DNA from: Deltaproteobacteria bacterium HGW-Deltaproteobacteria-18
Lineage (GTDB): Bacteria; Desulfobacterota; Desulfovibrionia; Desulfovibrionales; Desulfomicrobiaceae
Direction: 5' to 3'
Assembly (NCBI GenBank): GCA_002841885.1
Contig: PHBE01000004.1
Span: forward strand, 1 to 64,000
Length of the DNA: 64,000 bases
This document shows, piece by piece, positions 1 through 64,000 of the stretch. Within the stretch, counting starts at the first letter, position 1; every line of letters starts with the position of its first letter. The notes under the pieces are model-generated. The model worked only from the letters and a program-made list of their open reading frames with translations. It made no database searches and had not been told where the DNA came from. A program made the translations under genes and the position numbers.

Positions 1-38
1 TCATCCTGGAATCAAATCATCACATGAACGACACAATA

Positions 39-137
39 CGTAGGGGCGGCCCTGCGTGGCCGCCCTTCTTCCCTGCGGCCTGCGTGATTGTCTCGCCTTG
101 CACCGAGAATGGGCAGACACGTAGGTCTGCCCCTACG
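39..137. repeat. Pair of inverted palindromic repeats
   Basis: Two related 27-base units lie in opposite orientation, at 39-65 and 111-137. Both begin cgtagggg when read in their own direction and each can fold on itself (gggcggcc with ggccgccc in the first, gggcaga with tctgccc in the second). The outer ends are also complementary, so the whole 99-base block could form one cruciform. This resembles dispersed intergenic palindromic (REP or MITE-like) elements. It lies beyond the 3' end of the minus-strand kinase gene. No gene is visible in bases 1-157. Confidence 0.55.
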
Positions 138-157
138 GTTGCACCGGCCATCCTGTT

Positions 158-1429
158 TTATGCAGACCGCACCCACCGCACATGAAAACGGCAACTGCGG
201 TCCTGGGCCAGGACCGCGCCTCCCCCGACGTCGACGAACCAGGCCGATGTATAGCTGCGCCGATCCCCTGTCCAGAGCCACAAATACCTGTCCTCAAATG
301 GCCCATGGCAGAATTCCATCAGCCCCTGTCCGGGCCGCAGCAAAGAAACCAGTTCTTCCACCGTGGGCATCCGCCAGTCCTCGGTCACGGAAGCCACGCC
401 CTCGTCCCAGGTCATGGGCCAGGGAGAGATCGCCCCCCAGACCAGTCCGGTGCAGCGATCCAGCCAACCGTCCGCAACCTCTTCCAGCTCGGCTTCGTGA
501 TATTTCAAGGGCCGGTAAAGCTCGTCCAAAAAATCGAAGGGATGTGCCTTGACTCCCGTACGCACAGGCGTGGAGCGTAACGTACCCATGACGGTGCACT
601 CGGGTTCGACCAGCACGCAGTCATTGCCTGCCCGTTGCCGCAGATCCGCTTCAAGCTCATCCAGAGCGACGCGCATTTTCCCGGCGGTCTGAAACCGCGC
701 AACCGGATCGACAGCCAGGGCCCGGTCGAAAAAATTCCGCCACGCAGCGGAAAAAAGCGATGAATCCCCCACCCCATCCACAGGAAGCAAGCCCGTGACC
801 AACCGATGCAAAACCACACCGGCAGCATATAAATCGGCTCTCTCGTCCGCCCTCTCGGGGCTGTCCTCCTGTTCCGGCGCGGCATAGTATGGAGAGCCGA
901 TCTTCAATCCCCGCGGCTTGGTCCAGGCCTCGCCATGCAATCGCGACAGGCCGAGATCGATGAGCTTGATGGTCCCGTCGCTGCCAAGCATCAGGTTGCC
1001 GGGTTTGACGTCGAGATGGATGATGCCCTGGTCGTGCAGATATTCCAGCCCAACAAGGGTTTGACGCACGAAATCCAGGGCTGTGAAGGCAGGCACGACG
1101 CGGGTCGCGTCCTCCACCACCCGGCCTTCGCCGATGAGGGATCCCACGTTCATGCATAGATATTCAAGGACCATGAAGGGCCGCCCCTGGTCCTCGTCCA
1201 GATCGAGAGCCGAGGCGATGTTACGATGCTCGCACGAACCCAGCAGCCTTGCCTCACGCAGAAAGGCGGACCGAACCTGATCCTCGCCCATAAGTTCGTT
1301 CAAGAGCTCATGGGGCTGCAGAAGTTTCAAGGCCATGATCCGGCCCAGAGCCTGATGCCTGACCTTGTAGACTCCGCCCATGCCGCCCCGGCCAAGACCA
1401 CCAAGAATATTGTAACGCCCTATCTTCAT
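158..1429 (-). CDS. Serine/threonine protein kinase with C-terminal DUF1566/Lcl-type domain
   Basis: A Hanks-type kinase of about 423 residues. Residues 1-270 carry the kinase core: glycine loop GRGGMGGVY, ALKLL lysine, catalytic loop HLDVKPGN, DLG in place of DFG, and an APEQ motif. The C-terminal 110 residues look like a DUF1566/Lcl domain (TGLVWG, WRMPTVEEL, a tryptophan-rich stretch, then a final VRWVR). No membrane segment is evident, so the enzyme is probably cytoplasmic. The ATG at 1429 lies 2 bases after the stop of the upstream metallophosphatase; in-frame TTG (1438) and GTG (1435) starts are possible. The substrate is unknown. The linked phosphatase gene may encode a partner, but that is inference. 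Confidence 0.85.
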   Translation of the reverse strand: MKIGRYNILGGLGRGGMGGVYKVRHQALGRIMALKLLQPHELLNELMGEDQVRSAFLREARLLGSCEHRNIASALDLDEDQGRPFMVLEYLCMNVGSLIGEGRVVEDATRVVPAFTALDFVRQTLVGLEYLHDQGIIHLDVKPGNLMLGSDGTIKLIDLGLSRLHGEAWTKPRGLKIGSPYYAAPEQEDSPERADERADLYAAGVVLHRLVTGLLPVDGVGDSSLFSAAWRNFFDRALAVDPVARFQTAGKMRVALDELEADLRQRAGNDCVLVEPECTVMGTLRSTPVRTGVKAHPFDFLDELYRPLKYHEAELEEVADGWLDRCTGLVWGAISPWPMTWDEGVASVTEDWRMPTVEELVSLLRPGQGLMEFCHGPFEDRYLWLWTGDRRSYTSAWFVDVGGGAVLAQDRSCRFHVRWVRSA

Positions 1430-1431
1430 GC

Positions 1432-2151
1432 TCACCAAAGCCTTGTGGCGTAATAGTCGGGAAAGCCCCGCTCGCGGATTTTGGCCACGGTGCTTTCAAT
1501 ATCGTAGGGAACGAAGCGCACCTCAATGAGATCCGTCGTTGTATTCCAGAGCAGGTATTTCGCGTTGTTGTTTCCGTCCCGGGGCTGTCCGACGCTGCCC
1601 GCGTTGACGATGCAGGGGCTCCCGCCCAGCGCGAACCGTTCCCGGCCTAGGTCCCGGCGTACGACTTCGGTCCCGTTCCAGGCGACAAGGCCCAGCTCAT
1701 GGGTGTGGCCGACAAAGGTCAGTGCTTCACCCGTTGCGAACCAGTTCTCAAGGGCCTCCTCATCGGCCTGAAAAAGATAGGAGGTCACGCTGTCCGGCGG
1801 AAACCCGTGCACGAACCTGGCCCCGTCGAGACACAGAAAACGCGGCAGGGTGTCGATGTAACGCAGACTCTCGGGCGACAGGAGATTCGCGGTCAGCCCC
1901 AGGCCCTTTTGCGCCGTGGAGTTGAACCAGGCGCGCTCCGTCGCGTTGACGATGCCGAGTTCATGGTTGCCCATGCAGCACAGCACGTCATGTTCGCGCA
2001 CCGAAAGAACGGCTTCCTCGGGGTTCGGGCCGTAGCCGACCACATCCCCCAGGCTCACGATCCGGTCGACGGGCAGCGGAGCCATGTCCTGCCAGACAGC
2101 GTCCAGGGCTTCCATGTTGCCGTGAATATCCGAAAGAATCGCGACCAGCAT
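1432..2151 (-). CDS. Calcineurin-like metallophosphoesterase
   Basis: A 239-residue protein with the full set of metal-binding motifs of the calcineurin-like (YfcE/MJ0936-type) phosphoesterases: SDIHGN at the N-terminus, GDVVGYGPNP, GNHE, FVHG, GHTH and NAGSVGQPRDG. It should bind two divalent metals and hydrolyse a phosphomonoester or diester in the cytoplasm. Its substrate cannot be read from the sequence. The gene is first in a two-gene unit, and its stop sits 2 bases before the ATG of the protein kinase. That coupling makes a kinase/phosphatase pair plausible, although members of this family also act on nucleotides or other small molecules. Confidence 0.87.
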   Translation of the reverse strand: MLVAILSDIHGNMEALDAVWQDMAPLPVDRIVSLGDVVGYGPNPEEAVLSVREHDVLCCMGNHELGIVNATERAWFNSTAQKGLGLTANLLSPESLRYIDTLPRFLCLDGARFVHGFPPDSVTSYLFQADEEALENWFATGEALTFVGHTHELGLVAWNGTEVVRRDLGRERFALGGSPCIVNAGSVGQPRDGNNNAKYLLWNTTTDLIEVRFVPYDIESTVAKIRERGFPDYYATRLW

Positions 2152-2287
2152 ACATTCTCCAAAAAAGGGAAAGCGTCATCGCCCCTTTTCATTTTTCAAA
2201 ACCAATGCTAAGCGAGCGCTCAACATCGACAACATACCTGCAAGACAATTTCAATATTTCAACACGATAGCAATAAAGAGTTCACTC

Positions 2288-2851
2288 ATGATCCGCAAAT
2301 ACATCTTCATGTGCCTGATTATCCTGTGCATCGCATCCCCCGCCTCCGGCGGCCAAATCGGCGATATCACCCTGCCCGACCAGCTTGCCCACGGCGAATC
2401 CACCCTGACCTTAAGCGGCCTCGGGATGCGCACCTTCACCTTTTTCGATGTCTACGCCGCCGGGCTCTACCTGACCGCACCGTCCACCGACGCCGGAGCC
2501 ATCCTGGCCACGGACGCTCCCCGGGCCATGACCATGCATTTTCTGCGCAAGGTCGAGGCCGAGAAGATCGCCGGGGCCTGGCTGGAGGGCCTGGAGGCCA
2601 ACACTCCCGCCGCCGACGCGTCGCTCAAGGAGCGCTTTGCGACGCTCGGGAGCATGATGGAAACCATGAACGAGGGCGAGACCCTGAGCTGCCTTTACGA
2701 TCCTGCGGACGGAACAACCATCGTGGTGCGCGGTCAACTCAAGGGCGTGATCCCGGGCAAGGATTTCAGCGATGCCCTGCTTGCCTGCTGGATCGGGCCC
2801 AAGCCCGGACCCGGTGAAAAATTCAAGGCCGGGATTCTGGGCCTGCGCTAA
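2288..2851 (+). CDS. Exported chalcone-isomerase-like protein
   Basis: A 187-residue protein with a signal peptide (MIRKYIF followed by a hydrophobic stretch ending near ASPASG). The mature part has features of bacterial chalcone-isomerase-like proteins: a TLSGLGMRTFTFFDVYAAGLYL segment close to the N-terminus, and a C-terminal region with GVIPGKDFSDALLACWIGPKPG. Such proteins share the plant enzyme's fold but usually have no known catalytic role. It is probably periplasmic. It stands alone, transcribed divergently from the phosphatase, and ends at a strong hairpin terminator. The start is preceded only by a weak AAAGAG ribosome site. Confidence 0.78.
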   Translation: MIRKYIFMCLIILCIASPASGGQIGDITLPDQLAHGESTLTLSGLGMRTFTFFDVYAAGLYLTAPSTDAGAILATDAPRAMTMHFLRKVEAEKIAGAWLEGLEANTPAADASLKERFATLGSMMETMNEGETLSCLYDPADGTTIVVRGQLKGVIPGKDFSDALLACWIGPKPGPGEKFKAGILGLR

Positions 2852-2866
2852 AAAGACCCGAAGCCC

Positions 2867-2894
2867 AAGGCGCCCCTGGCGCCTTCATTTTTTT
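2867..2894. terminator. Bidirectional intrinsic terminator
   Basis: Perfect 8-bp stem, aaggcgcc paired with ggcgcctt around a 3-base loop (2867-2885), followed on the plus strand by a T run and preceded by an A run. It lies between convergent genes and overlaps the last codons of the minus-strand small membrane protein gene, so it can serve both directions. Confidence 0.8.
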
Positions 2895-3115
2895 CTGCGC
2901 CATGGAAAGCGGCAACTCACTGCCTCCCACGCATATCGCAGCCCCCGCACCACAAACACCCCCAGCACGGTCAGCAGCGCCGCATTGACCTTGGCCGCCT
3001 GGACCGTGGATTCCTTGAAATATGACTTGGCGTGCTCGTATTCCTGCTCCACCGGCGTAACGGGAGGCTCTTCCCTCTTTTCCACCGGCACCAGAGCACC
3101 CTTTTTTTCTTCCAT
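2885..3115 (-). CDS. Small single-pass membrane protein of unknown function
   Basis: A 76-residue protein with a charged N-terminus, an amphipathic stretch (YEHAKSYFKES), one hydrophobic segment (about residues 43-58, AALLTVLGVFVVRGL) and a very basic tail ending RRKK. The ATG overlaps the stop of the upstream transglutaminase gene (TGATG) and has GGGGAG about 9 bases upstream; an in-frame GTG one codon earlier is also possible. It is the last gene of the uvrB operon and looks like an accessory membrane component of the MoxR/DUF58/TgpA module. I do not recognise a family. Confidence 0.65.
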   Translation of the reverse strand: MEEKKGALVPVEKREEPPVTPVEQEYEHAKSYFKESTVQAAKVNAALLTVLGVFVVRGLRYAWEAVSCRFPWRRKK

Positions 3116-5052
3116 CACTTCTTTCTCCCCATGAATTCTTCAGTGAGCCGTTTGAATGCCTCAAGGTCTCCCCGGCCTCCGTAACGCAACGCGGCGTACG
3201 CTTCGGCGATATCCCGGACAGCCGGGGCCAAATCGGGACGCAGCGTGCCGACGCGGCGGGCAAAATCGCGCGGGCCCTCGGCCGATCCCCTTGGCAATCC
3301 CTGTTTCTCCAATTTGCGGCAAAAGCGAGCGTACAAAGCCACAACCATATCCCGTCGGCCACGCTTTGCCCGGAGCATGAAGCCAAGCGCCCCGCCCAGA
3401 ACGGCGCAAAGCCCCACCGCGAGGATACCCGCCAGTTTTCCGGCTCCGGCCTTGGAGGTGGGATCGACGCCCAGCCGCTCCCACAGGCTGCGCTGGCGTT
3501 CATGGCTGAAGCCGAGCACCCATTGATTCCAGGAGTTGTTGGCCGCGTCCCATCCCAGCTGAAAAAATCGTCCCAGCTTGCGCAGGGCCTGGACCCCTTC
3601 AGGCAGCGCCCCGCCCTGGCCACGGGGCACGAAGGTCTCCACGCCGGTCACCAGCCGCTGCGGGGCGACCACGGAGGTGGGGTCCACGCGCAGCCAGCGG
3701 CCTTCGATCCAGACCTCGACCCAGGCGTGGGCATCGGATTGGCGGACGATGAGGTATCCGCCCATGGGATTCTCCTCCCCGCCCTGATAGCCGACCACAA
3801 CCCGGGCCGGAACTCCGGCGGCGCGAAGCAGAAAGGTCATGGCCGAGGAGTAATGTTCGCAATATCCCAGCCGGGTTGCAAACAAAAATTGATCGACGAT
3901 GTCCTGGTCCATGGCTCCGGGGCGCAGGCTGTAAACGAACCCGCCCTCCCGGAAAAATTTCAGCGCGGCCGTGACCATCTCGGCCGAAGAAAGGCCCTCC
4001 TCCTTCCACTGGGCGGCCATGGCGCGGGCCCTGGGATTGCCGCCAGCGGGCAGCGTGCTCCACGACAGGCCGGGCACGGGCGCGGGAGCGGGCGTCGGCA
4101 CCGAAGAAAGCTCGTAACGAACCCGCGAGCGGACCACGCGCAGACTGGCCAGGGTCTGATCATTGCGGAGCACCGTACCCCTGGGGGCGATCACCGGCAG
4201 GTCAAGGGCAAAAATCCACTCCCTGTTGTGCGGCTCCATGGTCAGCGTGTAGGACACTGCTCCCTCCGGGAGGTCGCCACCGCGCGGGGCGGTAAACTCG
4301 AAGGGAAGGTCCCGGAACCAGGTCTGGCCGTCGAAGCTGTCCAGCACCAGGCCGCGCCAGTAGAGACTGTCCCGGCCAGGGATGAGGCCGGGAAAATCGA
4401 CCCTGAAGGCCACCTCCCGGGACAGGGCCAGGCTCGCCACTGACCCCGGCTCAAGGGTCTCGCTGAACCCGCTGACGCCCTCGTCGCGCTCGTCGTGCAC
4501 GCCCCACAGGGCGCCCTGCAGACGCGGAAAAAAGACAAAGAGAAGCAGGGCCAGCGGCAGGGCCTGAACAAGGAGCATCCCGCCGCGTCGCAGGTCCGGG
4601 AACAGGCGGGATTCCCCGGAATGCAGATGGACCAGGGCTGCGGTAACGGCCATGACCGAAAAAAACATGTACGCGCTCATGACCAGGGTCTGGGAATAGA
4701 GCACGTTGGTCACGACCACGAAATAGGCCAGAAAAAGCAGGGCCAGCATGTCGCGCACGGACTTGCTCTCCACGGCCTTGAGCCCGAGCATGAGGGACAG
4801 CAGGGCCACCCCGGCGTCGCGGCCGAAAGACCGGCCATAGGTGAAGAGCACCAGGGCAAGGCAGCCAAAGGCCAGAATGGCGCGCAGCCACCGTGGCGGA
4901 ACGGGCCAACCCCGGTACTGCATGCCCAGGGCGTAGCCCCAGGCCGCGCAGACGAAAACTCCGACAAAGAACGGCACGCGGGGCAGGTGCGGGGCAAAGG
5001 CCAGGGCCAGAGCCAGCAGGGTCACGCTGAAACGGCGTTTGTCGTGGATCAT
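3115..5052 (-). CDS. TgpA-like membrane transglutaminase (DUF3488/transglutaminase-like)
   Basis: A 645-residue protein with 5-6 N-terminal membrane segments (residues 1-180), a periplasmic transglutaminase-like domain and a further membrane segment near residue 545. The catalytic Cys lies in LGYCEHYSSAM, followed by GVPARVVVGY, the His in DAHAWVEVW and an Asp in RVDPT. The cytoplasmic tail resembles DUF4129 (LEKQGLPRGSAEGPRDFARRV). The start is fixed by the ATGA overlap with the DUF58 stop at 5049-5051. MoxR, DUF58 and this protein form a conserved module in proteobacteria, thought to act in cell-envelope protein or peptidoglycan processing; the natural substrate is not known. Confidence 0.88.
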   Translation of the reverse strand: MIHDKRRFSVTLLALALAFAPHLPRVPFFVGVFVCAAWGYALGMQYRGWPVPPRWLRAILAFGCLALVLFTYGRSFGRDAGVALLSLMLGLKAVESKSVRDMLALLFLAYFVVVTNVLYSQTLVMSAYMFFSVMAVTAALVHLHSGESRLFPDLRRGGMLLVQALPLALLLFVFFPRLQGALWGVHDERDEGVSGFSETLEPGSVASLALSREVAFRVDFPGLIPGRDSLYWRGLVLDSFDGQTWFRDLPFEFTAPRGGDLPEGAVSYTLTMEPHNREWIFALDLPVIAPRGTVLRNDQTLASLRVVRSRVRYELSSVPTPAPAPVPGLSWSTLPAGGNPRARAMAAQWKEEGLSSAEMVTAALKFFREGGFVYSLRPGAMDQDIVDQFLFATRLGYCEHYSSAMTFLLRAAGVPARVVVGYQGGEENPMGGYLIVRQSDAHAWVEVWIEGRWLRVDPTSVVAPQRLVTGVETFVPRGQGGALPEGVQALRKLGRFFQLGWDAANNSWNQWVLGFSHERQRSLWERLGVDPTSKAGAGKLAGILAVGLCAVLGGALGFMLRAKRGRRDMVVALYARFCRKLEKQGLPRGSAEGPRDFARRVGTLRPDLAPAVRDIAEAYAALRYGGRGDLEAFKRLTEEFMGRKK

Positions 5053-5996
5053 GCGCCCTCCGGGAGCAGGGCCAGCGCTTCCAGACAGCGATGCGCCTGT
5101 CCTGCGCCGCTGCCCGGCTCGATCATCAGCCCCGGCACCCGCAGCCCGTAGCATATCCCTTCACGCTCCGCTTCACGCACCAGTCCGGCCAGCAGGCTGA
5201 TGCGCTCCTCGTAGCCGGAAGACCGGACCTCGTCCCAGTCGAAGACAAGCGTCCGGGCCACGCCGGACCTGAACTCTTTGGAAAACAGGCCCGCACCCCT
5301 GGCCGAGGCCTTCCAGGAGACCCGGGACAGCCCGTCTTCAGGGCGATAGGGCCGCACACCGCCGAACTCTCCTGACTGGCTGACGATCCCAAGCCCGCCC
5401 TCATCGCCATCACCCAGCAACTGATGGCGGTCCATCCTGTCGACGGCCACAGGTTTGGGATAAACCAGACCGGTCACGGGCAGGACAAGAGGGGACCAGG
5501 CGCGAAAGAGCCCCAGGGGATAACGGGTGCTGATCACGACCTGTCCCAGGGGCAAGAGGCCGCGCCTTGAGGTCGGGACATCAAGATCCAGCTCCCGTCC
5601 GGCTCCGGCATGCAGGGAAAATTTTTCCTCGGCCGCACCGACGCGCACGCAAAGGTGCCTGCGCTCCCGGCCCGCAGCCCGGAAAAAGAGCTGCAATCGC
5701 GCGTCATCCTGACAATAGGCCGGGAAGAGTCGCCCGGCCTCGACCTCGAGCCCTGCCAGATTTGCATACGCATGGATGGCGGAAAGAATGGAGATGCTGC
5801 CCAGCAGGAAGGTTAGCAGGAACGCCAGATTGTTGGTATAGTTGATGGCCGCAATGAGCATGGCCAGGAGAAAAAAGGCAAAGACCGTCCCGGCCCGGGT
5901 AGGCAGGATGTAAATCCGCCGCCGGTTCAGACGCAGGGGCAGATCCGCGCGTTGCCGCGCCAGGATCAGATTACGGATGAACCGTGGCAAAACCAT
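5049..5996 (-). CDS. DUF58 domain protein
   Basis: A 315-residue protein with two adjacent membrane segments near residues 35-80, followed by a soluble region with the DUF58 signature GVRPYRPEDGLSRVSWKASAR near residue 215. The C-terminal part (TLVFDWDEV, LAGLVREAE) resembles a degenerate von Willebrand A-like fold. DUF58 proteins nearly always lie beside MoxR ATPases, as here, 21 bases downstream of moxR, and overlap the transglutaminase start. The likely role is a membrane-associated partner or client of MoxR; this is family knowledge rather than something the sequence proves. Confidence 0.87.
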   Translation of the reverse strand: MVLPRFIRNLILARQRADLPLRLNRRRIYILPTRAGTVFAFFLLAMLIAAINYTNNLAFLLTFLLGSISILSAIHAYANLAGLEVEAGRLFPAYCQDDARLQLFFRAAGRERRHLCVRVGAAEEKFSLHAGAGRELDLDVPTSRRGLLPLGQVVISTRYPLGLFRAWSPLVLPVTGLVYPKPVAVDRMDRHQLLGDGDEGGLGIVSQSGEFGGVRPYRPEDGLSRVSWKASARGAGLFSKEFRSGVARTLVFDWDEVRSSGYEERISLLAGLVREAEREGICYGLRVPGLMIEPGSGAGQAHRCLEALALLPEGA

Positions 5997-6017
5997 GCTG
6001 TTCTCCCCGCACGGAGT

Positions 6018-6920
6018 TCAGGGGATGGGCACCGCGCCCAGAATCGCGGTCAGGTCGACGCCCGATCCGTCGGCCGAGCGCAATCTGTGTCCGGCGAGGC
6101 TGGGGAAGACGGCCTGCACGTCCTCGGGCAGCACGAAATCCCGGCCGTCAAGGAAGGCCCAGGCGCGGGATGCGCGGACCAGCGCCTGCCCGGCGCGGGG
6201 GGAGAGGCCGCTTACGAACCGCCCGCCCGTTCTGGTCCAGTCCAACAGGTCGCGCACGTAGCGCAGCAGGGGGCCACTGGTACGGACATGATCGACGCGT
6301 TCCTGCAGATCGAGAACCTCGCCTGCGTTACTGACCGCCTCGGGCAGCACCGGGCGGCCTGCATTCTGGCTGCGGCCAAGGAGCTCCAGTTCGGAATCGA
6401 GATCCGGATAGCCAAGACTGATGCGAAACAGAAAGCGATCCAGCTGCGATTCCGGCAGGGGGTAGGTCCCGGCCTGATCCAGGGCGTTCTGGGTGGCCAG
6501 AACGAAAAAGGGGCGGGGCAGCAGGCGCGTGCTGTTGTCCAGGCTGACCTGCTGCTCTTCCATGACCTCCAGAAGCGCGCTCTGGGTGCGCGGCGTGCCC
6601 CGGTTGATCTCGTCGGCCAGAAGCACGTTGGTGAAGACCGGGCCGGGATGGAATACGAAAGAGGACTCGGCCGCGTCAAAGACCGAGACCCCCAGCACAT
6701 CCGCCGGCAGGAGATCGTTGGTGAACTGCACCCGCTTGAATTCGAGACCCAGCACCACGGCCAGGGCCTTGGCCAGGGTTGTCTTGCCGATGCCGGGAAT
6801 GTCCTCGATCAGGAGATGCCCACGGGCCAGGAGGCAGGCCAGGGAGAGGCGCAGCTGCGTGTCCTTGCCCAGGACCACGCCCCCGAGCAGATCCAGGGCC
6901 TGCCGCAAGGTGCCTTCCAT
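6018..6920 (-). CDS. MoxR-family AAA+ ATPase
   Basis: A 300-residue AAA+ ATPase. Walker A is GIGKTTLAK (about residue 40), Walker B is LLADEINR (about residue 104), followed by the MoxR signature TQSALLEVMEEQQV, sensor-1 (FVLATQN) and the ESQLDRFLF arginine-finger region. The C-terminal lid contains LSPRAGQALVRASRAWAF. MoxR proteins act as chaperones that help assemble metal-containing or envelope complexes. The ATG begins directly after the dapB stop with no spacer, and the DUF58 and transglutaminase genes follow, so the MoxR module is embedded in a housekeeping operon. Confidence 0.92.
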   Translation of the reverse strand: MEGTLRQALDLLGGVVLGKDTQLRLSLACLLARGHLLIEDIPGIGKTTLAKALAVVLGLEFKRVQFTNDLLPADVLGVSVFDAAESSFVFHPGPVFTNVLLADEINRGTPRTQSALLEVMEEQQVSLDNSTRLLPRPFFVLATQNALDQAGTYPLPESQLDRFLFRISLGYPDLDSELELLGRSQNAGRPVLPEAVSNAGEVLDLQERVDHVRTSGPLLRYVRDLLDWTRTGGRFVSGLSPRAGQALVRASRAWAFLDGRDFVLPEDVQAVFPSLAGHRLRSADGSGVDLTAILGAVPIP

Positions 6921-7706
6921 CTATTCTCCCAGAAGCTGGCCCATGGAATAGAGCCCGCCGGGTTTGCGGCTTGAAAGCCAGGTCGCTGCGCGCAGTGCGC
7001 CACGTGCGAAATTTTCACGGGAATGGGCGCGATGGGTGACCTCGATGCGCTCGCCCGGGCCAAAGAAATAGACCGTATGGTCGCCGACCACGTCACCGCC
7101 GCGCAGGGCGTGCACGCCCAGCTCCTTTTCCGGCCGCGCGCCGATTATGCCCTGACGGCCATAGTTGCCGACCTCGTCCATGTTCCAGCCGCGAGACTCG
7201 GCCAGTACCTGGGCCAGCTTGACTGCCGTGCCGCTGGGGGCGTCCTTCTTGTGATGATGGTGTATCTCGGTGATCTCCATGTCGTAGGCTTCGCCCAGGA
7301 TGCGTTCGAGCATGGGCAGGATGCGGACCAGGGCGTTGACGCCGATGGACATGTTCGGTGACCAGAAAATCGGGATGTCCCGGGCCAGGGTTTCCAGTTC
7401 GGCCTGCTGCTCCGCCGAAAGTCCGGTGGTGCCGATGACGATGGGATTGCCCGTTTTTGCGGCCTTGCGTGCCGAACTCAGGCTCACTTCCGGAGCAGTG
7501 AAGTCGATGACAGTGGCGCCGGGACAGGACGGCAGCAGCTCGCCCAGATCGTGCTTGACCGGGCAGCCCAGCGCTTCCAGCCCCTTGCTGTATTCGGCCC
7601 GCTCCACAACCCCGCTCACGGTAAACTGGACGGACTCCATGGCCAAATGGGTCAGGGTGGAACCCATCCGCCCCTTGGCGCCCATGATGATGACTGGAAT
7701 GCTCAT
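6921..7706 (-). CDS. dapB: 4-hydroxy-tetrahydrodipicolinate reductase
   Basis: A 261-residue enzyme of the lysine/diaminopimelate pathway that reduces the dipicolinate precursor with NAD(P)H in the cytoplasm. The nucleotide-binding motif is GAKGRMGS near the N-terminus. The catalytic region reads EIHHHHKKDAPSGTA, with the conserved His and Lys and the substrate-binding SGTA. Length is typical of DapB. The start shares ATGA with the ligA stop and has a GAGGAG ribosome site. DAP feeds both lysine and peptidoglycan synthesis, fitting its place before an envelope-related MoxR module. Confidence 0.95.
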   Translation of the reverse strand: MSIPVIIMGAKGRMGSTLTHLAMESVQFTVSGVVERAEYSKGLEALGCPVKHDLGELLPSCPGATVIDFTAPEVSLSSARKAAKTGNPIVIGTTGLSAEQQAELETLARDIPIFWSPNMSIGVNALVRILPMLERILGEAYDMEITEIHHHHKKDAPSGTAVKLAQVLAESRGWNMDEVGNYGRQGIIGARPEKELGVHALRGGDVVGDHTVYFFGPGERIEVTHRAHSRENFARGALRAATWLSSRKPGGLYSMGQLLGE

Positions 7707-9574
7707 ACAAGACTCCTCGTGTTTGATTGCCCTTCCGCGCCGATGAGACGCAGATATTCGTCTTCCTGCAGGATGGCCGTCCCGAACTGTCTGGCCTTGG
7801 CGAGCTTGCTCGCACCGACGTTTTCGCCGCAGATGAGAAAATCCGTTTTGGAATTGACCGCGCTCTGCACCAATGCTCCCTGGGCGCGTGCCTCTTCCTG
7901 CATGTCCTCGCGCGAACCGCGCATCTTGCCGGTGAAGACCACATGCCTGCCCGCCAGCGCACTGTCCGCGACCTGCTCACGGGCCGCTCCAGTGGCCATG
8001 ATCTTGAACCCCAGATCAAGCAGATGACGCAGGGTCGGGGCCACACGCTGCAGCCCTGCGGCGATGGAGCTTGCGGTGATTGCGCCAAAACCGTGAATGG
8101 CTTCGATCTGGTCCCGGGTGACTTCCGGCAGGTCCTGCAGGCGAAACTGCCCGAGCAGCTTGCGGCTGTCGCCCTTGCCCAGATCCTCGATGCCAAGGGC
8201 GGCCAGGAAACGCCAGTCCTCCACCTCGCGGGTGCGGCTCAGATACACGGCCTCGGCCAGGTTGGAAGACTGCACCGGCCCAAAGCCCATGGCCCGAAAT
8301 TCTTCCTCACCCAGTTCGTAAACCTTTTCAAGGCTGTCATAACCGGATCGGACCAACTTTTCCACGGTTTTGCGGCCGAACCAGTCGGCGTTGCCCAGCG
8401 TCTTGAACCAGTGCTCGATGGTCTGCACGACCTGATCGGGACAATGTTCGTTTCCACAGATCAGAAAATCGTTTTCCCGGACCAGCGCCGTGCCGCAGGA
8501 CGGGCAGATTTCGGGGAGCGTGGTCGGGGCCGGGACGAGCACTGCTTCGACCTTGGGAATGACCTCCCCGCTGCGGATGATCTCGATCTGCGCCCCGGGA
8601 CCAAGGCCCTTCTTTTCCATCAACCCGGCATTGTGGGCCGTGACCCGGCGAATGGTCGCTCCGGAGACGTTCACGGGTTCGACCATCAGCACCGGGGTGA
8701 CCTTGCCCGTGCGCCCGACCTGCCAGACCACCTCCCGCACCTCGGTCAGGGCGGTCTCGCCCTTGCGCTTGATCGCGATCTGCCAGCGGTAGTGATGGCT
8801 GGTGGCGCCCATGCTGCTGCGCACGTCTGCGTTCACCACCTCCGCCACCATGCCGTCCAGGGGATAATCCACCTGTCCCGAAAGCTCATCCGTAAGCGCG
8901 TCCATGCGCTCGAGCAACTCCGCTGCGCTGCCTTCCCAGCTGGGCAGTTCCGAGTAGGGCACGAAATGCACGGCCTCGTCGTCCAGGGCTTTTCTCGCGA
9001 ATTCGTTGACCGTGTCCGAGGACACGATGCCGACCACCAGGTTACGCGGATGCTCGAAGGCGTCTGACAGGTGCTCCTGAAAATAGCTCTGCAGGATGAC
9101 CATCTCGCCCACACCCTTTCCCCGTCCGCCAAGCGGAATCATACCCTTGGCAAAGGCCGAACTGACCTCGTAGCCGCTCTCGCCGTTGCCGCGCGTGACA
9201 AAGACCGTCCCGTCGTCGCGGCCGGCCAGGCCGTCGAGCTTGGGCGTGACCCTGAAGCGCACCTCGCTCACCCCTATCTCCGCAGCTTCCTTTTCCACGC
9301 GGGCCACAAAGCGCTCCAGTTCCTCGGGGGTGTAGGCCTTGTCGGTGGAGAGCATGGGCACGGGGTGACGGATTTCGCGCTTGCCGGAAAAAGTTTCTGG
9401 TTCGACCCGGTGCAGGAAAGGATGCTCCGGGGCGAGTTCCCGCAGCCGGGCTAGCAGCAGGTCATACTGGGCGTCGCTGACCTGGGGCACGCCCCGTCGG
9501 TAGGCGTCGTTGTACTCGTTCAGTCGCTCGACCAGCCGCATCTCCTCGGAAGGAAGATCCAACGGCAGGCTCAT
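7703..9574 (-). CDS. ligA: Divergent NAD-dependent DNA ligase (LigA-like)
   Basis: A protein of about 623 residues with the full LigA layout: an N-terminal Ia domain (SDAQYDLLL), adenylation motif KLDG, an OB region with VGRTGKVTPV and RRVTAHN, a four-Cys zinc finger (CPSC and CGNEHC), helix-hairpin-helix repeats (IEAIHGFGAITA) and a C-terminal BRCT domain (GRHVVFTGKM). It is shorter than the usual ~670 residues and diverged around the active site: GEDVT is SGYEV, EVRGEV is GVGEMV and NPRNAAAG is HPRNLVVG. It may be the main ligase of this lineage or a second paralogue. The start shares ATGA with the channel gene. Confidence 0.85.
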   Translation of the reverse strand: MSLPLDLPSEEMRLVERLNEYNDAYRRGVPQVSDAQYDLLLARLRELAPEHPFLHRVEPETFSGKREIRHPVPMLSTDKAYTPEELERFVARVEKEAAEIGVSEVRFRVTPKLDGLAGRDDGTVFVTRGNGESGYEVSSAFAKGMIPLGGRGKGVGEMVILQSYFQEHLSDAFEHPRNLVVGIVSSDTVNEFARKALDDEAVHFVPYSELPSWEGSAAELLERMDALTDELSGQVDYPLDGMVAEVVNADVRSSMGATSHHYRWQIAIKRKGETALTEVREVVWQVGRTGKVTPVLMVEPVNVSGATIRRVTAHNAGLMEKKGLGPGAQIEIIRSGEVIPKVEAVLVPAPTTLPEICPSCGTALVRENDFLICGNEHCPDQVVQTIEHWFKTLGNADWFGRKTVEKLVRSGYDSLEKVYELGEEEFRAMGFGPVQSSNLAEAVYLSRTREVEDWRFLAALGIEDLGKGDSRKLLGQFRLQDLPEVTRDQIEAIHGFGAITASSIAAGLQRVAPTLRHLLDLGFKIMATGAAREQVADSALAGRHVVFTGKMRGSREDMQEEARAQGALVQSAVNSKTDFLICGENVGASKLAKARQFGTAILQEDEYLRLIGAEGQSNTRSLV

Positions 9575-10682
9575 GCTTCGTCCTCCTGCGTGCCCCGGCA
9601 CACGGACTGCAAGCCGGAAAAATTCTCCGGAGGGCCGACGGCGATGAGCGTGTCCCCGACCTCGATGGTCACTTCCGGATGCGGATTGAAGGTCATCTTC
9701 CCGCCCATCTTCTCGATGGCGATGATCATGAGATTGAACCGGGGCCGGATGCCGGAGGTGATCAGGTTCTTGCCCACCAGTTCCGAACCGGGCCGCACGG
9801 GGATCTCCTCCATTTGCAGGTTGTGCCCCTGGGTGGCCAGATCCATGAAATCGGTGACCGTGGGCCGCAGCATGACCTGGGCGATGCGCTTGCCCCCGAT
9901 CTGGTGCGGGGTCAGTACACGGTTGGCCCCGGCCCGCTCCAGCTTGGAAACGGATTCGGGCCGGTCGGCGCGGGCGATGATGGTCAGTTTGGAGTTGAAC
10001 TGACGCGAGGACAGCGTGATGTACACGTTCTCGGCGTCCTGGCTGACGCAGGCAAAGAGCCCCTTGGCGCGCTCCACCCCGGCGGAGATGAGAAACTCGT
10101 CCGAGGTCGCGTCCCCGGCCAGAAAAAGATAGTTGTCCCGCTCCAGTTCAAAAAGCAGCTCCGGGTCCTTTTCAATGACGACCACGGACAGGTTTTCCCG
10201 CCTGAGTTCCTCCGCCACCACGGCGCCAATGCGCCCGTATCCGCAGATGATGTAATGATCCGCCATTGAATCGATGATTTTCTGCACCTTTCGTTTCCCC
10301 CATAAATCCTGCAACCGGCCCTCGACCACGACCTGAGTAAAGGCGCCCACCAGATAGGCAAAGCTGCCCACGCCCATGAGAATCAGAAAAGAGACCATGA
10401 GCCGCGCCCGGTCCGAGAGCGGATGCAGCTCCATGAAGCCCACGGTGGAGAGGGTCATGACGACCTGATAGAAGCTGTCCAGCAGGCTCCAGCCTTCCAC
10501 CACCAGAAAGATGAACAGCCCGTAGGCAAAGACCGTGAGCAGAAAGCCCGCGCCCAGAACCAGTGGAAAAAAGGATCCGAAACGGAACTTGACCATCTGG
10601 TAGAGCCCGGTGAAGCCGCGGATTCCCGCCGAACAGCGCGGCAGGAAGCGGCGCAGAAATGATGTCCGCAGTGAGCATGTGT

Positions 10683-10686
<4 letters not shown>
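9571..10686 (-). CDS. Two-TM potassium channel with RCK (TrkA-N/TrkA-C) domains
   Basis: A 371-residue protein. Two membrane helices (about residues 38-62 and 95-118) flank a pore loop [10 protein letters not shown], followed by a cytoplasmic RCK N-lobe ([11 protein letters not shown]) and a TrkA-C-like lobe near residues 290-360 ([11 protein letters not shown]). This layout matches MthK-type ligand-gated K+ channels. The usual TVGYGD selectivity filter is replaced by TVGFME, so ion selectivity should not be assumed. The ATG overlaps the uvrB stop and the gene's stop overlaps the ligA start. The position between DNA-repair genes is unusual and gives no functional clue. Confidence 0.85.
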
Positions 10687-12695
<2,009 letters not shown>

Positions 12696-12739
12696 GGATA
12701 ACCTGCACGCCGGGCCGCTGGCCTGCGTCATGAGGGGCT

Positions 12740-13570
12740 TTATTTGGGCCGGATGCCCAGCACATTTGGCGCGGGCCAGAAATTCTTGTTGCTACCCTGA
12801 AAAAAATCGGACCGGTATTCGCCGACGAATCGGCCCACAAAACCGCCCACATCGACATACATGGCCGCATCGGCCCCGCCTTCGACGTACATGGCTCCGA
12901 TCAGGTCCAGGGGCAGGTCGATGAGGGCCTGGGCAAACTCGTGCAGCGACAGCCGGGGACGGCAATGGACAAAGAGCAACCGCCCTTCCCGGTCCATGGC
13001 GATGGCCGCGCCGGAATGACGGCGCTCGCTCTGTTCCCAGAGATTCTCCCGCTCGCGGCTGATAAGGCGGTAATTCTGGATGATCCCGTCGTAGCCGGCA
13101 AGTATGTCCTGCCAGTCGGAGTCGCTCTTGCGGTCAACCCAGCGCAGTGAGGGCTGGTCGGGATCGTGGGGATGGAAGGCCAGGAACGCGCCGTAGTTCG
13201 GATGAATGAAGGAATTGATCACCACATTGGCGTCACGCATGTAGCCAGTGCTGCGCATCCGGTCATCGGCCCGGAACATGCCTGCATTGATGACCGCGAC
13301 GAATCCCGAATGCCTGGCCCATTCCTGCATGCTGCGCATGCGTCCGGTGCCCAGGGCCGAACCCAGGGCCACGTCATACCGGCCGGGATCAATGCGCAAC
13401 ACAGCCATGGTGCTCTGCTCGCCCGCCAGATCCCCGAACTGGTCGGGAATCATGAACTCGCGCAACTCAAGCCCCGGTGCCAGCACGCGCCACTCTTCCG
13501 CGTGCAGCGGAGCGGCCGGGACGCAGAGAACCAGGCAGGTAAAAATGGCGCGAAGAAAAAAGGCGGACAT
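12740..13570 (-). CDS. Exported phosphodiester glycosidase-like (NAGPA/DUF2233) protein
   Basis: A protein of about 276 residues with a signal peptide (hydrophobic, ending APLHAEE). The mature domain has the NAGPA/DUF2233 pattern: a conserved NAGMF near residue 100, [19 protein letters not shown], and [14 protein letters not shown] with the GGADA active-site-like stretch. In other organisms this fold removes sugar from phosphodiesters or acts in exopolysaccharide metabolism; the substrate here is unknown. Start 13570 is chosen because AGGGAG lies 8 bases upstream. It runs in the same direction as uvrB with a 44-base gap, so it may or may not be cotranscribed. Confidence 0.8.
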
Positions 13571-13735
13571 GCTCGGTGCTCCCTGAAGGCCTGAAGGCCC
13601 AACTCGCAATTACATTCCACAGAAGCGGAATCATTTCAAGCAGAACGGCGCGCGCGGCATTGAAGCCCATCTCAAAGCGTGCTACACGGCTCTTCAAACA
13701 CCGTCGCAATCAACCCGTCCAGGGAGGAAGGTTTC

Positions 13736-14224
13736 ATGGAGATAGTCCGACAGGAATCAAGATCCGCACACCTCTGTCCCCGCGGATATGTCGCCACCAT
13801 CTGCATCCGGGTCTTCAAGGGCCGCCGGGATGTCCTTGTGCACCTCTTTCGGCCCGACTGGGCTTCGGAGGGCGCCGATTATCCCTGGCCCGATCTCGTG
13901 CAGGAATGTCCAGGCCTCGATCCGTCCACGAGCCGGGGTGACAGCCGGGCGGTCCTGCTCGAATCCTTCAATCGGGAGGAAATGGACCAGATAGTCGAAT
14001 ACCTTGGCATCAGGTACACTGACCGACTGACCCGCATCAGCATCAATTCCCTGGAATTCCCACTGCCCGCCGGCCTGCTTCCCTTGAGTTCCATGCCCGA
14101 AGGCAAGGACATCGGTCGCATCCGTTTTGAGATCGTTCCCCGTTATCCCCTGCCCTTCGCCGTACACGGGCTCTACGACCTGAGCCAGCACAAGCCCATG
14201 GATCAGGGGATGGCCCAGACCTAG
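13736..14224 (+). CDS. Conserved hypothetical protein
   Basis: A soluble protein of about 162 residues that I do not recognise. It has no signal peptide, membrane segment or clear motif, and reads as a compact alpha/beta protein (GYVATICIRVFKGRRDVLVHLF near the start, RIRFEIVPRYPLPFAVHGLYDL near the end). The start is fixed by a strong GGAGG 8 bases upstream. The gene lies between two minus-strand operons, and its TAG stop overlaps the TAG of convergent darP by 3 bases. Codon use looks like its neighbours. Confidence 0.7.
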   Translation: MEIVRQESRSAHLCPRGYVATICIRVFKGRRDVLVHLFRPDWASEGADYPWPDLVQECPGLDPSTSRGDSRAVLLESFNREEMDQIVEYLGIRYTDRLTRISINSLEFPLPAGLLPLSSMPEGKDIGRIRFEIVPRYPLPFAVHGLYDLSQHKPMDQGMAQT

Positions 14225-14748
14225 TCCGAAGCCTGCTCGCGTTCGAAACTCTGGCGCAAAAGCCGGAAAAGGGCGCGACCGTTCTTGGCCGGCTTTCCGG
14301 CAGCCTTCTCGGCCGCAGCCTGCTTCGAGAGCTGGCGCAGTTGCTGAGGGTCAAGCCCGAAACGCCCCACCAGCTCCGTCAACACATCCGTATCACCAGC
14401 CACAAGCGCGTCGCGCCAGATCTCGATCTGATGAAAGGCCTCGGCCTGCTGAAAACGAAGCTGATCGAGCTCGTTCAAAGCCTCGCGCAGGGGCACGGGA
14501 TCGATCTTGCGCATGACCGTGCCGATGAACTGCTGCTGCCGCCGACGGGCTTCCTTGTCCTTGAGGGTGTGGAAAAAGCGGATGGCCTCGACCAGATCCT
14601 CGTGCAGATCAAGTCGCCCCAGCTGTTCCGGGGCCAATTCGATCAGGCTTTCCCCGAGCGTCTGCAGGGCGACCATGTCCCGCTTGCGTTGCGATTTGCT
14701 TGGCCGTCCTTCCCAGTCTTCCTCATTTCCGCGTTCAAATTCAGTCAT
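14221..14748 (-). CDS. darP: DarP/YjgA-type ribosome-associated protein
   Basis: A 175-residue, highly charged helical protein matching the DarP (YjgA, DUF615) family. Its signature is near the N-terminus: RPSKSQRKRDMVALQ, then LPE/LAPEQLGRLDL-type and ARRRQQQFIGTVMRKID sequence. DarP aids late maturation of the 50S ribosomal subunit. The C-terminus is lysine- and arginine-rich. The start is 18 bases downstream of the aat stop, making this the last gene of the PC4-like/clpS/clpA/aat operon. Linking ribosome assembly and N-degron degradation in one operon may reflect shared growth control, but that is inference. Confidence 0.85.
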   Translation of the reverse strand: MTEFERGNEEDWEGRPSKSQRKRDMVALQTLGESLIELAPEQLGRLDLHEDLVEAIRFFHTLKDKEARRRQQQFIGTVMRKIDPVPLREALNELDQLRFQQAEAFHQIEIWRDALVAGDTDVLTELVGRFGLDPQQLRQLSKQAAAEKAAGKPAKNGRALFRLLRQSFEREQASD

Positions 14749-14766
14749 TGTTTGGCTCCGTTAAAT

Positions 14767-15480
14767 TTATTCATGGCCCCGGCCGAGCAGGGCTCCATCA
14801 CGCAGGCTCCAGGGCCCGCAGGGAGTTTGCAGCTTCAGGGCCATCTCCAGGCGGAAAAGAAATTCGCCGCGCGGCACCTCGAATCCGCCGAAGCGGAGCA
14901 TGTGCGGAGTTGTCTGCTGGCAATCGAAAAGAACGAACCCTGCCCCCTCAAGGGCCCGCATCAAGGTCACCAGACCGGCCTTGGAGGCGTCGGGCTCGCG
15001 GTAAAACATGGATTCCCCGAAAAAAGCCCCGCCCAGGGCCACGCCATAGAGACCGCCGACCAAGGTTTCGCCGGACCAGACCTCGATGCTGTGCGCGAAC
15101 CCCAGCTCATGCAGGCGGCAATAGGCGGCCAGCATCTCTGGCACGATCCAGGTCCCGCATGCGCCACAGCGGGGCGTATCGGCGCATCCGGTGATGACCT
15201 GTTCGAAGACCGTGTCCAGGGTAAAGCGAAAGCGCCCCTGGCGCAAAATGCGTTCGAGTCTTTTGGGCACATGAATGCGCGCGGGCTCCAGGACAAGCCT
15301 GGGGTCGGGACTCCACCAGAGGATGGGGGAGTTCTCGCTGTACCAGGGAAAAATGCCCTGGGCATAGGCCATGAGCAGCCTGTGCGACGAGAGGTCCCCG
15401 CCCACGGCCAGCAGTCCGTCCTCGTCGGCATGCACCGGATCGGGAAAGACGGGCTGAACGGGCAGGGCAAAAACGGTCAT
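14767..15480 (-). CDS. aat: Leucyl/phenylalanyl-tRNA-protein transferase
   Basis: A 237-residue enzyme that transfers Leu or Phe from tRNA to the N-terminal Arg or Lys of proteins, creating N-degrons for ClpS. Family signatures are clear: DGLLAVGGDLS, AYAQGIFPWYSENSPILWWSPDPR, and the catalytic region AHSIEVWSGETLVGGLYGVALGGAFFGESMF, followed by LFDCQ. Length is normal. It lies 7 bases after clpA, and clpS precedes clpA, so the whole bacterial N-degron machinery is encoded together. Confidence 0.96.
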   Translation of the reverse strand: MTVFALPVQPVFPDPVHADEDGLLAVGGDLSSHRLLMAYAQGIFPWYSENSPILWWSPDPRLVLEPARIHVPKRLERILRQGRFRFTLDTVFEQVITGCADTPRCGACGTWIVPEMLAAYCRLHELGFAHSIEVWSGETLVGGLYGVALGGAFFGESMFYREPDASKAGLVTLMRALEGAGFVLFDCQQTTPHMLRFGGFEVPRGEFLFRLEMALKLQTPCGPWSLRDGALLGRGHE

Positions 15481-15487
15481 GGCAGAA

Positions 15488-17716
<2,229 letters not shown>

Positions 17717-18031
17717 TTACACCTCTTCCATGGAGCAGCGCAGGGGAAAAGACCGGGCTTTGGCCATCTGATGCACAAGCTGCACCTTTGTCTCCGCGAC
17801 CTCGGCCGTGTAGATTCCGCACAGGCCAATCCCTTTCTCGTGAACACTCATCATGATGGCAAACGACTCGGATTCGGATTTGCCAAAAACATTCATAAGC
17901 ACTTCCACGACAAAATCCATGGACGTATAATCGTCGTTATGCAGCAACACCTTGAACTGCCTGGGCTCCTGCAGCTGGTCCTCGACCATGATGTCGGGAT
18001 CGGAACCCGGAACCTCAAATGGTTCGGTCAT
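17717..18031 (-). CDS. clpS: ATP-dependent Clp protease adaptor ClpS
   Basis: A 104-residue adaptor that binds N-terminal Leu, Phe, Tyr or Trp of substrates and delivers them to ClpA. The N-terminal ~25 residues are acidic and flexible. The folded core shows the family motif FKVLLHNDDYTSMDFVVEVL, with the substrate-pocket Asn-Asp-Asp, and the VHEKGIGLCGIYTAEVAETK segment. It is directly followed by clpA and lies 14 bases after the PC4-like gene. Confidence 0.96.
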   Translation of the reverse strand: MTEPFEVPGSDPDIMVEDQLQEPRQFKVLLHNDDYTSMDFVVEVLMNVFGKSESESFAIMMSVHEKGIGLCGIYTAEVAETKVQLVHQMAKARSFPLRCSMEEV

Positions 18032-18045
18032 GACACACCCCGGCC

Positions 18046-18348
18046 CTACTCATCTTCACCGTATTCGTCGATCCAGGCCTGCAGAATCTGCACAACCTGC
18101 TTGGCCTGCTTGACCGAGGATATATTGAACTTGGAGTGCGGGGAAAACCGGCCGTTGCGCTTCTGGTAGCGTCCGACCCTGAACTTGACCGGCCCGAACT
18201 CCTCCTCGCCGCGTCCCACTTCCTGATAGGCGAACATCAGGGTTGACCATGCTCCGCGGGTCAGCACTTCCTTCTTCAGTTCCTTAACCTTCTGGACACC
18301 CTCTTCATCGGTCCAGTCTATGGAAATATCGTCGATGGTTTCAGCCAT
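18046..18348 (-). CDS. Small protein, possible PC4/YdbC-like DNA-binding fold
   Basis: A protein of about 100 residues, start chosen at an ATG with GAGGAG 5 bases upstream. The central part (FGPVKFRVGRYQKRNGRFSPHSKFNISSVKQAKQVVQILQAWIDE) reads as beta strands followed by an amphipathic helix, recalling the PC4/p15 transcriptional-coactivator fold that binds single-stranded DNA. The resemblance is weak and judged by eye. The N-terminus is acidic. It is the first gene of the clpS/clpA/aat/darP operon, so it may regulate or simply share transcription with the N-degron genes. Confidence 0.55.
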   Translation of the reverse strand: MAETIDDISIDWTDEEGVQKVKELKKEVLTRGAWSTLMFAYQEVGRGEEEFGPVKFRVGRYQKRNGRFSPHSKFNISSVKQAKQVVQILQAWIDEYGEDE

Positions 18349-18671
18349 TGTCTCTCCTCGTGATTGATTCATCCGTCAGGCAGGTTCTTGGGTCCGGGCA
18401 ACGCTGCTCGGGAACCGCCGTCGTGCGGGACCGCCCCTCAAAGGGATACTGCCCCACAAAGGGGGACTATTAATGCCGCGTTCGCTAAAAGCAAGCCTCA
18501 ATACTGCCCGTGATCCATGGCGCATCGCTCGGCCATGCAAACTCCGAGCGTGCCGCTCCGAATGCATTTTTCCACTACCGCTCCAGGACGAAATATATTA
18601 CCCAAGGCATGTTTTTTCCAAAACAACTCCTATTTTTTTACTATCAACATATTTAATTTCAAGGAGTTTTC
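18349..18671. other. Divergent intergenic region with short tandem repeat and AT-rich promoter zone
   Basis: No gene is supported here. It separates the divergent N-degron operon and the CoA-disulfide-reductase gene. Bases 18434-18450 and 18452-18468 form an imperfect direct repeat (ccccTCAAAGGGatact and ccccACAAAGGGGGact). From 18590 to 18671 it becomes AT-rich, including ttttttactatcaacatattt, which probably holds the promoter of the plus-strand gene, and ends in a strong AAGGAG ribosome site. Confidence 0.4.
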
Positions 18672-20390
18672 ATGTCTCTCAAAGTCGTTGTCATCGGCGG
18701 CGTGGCTCTCGGGCCCAAGGCCGCATGCCGCATCAAACGCATAGCGCCTGATTCCGAAGTGACCCTGGTCGACGCCAGCAAACTCATCTCCTACGGCGGC
18801 TGCGGAATCCCCTATTATGTTTCAGGTGACGTCAGCGATCACCAGCAACTGCAGGAAACAAGCTTCCACATGGTCCGAGACGAACAATTCTTCAAGGATT
18901 GCAAGGACTTCAATGTCATGACCGAGACCAGGGCGCTGTCCATCGACCGCAAGGCCAAGACCGTCCTGGTCCAGGCCAAGGACGGCACGCAGACCACGCT
19001 GCCCTATGACAAGCTGGTTCTGGGCATGGGCAGCACGCCCCGCAAACTGCCCATCCCCGGACGCGACCTGGGCAACGTCTTCACCGTGAGCACCCTGGGC
19101 GAAGCCATCCGCATCAAGGAACAGGTGGCGAGCGGCAGCGTCGGTTCGGCCGTTATCGTGGGCGGAGGATTCATCGGCCTTGAGATGGCGGAGTCCTTTG
19201 CCGACATGTGGGGCATCGAGACCACGGTCATCGAGGTTGCGGACCAGATCATGCCGGGCTTCATGAGCAAGGCCATGGCCACCATCGCCGAAAAGCATCT
19301 CGCGGAAAACGACGTCACCGTTCATACCTCGGAAATGGTCCAGGCCATCGAGGGCGAAGACGGCAAGGTCCAGCGCGTGGTGACCAACAAACGCACCATC
19401 GACGCAGACCTGGTCATCCTGGCCGTGGGCGTCGTGCCCAACGATACCCTCGCACGGGAGGCCGGACTGTCCTGCTCCGAGCGCGGCGGCATCATCGTCT
19501 CCAAGACCATGCAGACCTCGGATCCGGATGTTTACGCCGGCGGCGACTGCGTGGTCATCGAAAACATCGTCACGGGCAAGATCGGCTACTATCCCCTGGG
19601 CTCCCTGGCCAACAGCCAGGGGCGCATCATCGGCACCAACGTGGCCGGTGGCAGAGAAACCTTCGACGGGGCGGTCGGCACCTACATCATCAAACTTTTT
19701 GATTTCGCCTTCTCGGGCACAGGACTGTCCCTGCCCGTGGCCCTGCGCGAGGGCTTCGACGCCTTCAGCACCCATGTCATCATGAGCGACCACTCCCACT
19801 TCTACCCCAAGCGCGACATGGTCAGCCTGGAGATCGTGGTCGAGCGTCGCTCCGGCCGGGTTCTTGGATTGCAGGGAGCCTGCCATAACGGCGATTCGCT
19901 CAAGGGCCGCATCGACACCATGGCCGCCCTCCTCAAGTTCCGGCCAACCCTGCGCGATGTTTCCAGCCTGGAAATGGCCTACGCCCCGCCTTTCGGTTCG
20001 GCCATGGATGTTTTGAATGCCGCGGCCAACACCGCCGAGAACATCCTGGTAGGCAGGAACGTCCCGCTCCAGCCTGTCGATTTCGCCAAGCTCTGGGAGA
20101 ATCGCGTCAGCGAAAACCTGCTGTGCATCGACACCCGAGAGTGGGGCAACGCCGAGCCCTTCGTCAACAAGCACCCGGAATTCTGGAAAAACATCCCGCA
20201 AGGGCAACTCAGGAACAGACTGGACGAGATTCCAAAGGACAAGAAGATCGTGCTGCTGTGCAACACCGGCGGCAGATCCTACGAATCACAGGTCATCCTG
20301 CGGCACGCCGGTTTTCTGGAACCGGTCAATCTGCAAGGGGGCATGGGCTTCATCAAGCAGCTCGGATTCGACCCGAGCCAGGAAGATTGA
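18672..20390 (+). CDS. CoA-disulfide reductase-type flavoprotein with C-terminal rhodanese domain
   Basis: A 572-residue FAD/NAD(P)H oxidoreductase. The N-terminus holds an FAD-binding segment (VVVIGGVALGPKAACRIKR), then the single redox Cys of CoA-disulfide reductases in SYGGCGIPYY near residue 43. An NAD(P)H-binding motif VIVGGGFIGLEMAE lies near residue 155, with VYAGGDCV near 290. Residues ~465-565 form a rhodanese domain whose active loop is LLCNTGGRS. Fusions like this act as CoA-disulfide or CoA-polysulfide reductases, fitting sulfur metabolism in an anaerobe. The substrate cannot be fixed from sequence. Strong AAGGAG upstream of the ATG; a terminator follows. Confidence 0.88.
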   Translation: MSLKVVVIGGVALGPKAACRIKRIAPDSEVTLVDASKLISYGGCGIPYYVSGDVSDHQQLQETSFHMVRDEQFFKDCKDFNVMTETRALSIDRKAKTVLVQAKDGTQTTLPYDKLVLGMGSTPRKLPIPGRDLGNVFTVSTLGEAIRIKEQVASGSVGSAVIVGGGFIGLEMAESFADMWGIETTVIEVADQIMPGFMSKAMATIAEKHLAENDVTVHTSEMVQAIEGEDGKVQRVVTNKRTIDADLVILAVGVVPNDTLAREAGLSCSERGGIIVSKTMQTSDPDVYAGGDCVVIENIVTGKIGYYPLGSLANSQGRIIGTNVAGGRETFDGAVGTYIIKLFDFAFSGTGLSLPVALREGFDAFSTHVIMSDHSHFYPKRDMVSLEIVVERRSGRVLGLQGACHNGDSLKGRIDTMAALLKFRPTLRDVSSLEMAYAPPFGSAMDVLNAAANTAENILVGRNVPLQPVDFAKLWENRVSENLLCIDTREWGNAEPFVNKHPEFWKNIPQGQLRNRLDEIPKDKKIVLLCNTGGRSYESQVILRHAGFLEPVNLQGGMGFIKQLGFDPSQED

Positions 20391-20396
20391 GAACAC

Positions 20397-20423
20397 GGCC
20401 AACCCTCGGGTTGGCCTTTTTTT
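20397..20423 (+). terminator. Intrinsic terminator after the CoA-disulfide reductase gene
   Basis: The inverted repeat ggccaacc/ggttggcc around ctcg is followed by seven T residues. It sits 6 bases after the flavoprotein stop and only 15 bases before the next start, so it partly uncouples the two genes. Confidence 0.8.
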
Positions 20424-20437
20424 ACGCAGGAGGACAC

Positions 20438-21967
20438 ATGACCAGAATTCTGACCGCGCTCATGCTTCTCTTTCCTTTTTGGGCCTGGGCCACGCCGACT
20501 CAGGTAACGCTCTTTCCCGATTCCGCACAGGTCGAAGAGGTTTCGACGGTGACGCCCGAGACGGCAGAGGCGGGTCTTTCGGCCTGCATCCTGATCCTCC
20601 CGGGACAGGCCGATCCGGCCAGTCTTCGCTTCGGTCGTCTGGCAGGCGGGGGCACCATCGCGGACCTGAGCTGGAAGACCAGGCACGAACAGAACCACAG
20701 TGCCATCGAGCCCCTCAACCGCCGTCTGGCGGATTTGAAGGCCGAGCGTGGCGAGGTGCTGTCCGAGCTTGAAGGCGTGCGCGGACGCATGGCCTTCTGG
20801 AAGGCCCAGACACTGCCTGCCGAAAAGACCGTGGCCGCCCTGCGCGAACTTGCCGCAGAGATGGGCAAGGCCCTGCGTGAAGATTCCGCTCGTGCGCAGG
20901 GTCTGGAAACCCGCCTCGAAGAGCTGAACACAAAAATCGCCTGGGTGGAAAAGGAAATTGCAGACGCCGTAGGCCAGGGACGCACGGTCTGGGAAGTGCG
21001 CGTTCTGGTAGCAGGAGCCGCCCCCAAAGAGCTGGATTACGCCTATACCCTGCGCGACTGCGGCTGGGCTCCGCTCTACCGTTTGGAGGCAGCCCCGGCC
21101 AGCGACAAAATCGACTTTTCCTGGCAGGCCAAAGTCTGGCAGCGCTCAGGACAGGACTGGAGTGACGTGCGTCTTTTCCTGGCTACCATGCAGCCGCAAA
21201 TCCAGGCCGAGCCCTCAAGCCTCCCGCCCTGGGAAATCGGTCCGCTGCGGGTCTTCCGCAAGGCCATGGCCGGAGCGCCCATGATGGCCATGCGCTCCGA
21301 TGCCGCCAGCGAAGAGATGCTCGCGCCCGCCCCGTCCGAACCCGTGCAGGTCCGGCACAGCACCTACGCCGCCTGGGACATGGGCAAGAAATCGTTACCG
21401 GCCGGAGATACACGCATCCTTGAGATCGAGCGCGACGCCTGGCCGGTCGGCTTCACGCACCTGATCCGGCCAAGCCTCGATTCCAAGGCCTTTGTGCAGG
21501 CGACCGCCGAGTTCACCGAGCCCAAGGAACTCCCCCCAGGCTCGGCCTTCTTCTTCATCGACGGTGCAATGGTCGACCAGCGACAGTTCTCGCTCTCCGG
21601 CCGGAAAGCGACCGTGTTCTTCGGTACGGACCCGCTGCTGACCTGCACCACCGTCCTCAAAGACAAGAAGACGGGTGAAAAAGGTATCTTCAAGCAAAAG
21701 CAGACGTTCCTGCGGCAGTGGACAATGACCGTGCGCAATGCCTCCGACCGCCCGGCACAGGTGCGCATCGAGGAACCGCGCCCCCTGCCCCGCGACGAAC
21801 GCATCAACCTCGAACTGACGGCCAAACCCGAGCCCCTCAAAGAGGACGATCCGGAAATCCTGGCCTGGAACAGCACCATCGCGGCCGGAGCGGAAACGAC
21901 CATATCCCTGGACCTCAAACTCGACGCCCCCGGAGACCTGAGCATTGATCCGGGCTGGCGCTGGTAA
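20438..21967 (+). CDS. Exported MuiA-like (DUF4139/DUF4140) protein
   Basis: A protein of about 509 residues with a signal peptide (TALMLLFPFWAWATP). The N-terminal part (TQVTLFPDSAQVEEV) fits the DUF4140 beta domain, a coiled coil covers about residues 88-180 (LADLKAERGEVLSELEGVR and after), and the rest fits DUF4139 (YTLRDCGWAPLYRLEA, WQRSGQDWSDVRLFLAT, FFIDGAMV). MuiA-type proteins are named after a mucoidy-inhibitor phenotype, but their biochemical role is unknown. The start has GGAGG 5-6 bases upstream. It is probably periplasmic or outer-membrane associated. Confidence 0.82.
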   Translation: MTRILTALMLLFPFWAWATPTQVTLFPDSAQVEEVSTVTPETAEAGLSACILILPGQADPASLRFGRLAGGGTIADLSWKTRHEQNHSAIEPLNRRLADLKAERGEVLSELEGVRGRMAFWKAQTLPAEKTVAALRELAAEMGKALREDSARAQGLETRLEELNTKIAWVEKEIADAVGQGRTVWEVRVLVAGAAPKELDYAYTLRDCGWAPLYRLEAAPASDKIDFSWQAKVWQRSGQDWSDVRLFLATMQPQIQAEPSSLPPWEIGPLRVFRKAMAGAPMMAMRSDAASEEMLAPAPSEPVQVRHSTYAAWDMGKKSLPAGDTRILEIERDAWPVGFTHLIRPSLDSKAFVQATAEFTEPKELPPGSAFFFIDGAMVDQRQFSLSGRKATVFFGTDPLLTCTTVLKDKKTGEKGIFKQKQTFLRQWTMTVRNASDRPAQVRIEEPRPLPRDERINLELTAKPEPLKEDDPEILAWNSTIAAGAETTISLDLKLDAPGDLSIDPGWRW

Positions 21968-21993
21968 GGCCCGCCGGAAACACGAGCCGAAGC

Positions 21994-22033
21994 AAAAACG
22001 CGCGCCCTTGCATATGCAAGAGCGCGCGTTTTT
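21994..22033. terminator. Bidirectional terminator with nested palindrome
   Basis: Arms aaaaacgcgcgc and gcgcgcgttttt pair perfectly over 12 bp and enclose the smaller palindrome ttgcatatgcaa. The A and T runs at the two ends let it act for the plus-strand MuiA-like gene and the minus-strand zinc-ribbon gene. Confidence 0.85.
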
Positions 22034-22109
22034 CATCGCCGATCTTTCGATTCCCGATTTCAGATCCCAAACTTCAAATTCCTGAAAATCATAAAACCAG
22101 ACTCGGCCC

Positions 22110-22262
22110 CTATCCCTTGTCCTTGGGGAACGGCAGGGGCGCGCCGCACTTCTCGCAACGCTCCCGTCGCTTGTCCACAGGCTGGGCGGACTGCCTGTGT
22201 CCGCAATGCGGGCAGACCCGGACCTGGGAAATCAACCTGCGCATCATTTCAACGAGAAACAT
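22110..22262 (-). CDS. Small zinc-ribbon protein
   Basis: A 50-residue protein with two CxxC knuckles, VCPHCGHR and RCEKCGAP, spaced as in small zinc ribbons. It begins MFLVEMMRRL and ends PFPKDKG. The ATG lies 21 bases after the stop of the Kef-type antiporter gene, with a GGGGTGA stretch upstream, so it is probably cotranscribed. It may bind zinc and another protein or nucleic acid; nothing more can be said. Confidence 0.7.
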   Translation of the reverse strand: MFLVEMMRRLISQVRVCPHCGHRQSAQPVDKRRERCEKCGAPLPFPKDKG

Positions 22263-22283
22263 GTCATCACCCCATCGTTGCAA

Positions 22284-24278
22284 TCAATTCCAGGTGTCGC
22301 CTTCGGCACCGATAAAAAGCGCGGCCTTCTCGGAAATCAAATCCTGCTCGCCAAAGACATGCACGCGGTCCCCGGCTTCGAAAATCCATTCCGGATCGGG
22401 ATTCAGCATGGTCCGGCCTTCACGCTGCACGGCCACGACGGTCAGGCCGTGCTCCTTGCGCAAGCGCGCCTCGATCAGGCTCTTGCCCTCGACGAACGCG
22501 CCCGGGACAACCCTGAGCACTGTCGCGCCAAAAGAGGAACAGACCCCGCCAAGGTTGCAGGCATCGGCGGTATTGAGCACGGGCCGACGCAGCATTCCGT
22601 AGCCCTCCGCCCTGATCTCGCGCACGAATCGTTCGATATCGCCTCGTGGTACCAGATAGGTGGAAAGAACGCGAATGAACATCTCCACGGAGGTCTCGTA
22701 TTCCTCGGCCACGACCTCCTGCGCCCCCAGTTGCAAGAGCGGCTCGATCTCGCTGACGAAACGGGTGCGGACCACGATGTGCAGGGCCGGATTCTGGGTC
22801 CTGGCCGTGGCCACGATGCGGCCGATGGCGGCCGGGTCGGAAATGACCACGGCCAGGATGCGGGCTTTGGAAACGTTGATGTGCTCCAGCACTGCCGTCT
22901 GGGAAGCGTCTCCGAAAAGAATGGGCTCACCCTTGTCACGTTCGCGGCGCACCGTGTCCGGATTCATTTCAAGGATGACATAACGGATTCCGGAAGCCTG
23001 GGCCGCCCTGGCCAGATGGTGCCCGCCCAGACCAAAACCGGCGATGATGAGATGATCGGACAGGTCCGTGTCCGCATCCTTCTCCGCCTTGAGACTCATG
23101 CCTACGGGCAGAAGGCGGGCCAGTCCGGCTGAGATGGAAGGCACTCCTGCGATAAGAAAGGGCGTGAGCGCCATGGTCACGATGGCAACGGCCAGAAAAT
23201 ATTGGTACTCAACCGGAGAGAGCAGGTGGTGCAGCATGCCCACACCGGCCAGGACAAAGGAGAATTCGCCAATCTGGCACAGACACAAGCCTCCCAGAAA
23301 CGCCACATGCAAGGGGTAGCCCAGAATTCGCCCGGCAACAGCGGCCAGCCCGGTCTTGACCAGGAGTACGGCCAGGGTCAGGCTGAGCACCTGCGGCAAG
23401 TGCGTCAGTACAAAAAAAGGGTCCAGCAACATGCCGATGGACACGAAAAAGACGCTGGTGAAGACATCGCGGAACGGCAGCACCCCTTCCAGGGCCGAAT
23501 GGCTGTATTCCGACTCACTCATGATCAGCCCGGCCAGAAAAGCTCCCAAGGAGAGGGACAGCCCCGCCGTGGATGTCAGTAGGGCAATGGCGAAACACAG
23601 ACCGAGCGTGGTCATCAGAAAAAGTTCCCGGCTGCGGGTCCGGATGACCGCGCCAAGGATCAGCGGCACAACCTTGCGCGCGCCGATGAAAATGACACCT
23701 GCCACAAAAGCGCCTTTAAGTCCCATTTCGCCCAGCGCGAGCCAGGGATTGCCCGAAGCACCGGCCAGCAAGGGCACAAGCAGCACCATCGGCACCACGG
23801 CCACATCCTGGAAAATGAGCGTTCCCAGGGCGATGCGTCCATGTGGCGCGGCCAGTTGCGCTTTCTCTCCCAGCACCTTGAGCACGATGGCCGTGCTGGA
23901 CAAGGCGGCCAGGAAGCCGATGAACAGGGATTTGCCAAGCCCCGTATCAAAAAAAACCAAGGGCAGTCCCATGACCGCGATGGTCAGCAAGACCTGGGCA
24001 GCACCACCAACAAAGACCGGACGCCTGAGCCGGATCAGTTCATCCAGAGACAACTCCAGGCCGATGACAAATAGCAGCAGGATGACCCCGACCTCCGCGA
24101 ACATCTCGACCTCATGCGACGCGCCCACCAGACCAAGGCAATTCGGCCCGGCCAGCACGCCGGTAAGCAAAAAGCCGATGATAGTCGGAATGCGCAGTTT
24201 GTGGCTGGCCACGATGACCGCGCAGGACAGGCCAAAGATCATGACGGCATCGGCCAGAATGGGAATCTCGACGATCAT
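22284..24278 (-). CDS. Kef/YbaL-type monovalent cation:proton antiporter (CPA2)
   Basis: A 664-residue inner-membrane protein. Residues 1-390 form about 12 membrane helices with CPA2 features (IIGFLLTGVLAGPNCLGLV, LSSTAIVLKVLGE, LGTLIFQDVAVVPM). A cytoplasmic TrkA-N/RCK domain follows from about residue 408 (DHLIIAGFGLGGHHLARA), with a TrkA-C lobe from about 575 to the end (LRVVPGAFVEGKSLIEARL). This matches KefB/KefC/YbaL-type K+ efflux systems gated by nucleotide or glutathione ligands. Which ion is moved is inferred from the family. The zinc-ribbon gene follows; the upstream gene is separate. Confidence 0.88.
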   Translation of the reverse strand: MIVEIPILADAVMIFGLSCAVIVASHKLRIPTIIGFLLTGVLAGPNCLGLVGASHEVEMFAEVGVILLLFVIGLELSLDELIRLRRPVFVGGAAQVLLTIAVMGLPLVFFDTGLGKSLFIGFLAALSSTAIVLKVLGEKAQLAAPHGRIALGTLIFQDVAVVPMVLLVPLLAGASGNPWLALGEMGLKGAFVAGVIFIGARKVVPLILGAVIRTRSRELFLMTTLGLCFAIALLTSTAGLSLSLGAFLAGLIMSESEYSHSALEGVLPFRDVFTSVFFVSIGMLLDPFFVLTHLPQVLSLTLAVLLVKTGLAAVAGRILGYPLHVAFLGGLCLCQIGEFSFVLAGVGMLHHLLSPVEYQYFLAVAIVTMALTPFLIAGVPSISAGLARLLPVGMSLKAEKDADTDLSDHLIIAGFGLGGHHLARAAQASGIRYVILEMNPDTVRRERDKGEPILFGDASQTAVLEHINVSKARILAVVISDPAAIGRIVATARTQNPALHIVVRTRFVSEIEPLLQLGAQEVVAEEYETSVEMFIRVLSTYLVPRGDIERFVREIRAEGYGMLRRPVLNTADACNLGGVCSSFGATVLRVVPGAFVEGKSLIEARLRKEHGLTVVAVQREGRTMLNPDPEWIFEAGDRVHVFGEQDLISEKAALFIGAEGDTWN

Positions 24279-24370
24279 CGCACTCCTCGAAAATTATTTT
24301 GCCGCATCTTCACTCCTCCTTGACTCTTCTCATGATCCGTCAAAGCCAAAAAAAACGGCGGGATCGTTCC

Positions 24371-24408
24371 AAAAAAACAACCGGTCAAACCCGCGCAGGG
24401 CTTGACCG
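24371..24408 (-). terminator. Terminator of the TauE-type exporter gene
   Basis: The stem cggtcaa...ttgaccg extends inward through acc/ggc pairs. Reading on the minus strand it is followed by a T run (complement of ccaaaaaaacaa). It lies 32 bases past the stop of the minus-strand exporter. Confidence 0.7.
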
Positions 24409-24439
24409 ATTGTAGTTTAGAATATGGGTATGGATAAGT

Positions 24440-25357
24440 CTAGCCGAAGAACTCCGCCATGTACTTAAGCGCCGTGCCCAAAATGATGACGCACAGCATG
24501 GTCTTGATGAGACGTGCCGGAACGTGTTTCTGCATTCTGGCCCCGCAATACATGCCGCACATCCCGCCCAGGCCGAAAAGGATGCCAAGCCCCCAATCCG
24601 GGGCGATGGACTGACCGGCATGAAAGGCGGCCAGAAACTGGTAGAAGGCCACCCCGGCCACGGATGTGACCAACGTGCCCATGAGCGCCGCCCCCGCGAC
24701 CGTATAGACCGGCAATCCGCAGATGGATACAAAGAATGGAGCGACGATGGACCCGCCGCCGATGCCATACACGCCGCCAACTACACCGACGACGAGGCTC
24801 ATCATGAAAATGGTCATCGTGGAACAGGTATAGGTTTCACCGGAAAATTCATAACTGATCCACTTCATGGAAAATTCCTTGACCGTAACCTGGCCTGTGG
24901 CGCCCCCCCCCTTGGACTCCTTCACCGACTGGCGAAAATTGCTCTCCGACTTCTTCTCCTTTTGTTTCAAGAGATCCCTGAACATGCGAAACCCTATATA
25001 TGCGAGCACCAACCCCGCAAACACCTTGAAATTCTTCGGGTCAGGCAGATAATTGACCCGGATCACGGCCCCCAGAATAACCCCCGGCAGGGTGCCAATA
25101 ACCACGGCCCAGGTCAGGGGCCAGACCATGCGCTTTTCCTTGAGATATCGGTACACACCGCTGGGGATGGCCACTATATTGAAAAGCTGGTTCGTGGCGC
25201 TGACCGAAGGCGCGGTGTATCCGAGAAAGGACATCTGGAAAGGCAGGAGCAAAAACGCTCCGGAAACCCCACCCATGGAGGTGAAAAAAGATACGACAAA
25301 TGCGGCCAATGGGGGGAGCCATAGGGAAACTTCAATTCCGGCGGTTTCAAAATACAT
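24440..25357 (-). CDS. TauE/SafE-family sulfite/anion exporter
   Basis: A 305-residue membrane protein with about 8 helices in two repeats. The first repeat has FFTSMGGVSGAFLLLPFQ and APSVSATNQLFNI, the second VVGGVYGIGGGSIVAPFF and YTVAGAALMGTLVTS; these GGVxG/GIGGGxxxAP patterns define the TauE/SafE family. A charged cytoplasmic loop of about 40 residues (KQKEKKSESNFRQS) separates the halves. Family members export sulfite, sulfonates or related anions. In a sulfur-metabolising anaerobe that role is likely, though the substrate is inferred. The gene stands alone with its own terminator. Confidence 0.87.
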   Translation of the reverse strand: MYFETAGIEVSLWLPPLAAFVVSFFTSMGGVSGAFLLLPFQMSFLGYTAPSVSATNQLFNIVAIPSGVYRYLKEKRMVWPLTWAVVIGTLPGVILGAVIRVNYLPDPKNFKVFAGLVLAYIGFRMFRDLLKQKEKKSESNFRQSVKESKGGGATGQVTVKEFSMKWISYEFSGETYTCSTMTIFMMSLVVGVVGGVYGIGGGSIVAPFFVSICGLPVYTVAGAALMGTLVTSVAGVAFYQFLAAFHAGQSIAPDWGLGILFGLGGMCGMYCGARMQKHVPARLIKTMLCVIILGTALKYMAEFFG

Positions 25358-25559
25358 AGGGCCTCCTCGATTCGGCAGAACCGAAAAAATGAATGTGGAT
25401 CACCATCATCCCCGTACGGATGACCCGAATTCCGGGGGGCGGCGGGGACTCAGCAGGTCAGCCAAAGAACACACAGAGACATTTTTTTAATTTTTATCGT
25501 GTCAATAAATATCCAGAGTCATCCGCCCATGTCAAGATATGCTTGTCAATTTCCACAGG

Positions 25560-25593
25560 GCAAAAAATTTGCGTTCTCGACTCGAATTTTTGC
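25560..25593. promoter_or_regulatory. AT-rich inverted repeat upstream of the heme sensor kinase
   Basis: gcaaaaaatt at 25560-25569 and aatttttgc at 25585-25593 are near-perfect inverted copies, 57-90 bases upstream of the kinase start, between divergent genes. It may be an operator; no factor can be assigned. Confidence 0.35.
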
Positions 25594-25649
25594 GCTGACA
25601 TTGACGAGACAAGGCATCTCGGCTCATCTGCGGACCGGGAGGAATAATC

Positions 25650-27254
25650 ATGCGCGCTTTGAAGGGTTCGCTCCAGTTCAAATTCGTGTCGGCCATCATC
25701 TGCATCGTCGTGCCGCTCCTTGGCATCATCTTTCTGTGGCAGGGCTTGGCCGAAGAGCGGCAGGCCTGGTCCCAGGTGGTCAATCAGGCCCGTGTCCTGA
25801 CCAGGCAGATCATCCTGACGCGCCAATGGGTTTCGGACAGCCAAGGCGTCTTTCTCCGACAGGACACTCCCGGCGCACAGGGCGGCGGCGGGTTCTACTC
25901 CGATCTACTGCCCACGGAGCGCGGAGTTCTGCAACGCTTCACCCCCTCCATGATCACCAAGCAACTCTCCCTCTATTCCTACAAACAGAATCTCTATCGC
26001 TTCCGTCTGGCGGGCATAGCGCCCATGAATCCGGAAAACAGACCTGACGAATTTGAACAGGCGGCCATCAAAAGCTTTTCCCAGGGAGAAAACACGGAAT
26101 ACTACTCCCTCGCCGATCATGACGGAGAGGCAATCTTCCAGTATTCAGCCCCCCTCTATGTCGACGAGACATGCCTGTCCTGCCACAAAAACTACACAAG
26201 CGGAACCGTCAGCGGGTGCCTGAGCATCCACTTGCCCGTTCAACATGTGCTCGACTCCCTGAGCAGTAGCAAGTTGCAGCTCTTCTCCTCGGCTCTGGCG
26301 CTCATCGTACTGACGGTGCTGACCCTTTATTTTCTGGTCCGGCACCTTGTGCTCAAGCCACTGAGCGCGCTGGAGAACGTGGCCGAGGGCATCAGCCGTG
26401 GACAGTTTCCGGAACGGATTAACATCGACAGCAGCGATGAAATGAACCGGGTCGGACAGGCTCTCGGCAGCATGAGCGCCAAACTGCGGGAGGGACGGGA
26501 CAGGCTGGAGGAAGAAGTGCAAAGCGCGACCAACGAACTGGCCCTGGCCAACGAGGAGCTCAAAACCCTGGACCGCCTGAAGAGTGAATTCCTGGCCACC
26601 ATGTCGCACGAACTGCGCTCTCCGCTGACCTCCATCCGGGGCGGGCTTGACTACCTGCGCCGCACGGAGACCGCCTCCGACAGGCAGGACTACCTCCAGA
26701 TCATGGACAAGAACCTGCGCCGCCTGGTGCACCTGGTCACGGACATCTTCGACATTACACGCATCGAGGCGGACAAGATCGAGTGGAACTTCGGACCGGC
26801 GGATATGTCCGAACTGGTGGGAGAAATCGTGGAGATCATGACCCCGCTGGCGGAAGAGCGCGAACTGCGCCTGCACTTTCTTTCGCCCGGTCCCATGACC
26901 GCCAGGGTGGACGTGGAACGCATTGAGCAGGTCATCGTCAACCTGACGGACAACGCCATCAAGTATTCTCCCAGGGGCGGACTCGTCAGCTTCGTCGTTA
27001 CGCGCACGGCGATCGAACTCAGAATCCAGGTCCGCGACCAGGGCCCAGGCATTCCGGTCAATGACCGCGAGGCCATCTTCAAAAAATTTCACACCGCCCC
27101 ATCTTCCGGTCATTCCGGCAAACCGGGTGGCACCGGCCTCGGGCTGTCCATCTGCAGCCAGATCGTACGCGCTCACGGTGGACGCATCTGGGTCGAGGAC
27201 AATCCGGAAGGCGGCAGCATCTTCATCTTCACCCTGCCATGTCCAGACGCCTGA
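25650..27254 (+). CDS. Sensor histidine kinase with c-type heme-binding DUF3365-like input domain
   Basis: A 534-residue membrane kinase. One helix lies at about residues 11-32. A periplasmic DUF3365/Tll0287-like region follows, with the heme-attachment motif CLSCH near residue 176, then a second helix near 215-233, a HAMP linker, and a HisKA domain with phospho-acceptor His in SHELRSPL near residue 322. The ATPase domain has N, G1 and G2 boxes (NLTDNAIKYS, DQGPGIP, GGTGLGLSI). A covalent heme suggests redox or gas sensing. No cognate regulator is directly adjacent, but an OmpR-type regulator lies two genes on, opposite strand, beside nrfHA. GGAGG precedes the start. Confidence 0.88.
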   Translation: MRALKGSLQFKFVSAIICIVVPLLGIIFLWQGLAEERQAWSQVVNQARVLTRQIILTRQWVSDSQGVFLRQDTPGAQGGGGFYSDLLPTERGVLQRFTPSMITKQLSLYSYKQNLYRFRLAGIAPMNPENRPDEFEQAAIKSFSQGENTEYYSLADHDGEAIFQYSAPLYVDETCLSCHKNYTSGTVSGCLSIHLPVQHVLDSLSSSKLQLFSSALALIVLTVLTLYFLVRHLVLKPLSALENVAEGISRGQFPERINIDSSDEMNRVGQALGSMSAKLREGRDRLEEEVQSATNELALANEELKTLDRLKSEFLATMSHELRSPLTSIRGGLDYLRRTETASDRQDYLQIMDKNLRRLVHLVTDIFDITRIEADKIEWNFGPADMSELVGEIVEIMTPLAEERELRLHFLSPGPMTARVDVERIEQVIVNLTDNAIKYSPRGGLVSFVVTRTAIELRIQVRDQGPGIPVNDREAIFKKFHTAPSSGHSGKPGGTGLGLSICSQIVRAHGGRIWVEDNPEGGSIFIFTLPCPDA

Positions 27255-27616
27255 GGATGGAGTGACCAACCGGCAGAAAAACAGGACGGAATCGACCTGG
27301 CATGGGGGCGCGCCGATCAAACATCATAAAAAAGGAACTGATGCTCTGGGCACAAAATAACTTTGAAAAACAATTAAACGATCTATTCAAGCCCATTGCA
27401 TGCATTTTGAGTCATGAAACATTGTTTTCCGGAAAAAATAAAAATAATAAACGTTGACATTAAATTCGGCGCCACCTAGTGACTACTGACTTTGGCGGAA
27501 ATGAAATCCTGAATTCAAGACTGAATCCACTTTCATTGTTTCGCAATCCTGTCGGTAGCTGTTTTCCGCAGGAACAGAGTTTTTCTTTTTACTTTTTTTT
27601 CTTTGGAGTTACTGTC
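27255..27616. other. Long leader region of the RRM gene
   Basis: No gene is supported in these 362 bases. The first third is AT-rich. A promoter candidate lies at 27454-27482, after which there would be about 135 untranslated bases, including a pyrimidine-rich tract (tttttctttttactttttttcttt) directly ahead of the GGAG ribosome site at 27605. Long leaders of this sort are common for cold-inducible or autoregulated RNA-binding protein genes. Confidence 0.45.
27454..27482 (+). promoter_or_regulatory. Candidate sigma-70 promoter of the RRM gene
   Basis: TTGACA at 27454-27459 is a perfect -35 box; 17 bases later lies TAGTGA (27477-27482), a poor but possible -10 box. The spacing is ideal. Confidence 0.45.
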
Positions 27617-27892
27617 TTGTCTAAGAACATCTATGTTGGAAATTTGTCCTGGTCGACCACTGATGCAGATCTGCACGCCATGTTTTCCCAGTACGGTCAG
27701 GTCAGCTCTGCCCACGTCATTGAAGATCGTGAAACCGGTCGTTCCCGTGGCTTCGGCTTCGTGGAAATGGATGACGAAGGTGCACGCAAGTCCATCCAGG
27801 CGCTGAACGGAACCGACTGCCAGGGCCGCAACCTGAAGGTCAACGAAGCGCAGCCCCGTGAAAGCCGCTCCGATAGCCGTTCACGCTACTAA
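27617..27892 (+). CDS. RRM-type RNA-binding protein
   Basis: A 91-residue single-RRM protein resembling bacterial and cyanobacterial glycine-poor Rbp proteins. RNP2 is IYVGNL at residues 4-9 and RNP1 is RGFGFVEM near residue 43. The short tail is serine/arginine-rich (RESRSDSRSRY). It should bind single-stranded RNA. The most likely start is a TTG at 27617, with GGAG 8 bases upstream and the N-terminus MSKNIYVGNL matching the family. A strong terminator follows, so the gene is monocistronic. It lies between a sensor kinase and a response regulator but probably has its own regulation. Confidence 0.92.
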   Translation: MSKNIYVGNLSWSTTDADLHAMFSQYGQVSSAHVIEDRETGRSRGFGFVEMDDEGARKSIQALNGTDCQGRNLKVNEAQPRESRSDSRSRY

Positions 27893-27914
27893 GCAGAACA
27901 CTACGATCGCGATG

Positions 27915-27942
27915 AAGCCCGTCACCTGACGGGCTTTTTTTT
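27915..27942 (+). terminator. Intrinsic terminator of the RRM gene
   Basis: A perfect 10-bp stem, aagcccgtca with tgacgggctt, has a 2-base loop and is followed by a run of eight T residues. Confidence 0.9.
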
Positions 27943-27969
27943 GGCCAAAAATCCACGAAAGCCCGCAGC

Positions 27970-28668
27970 CTATCCCGGGTTCGCTTCGAATCTGTAACCG
28001 ACTCCGGACACGGTCAGAATGAAACGCGGGGTCTGAGGGTTGGCTTCGATCTTTTTGCGCAGCCGTTGAACATGCACGTCCACGGCCCGGCTGTGGGAAT
28101 AGAGCTTTGAATCACCCCAGTTCTGACTCTGGATGAAATCCCGGGACAGGGTCTCGCCGGGATGGGTGATAAAAAGCTCAAGCAGGGAAAACTCGGTGCG
28201 GGTCAGGCTCGCCTCGCGGCCCTGAATCGTGGCCTGATGGTTTCGGTAATCAAGAACAATATCTCCGTGGCGATTCAAATTGGCCGGCTCGCAGCGATGC
28301 ACTCTGCGCAGCACGGTTCGTATCCTGGCGGAAAGTTCCAGCGCGTTGAAGGGCTTGACCAGATAATCGTCGGCACCGCACTCGAGTCCCAGCAGCTTGT
28401 CGGCGACCGTGTCCCGGGCCGAGAGCATGATCACCGGCACCCCACTCTCCCGGCGCAGAATCTGACAGACCTTGATCCCGTCTATGTCGGGCAGGTTCAA
28501 ATCCAACAGGACCAAATCGGGCGATTGCGTTTGCAAAGCTGCAAGCCCCTGGTTTCCGGTAGGCGCGCTTGACACCTCAAAGCCGTCCAGTTCCAGATTG
28601 GCGGACACCGTTTTCACAATGTCCGCGTCGTCATCGATGATCAAAATTCGTTGCTGCGTCATGGGCAT
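27970..28668 (-). CDS. OmpR/PhoB-family response regulator
   Basis: A 232-residue two-domain regulator. The receiver has the acidic triad (IDDDAD), phospho-acceptor Asp near residue 54 (LLDLNLPD), the switch Ser in MLSARD and the conserved Lys in YLVKPF. The C-terminal winged helix shows the OmpR pattern TRTEFSLLELFITHPGE and HSRAVDVHVQRLRKKIE ending GVGYRF. It is divergent from nrfHA, with 222 bases between the starts, and so is a natural candidate regulator of nitrite reductase. The heme-containing kinase two genes away is a candidate partner. Both links are inference from position. Confidence 0.93.
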   Translation of the reverse strand: MPMTQQRILIIDDDADIVKTVSANLELDGFEVSSAPTGNQGLAALQTQSPDLVLLDLNLPDIDGIKVCQILRRESGVPVIMLSARDTVADKLLGLECGADDYLVKPFNALELSARIRTVLRRVHRCEPANLNRHGDIVLDYRNHQATIQGREASLTRTEFSLLELFITHPGETLSRDFIQSQNWGDSKLYSHSRAVDVHVQRLRKKIEANPQTPRFILTVSGVGYRFEANPG

Positions 28669-28748
28669 TATCCATTAAAAAACATTCCCGAAAAACAAAG
28701 TCCCTGCCAAGCGCGACACCCCTTGCGCACGAATTATCCGATACACAA

Positions 28749-28776
28749 GTTTCAGTTCTGTTACAACTTTTACCAC
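28749..28776 (+). promoter_or_regulatory. Candidate OmpR-type direct-repeat site upstream of nrfH
   Basis: GTTTCA at 28749 and GTTACA at 28760 are 11 bases apart, and a weaker TACCAC follows at 28771, the spacing typical of OmpR/PhoB-family binding. The site lies about 115-140 bases ahead of nrfH and beside the divergent regulator gene. Confidence 0.35.
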
Positions 28777-28890
28777 CCACTCACGATATATTCATGATAA
28801 CCAGCAAGTATAAATGTCGGCACCAAATTGAAAACTCGCGGTGTGCAGGCAATCCATGTTGATCCCATAGTACCTTTCACAGGAGGGAGT

Positions 28891-29367
28891 ATGACCCGGA
28901 AAAAAGATGCATCCAGCGGACGGGGATGGCGGTTCGCCCTGCCTCCGGCCATAGCGGGCATCGTGGTCACGGTTGGGGCGGCGCTGGCCATGACCGCGAC
29001 GGACCAGGCCAGTTTCTGCGGCAGTTGCCATTCGATGGCGGAAGCAGCCTTTACGCACAAGACGTCGGTCCACGCCGAACTGGCCTGCAACGAATGCCAC
29101 GCGCCGCACAATCTGGCGGCCAAGATCCCGTTCAAGACCAAGGAAGGCACCCGGGACATCCTGGCCACGGTGACAAAGACCATCCCTGACCTCATTCATC
29201 CGGGCGAGGAAACCAGGGAAGTGACCCAGGAAAACTGTCAGCGTTGCCACGGTGCGACGACTTCCACGGTTGTTATGCAAAGCAAGAAGTTCTGCACCGA
29301 TTGCCACCGCCACGTGCCCCATTCTCCCAAAATCCCCGTAGCCAAAAGGAGTGCCGCCGATGCGTAA
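28891..29367 (+). CDS. nrfH: Cytochrome c nitrite reductase small subunit NrfH
   Basis: A 158-residue membrane-anchored tetraheme cytochrome. One N-terminal helix (about residues 15-36) is followed by four CxxCH motifs: CGSCH (with a following SM, matching the Met-ligated first heme of NrfH), CNECH, CQRCH and CTDCH. NrfH oxidises menaquinol and passes electrons to NrfA. The start is set by an AGGAGG-type site (aggagggagt) directly ahead of the ATG. The stop overlaps the nrfA start, indicating coupled translation. Length and heme count match the NapC/NirT family members that partner NrfA. Confidence 0.95.
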   Translation: MTRKKDASSGRGWRFALPPAIAGIVVTVGAALAMTATDQASFCGSCHSMAEAAFTHKTSVHAELACNECHAPHNLAAKIPFKTKEGTRDILATVTKTIPDLIHPGEETREVTQENCQRCHGATTSTVVMQSKKFCTDCHRHVPHSPKIPVAKRSAADA

Positions 29368-30922
29368 CACCCGATCCCTTATTGCCCTGCTGGCCGTGGG
29401 CTGCGCCCTGGCCTTGAGTGCTTGTTCCGAAGCCACCGAACCGAAAGCTCCGGAATTCAAGACCAAACTCAAATCCGACGAGATCAAGAACTCCGCCTTC
29501 AAGGCTGAATTTCCGCTCCATTATGAAACATTCCTGCGCAACAACGAGTCCGAGATCATGACCGAGTACGGGGGATCTGTCGCCTACAACAAGCACGACA
29601 ACGTAAATCCCCTGCCCGAAGGCTACAAGCACGCCCAGCCCTACCTGAAGAACCTCTGGCTCGGCTACGCGTTCAGCTACGAATACAAGGCAGCACGCGG
29701 ACATACCTACGCCATCAAGGACATCCTGCACATCGACCGTCTGAACCGCTACGACGAGAAGGCCGGACTGCCCGCCACTTGCTGGAACTGCAAGACCGCC
29801 AAGATGAACGAATGGGTCGGGGAGTACGGCGACGAATTCTGGGCCAAGGATTTCAACCAGTTCCGCGAACAGATTGATATGGACGACAACACCATTGGCT
29901 GCGCCAACTGCCACGACCCGGCCAACATGGAACTGCGCCTGTACTCCGTACCCCTGCAGGACCACTTGAAGGCAGAGGGCAAAGACTTCAAGACCCTCTC
30001 CCGCAACGAACAGCGCGCGCTCATGTGCGGCCAGTGTCATGTGGAATACTACTTCACGGACAAGGGCCAGGGCACGCCCAAGAAGCCCGTCTTCCCCTGG
30101 GCTGAGGGCAAGGACCCCGAGCAGATTTACGCCTATTACAAAGGCCACGGCGACACCACCATCCCCGGCTTCGAAGGAAACTTCGTGGATTGGGTTCATC
30201 CCGTGTCCAAGACCCCCATGCTCAAGGCCCAGCACCCTGAGTACGAAACCTGGTATAATGGCGTGCATGGTGCGGCCGGTGTCAGCTGCGCCGACTGCCA
30301 CATGAGCTACACCCGTCTCGACGGCAAGAAGAAGATGTCCAACCATCACTGGAACTCGCCCCTGAAAGACCCGGACATGAAGGCCTGCCGCCAGTGCCAT
30401 ACGGACAAGAGCCCCGAGTATCTGAAGCAGCGGGTCATCTACACCCAGGACAAGGTCTGGGAGCAGCTCATGGCCGCCCAGGACATCTCGGTCAAGGCGC
30501 ATGAGGCAATTCGCATGGCCGATGAATTCCAGGGCGAAAAACCGGCAGATTACGCCCAGCTCATGATCGATGCCCGCGAAATGTGCCGCAAGGGCCAGTT
30601 CTTCTGGGACTACGTCTCCGCCGAGAACAGCGTCGGCTTCCACAACCCGGCCAAGGCCCTGGACACCCTGGCCAAGTCCCAGCAGTTCAGCCAGAAGGCC
30701 GTGGACATCGCCATCAAGGCGGCGGCCTTCACCACGGCCCAGGCCCTGTCCGGGGACATCAAGGATCTGGTGCCGCCCATCATGAAGCACAGCCGCGAAC
30801 TGCAGATGAATCCCGAGCACATGGCCAGCCACCAGTGGCTCAAGTATCTCAAAGTCAACCCAAAGGCCGAAAAGATCTGGGAAGGCAACAAGCGCCTTAT
30901 CCCGGCTCCTGCCGCCAGCTAG
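29360..30922 (+). CDS. nrfA: Cytochrome c nitrite reductase catalytic subunit NrfA
   Basis: A 520-residue pentaheme enzyme that reduces nitrite to ammonium by six electrons, and can also reduce sulfite and NO. The N-terminus is a lipoprotein signal with lipobox LSAC. Heme 1 uses the characteristic CWNCK motif near residue 140, where Lys ligates the active-site iron. Four CxxCH motifs follow: CANCH, CGQCH, CADCH and CRQCH. The start at 29360 lies 8 bases after AAGGAG and inside the last codons of nrfH. A strong terminator follows, so nrfHA forms a two-gene operon. The lipid anchor is as seen in sulfate-reducer NrfHA complexes. Confidence 0.96.
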   Translation: MRNTRSLIALLAVGCALALSACSEATEPKAPEFKTKLKSDEIKNSAFKAEFPLHYETFLRNNESEIMTEYGGSVAYNKHDNVNPLPEGYKHAQPYLKNLWLGYAFSYEYKAARGHTYAIKDILHIDRLNRYDEKAGLPATCWNCKTAKMNEWVGEYGDEFWAKDFNQFREQIDMDDNTIGCANCHDPANMELRLYSVPLQDHLKAEGKDFKTLSRNEQRALMCGQCHVEYYFTDKGQGTPKKPVFPWAEGKDPEQIYAYYKGHGDTTIPGFEGNFVDWVHPVSKTPMLKAQHPEYETWYNGVHGAAGVSCADCHMSYTRLDGKKKMSNHHWNSPLKDPDMKACRQCHTDKSPEYLKQRVIYTQDKVWEQLMAAQDISVKAHEAIRMADEFQGEKPADYAQLMIDAREMCRKGQFFWDYVSAENSVGFHNPAKALDTLAKSQQFSQKAVDIAIKAAAFTTAQALSGDIKDLVPPIMKHSRELQMNPEHMASHQWLKYLKVNPKAEKIWEGNKRLIPAPAAS

Positions 30923-30947
30923 TCAATCCGTCTTCCCGACCTTGCAC

Positions 30948-30983
30948 GGGGGTTTCGGCACAACGCCGAAGCCCCCCTTTTTT
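30948..30983 (+). terminator. Intrinsic terminator of nrfHA
   Basis: gggggtttcggc and gccgaagccccc pair over 12 bp with one G-U pair around acaac, followed by six T residues. Confidence 0.85.
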
Positions 30984-31133
30984 GCCTCCCGATTTCACTG
31001 GCAAACTATTTCCCTCATTGATTGATGAAATATCGCCAAGGACCTTGTCCTTTCGATTCCATTTAAATATGGTAAAGCTATCCGTCTTGGAAAGAACTAT
31101 CGTTATCATCAATACAAGCCACGGAGGTCAGTG

Positions 31134-31850
31134 ATGGGAGAAGAATTGGCGGCAGGCTGCACCAGACCAACAGCTGATGTGGAGCAGACGCCGGAAGAAA
31201 CCGTTCAACCAGCAACACCAGTCCAAGGAGCACGCCCCATGATCCAGGTAGGAAAGAAAGCCCCCGACTTCTCGGCCCCGGCCTATTTCAACGGCGGGTT
31301 CACCAACGTCAGGCTGTCCGAATTCCTCGGGAAATGGGTGGTCCTGTGCTTTTATCCAGGTGATTTCACCTTTGTCTGAGCGACCGAAATCTCGGCGGTC
31401 GCCGAGAAGCACGCGGAGTTCGAAAAGCTGGGCGTTCAGGTCCTGTCCATGAGCACGGACAGCATGTTCGTGCACAAGATGTGGGTCGACGACGAACTTT
31501 CAAAGATGATCACGGCAAAGACCGTGCCCTTCCCCATGCTGTCCGACGGCGGCGGCAGGGTGGGCAGCATGTACGGCATCTATGACGAGGCCGGCGGCGT
31601 GGACGTGCGCGGCCGTTTCCTCATCGACCCGGACGGCAACGTACAGGCCTATGAGGTGCTTACTCCTCCGGTAGGCCGCAACGTAAACGAAACCTTGCGC
31701 CAGATTCAAGCCTTCCAGCTGGTGCGCGAGAGCAAGGGCACCAAGGCCACCCCATCCGGCTGGAGGCCCGGCAAGCCGGTTCTGAGCCCCGGCCCGGGCC
31801 TGGTCGGCAAAGTCTGGGAAGTCTGGACCGTGGACAAGGCCTTCGACTAG
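31134..31850 (+). CDS. Selenocysteine-containing peroxiredoxin (in-frame UGA)
   Basis: The frame reads through a TGA at 31377-31379. On both sides the protein is a continuous AhpC/Prx-family peroxiredoxin: before it [14 protein letters not shown] and YPGDFTFV, after it [18 protein letters not shown] and [12 protein letters not shown]. The TGA stands exactly where the peroxidatic Cys lies (TFVCxT motif), so the residue is probably selenocysteine (U82). The protein of about 238 residues reduces H2O2 or organic peroxides. ATG 31134 has GGAGG 6 bases upstream; a second ATG at 31239 with AAGGAG 8 bases upstream would give a conventional 203-residue form. The C-terminal CPSGW-like site reads TPSGW, so the usual resolving Cys is absent. 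Confidence 0.88.
31377..31406 (+). promoter_or_regulatory. UGA selenocysteine codon with bacterial SECIS-like hairpin
   Basis: Immediately after the TGA (31377-31379), ctcggc (31391-31396) and gccgag (31401-31406) form a perfect 6-bp stem with loop GGUC, 18-21 bases beyond the UGA. The E. coli fdhF SECIS also presents a GGUC-type apical loop at a similar distance, where SelB binds. An alternative 7-bp pairing (31380-31386 with 31396-31402) is possible. Confidence 0.75.
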
Positions 31851-31871
31851 CCCTTCCCTCTTCTCACCAAA

Positions 31872-31899
31872 CGAAGCGCCCGGTTTCCCGGGCGTTTCG
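31872..31899 (+). terminator. Hairpin after the peroxiredoxin gene
   Basis: cgaagcgcccgg and ccgggcgtttcg pair over 12 bp (one G-U) around tttc, just after the stop. The following T tract is weak, so termination may be partial. Confidence 0.6.
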
Positions 31900-32359
31900 C
31901 GTTTCAGCCGCGCGCAAGGACCAGCGAAGCACGACCTGAAAACTCAGCGAGAAATCCATCCATCCAAGAAGAGGCAACAGCTCAAAAGATGGAATGCTTC
32001 GTCGAAGACTTCTCGCAATGTCGACTTGAGAGTGCATTATTGGCAAAGAAACGCCAGCAATCCAAACAGTTCATTTCGTGACCTGTCCAGTGCCCCACCC
32101 AAGCGACGCCGCCGGTTCCGGACAAGGGACGACGACTGTCTGACCGAGCCAGGCATCGTCGGTTTATCCGTCGCCCCTTGCCATGCCCAGGCCTGCCGCG
32201 CCAAACGCGACGGAGAAACCCTACGAGGCCCGCGAGGGAGTTTCGGCGGCCCTTGCCCGGAACCAGCGGCGCCGCGGCCGCACTGGCTCCATCCCTCTCC
32301 TCGACACTGCAACAGCAAAGACTCGCCCCGTACTTCGGCGCCACGACCGCAAAATTAAT
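31900..32359. other. Unassigned GC-rich intergenic region
   Basis: No convincing gene: several open frames exist on both strands, but none has a ribosome site, a recognisable protein or family-like composition. The GC-rich block 32250-32310 (around gcggcgccgcggccgcac) can fold. A small RNA or a degraded gene is possible. The region separates the peroxiredoxin gene from the TetR-controlled exporter operon. Confidence 0.3.
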
Positions 32360-32389
32360 CAATCGCTTGATTGATACAATCGCTTGATT
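32360..32389 (+). promoter_or_regulatory. Tandem operator upstream of the TetR-type regulator
   Basis: The 13-base sequence caatcgcttgatt occurs twice, at 32360-32372 and 32377-32389, with a 17-base period. Each is itself an inverted repeat (AATC-gctt-GATT), and the first extends to TCAATC-gctt-GATTGA. It ends 13 bases before the regulator start, a typical place for TetR autorepression. Confidence 0.65.
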
Positions 32390-32402
32390 TATAAAATCCG
32401 TC

Positions 32403-33110
32403 ATGAACATTGACCTTCTTCACGAATCCACGCCCAGTCGGGCCGATCGCGCCAGGGCCAGTCTCCTTCAAGCCGGGTTGCAGTGCTTCGCCGATCGGGG
32501 CCTGGATGGCGTGACCATTCGGGAAATCGCCCGGGTCGCGGGGCAGAACTCCGCGGCCATCACGTATTACTTCGGCGGCAAGGAGGGCCTGTACGGCGCC
32601 GTGCTGGACGCGGTGATGCGCTTCTTCCGCAACCATGTGCACGAGGCCCGGCAGGCCTGGGAATCCCTGAACGAAGCGGACACGAAACCCGAACAGGCAG
32701 TGGCGTTGCTCAAACGCATCCAGCGCAGCTTCGCGCTGGGCATTCTGACCGACGCCAAGGCCGCCCAGTTCGCCATGCTCATGGTCCGGGAGCAGACCCA
32801 GCCCACGGCCGCCTTCGAAGCCCTCTACCGTGACACCGTGGAACCGCTGCACTGCATGATCTCGCGCATTCTGGCCCGAATCACGGGCGACGAGCCGGAG
32901 TCACCCCGCGCAGTGCTCCGGGCTCACGCCCTCATCGGCCAGTTGCAATCCTTTGTCATGGCGCGGGAAACCCTGCTTCGGCGCATGGATTGGAATGCGT
33001 ACGATGCTTCCCGCGCGGCCGAAGTGGCCAACATGCTGGCCGAGAATCTCGACATCTTCGTGGCCGGACTGAACGCCCAAGCTGAACCTCAACCGGAATA
33101 TCCATCGTGA
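32403..33110 (+). CDS. TetR-family regulator, CecR (YbiH)-like
   Basis: A 235-residue regulator. The N-terminal TetR helix-turn-helix is visible at residues 15-62 (RASLLQAGLQCFADRGLDGVTIREIARVAGQNSAAITYYFGGKEGLY). The C-terminal ligand-binding part (MLMVREQTQPTAAFEALYRDTVEPLH) resembles the CecR/YbiH type. In E. coli, YbiH heads the ybhGFSR export operon; here the same gene order follows with overlapping starts, supporting the assignment. The tandem operator just upstream suggests autoregulation. The inducer is unknown. The ribosome site is weak, and the stop overlaps the GTG of the next gene. Confidence 0.85.
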   Translation: MNIDLLHESTPSRADRARASLLQAGLQCFADRGLDGVTIREIARVAGQNSAAITYYFGGKEGLYGAVLDAVMRFFRNHVHEARQAWESLNEADTKPEQAVALLKRIQRSFALGILTDAKAAQFAMLMVREQTQPTAAFEALYRDTVEPLHCMISRILARITGDEPESPRAVLRAHALIGQLQSFVMARETLLRRMDWNAYDASRAAEVANMLAENLDIFVAGLNAQAEPQPEYPS

Positions 33111-34084
33111 AACGCATCCTTGTATTTTTTCTTCTCCTGGCCACGGTCGCCGGCGGCTGGTACCTGTGGCACACCCAGCGCGCCGCGCACAACAACACAC
33201 CGCCTGTCTTCCACGGCAACGTCGACATCCGCGAAGTGCGACTCGGATTCAGGGTCAGCGGAAAAGTCCGGGAAGTTTTAAAGGAAGAAGGAGACGAGGT
33301 CAGGGCAGGCGAAGTCGTGGCCAGGCTCGATGCCGAACCTTTTCAGAACGCCGTTGATCAGGCCGAGGCCGAGACCCGCGTGATAGAGGCCCGGCTGATG
33401 GAACTGCGCAGCGGTGCACGCCCCGAAGATATCGAGCAGGCCCGCAAAAACCTGGCGGCAACCGAGGCCACATACGAGAACGCCCGCCTCATCTTCGAAC
33501 GCCAGAGTCAGCTCGTCGCCAGCGGAGCCGTTGCCAGGCAGGATTTCGACACCGCACGGTCCACGTTTGAAGCGGCCAGGGCCAGAAGGGGCAGCGCAAA
33601 GGCTGCCCTCGATCTGCTCCTGGCAGGAACGCGCGCCGAACAGATCAGGCAGGCCGAGGCCAGCCTGGAGGCCGCCCGCGCAGCACTGTCCCAGGCCCTC
33701 ACGCAACTTGCCGACACGGTGCTCACCGCACCCGAGGCGGGCGTGGCCCTGACCAGGGTCGTGGAACCGGGCAGCATCGTGCAGGCCGGAAGCACGGCGC
33801 TCACCGTAAGCCTTGATTCTCCCGTTCGCGTCCGGGCCTATGCGCCCGAACCGCAGCTTGGCCTCGTTCATCCCGGCCGCAAGGTGCTGGTCTTCACCGA
33901 TTCCCGCTCGGAACCCTACCAAGGTCAAATCGGAGACGTCTCGCCACGGGCGGAGTTCACGCCCAAATCCGTGGAAACCGAAGAACTGCGCACGGCGCTG
34001 GTCTATCGTTTCCGGGTGGTCGTGCTGGACGCGGACCAAGGACTCCGGCAGGGCATGCCCGTCACCGTGAAGCTGGCGGACTGA
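33107..34084 (+). CDS. ybhG: HlyD-family membrane fusion protein, YbhG-like
   Basis: A 325-residue periplasmic adaptor with an N-terminal membrane anchor (residues 3-19). A barrel-sandwich half follows (VDIREVRLGFRVSGKVREVL), then a long alpha-helical hairpin (about residues 80-200) and the second half (TVLTAPEAGVALTRVVEPGSIVQAG). It links the ABC-2 exporter to the outer membrane. It begins with GTG in a GTGA overlap with the regulator stop and is 2 bases from the ATPase gene. The closest match in layout is YbhG. Confidence 0.85.
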   Translation: MKRILVFFLLLATVAGGWYLWHTQRAAHNNTPPVFHGNVDIREVRLGFRVSGKVREVLKEEGDEVRAGEVVARLDAEPFQNAVDQAEAETRVIEARLMELRSGARPEDIEQARKNLAATEATYENARLIFERQSQLVASGAVARQDFDTARSTFEAARARRGSAKAALDLLLAGTRAEQIRQAEASLEAARAALSQALTQLADTVLTAPEAGVALTRVVEPGSIVQAGSTALTVSLDSPVRVRAYAPEPQLGLVHPGRKVLVFTDSRSEPYQGQIGDVSPRAEFTPKSVETEELRTALVYRFRVVVLDADQGLRQGMPVTVKLAD

Positions 34085-34086
34085 AC

Positions 34087-35799
34087 ATGGCCGCAGTCAG
34101 CCTCATTGAAGTCGGCAAATCCTTCCCCGGTCTGGACACACCCGCTCTTGCCGGCATCTCGGGCTCCATCGAATCCGGAATCATCACCGGCATCGCCGGA
34201 CCCGACGGCGCAGGCAAGACAACCCTCATGCGTCTCATGGCCGGATTGCTACGCCCCGACAGCGGCACCCTGACGGTGCTCGGCCGGGAACCCGTGGCCG
34301 CTCCAGAACTACGTCTGCGAGTGGGCTACATGCCGCAGCAATTCGGCCTCTACGAAGATCTTACGGTCATGGAAAACCTGACCCTGCATGCGGACCTGCG
34401 CGACGTAACCGGAGAGGAGCGCGAGAAAACCTTCGCACGACTTCTGGCCTTCACCGATCTGCAGAAGTTCACGAAACGCCTGGCCGGACGGCTCTCGGGC
34501 GGCATGAAGCAAAAACTCGGCCTGGCCTGCGCCCTGCTTGGCACGCCGGAACTGCTCCTGCTCGACGAACCCGGAGTCGGAGTCGACCCCATCTCCCGTC
34601 GCGAACTGTGGAAAATGGTACACGAACTCGCCGACCAGGGCATCGCCGTGGTCTGGAGCACATCCTACCTCGACGAGGCGGAAGCGTGCGACGAGGTGTT
34701 CCTGCTCAGCGAGGGGAGCCTGCTTTTCTCCGGCAAGCCGGGCGACCTCACCAGCCGTCTGCGGGGACGCTGCCTGCACCTTGGCGGCGTGGAAGGACGC
34801 AGACGGCAGGCGCTGGCGACCCTGCTCCGCCAACCGGAAGTCAGCGACGGAGTCATCCAGGGACAAAACCTGCGCGTCGTCTTGAAAGACGGCGCTGCCC
34901 GTCCCGATCCCCAGGCTCTCGATATCCCCGGCCCGGTCCAATGGAAGGAGGTCTCCCCTCGCTTCGAGGACGCCTTCATCGACCTGCTCGGCGGCGGTCC
35001 GGGGGGAGAGTCCGCCCTGGCCGCGTCCATGCAGCCGCGGCCCGAAATCCGCGAAAGCCTGATCATGGCCGAAGATCTCACAAAAACCTTCGGCGACTTC
35101 ACGGCCACGGACCATGTCAGCTTCGAGGTCAGGCAAGGGGAAATCTTCGGACTCCTGGGACCCAACGGGGCGGGCAAATCCACCACCTTCAAGATGATGT
35201 GCGGCCTGCTCAAACCCACCTCCGGGCGGGCCGAAGTCATGGGCATCGACCTGCGCCACAGCCCGGCCAGGGCCAGGGAACGTCTGGGCTACATGGCCCA
35301 GAAATTCTCCCTCTATGGCAAGCTCACCGTACGCCGGAATCTCGAATTCTTTTCCGGGGTGTATGGGCTCTCGCGGACCCGGCAACGGCAGGCCGTGGAG
35401 TCGATGATCGAGTCCTTCCATCTGAAGCAGTTCCTGGGCGTCACCACGGACGACCTGTCCCTTGGTTACAAGCAGCGCCTCGCCCTGGCCTGCGCCGCCA
35501 TGCACGAGCCGGACATCCTTTTTCTCGATGAACCGACCTCGGGCGTCGATCCCCTGACCCGCCGCGAGTTCTGGAATCACATCAACGGCGTTGTGGAAAA
35601 AGGGGTCACGGTAATGGTCACCACCCATTTCATGGACGAAGCCGAATACTGCGACCGCATCGGCCTGGTCTATCACGGCAAGCTCATCGCCCTGGCTCCG
35701 CCGGACGACCTGAAGGCCCAGGTGGCCTCCACCGCCCTGCCCGACCCAACCATGGAAGACGCCTTCATCGAACTCATACACAGACAGGAGGCCACGTGA
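34087..35799 (+). CDS. ybhF: Fused double ABC ATPase, YbhF-like
   Basis: A 570-residue protein with two complete ABC nucleotide-binding domains in tandem. Domain 1 (residues 1-230) has GPDGAGKTTLMRL, signature LSGGMKQKLGL and LLLDEPGVGVDP. Domain 2 (from about residue 325) has GPNGAGKSTTFKM, signature LSLGYKQRLAL and LFLDEPTSGVDP. Both Walker sites look functional. It powers the two permeases encoded next. YbhFSR-type systems are linked to drug and cation efflux in E. coli; the natural substrate here is not known. Its stop overlaps the GTG start of the first permease. Confidence 0.9.
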   Translation: MAAVSLIEVGKSFPGLDTPALAGISGSIESGIITGIAGPDGAGKTTLMRLMAGLLRPDSGTLTVLGREPVAAPELRLRVGYMPQQFGLYEDLTVMENLTLHADLRDVTGEEREKTFARLLAFTDLQKFTKRLAGRLSGGMKQKLGLACALLGTPELLLLDEPGVGVDPISRRELWKMVHELADQGIAVVWSTSYLDEAEACDEVFLLSEGSLLFSGKPGDLTSRLRGRCLHLGGVEGRRRQALATLLRQPEVSDGVIQGQNLRVVLKDGAARPDPQALDIPGPVQWKEVSPRFEDAFIDLLGGGPGGESALAASMQPRPEIRESLIMAEDLTKTFGDFTATDHVSFEVRQGEIFGLLGPNGAGKSTTFKMMCGLLKPTSGRAEVMGIDLRHSPARARERLGYMAQKFSLYGKLTVRRNLEFFSGVYGLSRTRQRQAVESMIESFHLKQFLGVTTDDLSLGYKQRLALACAAMHEPDILFLDEPTSGVDPLTRREFWNHINGVVEKGVTVMVTTHFMDEAEYCDRIGLVYHGKLIALAPPDDLKAQVASTALPDPTMEDAFIELIHRQEAT

Positions 35800-36923
35800 A
35801 ATCCGTATCCTTGCGAAGGCTCTCCGCCCTGTGCATCAAGGAAACCCGGCAAATTCTGCGCGACCCGAGCAGCGGCGTCATCGCCTTCATCCTGCCCATG
35901 ATTCTGCTCGTCATCTTCGGCTACGGCCTCAACCTGGACACCACCCGCCTGCGCATGGGCCTGTGCGACGAGGACGGAGGGCCGGCTGCGGCTTCATTCG
36001 TGGCGAAGCTGACAGGCTCGACCTATTTCGAAATACATCCCGGCAGCCGCGCCGAACTCGACGCCCTGCTCGAAACCGGGGCCATCCGGGGCTACACGGT
36101 CCTGGCTCAGGATTTTTCCCGCATCGTGGACCAGGGCCGGGAAACGGCGCCCATCCAGGTCATCACCGACGGAGCCGAACCGAACACGGCAAATTTCGTG
36201 GCTGCGTTCATGAAGAACGTTTGGCAGGAGTGGCTTCTCACCAGAGCCAAGGATCAGGGCCGGGAAGCCGTCCAGGGCGCAAGGCTGGAGGTCCGGTACT
36301 GGTACAACGCGGCGGCCATAAGCAGGCACTATCTCATCCCCGGTTCCATCACCATCATCATGACCGTCATCGGCGCCATGCTGACGTCCCTGGTCGTCGC
36401 CCGCGAATGGGAACGCGGGACCATGGAAGCCCTGCTGGCTTCTCCGGTGACCAGGACCGAACTGCTGCTCTCCAAGCTCCTGCCCTATTACGTGCTGGGC
36501 ATGATCTCCATGTCCGTGGTGGCCCTGAGCGCCGTGCACCTCATGGGAGTGCCCTTCCGGGGCTCGGTGGGCGCGCTCGTCCTGGTCACGACGGTCTTCC
36601 TGCTCAGCATGCTCGGCATCGGTCTTCTGATCTCCTCGGTCATGCGCAACCAGTTCGACAGCGCCCAGACCACCCTGAACGTGGCCTTCCTCCCCGCCGT
36701 CATGCTCTCGGGTGCGTTCTTCGTCATCGCCAGCATGCCCGCGACCGTGCGCGCCCTGACCTATCTGCTGCCGCCGCGCTATCTGGTAAGCTCCCTGCAG
36801 ACCATCTTCCTGGCCGGTGACGTCTGGGAAATCCTGCTCCCCGACATCCTCTTCCTGACGGGCACGAGCGTTCTCTTTCTGGCCCTGACCGCACGCAAGA
36901 CCGTACGGAGGCTGGACGCATGA
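35796..36923 (+). CDS. ybhS: ABC-2 type permease, YbhS-like
   Basis: A 375-residue ABC-2 permease with one N-terminal helix (about residues 25-45, GVIAFILPMILLVIFGYGL), a large periplasmic loop of about 130 residues and five C-terminal helices. The conserved EWERGTMEALLASPVTRTELLLSKLLPYYVLG motif sits near residue 205. It probably forms a heterodimer with the next protein. Start GTG overlaps the ATPase stop (GTGA) and the stop overlaps the next ATG. Confidence 0.88.
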   Translation: MKSVSLRRLSALCIKETRQILRDPSSGVIAFILPMILLVIFGYGLNLDTTRLRMGLCDEDGGPAAASFVAKLTGSTYFEIHPGSRAELDALLETGAIRGYTVLAQDFSRIVDQGRETAPIQVITDGAEPNTANFVAAFMKNVWQEWLLTRAKDQGREAVQGARLEVRYWYNAAAISRHYLIPGSITIIMTVIGAMLTSLVVAREWERGTMEALLASPVTRTELLLSKLLPYYVLGMISMSVVALSAVHLMGVPFRGSVGALVLVTTVFLLSMLGIGLLISSVMRNQFDSAQTTLNVAFLPAVMLSGAFFVIASMPATVRALTYLLPPRYLVSSLQTIFLAGDVWEILLPDILFLTGTSVLFLALTARKTVRRLDA

Positions 36924-38032
36924 TCTGGCTGCGCCGCATCCTGGCCCTCATCAGAAAGGAGCTGCAGATTCTTCTGGCCGATCCGCAAAGCCGCAAGCTT
37001 GTGGTCATCCCAGTCCTCATGCAGGTGATCCTCTTCCCCCTGGCCGCCACCCTTGAAGTGAAGAACAACACCCTGGCCGTGCTGAACGAGGACGGGGGCG
37101 CGTCTTCGGTGGAACTGATCCAGCGCTTCGCCAGCGCCCGGGCCTTCACCGAAATCATCCACCTGTCCGGAGCGGGGCAGATCGAAAGGACACTGGACAA
37201 CCAGGAGGCCATCGCGGTGGTCCGCTTCGGGCCGGACTTCTCGCGCAAGGCGGCGGCAGGCCTCCCCGCTCCGATGCAGCTGCTCCTCGACGGCCGACGC
37301 TCCAACAGCAGCCAGATCGCGGCCAGCTATATCCAGGACATCACCACCCAGTATTTCAATGAACAAAACCTGGCCGCAGGGCACCCCCCTGCGTCGGAAC
37401 TGGTCATCCGCCATCGCTACAACCCGAACCTCGAATACCAGTGGTTCATCCTTCCGAGCCTCGTGGCCATCATCCTGACCGTGAGCGCACTCATCCTGAC
37501 CGCCTTGTCCGTGGCCAGGGAACGGGAACAGGGGACCCTGGACCAGCTCCTGGTATCCCCCCTGACCCCGGAAATGATCATGATCGGCAAGGCCTCGGCC
37601 GTGCTGATGGTAGGCCTGTTCCAGGCCACGGTCATTATCGTGGCCGCCATCTTCGTGTACAAGGTACCCCTGTCGGGCTCCCTTGCCCTCATCTACGCCA
37701 GCAGCGTGCTCTACTTCGCGGCCCTGGTCGGCGTCGGCTTCTTCATCAGCGCCATTTGCGCCACCCAGCAGCAGGCCTTTCTCGGGGCTTTTGCCTTCAT
37801 CATGCCGGCCATCCTGCTCTCGGGTTATGCCTCGCCGGTCGAGAACATGCCCCAGTGGCTGCAGACCGCCACCTGGATCAATCCCATCCGGCATTTCATC
37901 GTCATCGTGAAAAGCATCTTCCTCAAAGACGTCTCAGCCGCCTTCGTACTGGAAAGCGCCATCCCGCTGCTGGTCATCGCGGCGGGGACACTGACCATCG
38001 CGGTGATCATCTTCCGCAGGCGATTCGGCTAG
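36920..38032 (+). CDS. ybhR: ABC-2 type permease, YbhR-like
   Basis: A 370-residue ABC-2 permease with the same topology as the preceding protein: N-terminal helix (LVVIPVLMQVILFPLAATLEV), periplasmic loop, then five helices with REREQGTLDQLLVSPLTPEMIMIGKASAVL near residue 197. It starts in an ATGA overlap and ends the five-gene operon. Just past the stop, gtccgc and gcggac (38032-38049) make a short hairpin without a clear T tract. Confidence 0.88.
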   Translation: MIWLRRILALIRKELQILLADPQSRKLVVIPVLMQVILFPLAATLEVKNNTLAVLNEDGGASSVELIQRFASARAFTEIIHLSGAGQIERTLDNQEAIAVVRFGPDFSRKAAAGLPAPMQLLLDGRRSNSSQIAASYIQDITTQYFNEQNLAAGHPPASELVIRHRYNPNLEYQWFILPSLVAIILTVSALILTALSVAREREQGTLDQLLVSPLTPEMIMIGKASAVLMVGLFQATVIIVAAIFVYKVPLSGSLALIYASSVLYFAALVGVGFFISAICATQQQAFLGAFAFIMPAILLSGYASPVENMPQWLQTATWINPIRHFIVIVKSIFLKDVSAAFVLESAIPLLVIAAGTLTIAVIIFRRRFG

Positions 38033-38106
38033 TCCGCCCGGCAGCGGACGACAAAAAGCCCGCCGACCCTCAGGACCAGCGGACAACAACCTTGCACTGA
38101 AGAAAG

Positions 38107-38856
38107 CTAGGACCGATCGCTGCCGCGCTGACCTTCCAGCATGCGCAAGATCTCGTCCTCTCCCAGGGGTTCGGGATGCTTGACCGTCAGGCTGCGGGAC
38201 CACTCGCGGGCAAAATCCTTCTGCAGATACATGTTCAGCCCCAGGGTGATGAGCATGGCGATGAGCGCGCCGATGCTGGCCAGGAGCATGTCCTTGTGCG
38301 CGTCCCAGACATCCCCCTGAGTGCCCAGATAGGCGATGCCCAGGTCCCCGCCGAAGAACTCCGCCGCTCCCCACTCGATGAGTTCATAGAGCATGGAGGT
38401 CGACATGGCGAAATCGAGCGGCAGGAAATAACCCCAGAACCCGTCCGCCTGGGCGACACGAAAATAGACCTCGCGAATGGGATAGGCCAGCAGCAGGCCG
38501 TAGAGAAAATGCACGATGCGGTCGAAATTGTTGCGTTCCCAGCCTACAATCTCATTGAAGGTCGCGCCGAAGATGGACGAATACCAGGCATCGTATGGAA
38601 CTTCCGAATACGTGTAATGGGATCCGATCTCGTGGATGGCCAGAAAAATAAAAATAAGCGTGTAGGAAATCCTGGAGAGAGGAAATTTCTTTACGGTAAG
38701 AAACAAAAAAATGAAAAACATGAAGACAAGAACATTTTCCAGAATCCAATCCTTCCTGTCGTGCGGATCAACGGCCAAAAAAATAAACTCTACAAGAAAA
38801 AGCAGAGTTAGAAAAAGTAAATACGTTCTGTGTGTGGCAATTTGCATCCATCTCAT
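38107..38856 (-). CDS. DUF2238/YjdF-like inner-membrane protein
   Basis: A 249-residue membrane protein with about 6-7 helices. The DUF2238 signature is visible: AIHEIGSHYTYSEVPYD near residue 75, and NNFDRIVHFLYGLLLAYPIRE with FAMSTSMLYELIEWGAAEFFGG, which place conserved His, Asp and Glu residues in or near the membrane. A further DAHKDMLLASIGA segment lies near residue 190. The function of the family is unknown; conserved polar residues suggest metal binding or catalysis. It is convergent with the exporter operon and has its own upstream region. Confidence 0.8.
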   Translation of the reverse strand: MRWMQIATHRTYLLFLTLLFLVEFIFLAVDPHDRKDWILENVLVFMFFIFLFLTVKKFPLSRISYTLIFIFLAIHEIGSHYTYSEVPYDAWYSSIFGATFNEIVGWERNNFDRIVHFLYGLLLAYPIREVYFRVAQADGFWGYFLPLDFAMSTSMLYELIEWGAAEFFGGDLGIAYLGTQGDVWDAHKDMLLASIGALIAMLITLGLNMYLQKDFAREWSRSLTVKHPEPLGEDEILRMLEGQRGSDRS

Positions 38857-39002
38857 GAAATAACCTCAGTGCGTTCGAATTTCACTATCCAGCCAAGGGA
38901 AAAAGCGCATCATTCGCAGGTTGGGTATTTGCGGAGCTTGAAAGAGACAATACGCATAAACTCGTAGCGGAAAACTCACCCCAAAAAAACGCAGCAATGC
39001 CG

Positions 39003-41048
39003 TCAGACGCCTCCGGCCATAACCTCGGCGATGAGGCGAGCCAGGGAATCCATGTCCACGGGTTTGGAAAGATAGGCCGTCATGCCGCACTCCAGGAAGT
39101 GTTCACGGTCTCCGGGCATGGCGTGTCCGGTCAGGGCGATGATCGGAATTTCCCGGGACACGCGCTCAATGGTTCCGGAACGAATTCTGCCGGTGGCTTC
39201 AAGCCCGTCCATGAGCGGCATCTGGATATCCATGAGCACGCAATCGAAATCGTCCAGAGCCAACTTGCCCAGAGCTTCCCGGCCGTTGCCGGCAAGGGCC
39301 GGAAAATGACCGAGCTTCTTGACCATCCGGGTCAGGGCCAGCTGATTGATGGGGTCATCCTCCACCACCAGGATGCGCTTGCCCCGGACCACGGGCAGAG
39401 GGGGCTTCTCCCGGAACTCGCACACCGTCGGGCCAGGGATAAGCGGAATCCTTGTGGTCATGGTCGTGCCCTGCCCTAGCTCGCTCTGAACCGTTATCGA
39501 CCCGCCCATCATGTCCACCAGACGTCTGACGATGGCCAGCCCCAGCCCGACGCCACCGTGCGCGCGTACGGCCGACCCGTCGACCTGGGTGAAGGCGTTG
39601 AATATGTCATCCTGGCGCTCGCGGGGGATGCCCACGCCGGTGTCCTTGACCGTGAATTCGACGAACATCTCTGTGCCTACATCCACACGTCGGGCCAGAA
39701 TCTGGACACTTCCCCGGGATGTGAACTTCGTGGCGTTGCCTACCAGATTGAAAAGAATCTGCCGCAAGCGGCCTTCGTCGCCCACCACATGCGACGGGAT
39801 GGCCTCGTCGACCTCGAACGCAAGTTCAATTCCCTTGGCCTTGGCCGGTATGGCAAAGAGGTCGCGCACGGAGTCGCGCAGGTCCACAAAGTGAAATTCC
39901 TGCGCGGCAACGGCCAGTTTGCCCGCCTCGATGCACGAAATCTCGAGGATGTCGGTCAGAAGCTGGGTCAGGCGCTTGGATGACCGGATGGCCGTGAAAA
40001 CAAACTCCTTCTGCTCAGCATCCAGAAAGGTCTGGCTAAGGAGCTGCAGCATGCCGACGATGCCGTTCAACGGAGTGCGGACCTCATGACTCATGTTGGC
40101 CAGGAATTCCGATTTCGCTCGGCTGGAGGCTTCAGCTTCCAGCCGAGCGGCGGCCAGATCCGTGACATCGGTCAGGACATTTATGAATCCGGCCAGTTGC
40201 CCCTGACTGGTATGAAATTGCGCGCGGGAAGCCAGCATGCGTCGCATGCAGCCGTCAACCGCCCGACACTCGAACTCTTCCATCCCCGGGTCTGCGTTTT
40301 TGGCGGGCTCCAGAACAAAGGCGGCCCGGAACCGGGATTCATGCTCACCGACAAGTTCGCGCTCGGGCGTTCCCAGCAGAGCGGAGAAAGCATCGTTGCA
40401 CCGCAGGATCCGGCCATGCACATCCTGCACGAACACTGGATTGGGCAGGCTCGAAAGAAGGGTCGACAAAAAGGCATGCTGCTCTTCCAGGCGGTCGCGC
40501 GTGGCCTGCAGCTCGGCGGTGCGCTCGCGCACGGCCAACTCCAGATCGCGATACTGATCCGCCTGACGCATGATCAGCGCCAGCAGGGAGGACAATCGAT
40601 CGAGGCTGTGCACGATGGTCTCGACCCCGTACGAATCCATAAGTCCGAGCAGAACCAGCGCTCCGATCATCTCGCTGCCGACACGCAATGGCACGATCAC
40701 GGAATCCGACAGGCCGAGGGATTGCAACAACCTGCCCGGTACGGTCTGGTCCTCCGGGCTTACGGTCATGGCCAGGGGCGAGGCATGACTTTCGTGGATG
40801 AGCTGATCGATCTCAACGCTTTTGAACAATGTCTCCTGCCTCAAGGGACGCACGGCCAGGAGACGATGGGGCTTGCCATGCCCCTGGCAGGCGACCACGC
40901 CCACGGCCTTGACCCCCAGAAGCTCCCGGACCTGCGACGCCACATACTCGGCGCACTTCACCGGATCCGTTACATGCTCAAGGGTGCCCGAAGCCAGATC
41001 GGCGAAAAGCTGGTAAAAGGCCCGGGGCTCTCCGGCATCACTGGGCAT
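39003..41048 (-). CDS. Hybrid sensor histidine kinase (GAF-PAS-HisKA-HATPase-REC)
   Basis: A 681-residue cytoplasmic hybrid kinase without membrane segments. Residues 1-165 resemble a GAF domain, a coiled linker follows, a PAS domain covers about 185-300 (SSLPNPVFVQDVHGRILRCNDAFSALLG), then HisKA with His in SHEVRTPLNG near 325, HATPase (LVGNATKFTSRG, DTGVGIP, GVGLGLAI), and a C-terminal receiver with phospho-Asp in VLMDIQMP near 610. Its start lies inside the last codons of the DUF1638 gene with AGGAG 7 bases upstream, so it is coupled to the corrinoid methyltransfer genes. The partner downstream of the receiver is not in this window. Confidence 0.9.
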   Translation of the reverse strand: MPSDAGEPRAFYQLFADLASGTLEHVTDPVKCAEYVASQVRELLGVKAVGVVACQGHGKPHRLLAVRPLRQETLFKSVEIDQLIHESHASPLAMTVSPEDQTVPGRLLQSLGLSDSVIVPLRVGSEMIGALVLLGLMDSYGVETIVHSLDRLSSLLALIMRQADQYRDLELAVRERTAELQATRDRLEEQHAFLSTLLSSLPNPVFVQDVHGRILRCNDAFSALLGTPERELVGEHESRFRAAFVLEPAKNADPGMEEFECRAVDGCMRRMLASRAQFHTSQGQLAGFINVLTDVTDLAAARLEAEASSRAKSEFLANMSHEVRTPLNGIVGMLQLLSQTFLDAEQKEFVFTAIRSSKRLTQLLTDILEISCIEAGKLAVAAQEFHFVDLRDSVRDLFAIPAKAKGIELAFEVDEAIPSHVVGDEGRLRQILFNLVGNATKFTSRGSVQILARRVDVGTEMFVEFTVKDTGVGIPRERQDDIFNAFTQVDGSAVRAHGGVGLGLAIVRRLVDMMGGSITVQSELGQGTTMTTRIPLIPGPTVCEFREKPPLPVVRGKRILVVEDDPINQLALTRMVKKLGHFPALAGNGREALGKLALDDFDCVLMDIQMPLMDGLEATGRIRSGTIERVSREIPIIALTGHAMPGDREHFLECGMTAYLSKPVDMDSLARLIAEVMAGGV

Positions 41049-41616
41049 CGAGCTGCTCCTGGGCGTTAGCGATGTTTAGCTCCAATCGGTCAAGTCCCAC
41101 CGCAAGAACGGTCATTGGCATCTCCAGTTCCCGGCTGATTTCATCCAGAAGCGCCTCTGGCACAGGCATGACCCCGGTGTCCAGATAGATAAACTTGTTA
41201 TGCACTTCACGCAGCATCTCCCCGGCCCCGCGCCCGCCCGCAAAGCCCAGTTCGCGCTCGAAGACATCTCTCCAGCGCAGCGTCCATTCCGGCAGGAAAA
41301 AAAATGCTCCGGCCTTGCGCAAGCGGCGATACTCCTCGCGTCCAAGCAGGATTTCACAGCAGTTGATGCCCGTGGTCTTGGCAAAGCCAGGCTTGCGGGA
41401 CAGCTCCACAATGCGCGGGGTGCAGTCCCCATAAATGAAAAGCGTCTTGCCTGGCGGATGCTTTGCGAGCTCGTCGTCGATACGGCTCTGGAGCAAGTCC
41501 GGGCGCATATGCAGCATGGAATCGGCCAAAACGAAGCGCAAACGGGGAAATCGCGGAGCCAGGCGCTGCATTTCCGCCTGAAAAATACCGCAGGTCAGGG
41601 CCAGGATGTCTTTCAT
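41038..41616 (-). CDS. DUF1638 protein, corrinoid-methyltransferase associated
   Basis: A 192-residue soluble protein fitting DUF1638: LFIYGDCTPRIVEL with the GDC motif near residue 75, INCCEILLGREEYRRL near 95, then an FFFLPEWTLRWRDVF segment and FIYLDTGVMPVPEALL. Conserved cysteines suggest metal or cofactor binding. Family members often sit beside corrinoid proteins and methyltransferases, as here, but their role is not established. The start overlaps the methyltransferase stop (ATGA), and its end overlaps the start of the hybrid kinase by 11 bases. Confidence 0.8.
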   Translation of the reverse strand: MKDILALTCGIFQAEMQRLAPRFPRLRFVLADSMLHMRPDLLQSRIDDELAKHPPGKTLFIYGDCTPRIVELSRKPGFAKTTGINCCEILLGREEYRRLRKAGAFFFLPEWTLRWRDVFERELGFAGGRGAGEMLREVHNKFIYLDTGVMPVPEALLDEISRELEMPMTVLAVGLDRLELNIANAQEQLDAQ

Positions 41617-42632
41617 GCGACCTCTCCTGCGTCCATGACCGCTTTGCGCACAGCCAACAAGGTCTCCGGGCTGGTGTCGAAAGGGATGTCCGCATGCGAC
41701 GAGGCCAGCACGAAAGCCCTGTCCGATGCCCTTTCGGCCAGAAGCGCGGACACGGATGCATACGCCTTGTCCGGATGCATGCGCGCCAGGCCGGGGCCAT
41801 TCACATTGCCGAGCATGAGCCGCTGCGGACCCAGGGTTTCCCGGGCCAGGGACACGCTGTCGCGCGGATCGAGCAGAAAACCGGCCACCTTCGGGAGGCT
41901 CGAGAAACGCTGGAGGTGGTCGAGGATGCGGTTGCCGCCATGATGGTAGACAAGCGGCCCCCCGGTCTGTCCGAAAGCCCGGGCCAGGGCGGGGAGGACG
42001 GTCTCTTCGAGCAGGGCCGGAGTAACCAGACGCAGATTGGCGAACATGACCGGAACCACCACAAAGGCGGCGCCGGCCGCGAAAAAGGCTGCGATCATAC
42101 GCAGAAAATGCTCCTCGGCCAGATCCATCAGACGCGCGGCGCGCTCAGGGTCGAAGAGCAGCGTTTCAAGCCAGCCCTCGATGCCCAGCAGCATGGCCGG
42201 CAGGTCCACCGGGGCCGTGGCCACGGCACAGACGGGTTTCGACGCTCCGAACTCCGCGGCCAAAAGGCGCGTGGACTCGACCAGGTAGGACACACCCGGA
42301 GCGCAGAGCACCTTGTCACCCAGCGGCTTTGGCATGTCCTGCCCGAGAAAAGGGGGCTTGCGGACATTGGGCGGAAATTCATCCAGCCAGATCCCTTCCC
42401 CTCCGTAAGCCAGAGCTTCGAAGGGCAGGGCAAAAGGGGCGAACACGATATCCGGATCTATGAGGCGAACAACTTCTCGCTGCCCTTCAAGATAACGTTG
42501 CGGCTCGGAATAGTATTCACGTGTCGGGCATCCGGATAGTCTGGCGCCGTAAAGGCTCAAGGCCAGCGTGAAGGCCCGCCGATCCGCGGGTTTCCCTTGC
42601 AGGGCGCAAAGCACACGCTCCATGCCGGTCAT
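41613..42632 (-). CDS. Uroporphyrinogen decarboxylase-family (MtaA/MtbA-like) methyltransferase
   Basis: A protein of about 339 residues with the URO-D/MtaA fold (N-terminal MTGMERVLCALQGKPADRR; GGEGIWLDEFPPN; LMLGNVNGPGLARMHPDKAYASV). Such enzymes move methyl groups between corrinoid proteins and a thiol or other acceptor. The start is fixed by ATGA overlap with the corrinoid gene. The usual zinc-site HxC is absent: at residues 230-233 the sequence is HHGG and no Cys follows. So the acceptor may differ from coenzyme M-type thiols, or the protein may use another metal site. The upstream corrinoid protein is the likely partner. Confidence 0.8.
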   Translation of the reverse strand: MTGMERVLCALQGKPADRRAFTLALSLYGARLSGCPTREYYSEPQRYLEGQREVVRLIDPDIVFAPFALPFEALAYGGEGIWLDEFPPNVRKPPFLGQDMPKPLGDKVLCAPGVSYLVESTRLLAAEFGASKPVCAVATAPVDLPAMLLGIEGWLETLLFDPERAARLMDLAEEHFLRMIAAFFAAGAAFVVVPVMFANLRLVTPALLEETVLPALARAFGQTGGPLVYHHGGNRILDHLQRFSSLPKVAGFLLDPRDSVSLARETLGPQRLMLGNVNGPGLARMHPDKAYASVSALLAERASDRAFVLASSHADIPFDTSPETLLAVRKAVMDAGEVA

Positions 42633-43315
42633 TTTGCATCCATCCCGAGACTTTGGGCCCAAAGCCGCTCGAAGAGTGCTGGGGCCTCGATGGCATTGGG
42701 GGCGGTGCCATCGCCGCCGACTTCCAGCATCAGTTCGGGCCGCAACTTGAAAATCGCGCCGCCCACGGCCAGTCGGACCTTGCCGCCAAGGCCCCGTGCT
42801 TCTATCTCGGTCCGCAGGGCTCGAATGTTCTCGGCCGTGGTCAGCATCATGGCCGAAACTCCGATGACCCTCGCACCATGCGCGATGGCCGCATCGACAA
42901 ACTCCCCGGGGGGCACGTCGTTGCCCAGATCGATGACCTTCCATCCGGCTGCGCGCAAAAAAATGGCGACCATCTTGCGCCCCAGAGAATGATAATCATC
43001 CTCAACATTGCCGATCACCACCGGTCCCTTGACATCCAGAGGCAGATCCCCGCCGGATTCGGCCGCGGCCACCAGCAGGTCCTCGGCGATCTTTCCAGCC
43101 ACGTAGCCCTGGGCCAGGGACAAATTCTCCCGGTGCCAGGCTTCGCCCGCCCTCTCCAGCACCGGTTCGAGCACATCGCTCACCGCCGACTGGAAGCCGC
43201 GCGCCTCCGCATGGTCGAGCAACAGCCGCAGGGCCTCTTCGCGCTTGGCTTCAAGCATCAAGGCATACAAGGCTTCCCTGAGCGATCCCAGGTTGGCGTC
43301 CCTCTCTTCAGTCAT
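42629..43315 (-). CDS. Corrinoid (B12-binding) methyltransfer protein
   Basis: A 228-residue protein of the MtaC/MtbC/MttC type. Residues 1-90 form the helical cap (LREALYALMLEAKREEALRLL; GEAWHRENLSLAQGYVAGKI). Residues ~95-215 form a Rossmann-like cobalamin domain with the His ligand in DYHSLG (Asp107, His109, Gly112), then VIDLGNDVPPGEFVDAA and VGGAIFKL. It carries a methyl group on cobalt for a partner methyltransferase. First gene of a four-gene operon. No substrate-specific methyltransferase (MttB or MtaB type) and no reactivating ferredoxin (RamA type) are near, so those would have to be encoded elsewhere. Confidence 0.88.
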   Translation of the reverse strand: MTEERDANLGSLREALYALMLEAKREEALRLLLDHAEARGFQSAVSDVLEPVLERAGEAWHRENLSLAQGYVAGKIAEDLLVAAAESGGDLPLDVKGPVVIGNVEDDYHSLGRKMVAIFLRAAGWKVIDLGNDVPPGEFVDAAIAHGARVIGVSAMMLTTAENIRALRTEIEARGLGGKVRLAVGGAIFKLRPELMLEVGGDGTAPNAIEAPALFERLWAQSLGMDAK

Positions 43316-43599
43316 GCTCGCTCCCTCTCAAATCCGGAGAATGAATTCGTCGCAGTTTGAACACACTCTCTTGATCTTGGCAACGCGTCCTACGTCATTG
43401 CCTTGGGTGTCATACACTCTTCCGAACTCTCCCCGGTCCACTGGCCATACTCTTGTTGACTTCGCGGCTCATGGTGGCAAAGTCGGGATTTACTTTTCCG
43501 GCACATCCCCCTATTTCACCCGGCTTCCGCAAACACCGCGTTTCGCGGATTCCACATCCCGGCGCGTGGTCTCCACGCCCACCACATCCGGAGGGAAAC

Positions 43600-44769
43600 A
43601 TGAAGCGTTTTCTGGTCTCCATTGGCCTTATGGCCTTGCTGATCTGTCCGTCCATGGCCATGGCCAAGGACCTCACCATCGGCCTCATCCTGGTCGGCCC
43701 ATACAACGACAAGGGCTACAGTCAGGCCCAGTACGAAGGCGGCAAGTACGTCGAGGAAAAACTGCCCGGCACCAAGCTCATCTACCTGGACAAGGTCAAC
43801 CCCGCCGACCGCCCTGGTCTGACCATTCCGCAGGTGGTCGATGATCTGGTGGAAAAAGGCGCTGATCTGATCATCGCCGGTTCCGACGACATGAAGGACG
43901 GCATCCGCGAAGCCGCGAGCCTGCACCCGGACAAGGTCTTCGTTCACGTCTCCGGTGACGACGTCCTCACCGGCAAGGCTCCGGCCAACCTGGGCAACCT
44001 GTTCGGACGCATGGAATACGGCAAGATGATGGCCGGCTTCAGTGCGGCTCTGACCTCGAAGACGGGCAAGATCGCCTACCTGGGACCGTTGATCAACGAA
44101 GAGACCCGCCGCCTGGCCGCCTCCGCCTTTCTGGGCGCGCGCTATGCATGGACCGAAGTGCTCGGCAGAAAGGCCGAAGACCTCAAGTTCAAGGTCAGCT
44201 GGATCGGTTTCTGGTTCAACATCCCCGGCGTGACCACGGATCCCGCCCAGGTCGCTGGCTCCTTCTTCGACGGCGGCTATGACGTTGTCATCTCCGGCAT
44301 CGACACTCCCGAAGCCGTGACCGTGGCGCGCCAGAAGCGCGATCAAGGCCGCGATGCCTGGGCCATCCCTTACGACTATGCTCATGCCTGCGAAGGCCAG
44401 GGTCCGACCTGTGTCGGTGTGCCCTACTTCAACTGGGGCCCATCCTTCCTGCGCCAGGCCACGGCCGTACAGGGCGGCACCTGGAAGCAGGACTTCCAGT
44501 GGGACGCCCCCCACTGGGCCGACATCAACGATCACGACAAATCCACCATCGGCTTCATGGCCGGCGAGGGTCTGTCCAGCGAGAACAAGGCCAGGCTCGA
44601 TACCTTCGTGGCGGATCTTGGCGCGCACAAGATCAACCTCTTCAGCGGCCCCCTGAACTATCAGGACGGCACCCCCTTCCTGAAAGACGGCGAAGGGGCC
44701 ACGGACGAGCAGATCTGGTCTCTGCAGCAACTGCTGCAGGGCATGGAAGGCCAGTCCAGCGCAAAATAA
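43600..44769 (+). CDS. BMP-family ABC transporter substrate-binding protein
   Basis: A protein of about 389 residues with a cleavable signal peptide (ISLMALLICPSMAMA-type, ending AMAK). The mature part is a BMP/PnrA-type solute-binding protein: LILVGPYNDKGYSQAQYEGGKYV, DLIIAGSDDMKDGIREAA, and LGNLFGRMEYGKMMAGFSAAL. Known relatives bind purine nucleosides or related aromatic ligands. Start chosen because GGAGGG lies 5 bases upstream. The ATPase gene begins 1 base after its stop. It is divergent from the corrinoid operon, with 284 bases between them and no clear riboswitch in that gap. Confidence 0.9.
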   Translation: MKRFLVSIGLMALLICPSMAMAKDLTIGLILVGPYNDKGYSQAQYEGGKYVEEKLPGTKLIYLDKVNPADRPGLTIPQVVDDLVEKGADLIIAGSDDMKDGIREAASLHPDKVFVHVSGDDVLTGKAPANLGNLFGRMEYGKMMAGFSAALTSKTGKIAYLGPLINEETRRLAASAFLGARYAWTEVLGRKAEDLKFKVSWIGFWFNIPGVTTDPAQVAGSFFDGGYDVVISGIDTPEAVTVARQKRDQGRDAWAIPYDYAHACEGQGPTCVGVPYFNWGPSFLRQATAVQGGTWKQDFQWDAPHWADINDHDKSTIGFMAGEGLSSENKARLDTFVADLGAHKINLFSGPLNYQDGTPFLKDGEGATDEQIWSLQQLLQGMEGQSSAK

Positions 44770-44770
44770 C

Positions 44771-46237
44771 ATGATCGTTCTGCAAGACATCAGCAAGCAC
44801 TACGGCCGGGTTCGGGCCAACGACGGCATCAGCCTGACTCTCGAACCAGGCCGCATCTACGCCCTGGTGGGTGAAAACGGAGCCGGCAAGAGCACACTCA
44901 TGCGCATCCTTGCCGGTCATACCGTGCCCGACTCAGGCGTCATATCCGTTCGCGGCGAGGCCCACCCGGGCCTCACCCCGGTCACGGCAGGGCGCCTGGG
45001 CGTGGGCATGCTCTATCAGGACCCCCTGGATTTCCCTGCCTTGCCGGTCTGGGAAAACTTCCGCCTGAGCGGTCCGCCCCGGACCAGGGCACAGGTCGTG
45101 GACCGGCTGGGCGAACTCTCCAACCATTTGGGCGTGTGCTTCCTGCCCGAAGAACCCGTGGCCTCCATGACCGTGGGAGAACGACAGTTGCTGGAACTGC
45201 TGCGGCTGCTCGACCTCGGAGCCACGACGCTCATTCTCGACGAACCGACCACCGGCATCACCCCGGAACAAAAACGCGGCCTCTTCGACCTCCTGGCCCG
45301 GCTGGCCCGTCAGGAAGGACACACCATCATCCTGGTCACGCACAAGCTCTCCGAGGCGCTGGAAATGGCTGACGCCATCTTCGTCATGCGCCAGGGACGT
45401 CTGGAAGCACGACTTGCGCCCCCTTACGATCCCAAAGAGCTGGTCCAGCGCATGTTCGGTGATGCCGCCGCCCAATCCGTGAACAACTCCATGCCCGAGA
45501 CGGGACAAAGCAACCGCGTGACGCTGGCCGAAGCAGTCTTTGCAGGGCCTAAATACCATCTGGGGCCATTGAAACTTTCGGCAGCGCTCGGAGAAATCAT
45601 CGGTCTGGCCGGACTCGACGGCAGCGGTCAGGAACTTTTTCTGCGCGGACTGTGTGGCCTGGATCGCATGCCTGCAGGATGCCTCATTATCAACGAAACC
45701 GAGCATACCCGTACAGATTTCAAGTCATTGCGACATGAAGGCGTGCATTTCGTGCCTGCGGACCGCATGAGCCAGGCCCTCTTCCCGGACCTGTCCATCC
45801 GCGACCACATCCTGCTCGCCTTCCCGGAACATGCCTCAAGGCTGGAAGAATTTCACCAGTCGCAGTGTGTGGAGCGCTTTGACCTGCGCGCCCACCCGGA
45901 CACCCCGGCCAAGGCCCTGTCCGGAGGAAATCAGCAACGCCTGCTCCTGTCCCTCATCCCCGACGACGCCCCGCTGTTGCTCATGGAGCACCCCACCCGC
46001 GGACTTGATGCCGGATCGGCCAGACAGGTCTGGGAGCATCTGCGCGGGCGTTGCGCTTCCGGCGCGACCCTTTTCTTCTTTTCACCGGACCTGGACGAAG
46101 TCATCGAGCACAGCCACCGCGTGCTGGTCTTTTTCGATCGGAAGCTGGTGGCCGACGTGCCGCGCCTGGACGCAAGCGTGGATCGCCTTGGGGCCCTCAT
46201 GGCCGGAAAAAAACCGGAGAGCGCACATGTCGCATAG
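44771..46237 (+). CDS. ABC transporter ATPase with two nucleotide-binding domains (nucleoside/sugar type)
   Basis: A 488-residue duplicated ATPase. Domain 1 has Walker A GENGAGKSTLMRIL near residue 38 and LILDEPTTGI. Domain 2 (from about residue 245) has a degenerate Walker A, GLDGSGQELFLRG, as is usual for carbohydrate- and nucleoside-type importers (MglA, NupO); its signature is LSGGNQQRLLL. It sits between the binding protein and two permeases of a BMP-type importer. The stop overlaps the first permease start by 11 bases. Confidence 0.9.
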   Translation: MIVLQDISKHYGRVRANDGISLTLEPGRIYALVGENGAGKSTLMRILAGHTVPDSGVISVRGEAHPGLTPVTAGRLGVGMLYQDPLDFPALPVWENFRLSGPPRTRAQVVDRLGELSNHLGVCFLPEEPVASMTVGERQLLELLRLLDLGATTLILDEPTTGITPEQKRGLFDLLARLARQEGHTIILVTHKLSEALEMADAIFVMRQGRLEARLAPPYDPKELVQRMFGDAAAQSVNNSMPETGQSNRVTLAEAVFAGPKYHLGPLKLSAALGEIIGLAGLDGSGQELFLRGLCGLDRMPAGCLIINETEHTRTDFKSLRHEGVHFVPADRMSQALFPDLSIRDHILLAFPEHASRLEEFHQSQCVERFDLRAHPDTPAKALSGGNQQRLLLSLIPDDAPLLLMEHPTRGLDAGSARQVWEHLRGRCASGATLFFFSPDLDEVIEHSHRVLVFFDRKLVADVPRLDASVDRLGALMAGKKPESAHVA

Positions 46238-47267
46238 CTCATGGTTGCAACAGCTGCTCTGGATCGCCGCAGCACTCGCCATGGCGCTGGCCCTGACCGT
46301 GCTCGTGGCCCTGCCCTCCGGCGCTCCGCCCTTTGAGACCCTGCGCATTCTCTTCGTGGGCGGGCTCGGCTCCGCCTCAAAATTTGGGCAGGTCCTGACG
46401 GTCTTTGTCCCGCTGCTGCTCTGCTCCATGGGCCTGCTCATCCCCTTCACGGCCAGATTGTGGAACATCGGCATAGAAGGACAGATCGTGCTGGGGGCAA
46501 TTTTCTGCACCGGTGCGCTCATGCCTTTCGATCAGGGCGGCCCTTGGCATATTGCGCTGGCCCTGGGAGCGGGCATGCTCGGAGGAGCGCTCTGGGCGCT
46601 TTTGGCCGGCCTACTCAAAACTCACGGCAGGGTGCACGAGATTTTCTCGGGGCTCGGGCTCAACTTCGTAGCCATGGGCATGGCCATCTGGCTCATTTTC
46701 GGCCCCTGGAAACGCCCCGGCATGGCTTCCATGAGCGGGACCGAGCCCCTGCATCTCTCCTTGTGGCTTGAGCGCATAGGCTCCTTCGCCGTGAGTTGGA
46801 CCGCGCTCGGGCTGGCCTGCGCAGCGTTCCTGCTGGTGGCTTTTCTGCTCCTGCGCACGCAATGGGGACTGGGGCTGAGGGCGGTGGGACAGAACCCCAA
46901 AGCCGCTCGTCTCTTTAACTTGAGCCCGCGCCTGCGCATGCTGCAGGCCTTTGCCCTGTGCGGCGCCCTGGGCGGACTGGCCGGGGCTGTCCAGGTTCTG
47001 GGCGTCTATCATCGCCTGCTGCCGAGCATTTCCTCCGGCTATGGCTACACGGCTCTGCTGATCGGCATGATGGCAGGTTTCAGGGTCTTGCCGGTGCCCT
47101 TCATCTGTTTCTTTTTTGCCGTGCTGAACGTGGGTTCGATCCAGTTGCCCCTGCAGCTTGGACTGGACTCATCCTTAAGCGGCGTCATCCAGGGGCTCAT
47201 GGTGCTCTCGGTCTTCATCACCCAGGGCATTCGCACCTACATTACCCGTCGCCGGGAGGAACGCTGA
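46227..47267 (+). CDS. ABC transporter permease (BMP-type importer, subunit 1)
   Basis: A protein of about 346 residues with roughly 8-9 hydrophobic helices and the BPD_transp_2 pattern (LWNIGIEGQIVLGAIF; GRVHEIFSGLGLNFVAMGMAIWL; GYGYTALLIGMMAG). The ATG is preceded by a GGAG site and lies within the last codons of the ATPase gene. It likely pairs with the next permease. Confidence 0.88.
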   Translation: MSHSSWLQQLLWIAAALAMALALTVLVALPSGAPPFETLRILFVGGLGSASKFGQVLTVFVPLLLCSMGLLIPFTARLWNIGIEGQIVLGAIFCTGALMPFDQGGPWHIALALGAGMLGGALWALLAGLLKTHGRVHEIFSGLGLNFVAMGMAIWLIFGPWKRPGMASMSGTEPLHLSLWLERIGSFAVSWTALGLACAAFLLVAFLLLRTQWGLGLRAVGQNPKAARLFNLSPRLRMLQAFALCGALGGLAGAVQVLGVYHRLLPSISSGYGYTALLIGMMAGFRVLPVPFICFFFAVLNVGSIQLPLQLGLDSSLSGVIQGLMVLSVFITQGIRTYITRRREER

Positions 47268-48250
47268 TGCAGGAATTCGCGCTCATCATGGCCGGTATTC
47301 TCCTGGCCGGGGCACCGCTGGTTCTGGCCACTCTTGGCGAGACCATCACCGAGAAGGCCGGGGTCATCAACCTGTCCCTGGACGGGACCATACTTCTCTC
47401 CGCCATGGCCTCCTTCGCCCTGGCCTCGATCACGGGCAACGCATGGATCGGCGCTCTCGGCGGCATGGGCATGGGGGCGCTGGTGGCTTTTGTGCTCGGC
47501 CTGACCAACATCTACCTTGGGCAATCCCAACTGGCCGTGGGGTTCATCCTGACCCTCCTGACCCGCGACCTGGCCTATTTCCTTGGCCATTCCTACTCCC
47601 GCCAGCCCGGTCCTAGCCTTGGCTACTGGGGCATTCCCGGCCTCTCCGAAACGCCGCTGCTGGACCTTGTGCTCGGACGGCAGTCACCGGTGGTGAGCAT
47701 CAGCCTGGCAGCCATCGCGCTGTGCTGGTGGTGGATGTACAAGACGAGTGCAGGCATGCGGCTGCGCGCCGTGGGAGAATCGCCCCGGGCGGCTTTCGGG
47801 CGCGGCATCAGGGTGAGGCTCTCAAGACTCATGGCCTGCCTTGTCGGCGGGGCTTTGGTGGGGCTGGCGGGCGCGGCCTACTCCCTGGCCGTCAAGCCGG
47901 GCTGGGGGCGCCCCCAGGGCTGCGAGGGCGCGGGCTGGATCGCCCTGGCCATCGTCATCTTCGGCGGCTGGCACCCTGTAAGGGCGGCCATTGGTGCCTA
48001 CTTCTTCGCGGCGCTCCAGGTCTCGGGCATCTATCTCCAGGACATCTTCCCCTCCATCCCGGCCCAGGTCTTCCAGGTGGCGCCCTTTCCCATGATGATC
48101 CTGACCCTTTTGGCCGTGAATCTCGGCAGAATAGGCTTCGTCCAGGACATGATGCGCCGCTACCCCTTTCTGGGGCGCTTCTCCGGCAGTTGGCCCATCA
48201 CCGCGCCTGCTGCGCTGGGACAGGATTTCGATCCGAAAAAGGGGTTGTGA
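47267..48250 (+). CDS. ABC transporter permease (BMP-type importer, subunit 2)
   Basis: A protein of about 327 residues, mostly membrane helices, with the family motifs ITEKAGVINLSLDGTILLSAM near residue 30, GMRLRAVGESPRAAFGRGI near 165 and EGAGWIALAIVIFGGWHPVRA near 225. The ATG overlaps the stop of the first permease by one base (TGATG) and has GGGAGGA just upstream. It completes a four-gene importer. Substrate is probably a nucleoside-like compound by family, not shown by sequence. Confidence 0.88.
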   Translation: MQEFALIMAGILLAGAPLVLATLGETITEKAGVINLSLDGTILLSAMASFALASITGNAWIGALGGMGMGALVAFVLGLTNIYLGQSQLAVGFILTLLTRDLAYFLGHSYSRQPGPSLGYWGIPGLSETPLLDLVLGRQSPVVSISLAAIALCWWWMYKTSAGMRLRAVGESPRAAFGRGIRVRLSRLMACLVGGALVGLAGAAYSLAVKPGWGRPQGCEGAGWIALAIVIFGGWHPVRAAIGAYFFAALQVSGIYLQDIFPSIPAQVFQVAPFPMMILTLLAVNLGRIGFVQDMMRRYPFLGRFSGSWPITAPAALGQDFDPKKGL

Positions 48251-48361
48251 CGAAGGCGTACGTGCTCTTAAAATCATCGTTCAAAGGCGTAGGCCCCCCG
48301 TCTTGGTGTTTGGAAGTCAACATGACCGGACGAAAGCCGAAATCCTTACCACACTGCACCC

Positions 48362-48856
48362 TCATCTCGGAAACACCGCCGGTTTCGTGAAAACCCAGTC
48401 GCGGTCCTGCACCGGCGTGTGGCAGGAGATACATGCCTCCGGGCCCTTGTCGAAGGGCTTCTGCTCCGGCCCCAGCCAGCGCGCCCAGCCCCAGCCATAG
48501 GTGTCGGCGTACTTCTTCGAATCCTTGAACATGAACTCGGCGTGAACCAGGTCGCCCGGGACCTTCGCTTCAGGCCATGCGTCCAGGTCAACCGCCTTCC
48601 AGACCACCTTGCCCAGGACCGCACCGTCGGGCCAGGGATTGGTCTGACCGGCCCGGGCCGCCTTGACGGCCGCATCGTTACCCACAATGAGCCGGATCGT
48701 GTCGTTGTCCGTGCGGTGAGCCACGGAGATGGCCGCCCAGTCCTGCCAGCCCGCAGGGTAGTCGATGCCGTGCGAAGGACCAGGGCCCGCCAAGCCCGCT
48801 GCCCATGCCGTCATTACAGTCAGGCAGAACGCCGCCAAAAGAATGATCGTCCGCAT
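48362..48856 (-). CDS. Exported cytochrome P460-type c-heme protein
   Basis: A 164-residue protein with a signal peptide (ILLAAFCLTVMTAWAAGL) and one c-heme motif CISCH near residue 147. The rest matches cytochrome P460-type sequence: YPAGWQDWAAISVAHRTDN near residue 35, and WPDGAVLGKVVWKAVDLD near 75. Well-studied P460 proteins carry a heme crosslink and oxidise hydroxylamine, but many homologues do not. The crosslinking Lys cannot be judged here. It follows a Crp/Fnr-type regulator gene by 53 bases on the same strand and is probably its cotranscribed target. Confidence 0.8.
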   Translation of the reverse strand: MRTIILLAAFCLTVMTAWAAGLAGPGPSHGIDYPAGWQDWAAISVAHRTDNDTIRLIVGNDAAVKAARAGQTNPWPDGAVLGKVVWKAVDLDAWPEAKVPGDLVHAEFMFKDSKKYADTYGWGWARWLGPEQKPFDKGPEACISCHTPVQDRDWVFTKPAVFPR

Positions 48857-48909
48857 TTCGCAACTCCTTTGCTTATTGTTGAAAAAAGGATGGGCAAAGC
48901 GCTGCCCTC

Positions 48910-49593
48910 CTACATCCGGCTCTCCCCATCCGCCAGGGACCGGAGGCGATCCATGTCCAGAATGCTGATCTCCTTGCCCTGGACCTCGATGAGTCCTTCC
49001 TGGCTCAGCTTGCCGAGCACGCGCGAGAGGGTTTCCTGAGAAGTACCCAGGATGTTGGCGAGCACGCCCTTGGTCACGCTGAGCTTGACCCTGGCCGAGA
49101 CGGGTTTCAGGGACTGCTGGTGCACGAGATACGTTGCCAGGCGCTGGGGGATCTCCTTCAGGGACAGGTTCTCGATGAGGACCGTGAACTCCCGCAGACG
49201 GCGCGAGAGAACGGCCAGCATGTTCATGGCCAGGGAAGGGCTCTCGCGGTAGAGTTCGATGAGCTTTTGGCGGGGAAAGAAATAAAGAACCGATTTGCCA
49301 AGGGCTTGGGCATTGGCCGGATAGTTCATTCCGGCAAAAACCGGCACCTCGCCCAGGGGGTCGCCGGGTCCGAGGATGTGCAGAATCTGCTCCCGGCCAT
49401 CAAAGGACATCTTGAAGACCTTTACCTGCCCGGTCACCACAACGTAAAACCCGACCCCTTCCTTGCCCTCGCCAAAGAGCAGGTCTCCCTTGTCATACTG
49501 GCGCGGCTCGCTGATGCGCTCGAGCTGTGCGAGTTCCTCCGCTCCAAGGCCCTTGAAGAGCGTGCTTTGCCCCATGGCGGTCAGAAAATCCAT
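48910..49593 (-). CDS. Crp/Fnr-family transcriptional regulator
   Basis: A 227-residue regulator. The N-terminal cyclic-nucleotide-binding-type beta barrel spans about residues 10-125 (GKEGVGFYVVVTGQVKVF; ILGPGDPLGEVPVFAGM), and the C-terminal winged helix contains TKGVLANILGTSQETLSRVLGKL. The protein has no cysteine at all, so an Fnr-type iron-sulfur cluster is excluded; a heme or nucleotide ligand is possible. It lies 11 bases after a SAM methyltransferase gene and before cytochrome P460. Members of this family in sulfate reducers (HcpR type) control nitrogen-stress genes, but assignment to HcpR is not secure. Confidence 0.88.
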   Translation of the reverse strand: MDFLTAMGQSTLFKGLGAEELAQLERISEPRQYDKGDLLFGEGKEGVGFYVVVTGQVKVFKMSFDGREQILHILGPGDPLGEVPVFAGMNYPANAQALGKSVLYFFPRQKLIELYRESPSLAMNMLAVLSRRLREFTVLIENLSLKEIPQRLATYLVHQQSLKPVSARVKLSVTKGVLANILGTSQETLSRVLGKLSQEGLIEVQGKEISILDMDRLRSLADGESRM

Positions 49594-49604
49594 GCAGCGT
49601 GTCC

Positions 49605-50309
49605 TTATCTTTTGAATACGAAGATGTTCGCTGAAAAAACCTCGGGGTCAAACCCGCTGCCGGAGTAGTCGGACACATGCTCGACCAGATGGAACCCGCG
49701 CGCTTCATGCCCGGCCACCATTTCGGACGACGACAGCGGATACAGCCGCACCTGATCGTCAAAGACCCGCTGGCCCTCGATGTCGAGGCCCGTGTGAAAG
49801 GTCAATCCTTCCGGAGTGATGTCTTCATAGGCGCGGTGAAAGACCGCCCCGTCCATGACCTTGGCCGGAAAGTTGAACGCAGGCAGGCCCAGAACGTAAT
49901 CCCAGTTCATGACCTGCACGATCCACACCCCGTCCGGCAGAAGCCGGTCGCCCACGTTTTCGACGCACTGCCAGAAGCGGTCCCGCGGCAGATGGGCGGC
50001 GGTATTTCCGATGGAGTAGATCATGCTCCAGGGACCTCCAAGGGTCGGGAATTCCGTCATGTCCAGGGCATGAAATTCGGTCTCCGGGCCACGGGCCCGA
50101 GCCTGGGAGACCATGGCGGAGTCGAGGTCAACGCCAACGGCCCGCACGCCGTCGCGGGTGAAGGCGGCGCAGTAGTCGCCCGTGCCGCAGCCCAGGTCCA
50201 GGACCGGTCCGCCGCGATCGCCCAGATGGTGGGTCAGAAAGGCGTAGACGCCGGGACTGAAGGGAAAGATGCGGTCGTACCACTCGGCGAACTTGGAATA
50301 CATGGACAT
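49605..50309 (-). CDS. Class I SAM-dependent methyltransferase
   Basis: A 234-residue methyltransferase. Motif I VLDLGCGTGDYCAAF lies near residue 37, the acidic end of beta-2 in GVDLDSAM, and DMTEFPTLGGPWSMIYSIGN near residue 88. The N-terminus (MYSKFAEWYDRIFPFS) fits the Methyltransf_25/11 type. The methyl acceptor is unknown. The gene heads a unit with the Crp-type regulator and cytochrome P460. The repeat cluster at 50452-50505 lies 143 bases ahead of its start, in the divergent region it shares with the acyl-CoA ligase gene. Confidence 0.85.
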   Translation of the reverse strand: MSMYSKFAEWYDRIFPFSPGVYAFLTHHLGDRGGPVLDLGCGTGDYCAAFTRDGVRAVGVDLDSAMVSQARARGPETEFHALDMTEFPTLGGPWSMIYSIGNTAAHLPRDRFWQCVENVGDRLLPDGVWIVQVMNWDYVLGLPAFNFPAKVMDGAVFHRAYEDITPEGLTFHTGLDIEGQRVFDDQVRLYPLSSSEMVAGHEARGFHLVEHVSDYSGSGFDPEVFSANIFVFKR

Positions 50310-50451
50310 GGCGGCCTCCTTGTCGTGAACGTGAATCGGAACTTACTGATATGTCCGCACCGCCCCAAGGTCCAGTCCGAAACAAAACGGCGTCCCTGCC
50401 GCACCGGCCACACGTGTCGAATGGACTCGAAGCGCTGCGACAAAGATGCAG

Positions 50452-50505
50452 ATCGTCCACGCAATGGTTGAAAATCATCCACGAGATGGTTGATTTTCAA
50501 CCATT
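50452..50505. repeat. Tandem 22-base repeat and long inverted repeat in a divergent intergenic region
   Basis: Two 22-base units (50452-50473 and 50474-50495) share atc-tccacg-atggttga with few differences. A 15-base perfect inverted repeat joins aatggttgaaaatca (50463-50477) to tgattttcaaccatt (50491-50505). The 8-base element atggttga thus occurs three times, twice forward and once inverted. It probably forms an operator for one or both divergent genes. The rest of the 50310-50669 gap shows no gene. Confidence 0.6.
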
Positions 50506-50669
50506 CATCTTCGAAACTAAAAATCATAGCATTCTGATTTTATTTGCTTTTAAATCCAAACCAACACATTCACGCCTATCGAATTGCATTCAAGCCCGCG
50601 CTCCAGTATTGCCGTGAAAATCATACTGAGCACACACTCAACGACCAATCACAAGGACACCCCATAGAT

Positions 50670-52304
50670 ATGAACACCACTCATGGAACTCAACAACTCC
50701 TCATCAAGAACATCCTCCAGGCCCCTCTCCAGGACAATCCAGGCCAGGAGATCACCTACGCAGGCACCCTGCGCTTCACCTACGCGCAGTTTCGCGAACG
50801 CGTCGCCCGCCTGGCCTCCGCGCTCATGGCCCTTGGCGTGAAAGCCGGGGACACCGTGGCCGTCATGGATTACGACAGCCACCGCTATCTGGAATGCTAC
50901 TTCGCCATCCCCATGATCGGCGCGGTCCTGCACACCATCAACATCCGCCTCTCCCCGGAGCAGATGGTCTACACCATCGGCCACGCCGAGGATGATGTCA
51001 TCCTCGTCAATTCCGACTTCCTGCCTCTGCTGGAGCAGATCAAAGGCCGCCTCGACACTGTGGAAAAGTTCATTCTCCTTTCCGACACAGGCGAGACGCC
51101 CGCGACCACCCTGCCCCTGGCCGGAGAATACGAAGCGCTCCTGGCAGCGGCCACCCCCTTGCAGGACTTCCCCGATTTCGACGAGAACACCCGGGCCACG
51201 ACCTTCTACACCACGGGCACCACGGGTCTGCCCAAGGGCGTGTTCTTCAGTCACCGCCAGCTCGTGCTGCACACCCTGGCCGGGGTCGCGGCGTTGGGCT
51301 CGAACGCAACCCAGGGCCGCTTTCACCGCGAAGACGTGTACATGCCCATAACCCCCATGTTTCATGTCCACGCCTGGGGCATCCCGTACATGGCCACCAT
51401 GCTCGGGGTGAAGCAGGTCTACCCGGGCAAATACATACCGGAAGTCCTGGCCCGGCTCATCGCCACGGAGAAGGTCACCTTCAGCCACTGCGTGCCGACC
51501 ATTCTGCACATGCTCCTCTCGGATCCCAAATGCGCCAAGTTCGACCTCTCGGGCTGGAAAGTGGTCATCGGCGGCGCAGCCATGCCCAAGGCCATCTGCG
51601 CGGCAGCGCTGGACCGGGGCATCGACGTCTTCACCGGCTACGGCATGTCCGAGACCTGCCCCATCCTGAGCCTGGCCCATCTCTCGGAAGCTGAACTGCT
51701 GCTTGACCGTGAGACCCAGATCGCCCTGCGCACACGGACGGGCAAAGCCCTGCCCATGGTCAGGCTGCGTCTGATCGACGACAATGGAACCGAAGTGCCC
51801 AGTGACGACAAAACCCCCGGAGCCCTGCAGGTCCGAGCGCCCTGGCTCACGGAGTCCTACCTCAAGGACGAGAGCAACTCCAAAAAGCTGTGGGCCGACG
51901 GATGGCTGAACACCGGCGACGTGGCCTGCCGCGACGCGGGGGGGAGCCTGCGCATCACGGACCGCACCAAGGACGTGATCAAGGTCGGCGGGGAATGGAT
52001 CAGTTCGCTGGAGCTCGAAGACATCATCCTCCAGCACCCTGACGTGGCCGAGGTGGCGGTCATCGGAAAGCCCGACCTGCGCTGGGGCGAGACGCCGCTC
52101 GCCCTGGTGGTGCCCAAAAAGGGAGCAGCCCCGCAGGAGAAGGAAATCGCCCAGCACGTGAAGAGTTTTGTGGACAAGGGCGTACTGCCCAAGGAGGCCA
52201 TCCTGCTTAAAGCCCGCCTGGTCGAGGCCATTGCCAAGACGAGCGTCGGCAAGATCAGCAAGGTGACCATGCGCGAGATGTACCTGAAGGATCTGGAAGA
52301 CTAG
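50670..52304 (+). CDS. AMP-dependent acyl-CoA ligase (AlkK/medium- to long-chain type)
   Basis: A protein of about 544 residues of the ANL superfamily. The P-loop is FYTTGTTGLPKGVFFSHRQ near residue 182; YGMSETCPI lies near 330; GWLNTGDVA and DRTKDVIKVGGEWIS near 415-440; and the C-terminal catalytic Lys in TSVGKISK near 530. It activates a fatty or other carboxylic acid to its CoA ester via an acyl-adenylate. The chosen ATG has AAGGA 12 bases upstream, a long spacing, so an alternative start is possible. A terminator follows. The gene stands alone, so it probably serves general acid activation. Confidence 0.88.
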   Translation: MNTTHGTQQLLIKNILQAPLQDNPGQEITYAGTLRFTYAQFRERVARLASALMALGVKAGDTVAVMDYDSHRYLECYFAIPMIGAVLHTINIRLSPEQMVYTIGHAEDDVILVNSDFLPLLEQIKGRLDTVEKFILLSDTGETPATTLPLAGEYEALLAAATPLQDFPDFDENTRATTFYTTGTTGLPKGVFFSHRQLVLHTLAGVAALGSNATQGRFHREDVYMPITPMFHVHAWGIPYMATMLGVKQVYPGKYIPEVLARLIATEKVTFSHCVPTILHMLLSDPKCAKFDLSGWKVVIGGAAMPKAICAAALDRGIDVFTGYGMSETCPILSLAHLSEAELLLDRETQIALRTRTGKALPMVRLRLIDDNGTEVPSDDKTPGALQVRAPWLTESYLKDESNSKKLWADGWLNTGDVACRDAGGSLRITDRTKDVIKVGGEWISSLELEDIILQHPDVAEVAVIGKPDLRWGETPLALVVPKKGAAPQEKEIAQHVKSFVDKGVLPKEAILLKARLVEAIAKTSVGKISKVTMREMYLKDLED

Positions 52305-52332
52305 GAGCCGAAGCTTTTCGGCAGAAGACGAG

Positions 52333-52365
52333 GGGCTTTCCCGGAACGCGGGGAGGCCCTTTTTT
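52333..52365. terminator. Terminator between acyl-CoA ligase and GlxA-type genes
   Basis: gggctttccc and ggggaggccc pair over about 10 bp (two G-U pairs) around ggaacgc, followed by six T residues on the plus strand. It lies between convergent genes. Confidence 0.75.
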
Positions 52366-52380
52366 GCGTCTGGCCCGGAG

Positions 52381-53337
52381 TCACTGCGGGGAGGCGATGC
52401 CGAAGCGCCGCCTGTACTCGCCCGGCGTCAGGCCTGTCAGTTCCCGGAAGGCCTTGAAGAAGGCCGTGGCGTCGGCATACCCCACCATGGCGGCGATCTC
52501 GTCCGCAGACTCGCCGCCCGTAGCCAGGAGCCGCTTGGCCCGCTCGATGCGCACGGCCTGCAGGTACTGAACCGGAGTGCGCCCCACGGAACCGCGGAAA
52601 CGCCGTAGCAGCGTGCGTTCTGTAAGGAACATGGCCTCGGCCAGCTCGCGCATGCGCACGGGCCGGGCGTGATTGTCCTCCAGCCAGCGACAGGCCTTGG
52701 CCACGGTCTTGTCGGCGGCGGCCGGCAGAAGGTTCATGTACGGCGTCTGCCGCACCCGGCCGGGGTCGAGGAGCAGCGTCCTGGCGCAGGACAGGGCCGC
52801 TTCCGGCGAGGCGTGGCGGGCCACTAGGTGCAGGGCCAGGTCGAAATAGGCCGTCACCCCGCCGGCGCAGACGTAGTCGTCGCCGTCCACGAGCATGCGG
52901 TCGGTGTCCAGGGGGACATCCGGGAAACGGGCCGTGAAGGCCTGGGCAAGGCCCCAGTGCGTGGTGGCCGGTCGGCCCCGGAGAATGCCGGCCCCGGCCA
53001 GAAAGAACACTCCGGCGCATGCCCCGCAGACCACTGCACCCGAAGCGTGCGCCCCACCGAGCCACCCGGTCAGCAACGCATCCGGCTCCGTCAGGCCGAA
53101 GGCTGGGGGGATGTAGACGATGTCCCACCGCCTTTCGCCCGGAAGCGCATCACTGAGCGCCTCATCAGCCCTCACGACGGCGCCGGCGAAGCAGCGCACC
53201 GGGCCGCCGTCGGCGCTCAGCACGGTGGTCCCGAACACCTCCCGCTCCATGATCAGATTGGCTACGGCCAGGGTATCGGAAAACCCGTGCACCCCCGAGG
53301 CGAGACAGGAATCGTAAGCCAGTATCCCAACGCGCAT
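52381..53337 (-). CDS. GlxA-family transcriptional regulator (DJ-1/PfpI plus AraC domain)
   Basis: A protein of about 318 residues. The N-terminal DJ-1/PfpI-like domain (MRVGILAYDSCLASGV; the nucleophile-elbow Cys in CGACAGVFFLAGAG) senses an unknown ligand. The C-terminal AraC domain has two helix-turn-helix units (MRELAEAMFLTERTLLRRFRG and GESADEIAAMVGYADATAFFKAFRELTG). The ATG at 53337 has GGGAGGG 4-5 bases upstream. It is divergent from a cysteine hydrolase gene 127 bases away, so it is probably its regulator. Confidence 0.88.
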   Translation of the reverse strand: MRVGILAYDSCLASGVHGFSDTLAVANLIMEREVFGTTVLSADGGPVRCFAGAVVRADEALSDALPGERRWDIVYIPPAFGLTEPDALLTGWLGGAHASGAVVCGACAGVFFLAGAGILRGRPATTHWGLAQAFTARFPDVPLDTDRMLVDGDDYVCAGGVTAYFDLALHLVARHASPEAALSCARTLLLDPGRVRQTPYMNLLPAAADKTVAKACRWLEDNHARPVRMRELAEAMFLTERTLLRRFRGSVGRTPVQYLQAVRIERAKRLLATGGESADEIAAMVGYADATAFFKAFRELTGLTPGEYRRRFGIASPQ

Positions 53338-53463
53338 GGCACCCTCCCGAATGTCGATTTGGACAATTTGTTTGTCGAAACCGACCATTCCGTCAAGCCC
53401 GTCCCGCCACTATCTTGCTTCCATGCGCGGCGGATGTCGTTGCGCCGAAAACCAGGAGGCTCC

Positions 53464-53988
53464 ATGAACACATCGAATAAGGCTCTCATCGTCATCGACC
53501 TGCAGAACGACTACTTTCCCGGCGGCGCGTTCCCGCTTTGGAACACCGACGGAACGCTGACGAACGTCCTCGAAGCCATCACACAGGCCCGGTCGGCAGG
53601 AGTGCCGGTCATTCTCGTGCAGCATGTAGCCGACAGCTCCAAGGGCATAGCCCCGTTCTTCAACTCCGGGACGCAGGGTGTGGAGCTGCATCCGGCTATC
53701 CTGGCCGCGGCAAAAAACGCGAACATGATGATCAAGACCTTCGCCGACAGCTTCCTCGGGACCGACCTGGAAGAGGTCCTGGACGGATACGGAACCCGCG
53801 AACTGTTCGTCTGCGGCATGATGACCCAGAACTGCGTCACCCACACCGCGATCTCGAAGGCGGCTGAACGCTACGAGGTCACAGTGCTGGCCGACTGCTG
53901 CACGACCGTCAGCGAGATGATCCACCTCATCGCCCTGAACGCCCTTGCTCCGCGCGTCCGAGTCGCCACGATGGATCAGGGTTTCTGA
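53464..53988 (+). CDS. Isochorismatase-family cysteine hydrolase
   Basis: A 174-residue hydrolase. The catalytic triad is visible: Asp in VIDLQNDYF (about residue 12), Lys in MMIKTFADSF (about 91) and Cys in GMMTQNCVTHT (about 124). The family cleaves amide or enol-ether bonds, for example in nicotinamide, isochorismate or ureidoacrylate-like substrates; the zinc-binding residues of nicotinamidases are not obvious, so a general cysteine hydrolase is the safer call. A strong AGGAGG precedes the ATG. Divergent from the GlxA-type regulator. Confidence 0.88.
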   Translation: MNTSNKALIVIDLQNDYFPGGAFPLWNTDGTLTNVLEAITQARSAGVPVILVQHVADSSKGIAPFFNSGTQGVELHPAILAAAKNANMMIKTFADSFLGTDLEEVLDGYGTRELFVCGMMTQNCVTHTAISKAAERYEVTVLADCCTTVSEMIHLIALNALAPRVRVATMDQGF

Positions 53989-54137
53989 GAACTTCCGGGG
54001 GAGGATCAAGCGGGGGGACGGCGGCGGCAAGCGGCCCGACATGGCTCGAAATCGGGTCACCCCTTGTTCGCGGGCCAATGCATACTTATAGGATGGCCTT
54101 TGAGCGGACGACCCGAAACCCCGAACCCGGAAACGAC

Positions 54138-55103
54138 ATGCACCGCACCGCCATCGACCCGATACGCTTCTCTTCCCACCGCGACCTGAACCGCCTGCAG
54201 ACCCTGCTGCTCCTCGCCCTCATGACCGGGTACGCAGGCTTTGTCGGCTGGATGCTCTGGGGGGCCGACGGACTGTGGTTCCTCGTTATCTGGGGCGCAT
54301 TTCTGCTACTCTTTTCGCCACAGCTCTCGGCCCGCTGGGTGCTCAGGATGTACGCAGCCCGCCCCCTGCCCGTGGATCAGGCGCCTCAATACCATCAGGC
54401 GCTGGCCGTGCTGGCTGCGCGGGCGAATCTGCCGTCCACCCCTACCCTGTGGTGGGTGCCGAGCCCCATGGTCAACGCCTTTGCCGTGGGCCGCCGCGAC
54501 GCCTCGGCCATCGCCGTGACCGACGGTTTGCTGCGCGCCATGTCACCGCGCGAACTGGTCGCCGTCCTGGCCCACGAGACCGCGCACATCGCCCACGGCG
54601 ATCTTTTTGTCATGAGCCTGGCCGACGTCATTTCGCGCATCACCTCGGCCATGAGCTTCGTGGGCCTCATTCTCATCTTTCTGTCCCTGCCCCAGGCCCT
54701 GACCGGCGACGAGATACACTGGTGGCCGCTCATCCTGATGGCGCTGGCCCCGCAAGTAAACCTGCTCGCCCAGCTCGGGCTCTCCCGCACCCGCGAATTC
54801 GACGCGGACCTGACCGCGGCCCAACTGACTGACGACCCACAAGGCATGGCCTCGGCCCTGGTCAAGCTGGAAAGGATCGGACGCGGCTTTCTGCGTCGCA
54901 TATTCCTTCCCGGACAAGGGCTGCCCGAGCCGTCATGGCTGCGCACCCATCCCACCACCCGGGAACGGGTTCAGCGCCTGCTCGACCTGCAGCACAGCCT
55001 GCACGTCCCGTGGTCCGACGGTTATTCCTTCGAACCGCCCGAGTTTCCGCATATCCGAATCCGGCAACGGCCCCGGGGTGGCTGGTGGGGATACTGGTAT
55101 TAA
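54138..55103 (+). CDS. M48-family membrane zinc protease, HtpX-like
   Basis: A protein of about 321 residues. Two N-terminal helices (about residues 20-60), then the zinc motif HETAH in VLAHETAHIAHGDLF near residue 143 and the third ligand Glu in TREFDADLTAAQL near 220; two further helices lie between (LADVISRITSAMSFVGLILIFLS and IHWWPLILMALAPQ). This fits HtpX, a membrane protein quality-control protease. The catalytic domain faces the cytoplasm by family knowledge. Other in-frame ATGs lie at 54078 and 54096; the ribosome site (GGAA) is weak for all. The proline/arginine-rich C-terminus ends RGGWWGYWY. Confidence 0.85.
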   Translation: MHRTAIDPIRFSSHRDLNRLQTLLLLALMTGYAGFVGWMLWGADGLWFLVIWGAFLLLFSPQLSARWVLRMYAARPLPVDQAPQYHQALAVLAARANLPSTPTLWWVPSPMVNAFAVGRRDASAIAVTDGLLRAMSPRELVAVLAHETAHIAHGDLFVMSLADVISRITSAMSFVGLILIFLSLPQALTGDEIHWWPLILMALAPQVNLLAQLGLSRTREFDADLTAAQLTDDPQGMASALVKLERIGRGFLRRIFLPGQGLPEPSWLRTHPTTRERVQRLLDLQHSLHVPWSDGYSFEPPEFPHIRIRQRPRGGWWGYWY

Positions 55104-55125
55104 AAATCCCTGGGAGACGCCCCGT

Positions 55126-55980
55126 TCAGCGGGACCTCAAAAAATCATCGTACATGACCCGGTAATCCTCGATGATTCCGGGCGTAAGCCAGCGCTCGAA
55201 GCCCTGCCTGTATTCAGGCGTGCCGCGATGCTCGAGCAGGACCCCGTTGACGCGCTCGATCATGGCCGTTCCCCAAGTCGTTCGGGGCGCGGCGATACGA
55301 GCCCGCCAGGGCACCATGCTCTCCCGCAGCGGAGCGATGGATATCAGATCCTCCTTGTTCTTCATCCGCGCGCCGTACACCGCCTCGAAAGGATAGGCGA
55401 GCACCCCGTCCACCCGTCCCAGAAGAAGCATCTCGAGCAGACTTTCAAATAGATTCGAGCCCTGGCTGACGACTACGCGGGACAGGTCGGGAGACGAGAG
55501 CAGAACGGAATCAAGCTCCGGGCCATACGACCTGTTGGCGGCCACGCCCAGACGCTTGCGGGCGATGAAGTCACGCAGGCTGACGTGCCCTCCGCGGCCC
55601 AGGATTTCCTGTTCCCCGGCCCTGACCACAAGACTGACCGGCGGCACCAGGACGCAGGGCACGGAATACTGCATGATCCGATCGCGCTGCGGGTTCGGGA
55701 TGAGTCCCACGGCCAGAACGTTCCGCCCGCTTTCCATCCAGTTCAGGGTTCGGCTCAGGTTGGCGGTGACGACGACGTGCCTGAATTCGGGCATTTCGCG
55801 GGCCATCAGTTCATGGATCATGTCCGAAAAACCCTGGCCGGCATACGGGCCGTCCATGATGCGCAAAGGGGGGAAATCAGCATGCATCCAGACCACTTCG
55901 TCGCAAGATTGCGCTCCTACCTCGCAGGGCAGGCATGCAAGGAGCAAAAAGAGGATAATTTTAAATAATTTCGAAAGCAT
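55126..55980 (-). CDS. Periplasmic solute-binding-like protein (SBP_bac_3 type)
   Basis: A 284-residue protein with a signal peptide (LFLLLACLPCEVGAQ). The mature part is an amino-acid-type solute-binding fold: DFPPLRIMDGPYAGQGFSDMIHELM near residue 37, SVPCVLVPPVSLVVR near 110, and a hinge region LGVAANRSYGPELDSVL near 145. No permease or ATPase genes are linked, so it may be a sensor or orphan binding protein rather than a transporter subunit. It is convergent with the protease gene and divergent from the Fe-S protein gene. Confidence 0.75.
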   Translation of the reverse strand: MLSKLFKIILFLLLACLPCEVGAQSCDEVVWMHADFPPLRIMDGPYAGQGFSDMIHELMAREMPEFRHVVVTANLSRTLNWMESGRNVLAVGLIPNPQRDRIMQYSVPCVLVPPVSLVVRAGEQEILGRGGHVSLRDFIARKRLGVAANRSYGPELDSVLLSSPDLSRVVVSQGSNLFESLLEMLLLGRVDGVLAYPFEAVYGARMKNKEDLISIAPLRESMVPWRARIAAPRTTWGTAMIERVNGVLLEHRGTPEYRQGFERWLTPGIIEDYRVMYDDFLRSR

Positions 55981-56035
55981 GGAGTAAATTGTATGACAAA
56001 AAAGACAAAATCACAAGAGATGGGAACCAGACATG

Positions 56036-56070
56036 AAAATCCGCTGACAAACGTTTTTCATGCGGATTTT
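56036..56070. promoter_or_regulatory. Inverted repeat between solute-binding and Fe-S protein genes
   Basis: aaaatccgc (56036-56044) and gcggatttt (56062-56070) are perfect inverted copies around a 17-base centre that itself contains tttttcat, the complement of the flanking atgaaaa. It lies 91 bases ahead of the Fe-S gene in a divergent region, a place suiting an operator. Confidence 0.45.
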
Positions 56071-56160
56071 GGACATTAAAAGGTCACAATCGCCACATTT
56101 TTCCTTTATTCACAGCCCGGACAGGCCTATGATTCCTCCAAAAAATAAAAAGGAGGAGAA

Positions 56161-57444
56161 ATGTCGCACCATTCGCACCGTTCAGGCTATTCCGAACTGA
56201 CCGACCGACTGAACCGCTGCCCCCAGGGCGCCCCGCCCTCCGAGTCCCTGTACAGAATCCTGAAAATCCTTTTTTCCGAACGCGAAGCCGAACTCATCGC
56301 CGTGCTGCCCATCAAGCCTTTTACCGTCCGGAAGGCTTCAGAGATCTGGAAGATGGACCCGGTGCAGACCCAAAATCTGCTCGAAGACCTGGCCGGGCGG
56401 GCCATGCTCGTGGATATCGAGGGGGAAGACGGGAACACGACCTACGTCCTGCCGCCGCCCATGGCGGGCTTCTTTGAATTTTCCATGATGCGCACGCGCG
56501 GCGACATCGACCAGAAGGCGCTGGGCGAGCTGTTCTACCAGTACCTGAACGTCGAGGAAGACTTCATCAAGGCCCTCTTCGTCGACGGCGAGACCCAGCT
56601 CGGCCGCGTCTTCGTGCAGGAGCCCATGCTCTCGCGCGAGAACGCCGTGCATGTGCTGGACTACGAGCGGGCCAGCGAGGTCATCCGCACGGCCAGCCAC
56701 CGCGCCATCAGCACCTGCTACTGCCGCCACAAGATGGAGCACATGGGCCGTGACTGCGACGCCCCCAAGGACATCTGCATGACCTTCAACACCTCGGCCG
56801 CCTCCCTGTCCCGTCACGGCCACGCCCGTCTGGTGGACACCGGCGAATGCCTGGACCTGCTGGACCAGGCCCAGGAGCACGGGCTGGTGCAGTTCGGGGA
56901 GAACGTGCGCGAGCGGGTCAACTTCATCTGCAACTGCTGCGGCTGCTGCTGCGAGGCCATGATCGCGGCCCGCAAGTTCGGCAGCCTCCACCCCGTACAC
57001 ACCACCAACTTCCTGCCCGTTGTGGATGGGGAGGCCTGCAACGGCTGCGGCAAGTGCGCGGCCGCCTGCCCCGTGGAGGCCATGGGCGTGGTCTCGGCCA
57101 ACGACCCGCACCAGCCCAAGCGCAAAAAAGCCCGCGTGGACGAGAACATCTGCCTTGGCTGCGGAGTGTGCGTACGCGCCTGCCCGGACCAGGCCCTGTC
57201 CCTCAAATCCAGGGAGAAGCGGGTCATCTCGCCGCTCAACTCCGTGCACCGCACCGTGGTCATGGCCATTGAGCGCGGCAAACTCCAGCACCTCTTCTTC
57301 GACAACCGGGTGCTCTGGAACCACCGCGCCCTGGCCGCGGTGCTGGGCGTGATCCTGAAGCTGCCGCCCATGAAGCAGATCATGGCCACCGAGCAGGTCA
57401 AGTCGCGGTTCATGGAATATCTGGTGAGGAAGTTCCCGGTCTGA
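56161..57444 (+). CDS. Multi-cluster 4Fe-4S protein with winged-helix-like N-terminus
   Basis: A 427-residue protein. Residues ~30-100 look like a winged helix (FTVRKASEIWKMDPVQTQNLLEDLAGRAMLVDIE). The middle has two Cys clusters: STCYCRHKMEHMGRDCDAP with ICM near residue 180-205, and CNCCGCCCEAM near 260. A dicluster ferredoxin follows: CNGCGKCAAACPVEAM and CLGCGVCVRACPDQAL. The C-terminal 70 residues are basic and helical. It is likely cytoplasmic and redox-active, binding two [4Fe-4S] clusters plus perhaps others. A strong AGGAGG site precedes the ATG. It stands alone. I do not know the partner or reaction. Confidence 0.82.
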   Translation: MSHHSHRSGYSELTDRLNRCPQGAPPSESLYRILKILFSEREAELIAVLPIKPFTVRKASEIWKMDPVQTQNLLEDLAGRAMLVDIEGEDGNTTYVLPPPMAGFFEFSMMRTRGDIDQKALGELFYQYLNVEEDFIKALFVDGETQLGRVFVQEPMLSRENAVHVLDYERASEVIRTASHRAISTCYCRHKMEHMGRDCDAPKDICMTFNTSAASLSRHGHARLVDTGECLDLLDQAQEHGLVQFGENVRERVNFICNCCGCCCEAMIAARKFGSLHPVHTTNFLPVVDGEACNGCGKCAAACPVEAMGVVSANDPHQPKRKKARVDENICLGCGVCVRACPDQALSLKSREKRVISPLNSVHRTVVMAIERGKLQHLFFDNRVLWNHRALAAVLGVILKLPPMKQIMATEQVKSRFMEYLVRKFPV

Positions 57445-57507
57445 AAGGCTGCACGCAAACCGCATAAATCGTATCTGGCAGCCTGCGACACGGCCGCTTC
57501 CCACACA

Positions 57508-57544
57508 CGAAAAACGTCCCGGATTCCCATGGAACCCGGGGCGT
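57508..57544 (-). terminator. Terminator on the minus strand after the DUF202 gene
   Basis: acgtcccgg and ccggggcgt pair with one G-U; on the minus strand the hairpin is followed by a T run (complement of cgaaaaacg). It lies 58 bases past the DUF202 stop, between convergent genes. Confidence 0.6.
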
Positions 57545-57601
57545 CGAATTGAGCGGGCTACGTCCCCAGCCGGTCGTGAAACCCGCCTGAAACGCAATTG
57601 A

Positions 57602-57973
57602 TCAGAGCATGCCGAGCACGAGATAGAGGCAGAGCATAACGCCCATCCCCCCCACCACCGCGTTGATGACCATGGCCGCTTTGGTGTTGTATCCTGCGGG
57701 AATGTCCATCTCGTGCAACGTGGCCAAAAAATGCCTGTGCTGCAGCACGGAGTATATCTCGATGAAGGCGCCGAGAAGGATGAAGCCGATGCCGCCGATG
57801 AAGGACAGGTGCCGCTGCGCCCCGAGCGCTCCCTGCACACCCAGCAGCTGCAGGTAGAGTCCGAAGCGCTCCACCACGAAGCCGAAGGCCATGAGGGAGA
57901 TTCCCGTCCTGTTCCAGGCGAAGAGGGTGCGTTCCGCAGCGAAAAGGACGCGGGGGTCGTTCTGGCCGATCAT
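57602..57973 (-). CDS. DUF202/YidH-type membrane protein
   Basis: A 123-residue protein with three membrane helices and the YidH/DUF202 pattern: RTLFAWNRTGISLMAFGFVVERFG at residues 15-38, HLSFIGGIGFILLGAFIEI near 60, and a final helix ending CLYLVLGML. The function is not known. The start shares ATGA with the galT stop, so the two are coupled. Confidence 0.85.
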   Translation of the reverse strand: MIGQNDPRVLFAAERTLFAWNRTGISLMAFGFVVERFGLYLQLLGVQGALGAQRHLSFIGGIGFILLGAFIEIYSVLQHRHFLATLHEMDIPAGYNTKAAMVINAVVGGMGVMLCLYLVLGML

Positions 57974-59061
57974 GATTTCTCCGTAAGAGGGTGGGGAAGC
58001 TCCACTTCGCGCAGCCTGCGGGCGGCATCTTCCGGAGCGAGGGAGTTGACGAACAGACCCGAGCCCAGCTCGAAGCCCGTCGGGATGCTGGTGCGGGGAC
58101 AGATCTCCAGGTGCCAGTGGAAACTCGCGCTCGCGTCGGCCCCGCCTCCGCGGGGCGCCGAGTGGAGGAAATAGTTGTACTGCACGCCGCCCAGCACGGC
58201 GTCCAGGCGGGTCATGGTCCGCTGAAGCACACGAGCCAGATCGTCCAGATCCGTCGCATCCGCCTGCCGGAAATCATGGGCGTGGGTCAGGGGCAGGATG
58301 TGGATCTCCCACTCGAAGCGGCTGGCGAAGGGCTTGATGGCGATGAATCGCTCCCCTCGCTCGACCACGTACTGGCCCACATGGATCGAACGCCGGACGG
58401 CGCCCGACACCCGGTCGTAGATGGTGGCCTCGTAGGTCAGGGCCTCATCGATGAGGGTGCAGAAGATGCACTGGCCGTGCTTGGCGTGGTACTCCGCGCT
58501 GCTGCGCACCTCGTCGTGGATGTTCTGCGGGACCATGGGGGTGGCGATGATCTGGCTGTGGGTGTGCGGAATGCTCCCGCCCGCCGCCGGCCCGAAGTTC
58601 TTGAAGACCAGAACGGACCTGATGCGTTGGTCGCGTTCAAAGAGCTGGCGCATGCGGTCGCGGTACACGCCGAAGAGCAGCGCCAGATGTGCGGGGCTCA
58701 TCTCGTGCAGGCGGATCCCGTGAAGGTTGTGATCGATGACCACTTCGTGGCGACCGTAGCCGTCGATGGCCTGCTGCACGCCAAAGCTGAGCACCGGCCG
58801 GATCTCCCCGTCCCCGAGGACGGGGTAGAGGTTCTCCACGATGCGCACCTGCCAATCCGCTACGTCCGGCGCCGCCAGTATCTGCGCCGGGGTGCGTTCC
58901 TCGTTGCCGGGGCAGAACGGACATTCCGCCGCGAAGGGCCGGGCGTCATGCTCAAGCGGCGCCTCCCGGCTCCGCGGCCGCTGGCTGCGGGCCGTGGCGA
59001 TGAGCACCGACTCCGAGGGCACGATGGGATTGACGCGGATTTCACGTATGAATTCAGACAT
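57970..59061 (-). CDS. galT: Galactose-1-phosphate uridylyltransferase-type (HIT superfamily) enzyme
   Basis: A protein of about 363 residues of the GalT branch of HIT proteins. A zinc pair is seen in CPFCPGNE near residue 47, the nucleophile-His region is PHTHSQIIATP near residue 167, a second CxxC is CIFC near 199, and FHWHLEICPR near 310. It should transfer a nucleotidyl group via a His-UMP or His-AMP intermediate; true galactose use cannot be distinguished from related ADP-sugar phosphorylase activity. Start 59061 is chosen because AAGGACG lies just upstream and MSEFIREIRVNP fits the family start. Confidence 0.85.
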   Translation of the reverse strand: MSEFIREIRVNPIVPSESVLIATARSQRPRSREAPLEHDARPFAAECPFCPGNEERTPAQILAAPDVADWQVRIVENLYPVLGDGEIRPVLSFGVQQAIDGYGRHEVVIDHNLHGIRLHEMSPAHLALLFGVYRDRMRQLFERDQRIRSVLVFKNFGPAAGGSIPHTHSQIIATPMVPQNIHDEVRSSAEYHAKHGQCIFCTLIDEALTYEATIYDRVSGAVRRSIHVGQYVVERGERFIAIKPFASRFEWEIHILPLTHAHDFRQADATDLDDLARVLQRTMTRLDAVLGGVQYNYFLHSAPRGGGADASASFHWHLEICPRTSIPTGFELGSGLFVNSLAPEDAARRLREVELPHPLTEKS

Positions 59062-59335
59062 GGCACGTCCTTTGTGATGAATGCCCAGCCTATACCACAA
59101 AGCAAGCCGACGTCCAGAAAGTCACCTAACGTTTCGCCCGGCATGCGCCAAACCCGAACTCGTCGGCGGCACTACGCCTTCCTGCGCGCCACCGTGCGTC
59201 AATCACGCCTGAACGTTACCGCCATCCACCAGACAATTCGTTCTCGCATGTCAACCGATTCGCTCCTGGCGCGTTTAGAGGGAAGAACCAGTGGATTCGA
59301 ATCCGTCTTATGTTCGCAACCCTTCTGGAGGCAGT

Positions 59336-60088
59336 ATGCAAAAAAGTACCCTCTTTCTGGTGCTCACGGCCGCGTTCCTGTCCTGGACAGTCCAGCAAAC
59401 GCCGGTTTCGGCGGCTGGAGCCCAAGGCCTCGGAATATCCACAGTCATGGAAACCCTCGACACGAACCTGGACGGGGTGCTTTCCTATAACGAATTTTCC
59501 GCAGGCTTCCCTGATGTGGACCCAACCAGCGTTGATCTCGGCACGGTGGACGGGTTTGTCGACCGCAACGAACTGGAGGACGCTCATTCCGATCTCGGCA
59601 TCGGACTTGGCAGAGGCCCCATGGATGCCAACAAGGACGGGGTCATTTCCATCGCGGAGTTCCAGGCGGAATATCCCGACTTCGACGTAACGACCCTGGA
59701 AACGTTCGACGATGGCGTGATGACCATGAGAGAACTTGACGCCCTTCGCGATGAAGGCATCGTGCCAGGACGCGGCCCGATCGACAAAACGGTCGCCCTT
59801 GATACCGACCTCAGCGTTACAGACGCTGACCGAGACCAGGATCGCGACCGTGACCAGGATCGCGACCGTGACCAGGATCGTGACCGCGACCAGGATCGTG
59901 ACCGTGACCAGGATTGTGACGGCAAAAACGGCGGAGGCGATGGCGGAAGCAACGGCGGAGGCAACGGCGGAGACAATGGCGGAAGCAATGGCGGAGGCAA
60001 TGGCGGAGGCAATGGCGGAGGCAATGGCGGAGGCAATGGCGGAGGCAATGGCGGAGGCAATGGCGGAGGCAATGGCGGAGGCAAGTAG
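59336..60088 (+). CDS. Exported EF-hand protein with DRDQ and GGGN tandem repeats
   Basis: A 250-residue protein with a signal peptide (LFLVLTAAFLSWTVQQTPVSAAG). Residues ~40-150 contain at least two EF-hand loops, DTNLDGVLSYNEF and DANKDGVISIAEF, plus weaker ones (GTVDGFVDRNEL; DDGVMTMRELD). Then five DQDRDR units and thirteen GGxN units make a long acidic/basic and glycine-rich tail. It is probably a secreted or surface calcium-binding protein. GGAGG lies upstream of the ATG. The sigma factor gene starts 107 bases after its stop, and the DUF3106 gene two genes on has a similar Gly-rich tail. Confidence 0.75.
   Translation: MQKSTLFLVLTAAFLSWTVQQTPVSAAGAQGLGISTVMETLDTNLDGVLSYNEFSAGFPDVDPTSVDLGTVDGFVDRNELEDAHSDLGIGLGRGPMDANKDGVISIAEFQAEYPDFDVTTLETFDDGVMTMRELDALRDEGIVPGRGPIDKTVALDTDLSVTDADRDQDRDRDQDRDRDQDRDRDQDRDRDQDCDGKNGGGDGGSNGGGNGGDNGGSNGGGNGGGNGGGNGGGNGGGNGGGNGGGNGGGK
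59834..59923 (+). repeat. In-frame 18-base tandem repeat encoding DQDRDR
   Basis: Five units of gac cag gat cg- gac cg- with third-base changes only, the last ending in tgtgacggc. The frame is preserved, so the repeat expands or shrinks the protein by six residues per unit. Confidence 0.85.
59930..60085 (+). repeat. In-frame 12-base tandem repeat encoding GGGN
   Basis: Thirteen units of the type ggcggaggcaat; the first five vary (gat, agc, gac, aac codons) and the last eight are nearly identical, suggesting recent expansion by slippage. The final unit ends in aag before the stop. Confidence 0.9.
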
Positions 60089-60096
60089 GCGATACG

Positions 60097-60122
60097 ACCC
60101 GTGCGGCTTCGGCCGCCCGGGT
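60097..60122 (+). terminator. UUCG-loop hairpin after the EF-hand gene
   Basis: acccg-t-gcggc-ttcg-gccgc-c-cgggt forms a stable stem with a UUCG tetraloop but no T tract. It may slow or protect transcripts between the EF-hand and sigma factor genes. Confidence 0.5.
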
Positions 60123-60195
60123 CTGATCCCGGAAATCACCGGACGAAAACAGGAACCGCGTTGCACCTAACCGCGCGCGTCTGTACAGCTTGTGC

Positions 60196-60747
60196 ATGTC
60201 GAAAAACTCGAACCCCCTGGACGTCTTTCTCGCAACCGTCGAAGGCCGGGCCTTTTTCATGGCCCGGCTTGGAACACGATGTGATGCGGACGCTCTCGAT
60301 GTCGTCCAGGACGCGATGATACGGTTCGCCAATTATTACTCGAAAAAACCGGCAGAAGAATGGAAACCCCTTTTCTACAGGGTGTTGCAGAGCAAAATAA
60401 TCGACTGGCACAGACGCGAATTCGTCAGATCCAGAATCCTCGTGTTCCTGAATCCCGGCGCCTCGAGCAACAACAACCACGGTCACGAATCGTCCTGCCA
60501 ACTGCCGGACCCCGACGGAGCAAGTGCCGAAGACTGCGCCGCGAGGAACATCTTCATGAAGAAACTGCGCACCTCCCTGACAGACCTGCCCCTTCGCCAG
60601 CGCCAGTCTTTTCTTCTGCGCGCCTGGGAAGGCCTGAGCGTGGCCGAAACGGCCCTGGCCATGGGATGCTCTGAAGGTTCGGTGAAGACGCACTACTCGA
60701 GGGCGCTCGCAACGCTCAAAACCCACCTGGAAGGACACGGGTCATGA
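60196..60747 (+). CDS. ECF-type RNA polymerase sigma factor
   Basis: A 183-residue sigma factor. Region 2 shows DALDVVQDAMIRFANYYSKKPAEEWKPLFYRVLQSKIIDWHRR (residues ~34-78); region 4 shows LTDLPLRQRQSFLLRAWEGLSVAETALAMGCSEGSVKTHYSRALATLK (residues ~128-175). A Ser/Asn-rich linker joins them. The start could be ATG 60196 or TTG 60190; neither has a clear ribosome site. The stop overlaps the start of a membrane protein that resembles an anti-sigma factor. Likely targets are the neighbouring secreted proteins, which is inference from position. Confidence 0.9.
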   Translation: MSKNSNPLDVFLATVEGRAFFMARLGTRCDADALDVVQDAMIRFANYYSKKPAEEWKPLFYRVLQSKIIDWHRREFVRSRILVFLNPGASSNNNHGHESSCQLPDPDGASAEDCAARNIFMKKLRTSLTDLPLRQRQSFLLRAWEGLSVAETALAMGCSEGSVKTHYSRALATLKTHLEGHGS

Positions 60748-61112
60748 ACGACGATCCCATTCTCAAAACGATCTGCGATCACCTCGATGCAGCGGTAGAC
60801 GCCCTCGACGAGGGGACACGCCGGCGTCTGGCGGAAATACGGGGAACGTCGCTTGACGTGGCCTCCGGCAGGGGATGGATGCGGATGCTGCAGGAGTTCA
60901 TTGCCCTTTCAGGCCGACCGGTGCGCTACGCAACGGCGGGAGGAATCCTTCTGGCCCTGTTTCTCATGTTTCACGAACCCCCTGCGGACGAACGAATGGC
61001 CGTGTCCGCGCCCCTGGAACGGTTGGAACTGCTGGCCTCGGCGCAGGATGTCGAGTTCTACAGAAACCTGGAGTTCATTGCCTGGTATGCACAGACACAA
61101 CGCGGGAAATGA
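60744..61112 (+). CDS. Putative membrane anti-sigma factor (DUF3619-like)
   Basis: A 122-residue single-pass protein. The cytoplasmic N-terminal part (MNDDPILKTICDHLDAAVDALDEGTRRRLAEIRG) matches the short DUF3619-like region found after sigma factor genes in proteobacteria. A membrane segment lies near residues 73-88 (ATAGGILLALFLMF), and the C-terminal 30 residues (ERLELLASAQDVEFYRNLEFIAWYA) would be periplasmic. The ATGA overlap with the sigma gene supports a paired role. Inference: it holds the sigma factor inactive until a signal arrives. Confidence 0.75.
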   Translation: MNDDPILKTICDHLDAAVDALDEGTRRRLAEIRGTSLDVASGRGWMRMLQEFIALSGRPVRYATAGGILLALFLMFHEPPADERMAVSAPLERLELLASAQDVEFYRNLEFIAWYAQTQRGK

Positions 61113-61344
61113 TCCCCTGAAACTCTGCCTGCTGCTCTCTGTCGCCCTGCTTCTGGGCATGGGGAAGGCGCAGGAAGCATTCGTCGGGCAATCCGAGGCG
61201 AGAACGAACGCGACTCTGAGCGATGCCCCTCCGCCGGGCCTGCTGGAATTTCTGACCACCTTCGATGTCGGCAATGCCCGGTTCGCAGATCCGGCCATGC
61301 TCGAAGCCTTTGCCCCGGAACCACTCAAGAGGCATGCGCAATGA
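61087..61344 (+). CDS. Small exported protein of the sigma-factor locus
   Basis: A protein of about 85 residues: after a short polar start (MHRHNAGNDPLK) there is a hydrophobic stretch (LCLLLSVALLLGMGKAQEA) that looks like a signal peptide, then a soluble region (LLEFLTTFDVGNARFADPAMLEAF). The start overlaps the previous gene by 26 bases and the stop overlaps the DUF3106 ATG. I see no known family. Its place between the anti-sigma and DUF3106 genes suggests a linked envelope role. Confidence 0.6.
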   Translation: MHRHNAGNDPLKLCLLLSVALLLGMGKAQEAFVGQSEARTNATLSDAPPPGLLEFLTTFDVGNARFADPAMLEAFAPEPLKRHAQ

Positions 61345-62009
61345 AAACATACCTGCCAATCGGCATGATACTCCTTGTCCTGATGCTGGCCCCGCCCGCC
61401 GTCTTCTCAAAGGGCACACCCTGGTCGGAACTCGCGCCCGAGGACAGGCAGGTGCTCGTCAGACACGCAGGGCAATGGGACGGCCTCGACACGCAGCAGC
61501 AGGAGCGGCTGCTGCATGGCGCACGTATGTGGAGGTCCATGACCCCGGAGCAGCGGGACATGGCGCGAGAGCGCTTCCGGGAATGGGAAACCATGACCGA
61601 AGAGCAGAAACAGGAGACGATGGAGCGATTTGAACGCTTCCGTGCGCTTCCCCGTGAAAAACGCGACACGCTGTTTGAAGCCTGGGACGACTTCCGCAGG
61701 CTCCCCGCAGCGCGGCAGCAGGAACTGCGCAAGGCATGGCAGGGTCTCCCGCCTGAAGAAAAGCACAAGGCCCTCGACAAGGTCGTGCACGAGCCGATGC
61801 CGAATAATCCCTCACCGAAACGCGATGACGAACAGGGAGGCATGCCTGGCGGAAACGCCGGAGATGGCGGGGGTGGCGACTCCGACGGAAACGAGGGAGG
61901 AGGCCAAGGTGGAAACGGCGCAGAGAGCTCGGGTGCTAACGGCGGAGGAAGCTCGGGCGGTGGCGGTGAAGGAAGTGCGGGCGGCAACGGGAAAGGGGGA
62001 AAGAACTGA
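61341..62009 (+). CDS. Exported DUF3106 protein with Gly-rich tail
   Basis: A 222-residue protein with a signal peptide (GMILLVLMLAPPAVFSKG). Residues ~25-150 are DUF3106: charged helical repeats with W-x-x-M/L-P/T-x-E-x-R pattern (MWRSMTPEQRDMARERFREWETMTEEQKQ). The C-terminal 60 residues are Gly/Asn/Ser-rich (GGNAGDGGGGDSDGN), like the tail of the EF-hand protein upstream. DUF3106 genes commonly follow sigma and DUF3619 genes in proteobacteria, though their job is unknown. Start overlaps the previous stop by 4 bases; a hairpin follows. Confidence 0.82.
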   Translation: MKTYLPIGMILLVLMLAPPAVFSKGTPWSELAPEDRQVLVRHAGQWDGLDTQQQERLLHGARMWRSMTPEQRDMARERFREWETMTEEQKQETMERFERFRALPREKRDTLFEAWDDFRRLPAARQQELRKAWQGLPPEEKHKALDKVVHEPMPNNPSPKRDDEQGGMPGGNAGDGGGGDSDGNEGGGQGGNGAESSGANGGGSSGGGGEGSAGGNGKGGKN

Positions 62010-62046
62010 CCCTCCCCTCTATCGCCTGGCCGTCACTGTGCATGAA

Positions 62047-62075
62047 AAAGGCCCGAGGAAATCCTGCGGGCCTTT
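62047..62075 (+). terminator. Hairpin after the DUF3106 gene
   Basis: aaaggcccg and cgggccttt pair over 9 bp around a loop of about 11 bases, followed by ttccgtttt. The T tract is broken, so moderate efficiency is expected. No gene is seen from 62076 to 62259. Confidence 0.6.
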
Positions 62076-62259
62076 CCGTTTTCCGGACACGGACGTCACC
62101 TGAACCTCAGTAATGGCAGGGCGGAACACAAGGGCAGAGCCCAGGCGGCAAGGCGATACGCCCCACGTCCTGCCCTGAGAATTCCACCGGCCGTTTCCAT
62201 GGCCGGGCGAGTCGGGTGCGCGACCCTGCAGCAAAATCCCGGGACGTGGGAAGAAATGC

Positions 62260-63363
62260 TTACATGGCACCCCGTCCGAGGTTCACGCCCGTGGCCTCGG
62301 CCGTGCGGATGAGCTGGTGATCCAGGGGTACGGTGCGGCAGATCCCGGCCAGTTCGGCCAGGGGCACCAGAACGATGTCCGGGGTCTTGAGGGCGACCAT
62401 GGTTCCGAACTCGCCGCGCGCGGCCGCGTCAACGGCCGCCGCGCCGAGCCGTGTGCCGAGCACCCGGTCGAAGGCCGTGGGCGAACCGCCGCGCTGGATG
62501 TGGCCCAGGACCGTGGTCCGCACCTCAAGCGGAATGCTCTCGCGAATCTGATTGGCCAGGTGAAAGCCGATGCCGCCCAGCTGCTCCACTCCCTGCAGAC
62601 GCGTGGCGGCCGTGCCCTGGGTGATGCGCTCGCCGCCCTCCTCCCTGGCCCCCTCGGCCACCATGACGATGCTGAAGGGGCTGCCGCCCTGCAGCCGATG
62701 CCGGATTTTGGTCACCACGTTGTCGAGGACATATGGAATCTCGGGGATGAGGATGATGTGCGCTCCCCCGGCCAGACCCGCCTCCAGGGCGATCCACCCG
62801 GCATTGCGGCCCATGACCTCCAGAATCATGACCCGGTCGTGGCTGCGGCCCGTGGAGTGCAGCCGGTCCATGGCATCGCAGGCCACCTGCACGGCCGTCT
62901 GGAAACCAAAGGTGTAGTCAGTGCCAAAGAGATCGTTGTCGATGGTCTTCGGTATGCCGACCACGGGCAGGCCCATCTCCTGGAATTTGTGCCCCAGCTC
63001 CAGGGTGCCTTCGCCGCCGACCACAAAGAGGCAGTCGAGCTCCAGGGAACGAAAGGTGTCCATGGCCTGGCCCGAAAGATCGCGGGTCATGATCTCTCCC
63101 TTCTCGTCGAACTCGCGGTAGGCAAAGGGATTGCCCTTGTTGGTCGTGCCGAGAATGGTCCCGCCCAGGGTCAGGATATCCTTGGTATTGCGGGTGGTGA
63201 GCGGCATTGTGCGACCGAAGACGAGGCCGTCGAAACCGTCCTCGAGCCCCACCACCTCGGCGCCGTACTGGATGATGGCCGTGCGGGTCACGGCCCGGAT
63301 GACGGCGTTGAGACCGGAGCAGTCGCCCCCGCCCGTCAGGATGCCTACGCGTTTCAAACCCAT
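62260..63363 (-). CDS. pfkA: 6-phosphofructokinase
   Basis: A protein of about 367 residues that phosphorylates fructose 6-phosphate. The N-terminus MGLKRVGILTGGGDCSGLNAVIRA starts the nucleotide-binding site; catalytic TIDNDL lies near residue 128 and GHIQRGGSP near 285. At the sites that separate ATP from pyrophosphate use, the residues are Gly (VGGEGT, E. coli position 104) and Lys (PKTIDND, position 124), the pattern of group III enzymes that mostly use ATP. AGGAGG precedes the chosen ATG. The DeoR-type regulator gene lies divergently, 381 bases upstream, suggesting sugar-linked control. Confidence 0.92.
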   Translation of the reverse strand: MGLKRVGILTGGGDCSGLNAVIRAVTRTAIIQYGAEVVGLEDGFDGLVFGRTMPLTTRNTKDILTLGGTILGTTNKGNPFAYREFDEKGEIMTRDLSGQAMDTFRSLELDCLFVVGGEGTLELGHKFQEMGLPVVGIPKTIDNDLFGTDYTFGFQTAVQVACDAMDRLHSTGRSHDRVMILEVMGRNAGWIALEAGLAGGAHIILIPEIPYVLDNVVTKIRHRLQGGSPFSIVMVAEGAREEGGERITQGTAATRLQGVEQLGGIGFHLANQIRESIPLEVRTTVLGHIQRGGSPTAFDRVLGTRLGAAAVDAAARGEFGTMVALKTPDIVLVPLAELAGICRTVPLDHQLIRTAEATGVNLGRGAM

Positions 63364-63744
63364 GCTTCCTCCTGGAACAACGATTTCTTCATGATTGCCT
63401 CCTACATCGGCAGCGCATCGCCCGTCCATCCCCGGATCGAAACCTCACCGCAAGCCAGGGCATGAGCAGATCACAACCCGGATCCGAGTCAAAACGCTCT
63501 CCAAGGAGCATGCCCCATGAAAGAAAATCACCTGCTCCATTGTCGAACTCTCGCAAATTGGCAGGTTCGAAGCTTTCCGCCAGGTCAGCAGCTCACGCAG
63601 AATGGAAGGATTCCATGATTTCAATTTGATGTGTTTTTTTGTTTGAATAATGTTGTTTTTTGTTTAAAACATATTGACCGCATCGACTTAATCTGAAAAC
63701 AAAACAAAAAAGCACACCAATTCTATAAAAAATTTGAGAAAATC
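63364..63744. other. Divergent region between pfkA and DeoR gene with T-rich repeats
   Basis: No gene is supported. The right half is AT-rich and holds two T-rich direct repeats, tgtttttttgtttgaa (63632-63647) and tgttttttgtttaaaa (63654-63669), 22 bases apart, and an inverted A-rich copy gaaaacaaaacaaaaaag (63695-63712). Such repeats could be the operator of the adjacent DeoR-family regulator. Confidence 0.4.
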
Positions 63745-64000
63745 ATGTTGCCAGCCGATCGCCGCAAGCACATCCTGGAACACATACTGACCCAGGGCAG
63801 CGCCAACACCGAGGCCCTGGCCCGTCAATATGGCGTATCGACCATGACCATACGCCGCGACCTGCGTCTTTTGGAGGAGCAACGCCGGATCCAGGTCACC
63901 CACGGAGGGGCCGTGCCTCCGAGTTTCCTGCACGAGGACCTGCCCTACGAGAGCAAGAAGGTGTCCTGCCTGAAAGCCAAGCGCGCCATCGCCAGGATCG
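63745..64000 (+). CDS. DeoR-family transcriptional regulator (partial, cut by window end)
   Basis: The first 85 residues of a DeoR/GlpR-type repressor. The N-terminal winged helix is clear: LPADRRKHILEHILTQGSANTEALARQYGVSTMTIRRDLRLLEEQRRIQVTHGGAV, with the recognition helix STMTIRRDL. The sugar-phosphate-sensing C-terminal domain lies beyond the window. It is divergent from pfkA, with T-rich repeats between them; members of the family usually control sugar or sugar-alcohol operons. The ribosome site is weak (GAGAA). Confidence 0.9.
   Translation, partial: MLPADRRKHILEHILTQGSANTEALARQYGVSTMTIRRDLRLLEEQRRIQVTHGGAVPPSFLHEDLPYESKKVSCLKAKRAIARI

Follow-up and report, generated by a model that had tools for sequence, protein, structure and literature searches.

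Two apparent starts and a candidate N-terminal resolving cysteine in a bacterial prxU selenocysteine-peroxiredoxin gene

A peroxiredoxin frame interrupted by UGA

A reading frame on the forward strand of the 64-kb stretch of DNA analysed here (the window) carries a TGA codon at its catalytic position. The frame opens with an ATG (Met1, 31134..31136), preceded by a Shine-Dalgarno sequence (GGAGGT, 31123..31128), and extends in frame 1 to a TAG, covering positions 31134-31850. A single TGA (codon 82, 31377..31379) is its sole interruption, and the read-through product has 238 residues. Both halves form one continuous alignment to Prx1-class peroxiredoxins (4fh8_A, E=2.3e-44, residues 39-220), in which the peroxidatic Cys of the FTFVCPTE motif is aligned with the TGA codon. 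Frame and alignment thus agree with an earlier note on this DNA, which had described two peroxiredoxin halves in one frame, split only by a TGA at the catalytic position.

Family searches placed the protein more precisely. The 238-residue read-through protein matches PF00578 (AhpC/TSA) with 130 bits. With selenocysteine (Sec) scored as Cys, it matches the NCBIfam model NF040737 (peroxi_PrxU) with 406.1 bits against a curated cut-off of 270, residues 7-234 aligning with positions 2-232 of the 233 in the profile. The AhpC equivalog TIGR03137 gave 172.2 bits, under its cut-off of 272, which leaves the protein outside that equivalog. PHROGs gave two matches, a weak one (E=8.5e-12) to a phage family without known function and another to a phage peroxiredoxin. 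The two best named matches, among the matches listed, come from Desulfomicrobium MAGs with 91 and 88% identity, and the host is accordingly taken to be a Desulfomicrobium-like sulfate reducer. TGA stands at the equivalent of codon 82, with no further stop, in all 80 named homologues (the best 80 of 578 confirmed stretches). The profile search exceeded the PrxU cut-off in 130 of 395 genomes of the phylum and in none of the 14 control genomes.

Judged by its sequence, 31134-31850 is prxU, the gene of a selenocysteine peroxiredoxin, and its product belongs to a kind of selenoprotein already known. PrxU is said to be the selenocysteine peroxiredoxin of Eubacterium acidaminophilum, reportedly the work of Soehling and colleagues in 2001; the window gene shares with it, and with NF040737, a Prx1-type protein whose active site, TxxU, has Sec as the peroxidatic residue. 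Sec-peroxiredoxins have been predicted in other Deltaproteobacteria (PMC1794560), one is given for Desulfococcus multivorans (dmul_C20060/70; PMC5109826), and those of Deltaproteobacteria appear in a review table (PMC13188914). The first two of these accounts concern the same group and likewise Sec in a peroxiredoxin, and give presence, numbers or evolutionary events.

The predicted structure of the protein (mean pLDDT 84) has a well-modelled core with the Prx1 fold (5zte_A, TMt 0.88), and structure comparison gave a best Z of 23.1 to Prx1 enzymes over about residues 34-232 of the model. The N-terminal extension is not confidently placed, residues 1-30 having low block means of pLDDT (61, 56 and 41). 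Compared with typical 2-Cys Prx1/AhpC enzymes (4fh8, 5zte, Salmonella AhpC), the protein shares the predicted fold and the FTFVxxTE motif, but it differs from them in having Sec for the peroxidatic Cys, Thr206 for the resolving Cys and an extension that carries Cys9.

The hairpin and the selenocysteine machinery

Bacterial SECIS elements are hairpins just 3' of the UGA with a G in the loop, and the prxU transcript has a hairpin of this kind at 31390..31407 on the forward strand. Its stem of 7 bp (31390-31396/31401-31407) is closed by the loop GGUC (31397-31400). The perfect stem and the GGUC loop had been noticed before, with a span of 12-27 nt after the UGA; both are present, though the span is 11-28 nt past the last UGA base. 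Folding energy alone is unconvincing (z -1.35, with 13 of 200 shuffles folding at least equally well), and a search of the whole window against Rfam gave no match at any family's gathering score.

The support comes from covariation and from the conservation of the loop. In 79 distinct sequences, 99.3% of the stem cells are paired, against 91.4 +/- 0.5 in shuffles, and 55 cells are changed on both sides, against 16.6 in shuffles; the pairing figure and the double-change figure were each matched by 0 of 500 shuffles. The outer bases of the loop (columns 21/24) are A-U in 44 of these 79 sequences and G-C in the other 35, with zero exceptions, which suggests that they pair and close a two-base GU loop when bound. 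We then compared forms with and without Sec among 149 proteins, which are the 150 matches listed from the 395 phylum genomes minus the fragment L256 and which take in six loci outside the strict motif. Of the TGA forms, 133 of 138 have AGUU or GGUC as the loop, which none of the 11 Cys forms has; 6 or more of the 7 stem pairs are formed in 130 of 138 TGA forms against 2 of 11 Cys forms. Since most TGA forms keep loop and stem and few or none of the Cys forms have them, the hairpin tracks the Sec codon and not the protein sequence alone. One genome (G282) has an extension-bearing paralogue (L139) with Cys (TGC) in place of Sec and a decayed hairpin (4 of 7 pairs, loop CTTG), and retains the TGA form alongside it. 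At two other loci (L031 and L057), a change from Glu to Asp (GAT) opposite GTA preserves the outer hairpin pair as A-U, so that the choice of residue here seems to follow the needs of the RNA.

The genome was also searched for the machinery that Sec insertion requires, in an assembly of 3.99 Mb and 37 contigs rated 99.97% complete. A tRNA-Sec was found with 86.3 bits (gathering score 47), and ARAGORN gave it the anticodon TCA. A second match to the model was much weaker (47.9 bits against the cut-off of 47), and sub-threshold matches occurred in 14 of 14 control genomes; for these reasons only the top match was counted. SelA (623.8 bits), SelB (366.5 bits) and SelD (327.1 bits) all exceed their curated cut-offs, so that selA, selB, selC and selD, which the earlier note had predicted, are all present in the genome. 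The 64-kb window itself holds no tRNA genes. The SelD gene (L098, G000:C23:27995-28912) has a single in-frame TGA of its own, and the SelD of this genome is probably a selenoprotein as well.

UGA 31377 is almost certainly decoded as Sec, and the proposal that this is a Sec peroxiredoxin gains support from the NF040737 membership, the machinery and the covarying, SECIS-like hairpin. SelB and tRNA-Sec would decode the codon, guided by the hairpin downstream, and Sec would be the peroxidatic residue of a peroxidase with the Prx1 fold. A pseudogene or a sequencing error that put TGA in place of a Cys codon is refuted in practice: TGA is one base away from TGC and TGT, but every one of the 80 named homologues compared (the best 80 of 578) has it, the hairpin covaries and the Sec machinery is complete.

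Two apparent starts in one reading frame

The frame holds a second candidate start. An internal Shine-Dalgarno sequence, AAGGAG (31225..31230, forward strand), lies 8 nt upstream of the ATG at 31239, which is Met36 and at which the extension of about 35 residues ends. The predicted short form (31239..31850, forward strand) would have 203 residues with Sec at position 47, and the relatives that consist of the core only start at the position of Met36. In-frame internal starts that give two isoforms are known in bacterial genes such as those for IF2, ClpB and CheA. Like them, prxU has a second in-frame Shine-Dalgarno sequence and ATG; it differs in being a selenoenzyme whose predicted forms are distinguished by a conserved Cys.

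To explore how far this arrangement is conserved, Shine-Dalgarno sequences were scored by the number of bases matching the consensus. At least 6 such bases occur 4-11 nt ahead of the core Met in 71 of the 79 loci parsed (the window and the best 80 of 578, leaving out L062 and L077). By locus, at least 6 bases were found at the core Met in 72 of 81 (the window and the best 80 of 578 named) and, in a second collection, in 95 of 107 genes among the matches listed; the two collections may share species. The controls were much lower: of 452 Met codons lying downstream in these genes, 11 had at least 6 matching bases, and when the codons of the linker were shuffled, 6 bases were attained in 1701 of 37600 shuffles. 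Genes with no recognisable internal Shine-Dalgarno sequence numbered 2 of 107 and 1 of 81 (among the matches listed). The core start codon is ATG in all 188 extension-bearing genes that have Met there, and a single gene of 189 (L221) lacks Met at this place (both among the matches listed).

The conservation is also seen at the level of the nucleotides. The internal Shine-Dalgarno sequence falls in three codon frames (147, 15 and 4 cases among the matches listed), and as a result the same bases read KE in most genes and QG in the window gene. Where KE stands directly before Met, Lys is AAG in 114 of 118 and Glu is GAG in 115 of 118 cases; where KE occurs elsewhere in the genes, each of these codons is used in 25 of 58 (among the matches listed). 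Third-position entropy drops to 1.10 bits at codon -5 and 0.74 bits at codon -4 from 1.62-1.91 at codons -10 to -6, and the collapse of third-position variation is confined to codons -5 and -4. The RNA near the internal Met is predicted to be less structured than the downstream gene (-3.9 against -7.8 kcal/mol), a difference that may merely mirror base composition (G+C 0.45 against 0.49).

In the motif of the extension, CARPTGGPVGE, first and second codon positions are conserved and third positions are free, the entropy at codons +1 to +9 from the Cys being 0.05-1.29 bits at first and second positions and 1.77-1.98 bits at third positions. The first start has a Shine-Dalgarno sequence of at least 6 bases in 151 of 183 genes, and in 6 more the first start was not found (among the matches listed). 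The extension's own Shine-Dalgarno sequence, its conserved residues and its free third positions all argue that it is translated and under selection at the protein level.

From these patterns of conservation we conclude that selection keeps both starts. Two isoforms of 238 and 203 residues are thus likely to be made in cells. The two masses of about 26 and about 22 kDa named in the earlier note now look like more than a doubt about annotation, since both starts look functional.

It could also be argued that Met1 is the single start, the internal site being either a relic of a core-only ancestor that was later joined to the extension or a place where the ribosome pauses for folding or Sec insertion. 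The core-only members do begin at the same place, and the extension-bearing genes lie mostly in one part of the tree (4 changes). We nevertheless regard this as improbable, because the site persists in 72 of 81 and 95 of 107 genes (among the matches listed), in various codon frames, although the linker around it is nearly saturated; a relic should decay, as it has in L221, which lacks the Met. This argument bears on the relic, and the site may still act as a pause. Much less probable still is that Met36 is the sole real start and the 35 upstream codons are untranslated: the strong Shine-Dalgarno sequence at Met36 and the 203 residues, the usual length of a Prx1 core, would suit this idea, but the 151 of 183 genes with a good first Shine-Dalgarno sequence (among the matches listed) and the conserved residues with free third positions in the extension speak against it.

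Candidate resolving cysteines and gene neighbourhood

Typical Prx1 enzymes complete their cycle through a C-terminal Cys in the motif VCP. The window gene lacks it, having Thr206 (31749..31751) at this site (ATPSGW for VCPAGW in the alignment). Two other cysteines were identified from the homologue alignment as candidates for the resolving residue: Cys9 (31158..31160), the invariant Cys of the extension in the motif GCxRP, and Cys72 (31347..31349), a conserved Cys ten residues before Sec; all three codons are on the forward strand.

The Cys of the GCxRP motif is present in all 80 named homologues (the best 80 of 578), and its column is invariant in the 62 aligned sequences, a protein alignment of 62 of the 81 loci. 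Of the 149 proteins described above, 109 have the extension with Cys9. In this count L151, whose Cys lies ahead of the start codon, was scored by hand as lacking the extension, and L166, divergent and with a signal-peptide-like N-terminus, and L133, with a TAG in frame, were taken as extension-bearing. A Cys in the C-terminal tail is found in only 12 of the 109 members with the extension against 36 of the 40 without it (among the matches listed). By type, the tail Cys among those with the extension is absent in 97, classical in 6, GKVC in 2 and other in 4; among those without it, 19 are classical, 11 GKVC and 6 PCGW, and 4 have none (among the matches listed). Two genes that nest among the extension-bearing ones (L239 and L240) have no extension and do have the classical C-terminal Cys. 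On a tree of 102 of the 149 proteins, the exchange between Cys9 and the tail Cys amounts to 2-3 supported independent contrasts and is not significant, because independent changes are few. A well-supported clade of PrxU paralogues (L154, L156, L254 and L255) keeps the TGA and the hairpin with the active site FYGGDYTFVU; these have neither extension nor tail Cys, and Tyr stands in place of Cys72.

That Cys9 is the resolving residue replacing the missing C-terminal Cys is a tentative assignment, a little short of an even chance. The extension is not placed in the predicted model, so that no argument can be drawn from the distance between Cys9 and Sec. The 12 members with both the extension and a tail Cys, and the four with neither, count against it. 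The distribution of Cys72 fits the pattern equally well: 108 of the 109 extension-bearing members have it, against 9 of the 40 others (among the matches listed), and so do all 80 named homologues (the best 80 of 578). Cys72 may accordingly resolve the oxidised Sec, leaving the extension for oligomerisation, partner binding or localisation; the N-terminal extension of human Prx4, with its Cys51, may serve such roles, and Prx4 C51A structures are among the structure matches of the predicted model. We consider this unlikely, as the 9 of 40 members without extension that have Cys72 (among the matches listed) also retain a tail Cys, and as Cys72 lies in strand 68-74 of the predicted core. Because this strand precedes the helix carrying Sec in the model, a direct bond between Cys72 and Sec appears doubtful.

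The whole explanation that we favour, with a probability of roughly two in three, is that both starts are translated, that Cys9 of the long form, in the least certain of these steps, replaces the C-terminal resolving Cys, and that the product is a Sec peroxidase. In such a cycle, a hydroperoxide would oxidise Sec82; in the long form, Cys9 of the same or a neighbouring subunit would attack the selenenic acid to give an Se-S bond, and a thioredoxin-type reductant would open this bond and restore Sec. The short form of 203 residues, without Cys9, would be either a one-Sec enzyme dependent on an external thiol or a partner of the long form in mixed oligomers.

A broader proposal, more tentative than the assignment of Cys9, is that one gene yields two enzymes, a long one with an N-terminal resolving Cys and a short one-Sec enzyme. 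Its internal start would be shared by sulfate reducers and by MAGs that bear the labels of several other phyla, the resolving residue would have moved among at least four sites (VCP at the C-terminus, PCGW, GKVC and the N-terminal extension) around a fixed Sec site, and the ratio of the starts would set recycling or the oligomer. With its resolving Cys at changing places, the family would offer a natural series for asking what a selenoperoxidase needs for its recycling. Use of both starts would mean that anaerobes have a selenium enzyme in two forms that differ by one conserved Cys, that a ribosome-binding site hidden within the coding sequence sets the two forms, and that the annotation of prxU, in which hundreds of genes are already split at the UGA, also overlooks half of the products. 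The selenoprotein itself is one more case of a curated family. A search of open-licence papers, which is no proof of absence, found no mention for PrxU of a start inside the gene or of a resolving Cys at the N-terminus; within this limit, we think that a conserved internal start, together with a Cys that may have been relocated, sets this gene apart as an undescribed variant.

Finally, the genes around prxU were compared among loci. Directly upstream are two cytochrome c nitrite reductase genes on the forward strand, an nrfH-like one (28828-29367, PF03264) and an nrfA-like one (29351-30922, PF02335, 414 bits). The nrfA homologue scores far under the NCBIfam NrfA equivalog cut-offs (280.5 of 595 bits), which would suit a distinct subtype. 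Downstream, on the same strand, 32403-38032 encodes an efflux set made up of a TetR/CecR-type regulator, an HlyD-family adaptor, a fused double ABC ATPase resembling part of RbbA and two ABC-2 type permeases. Among the flanking frames of the 81 loci (the window and the best 80 of 578), the most widely shared clusters were Fur-family proteins (8), proteins with the metallo-beta-lactamase fold (7) and pyridine-nucleotide oxidoreductases (6). A conserved gene context for prxU was rejected, as the top shared cluster covers just 8 of these 81 loci, and nrfHA is absent from the clusters shared among them. The neighbours not being common to other loci, prxU is not tied to nrfHA or to the efflux set. 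Further upstream, a frame at 27479-27892 on the forward strand resembles, in its second part (from KNIYVGNLSW) and as judged by eye, a bacterial RNA-recognition-motif protein.
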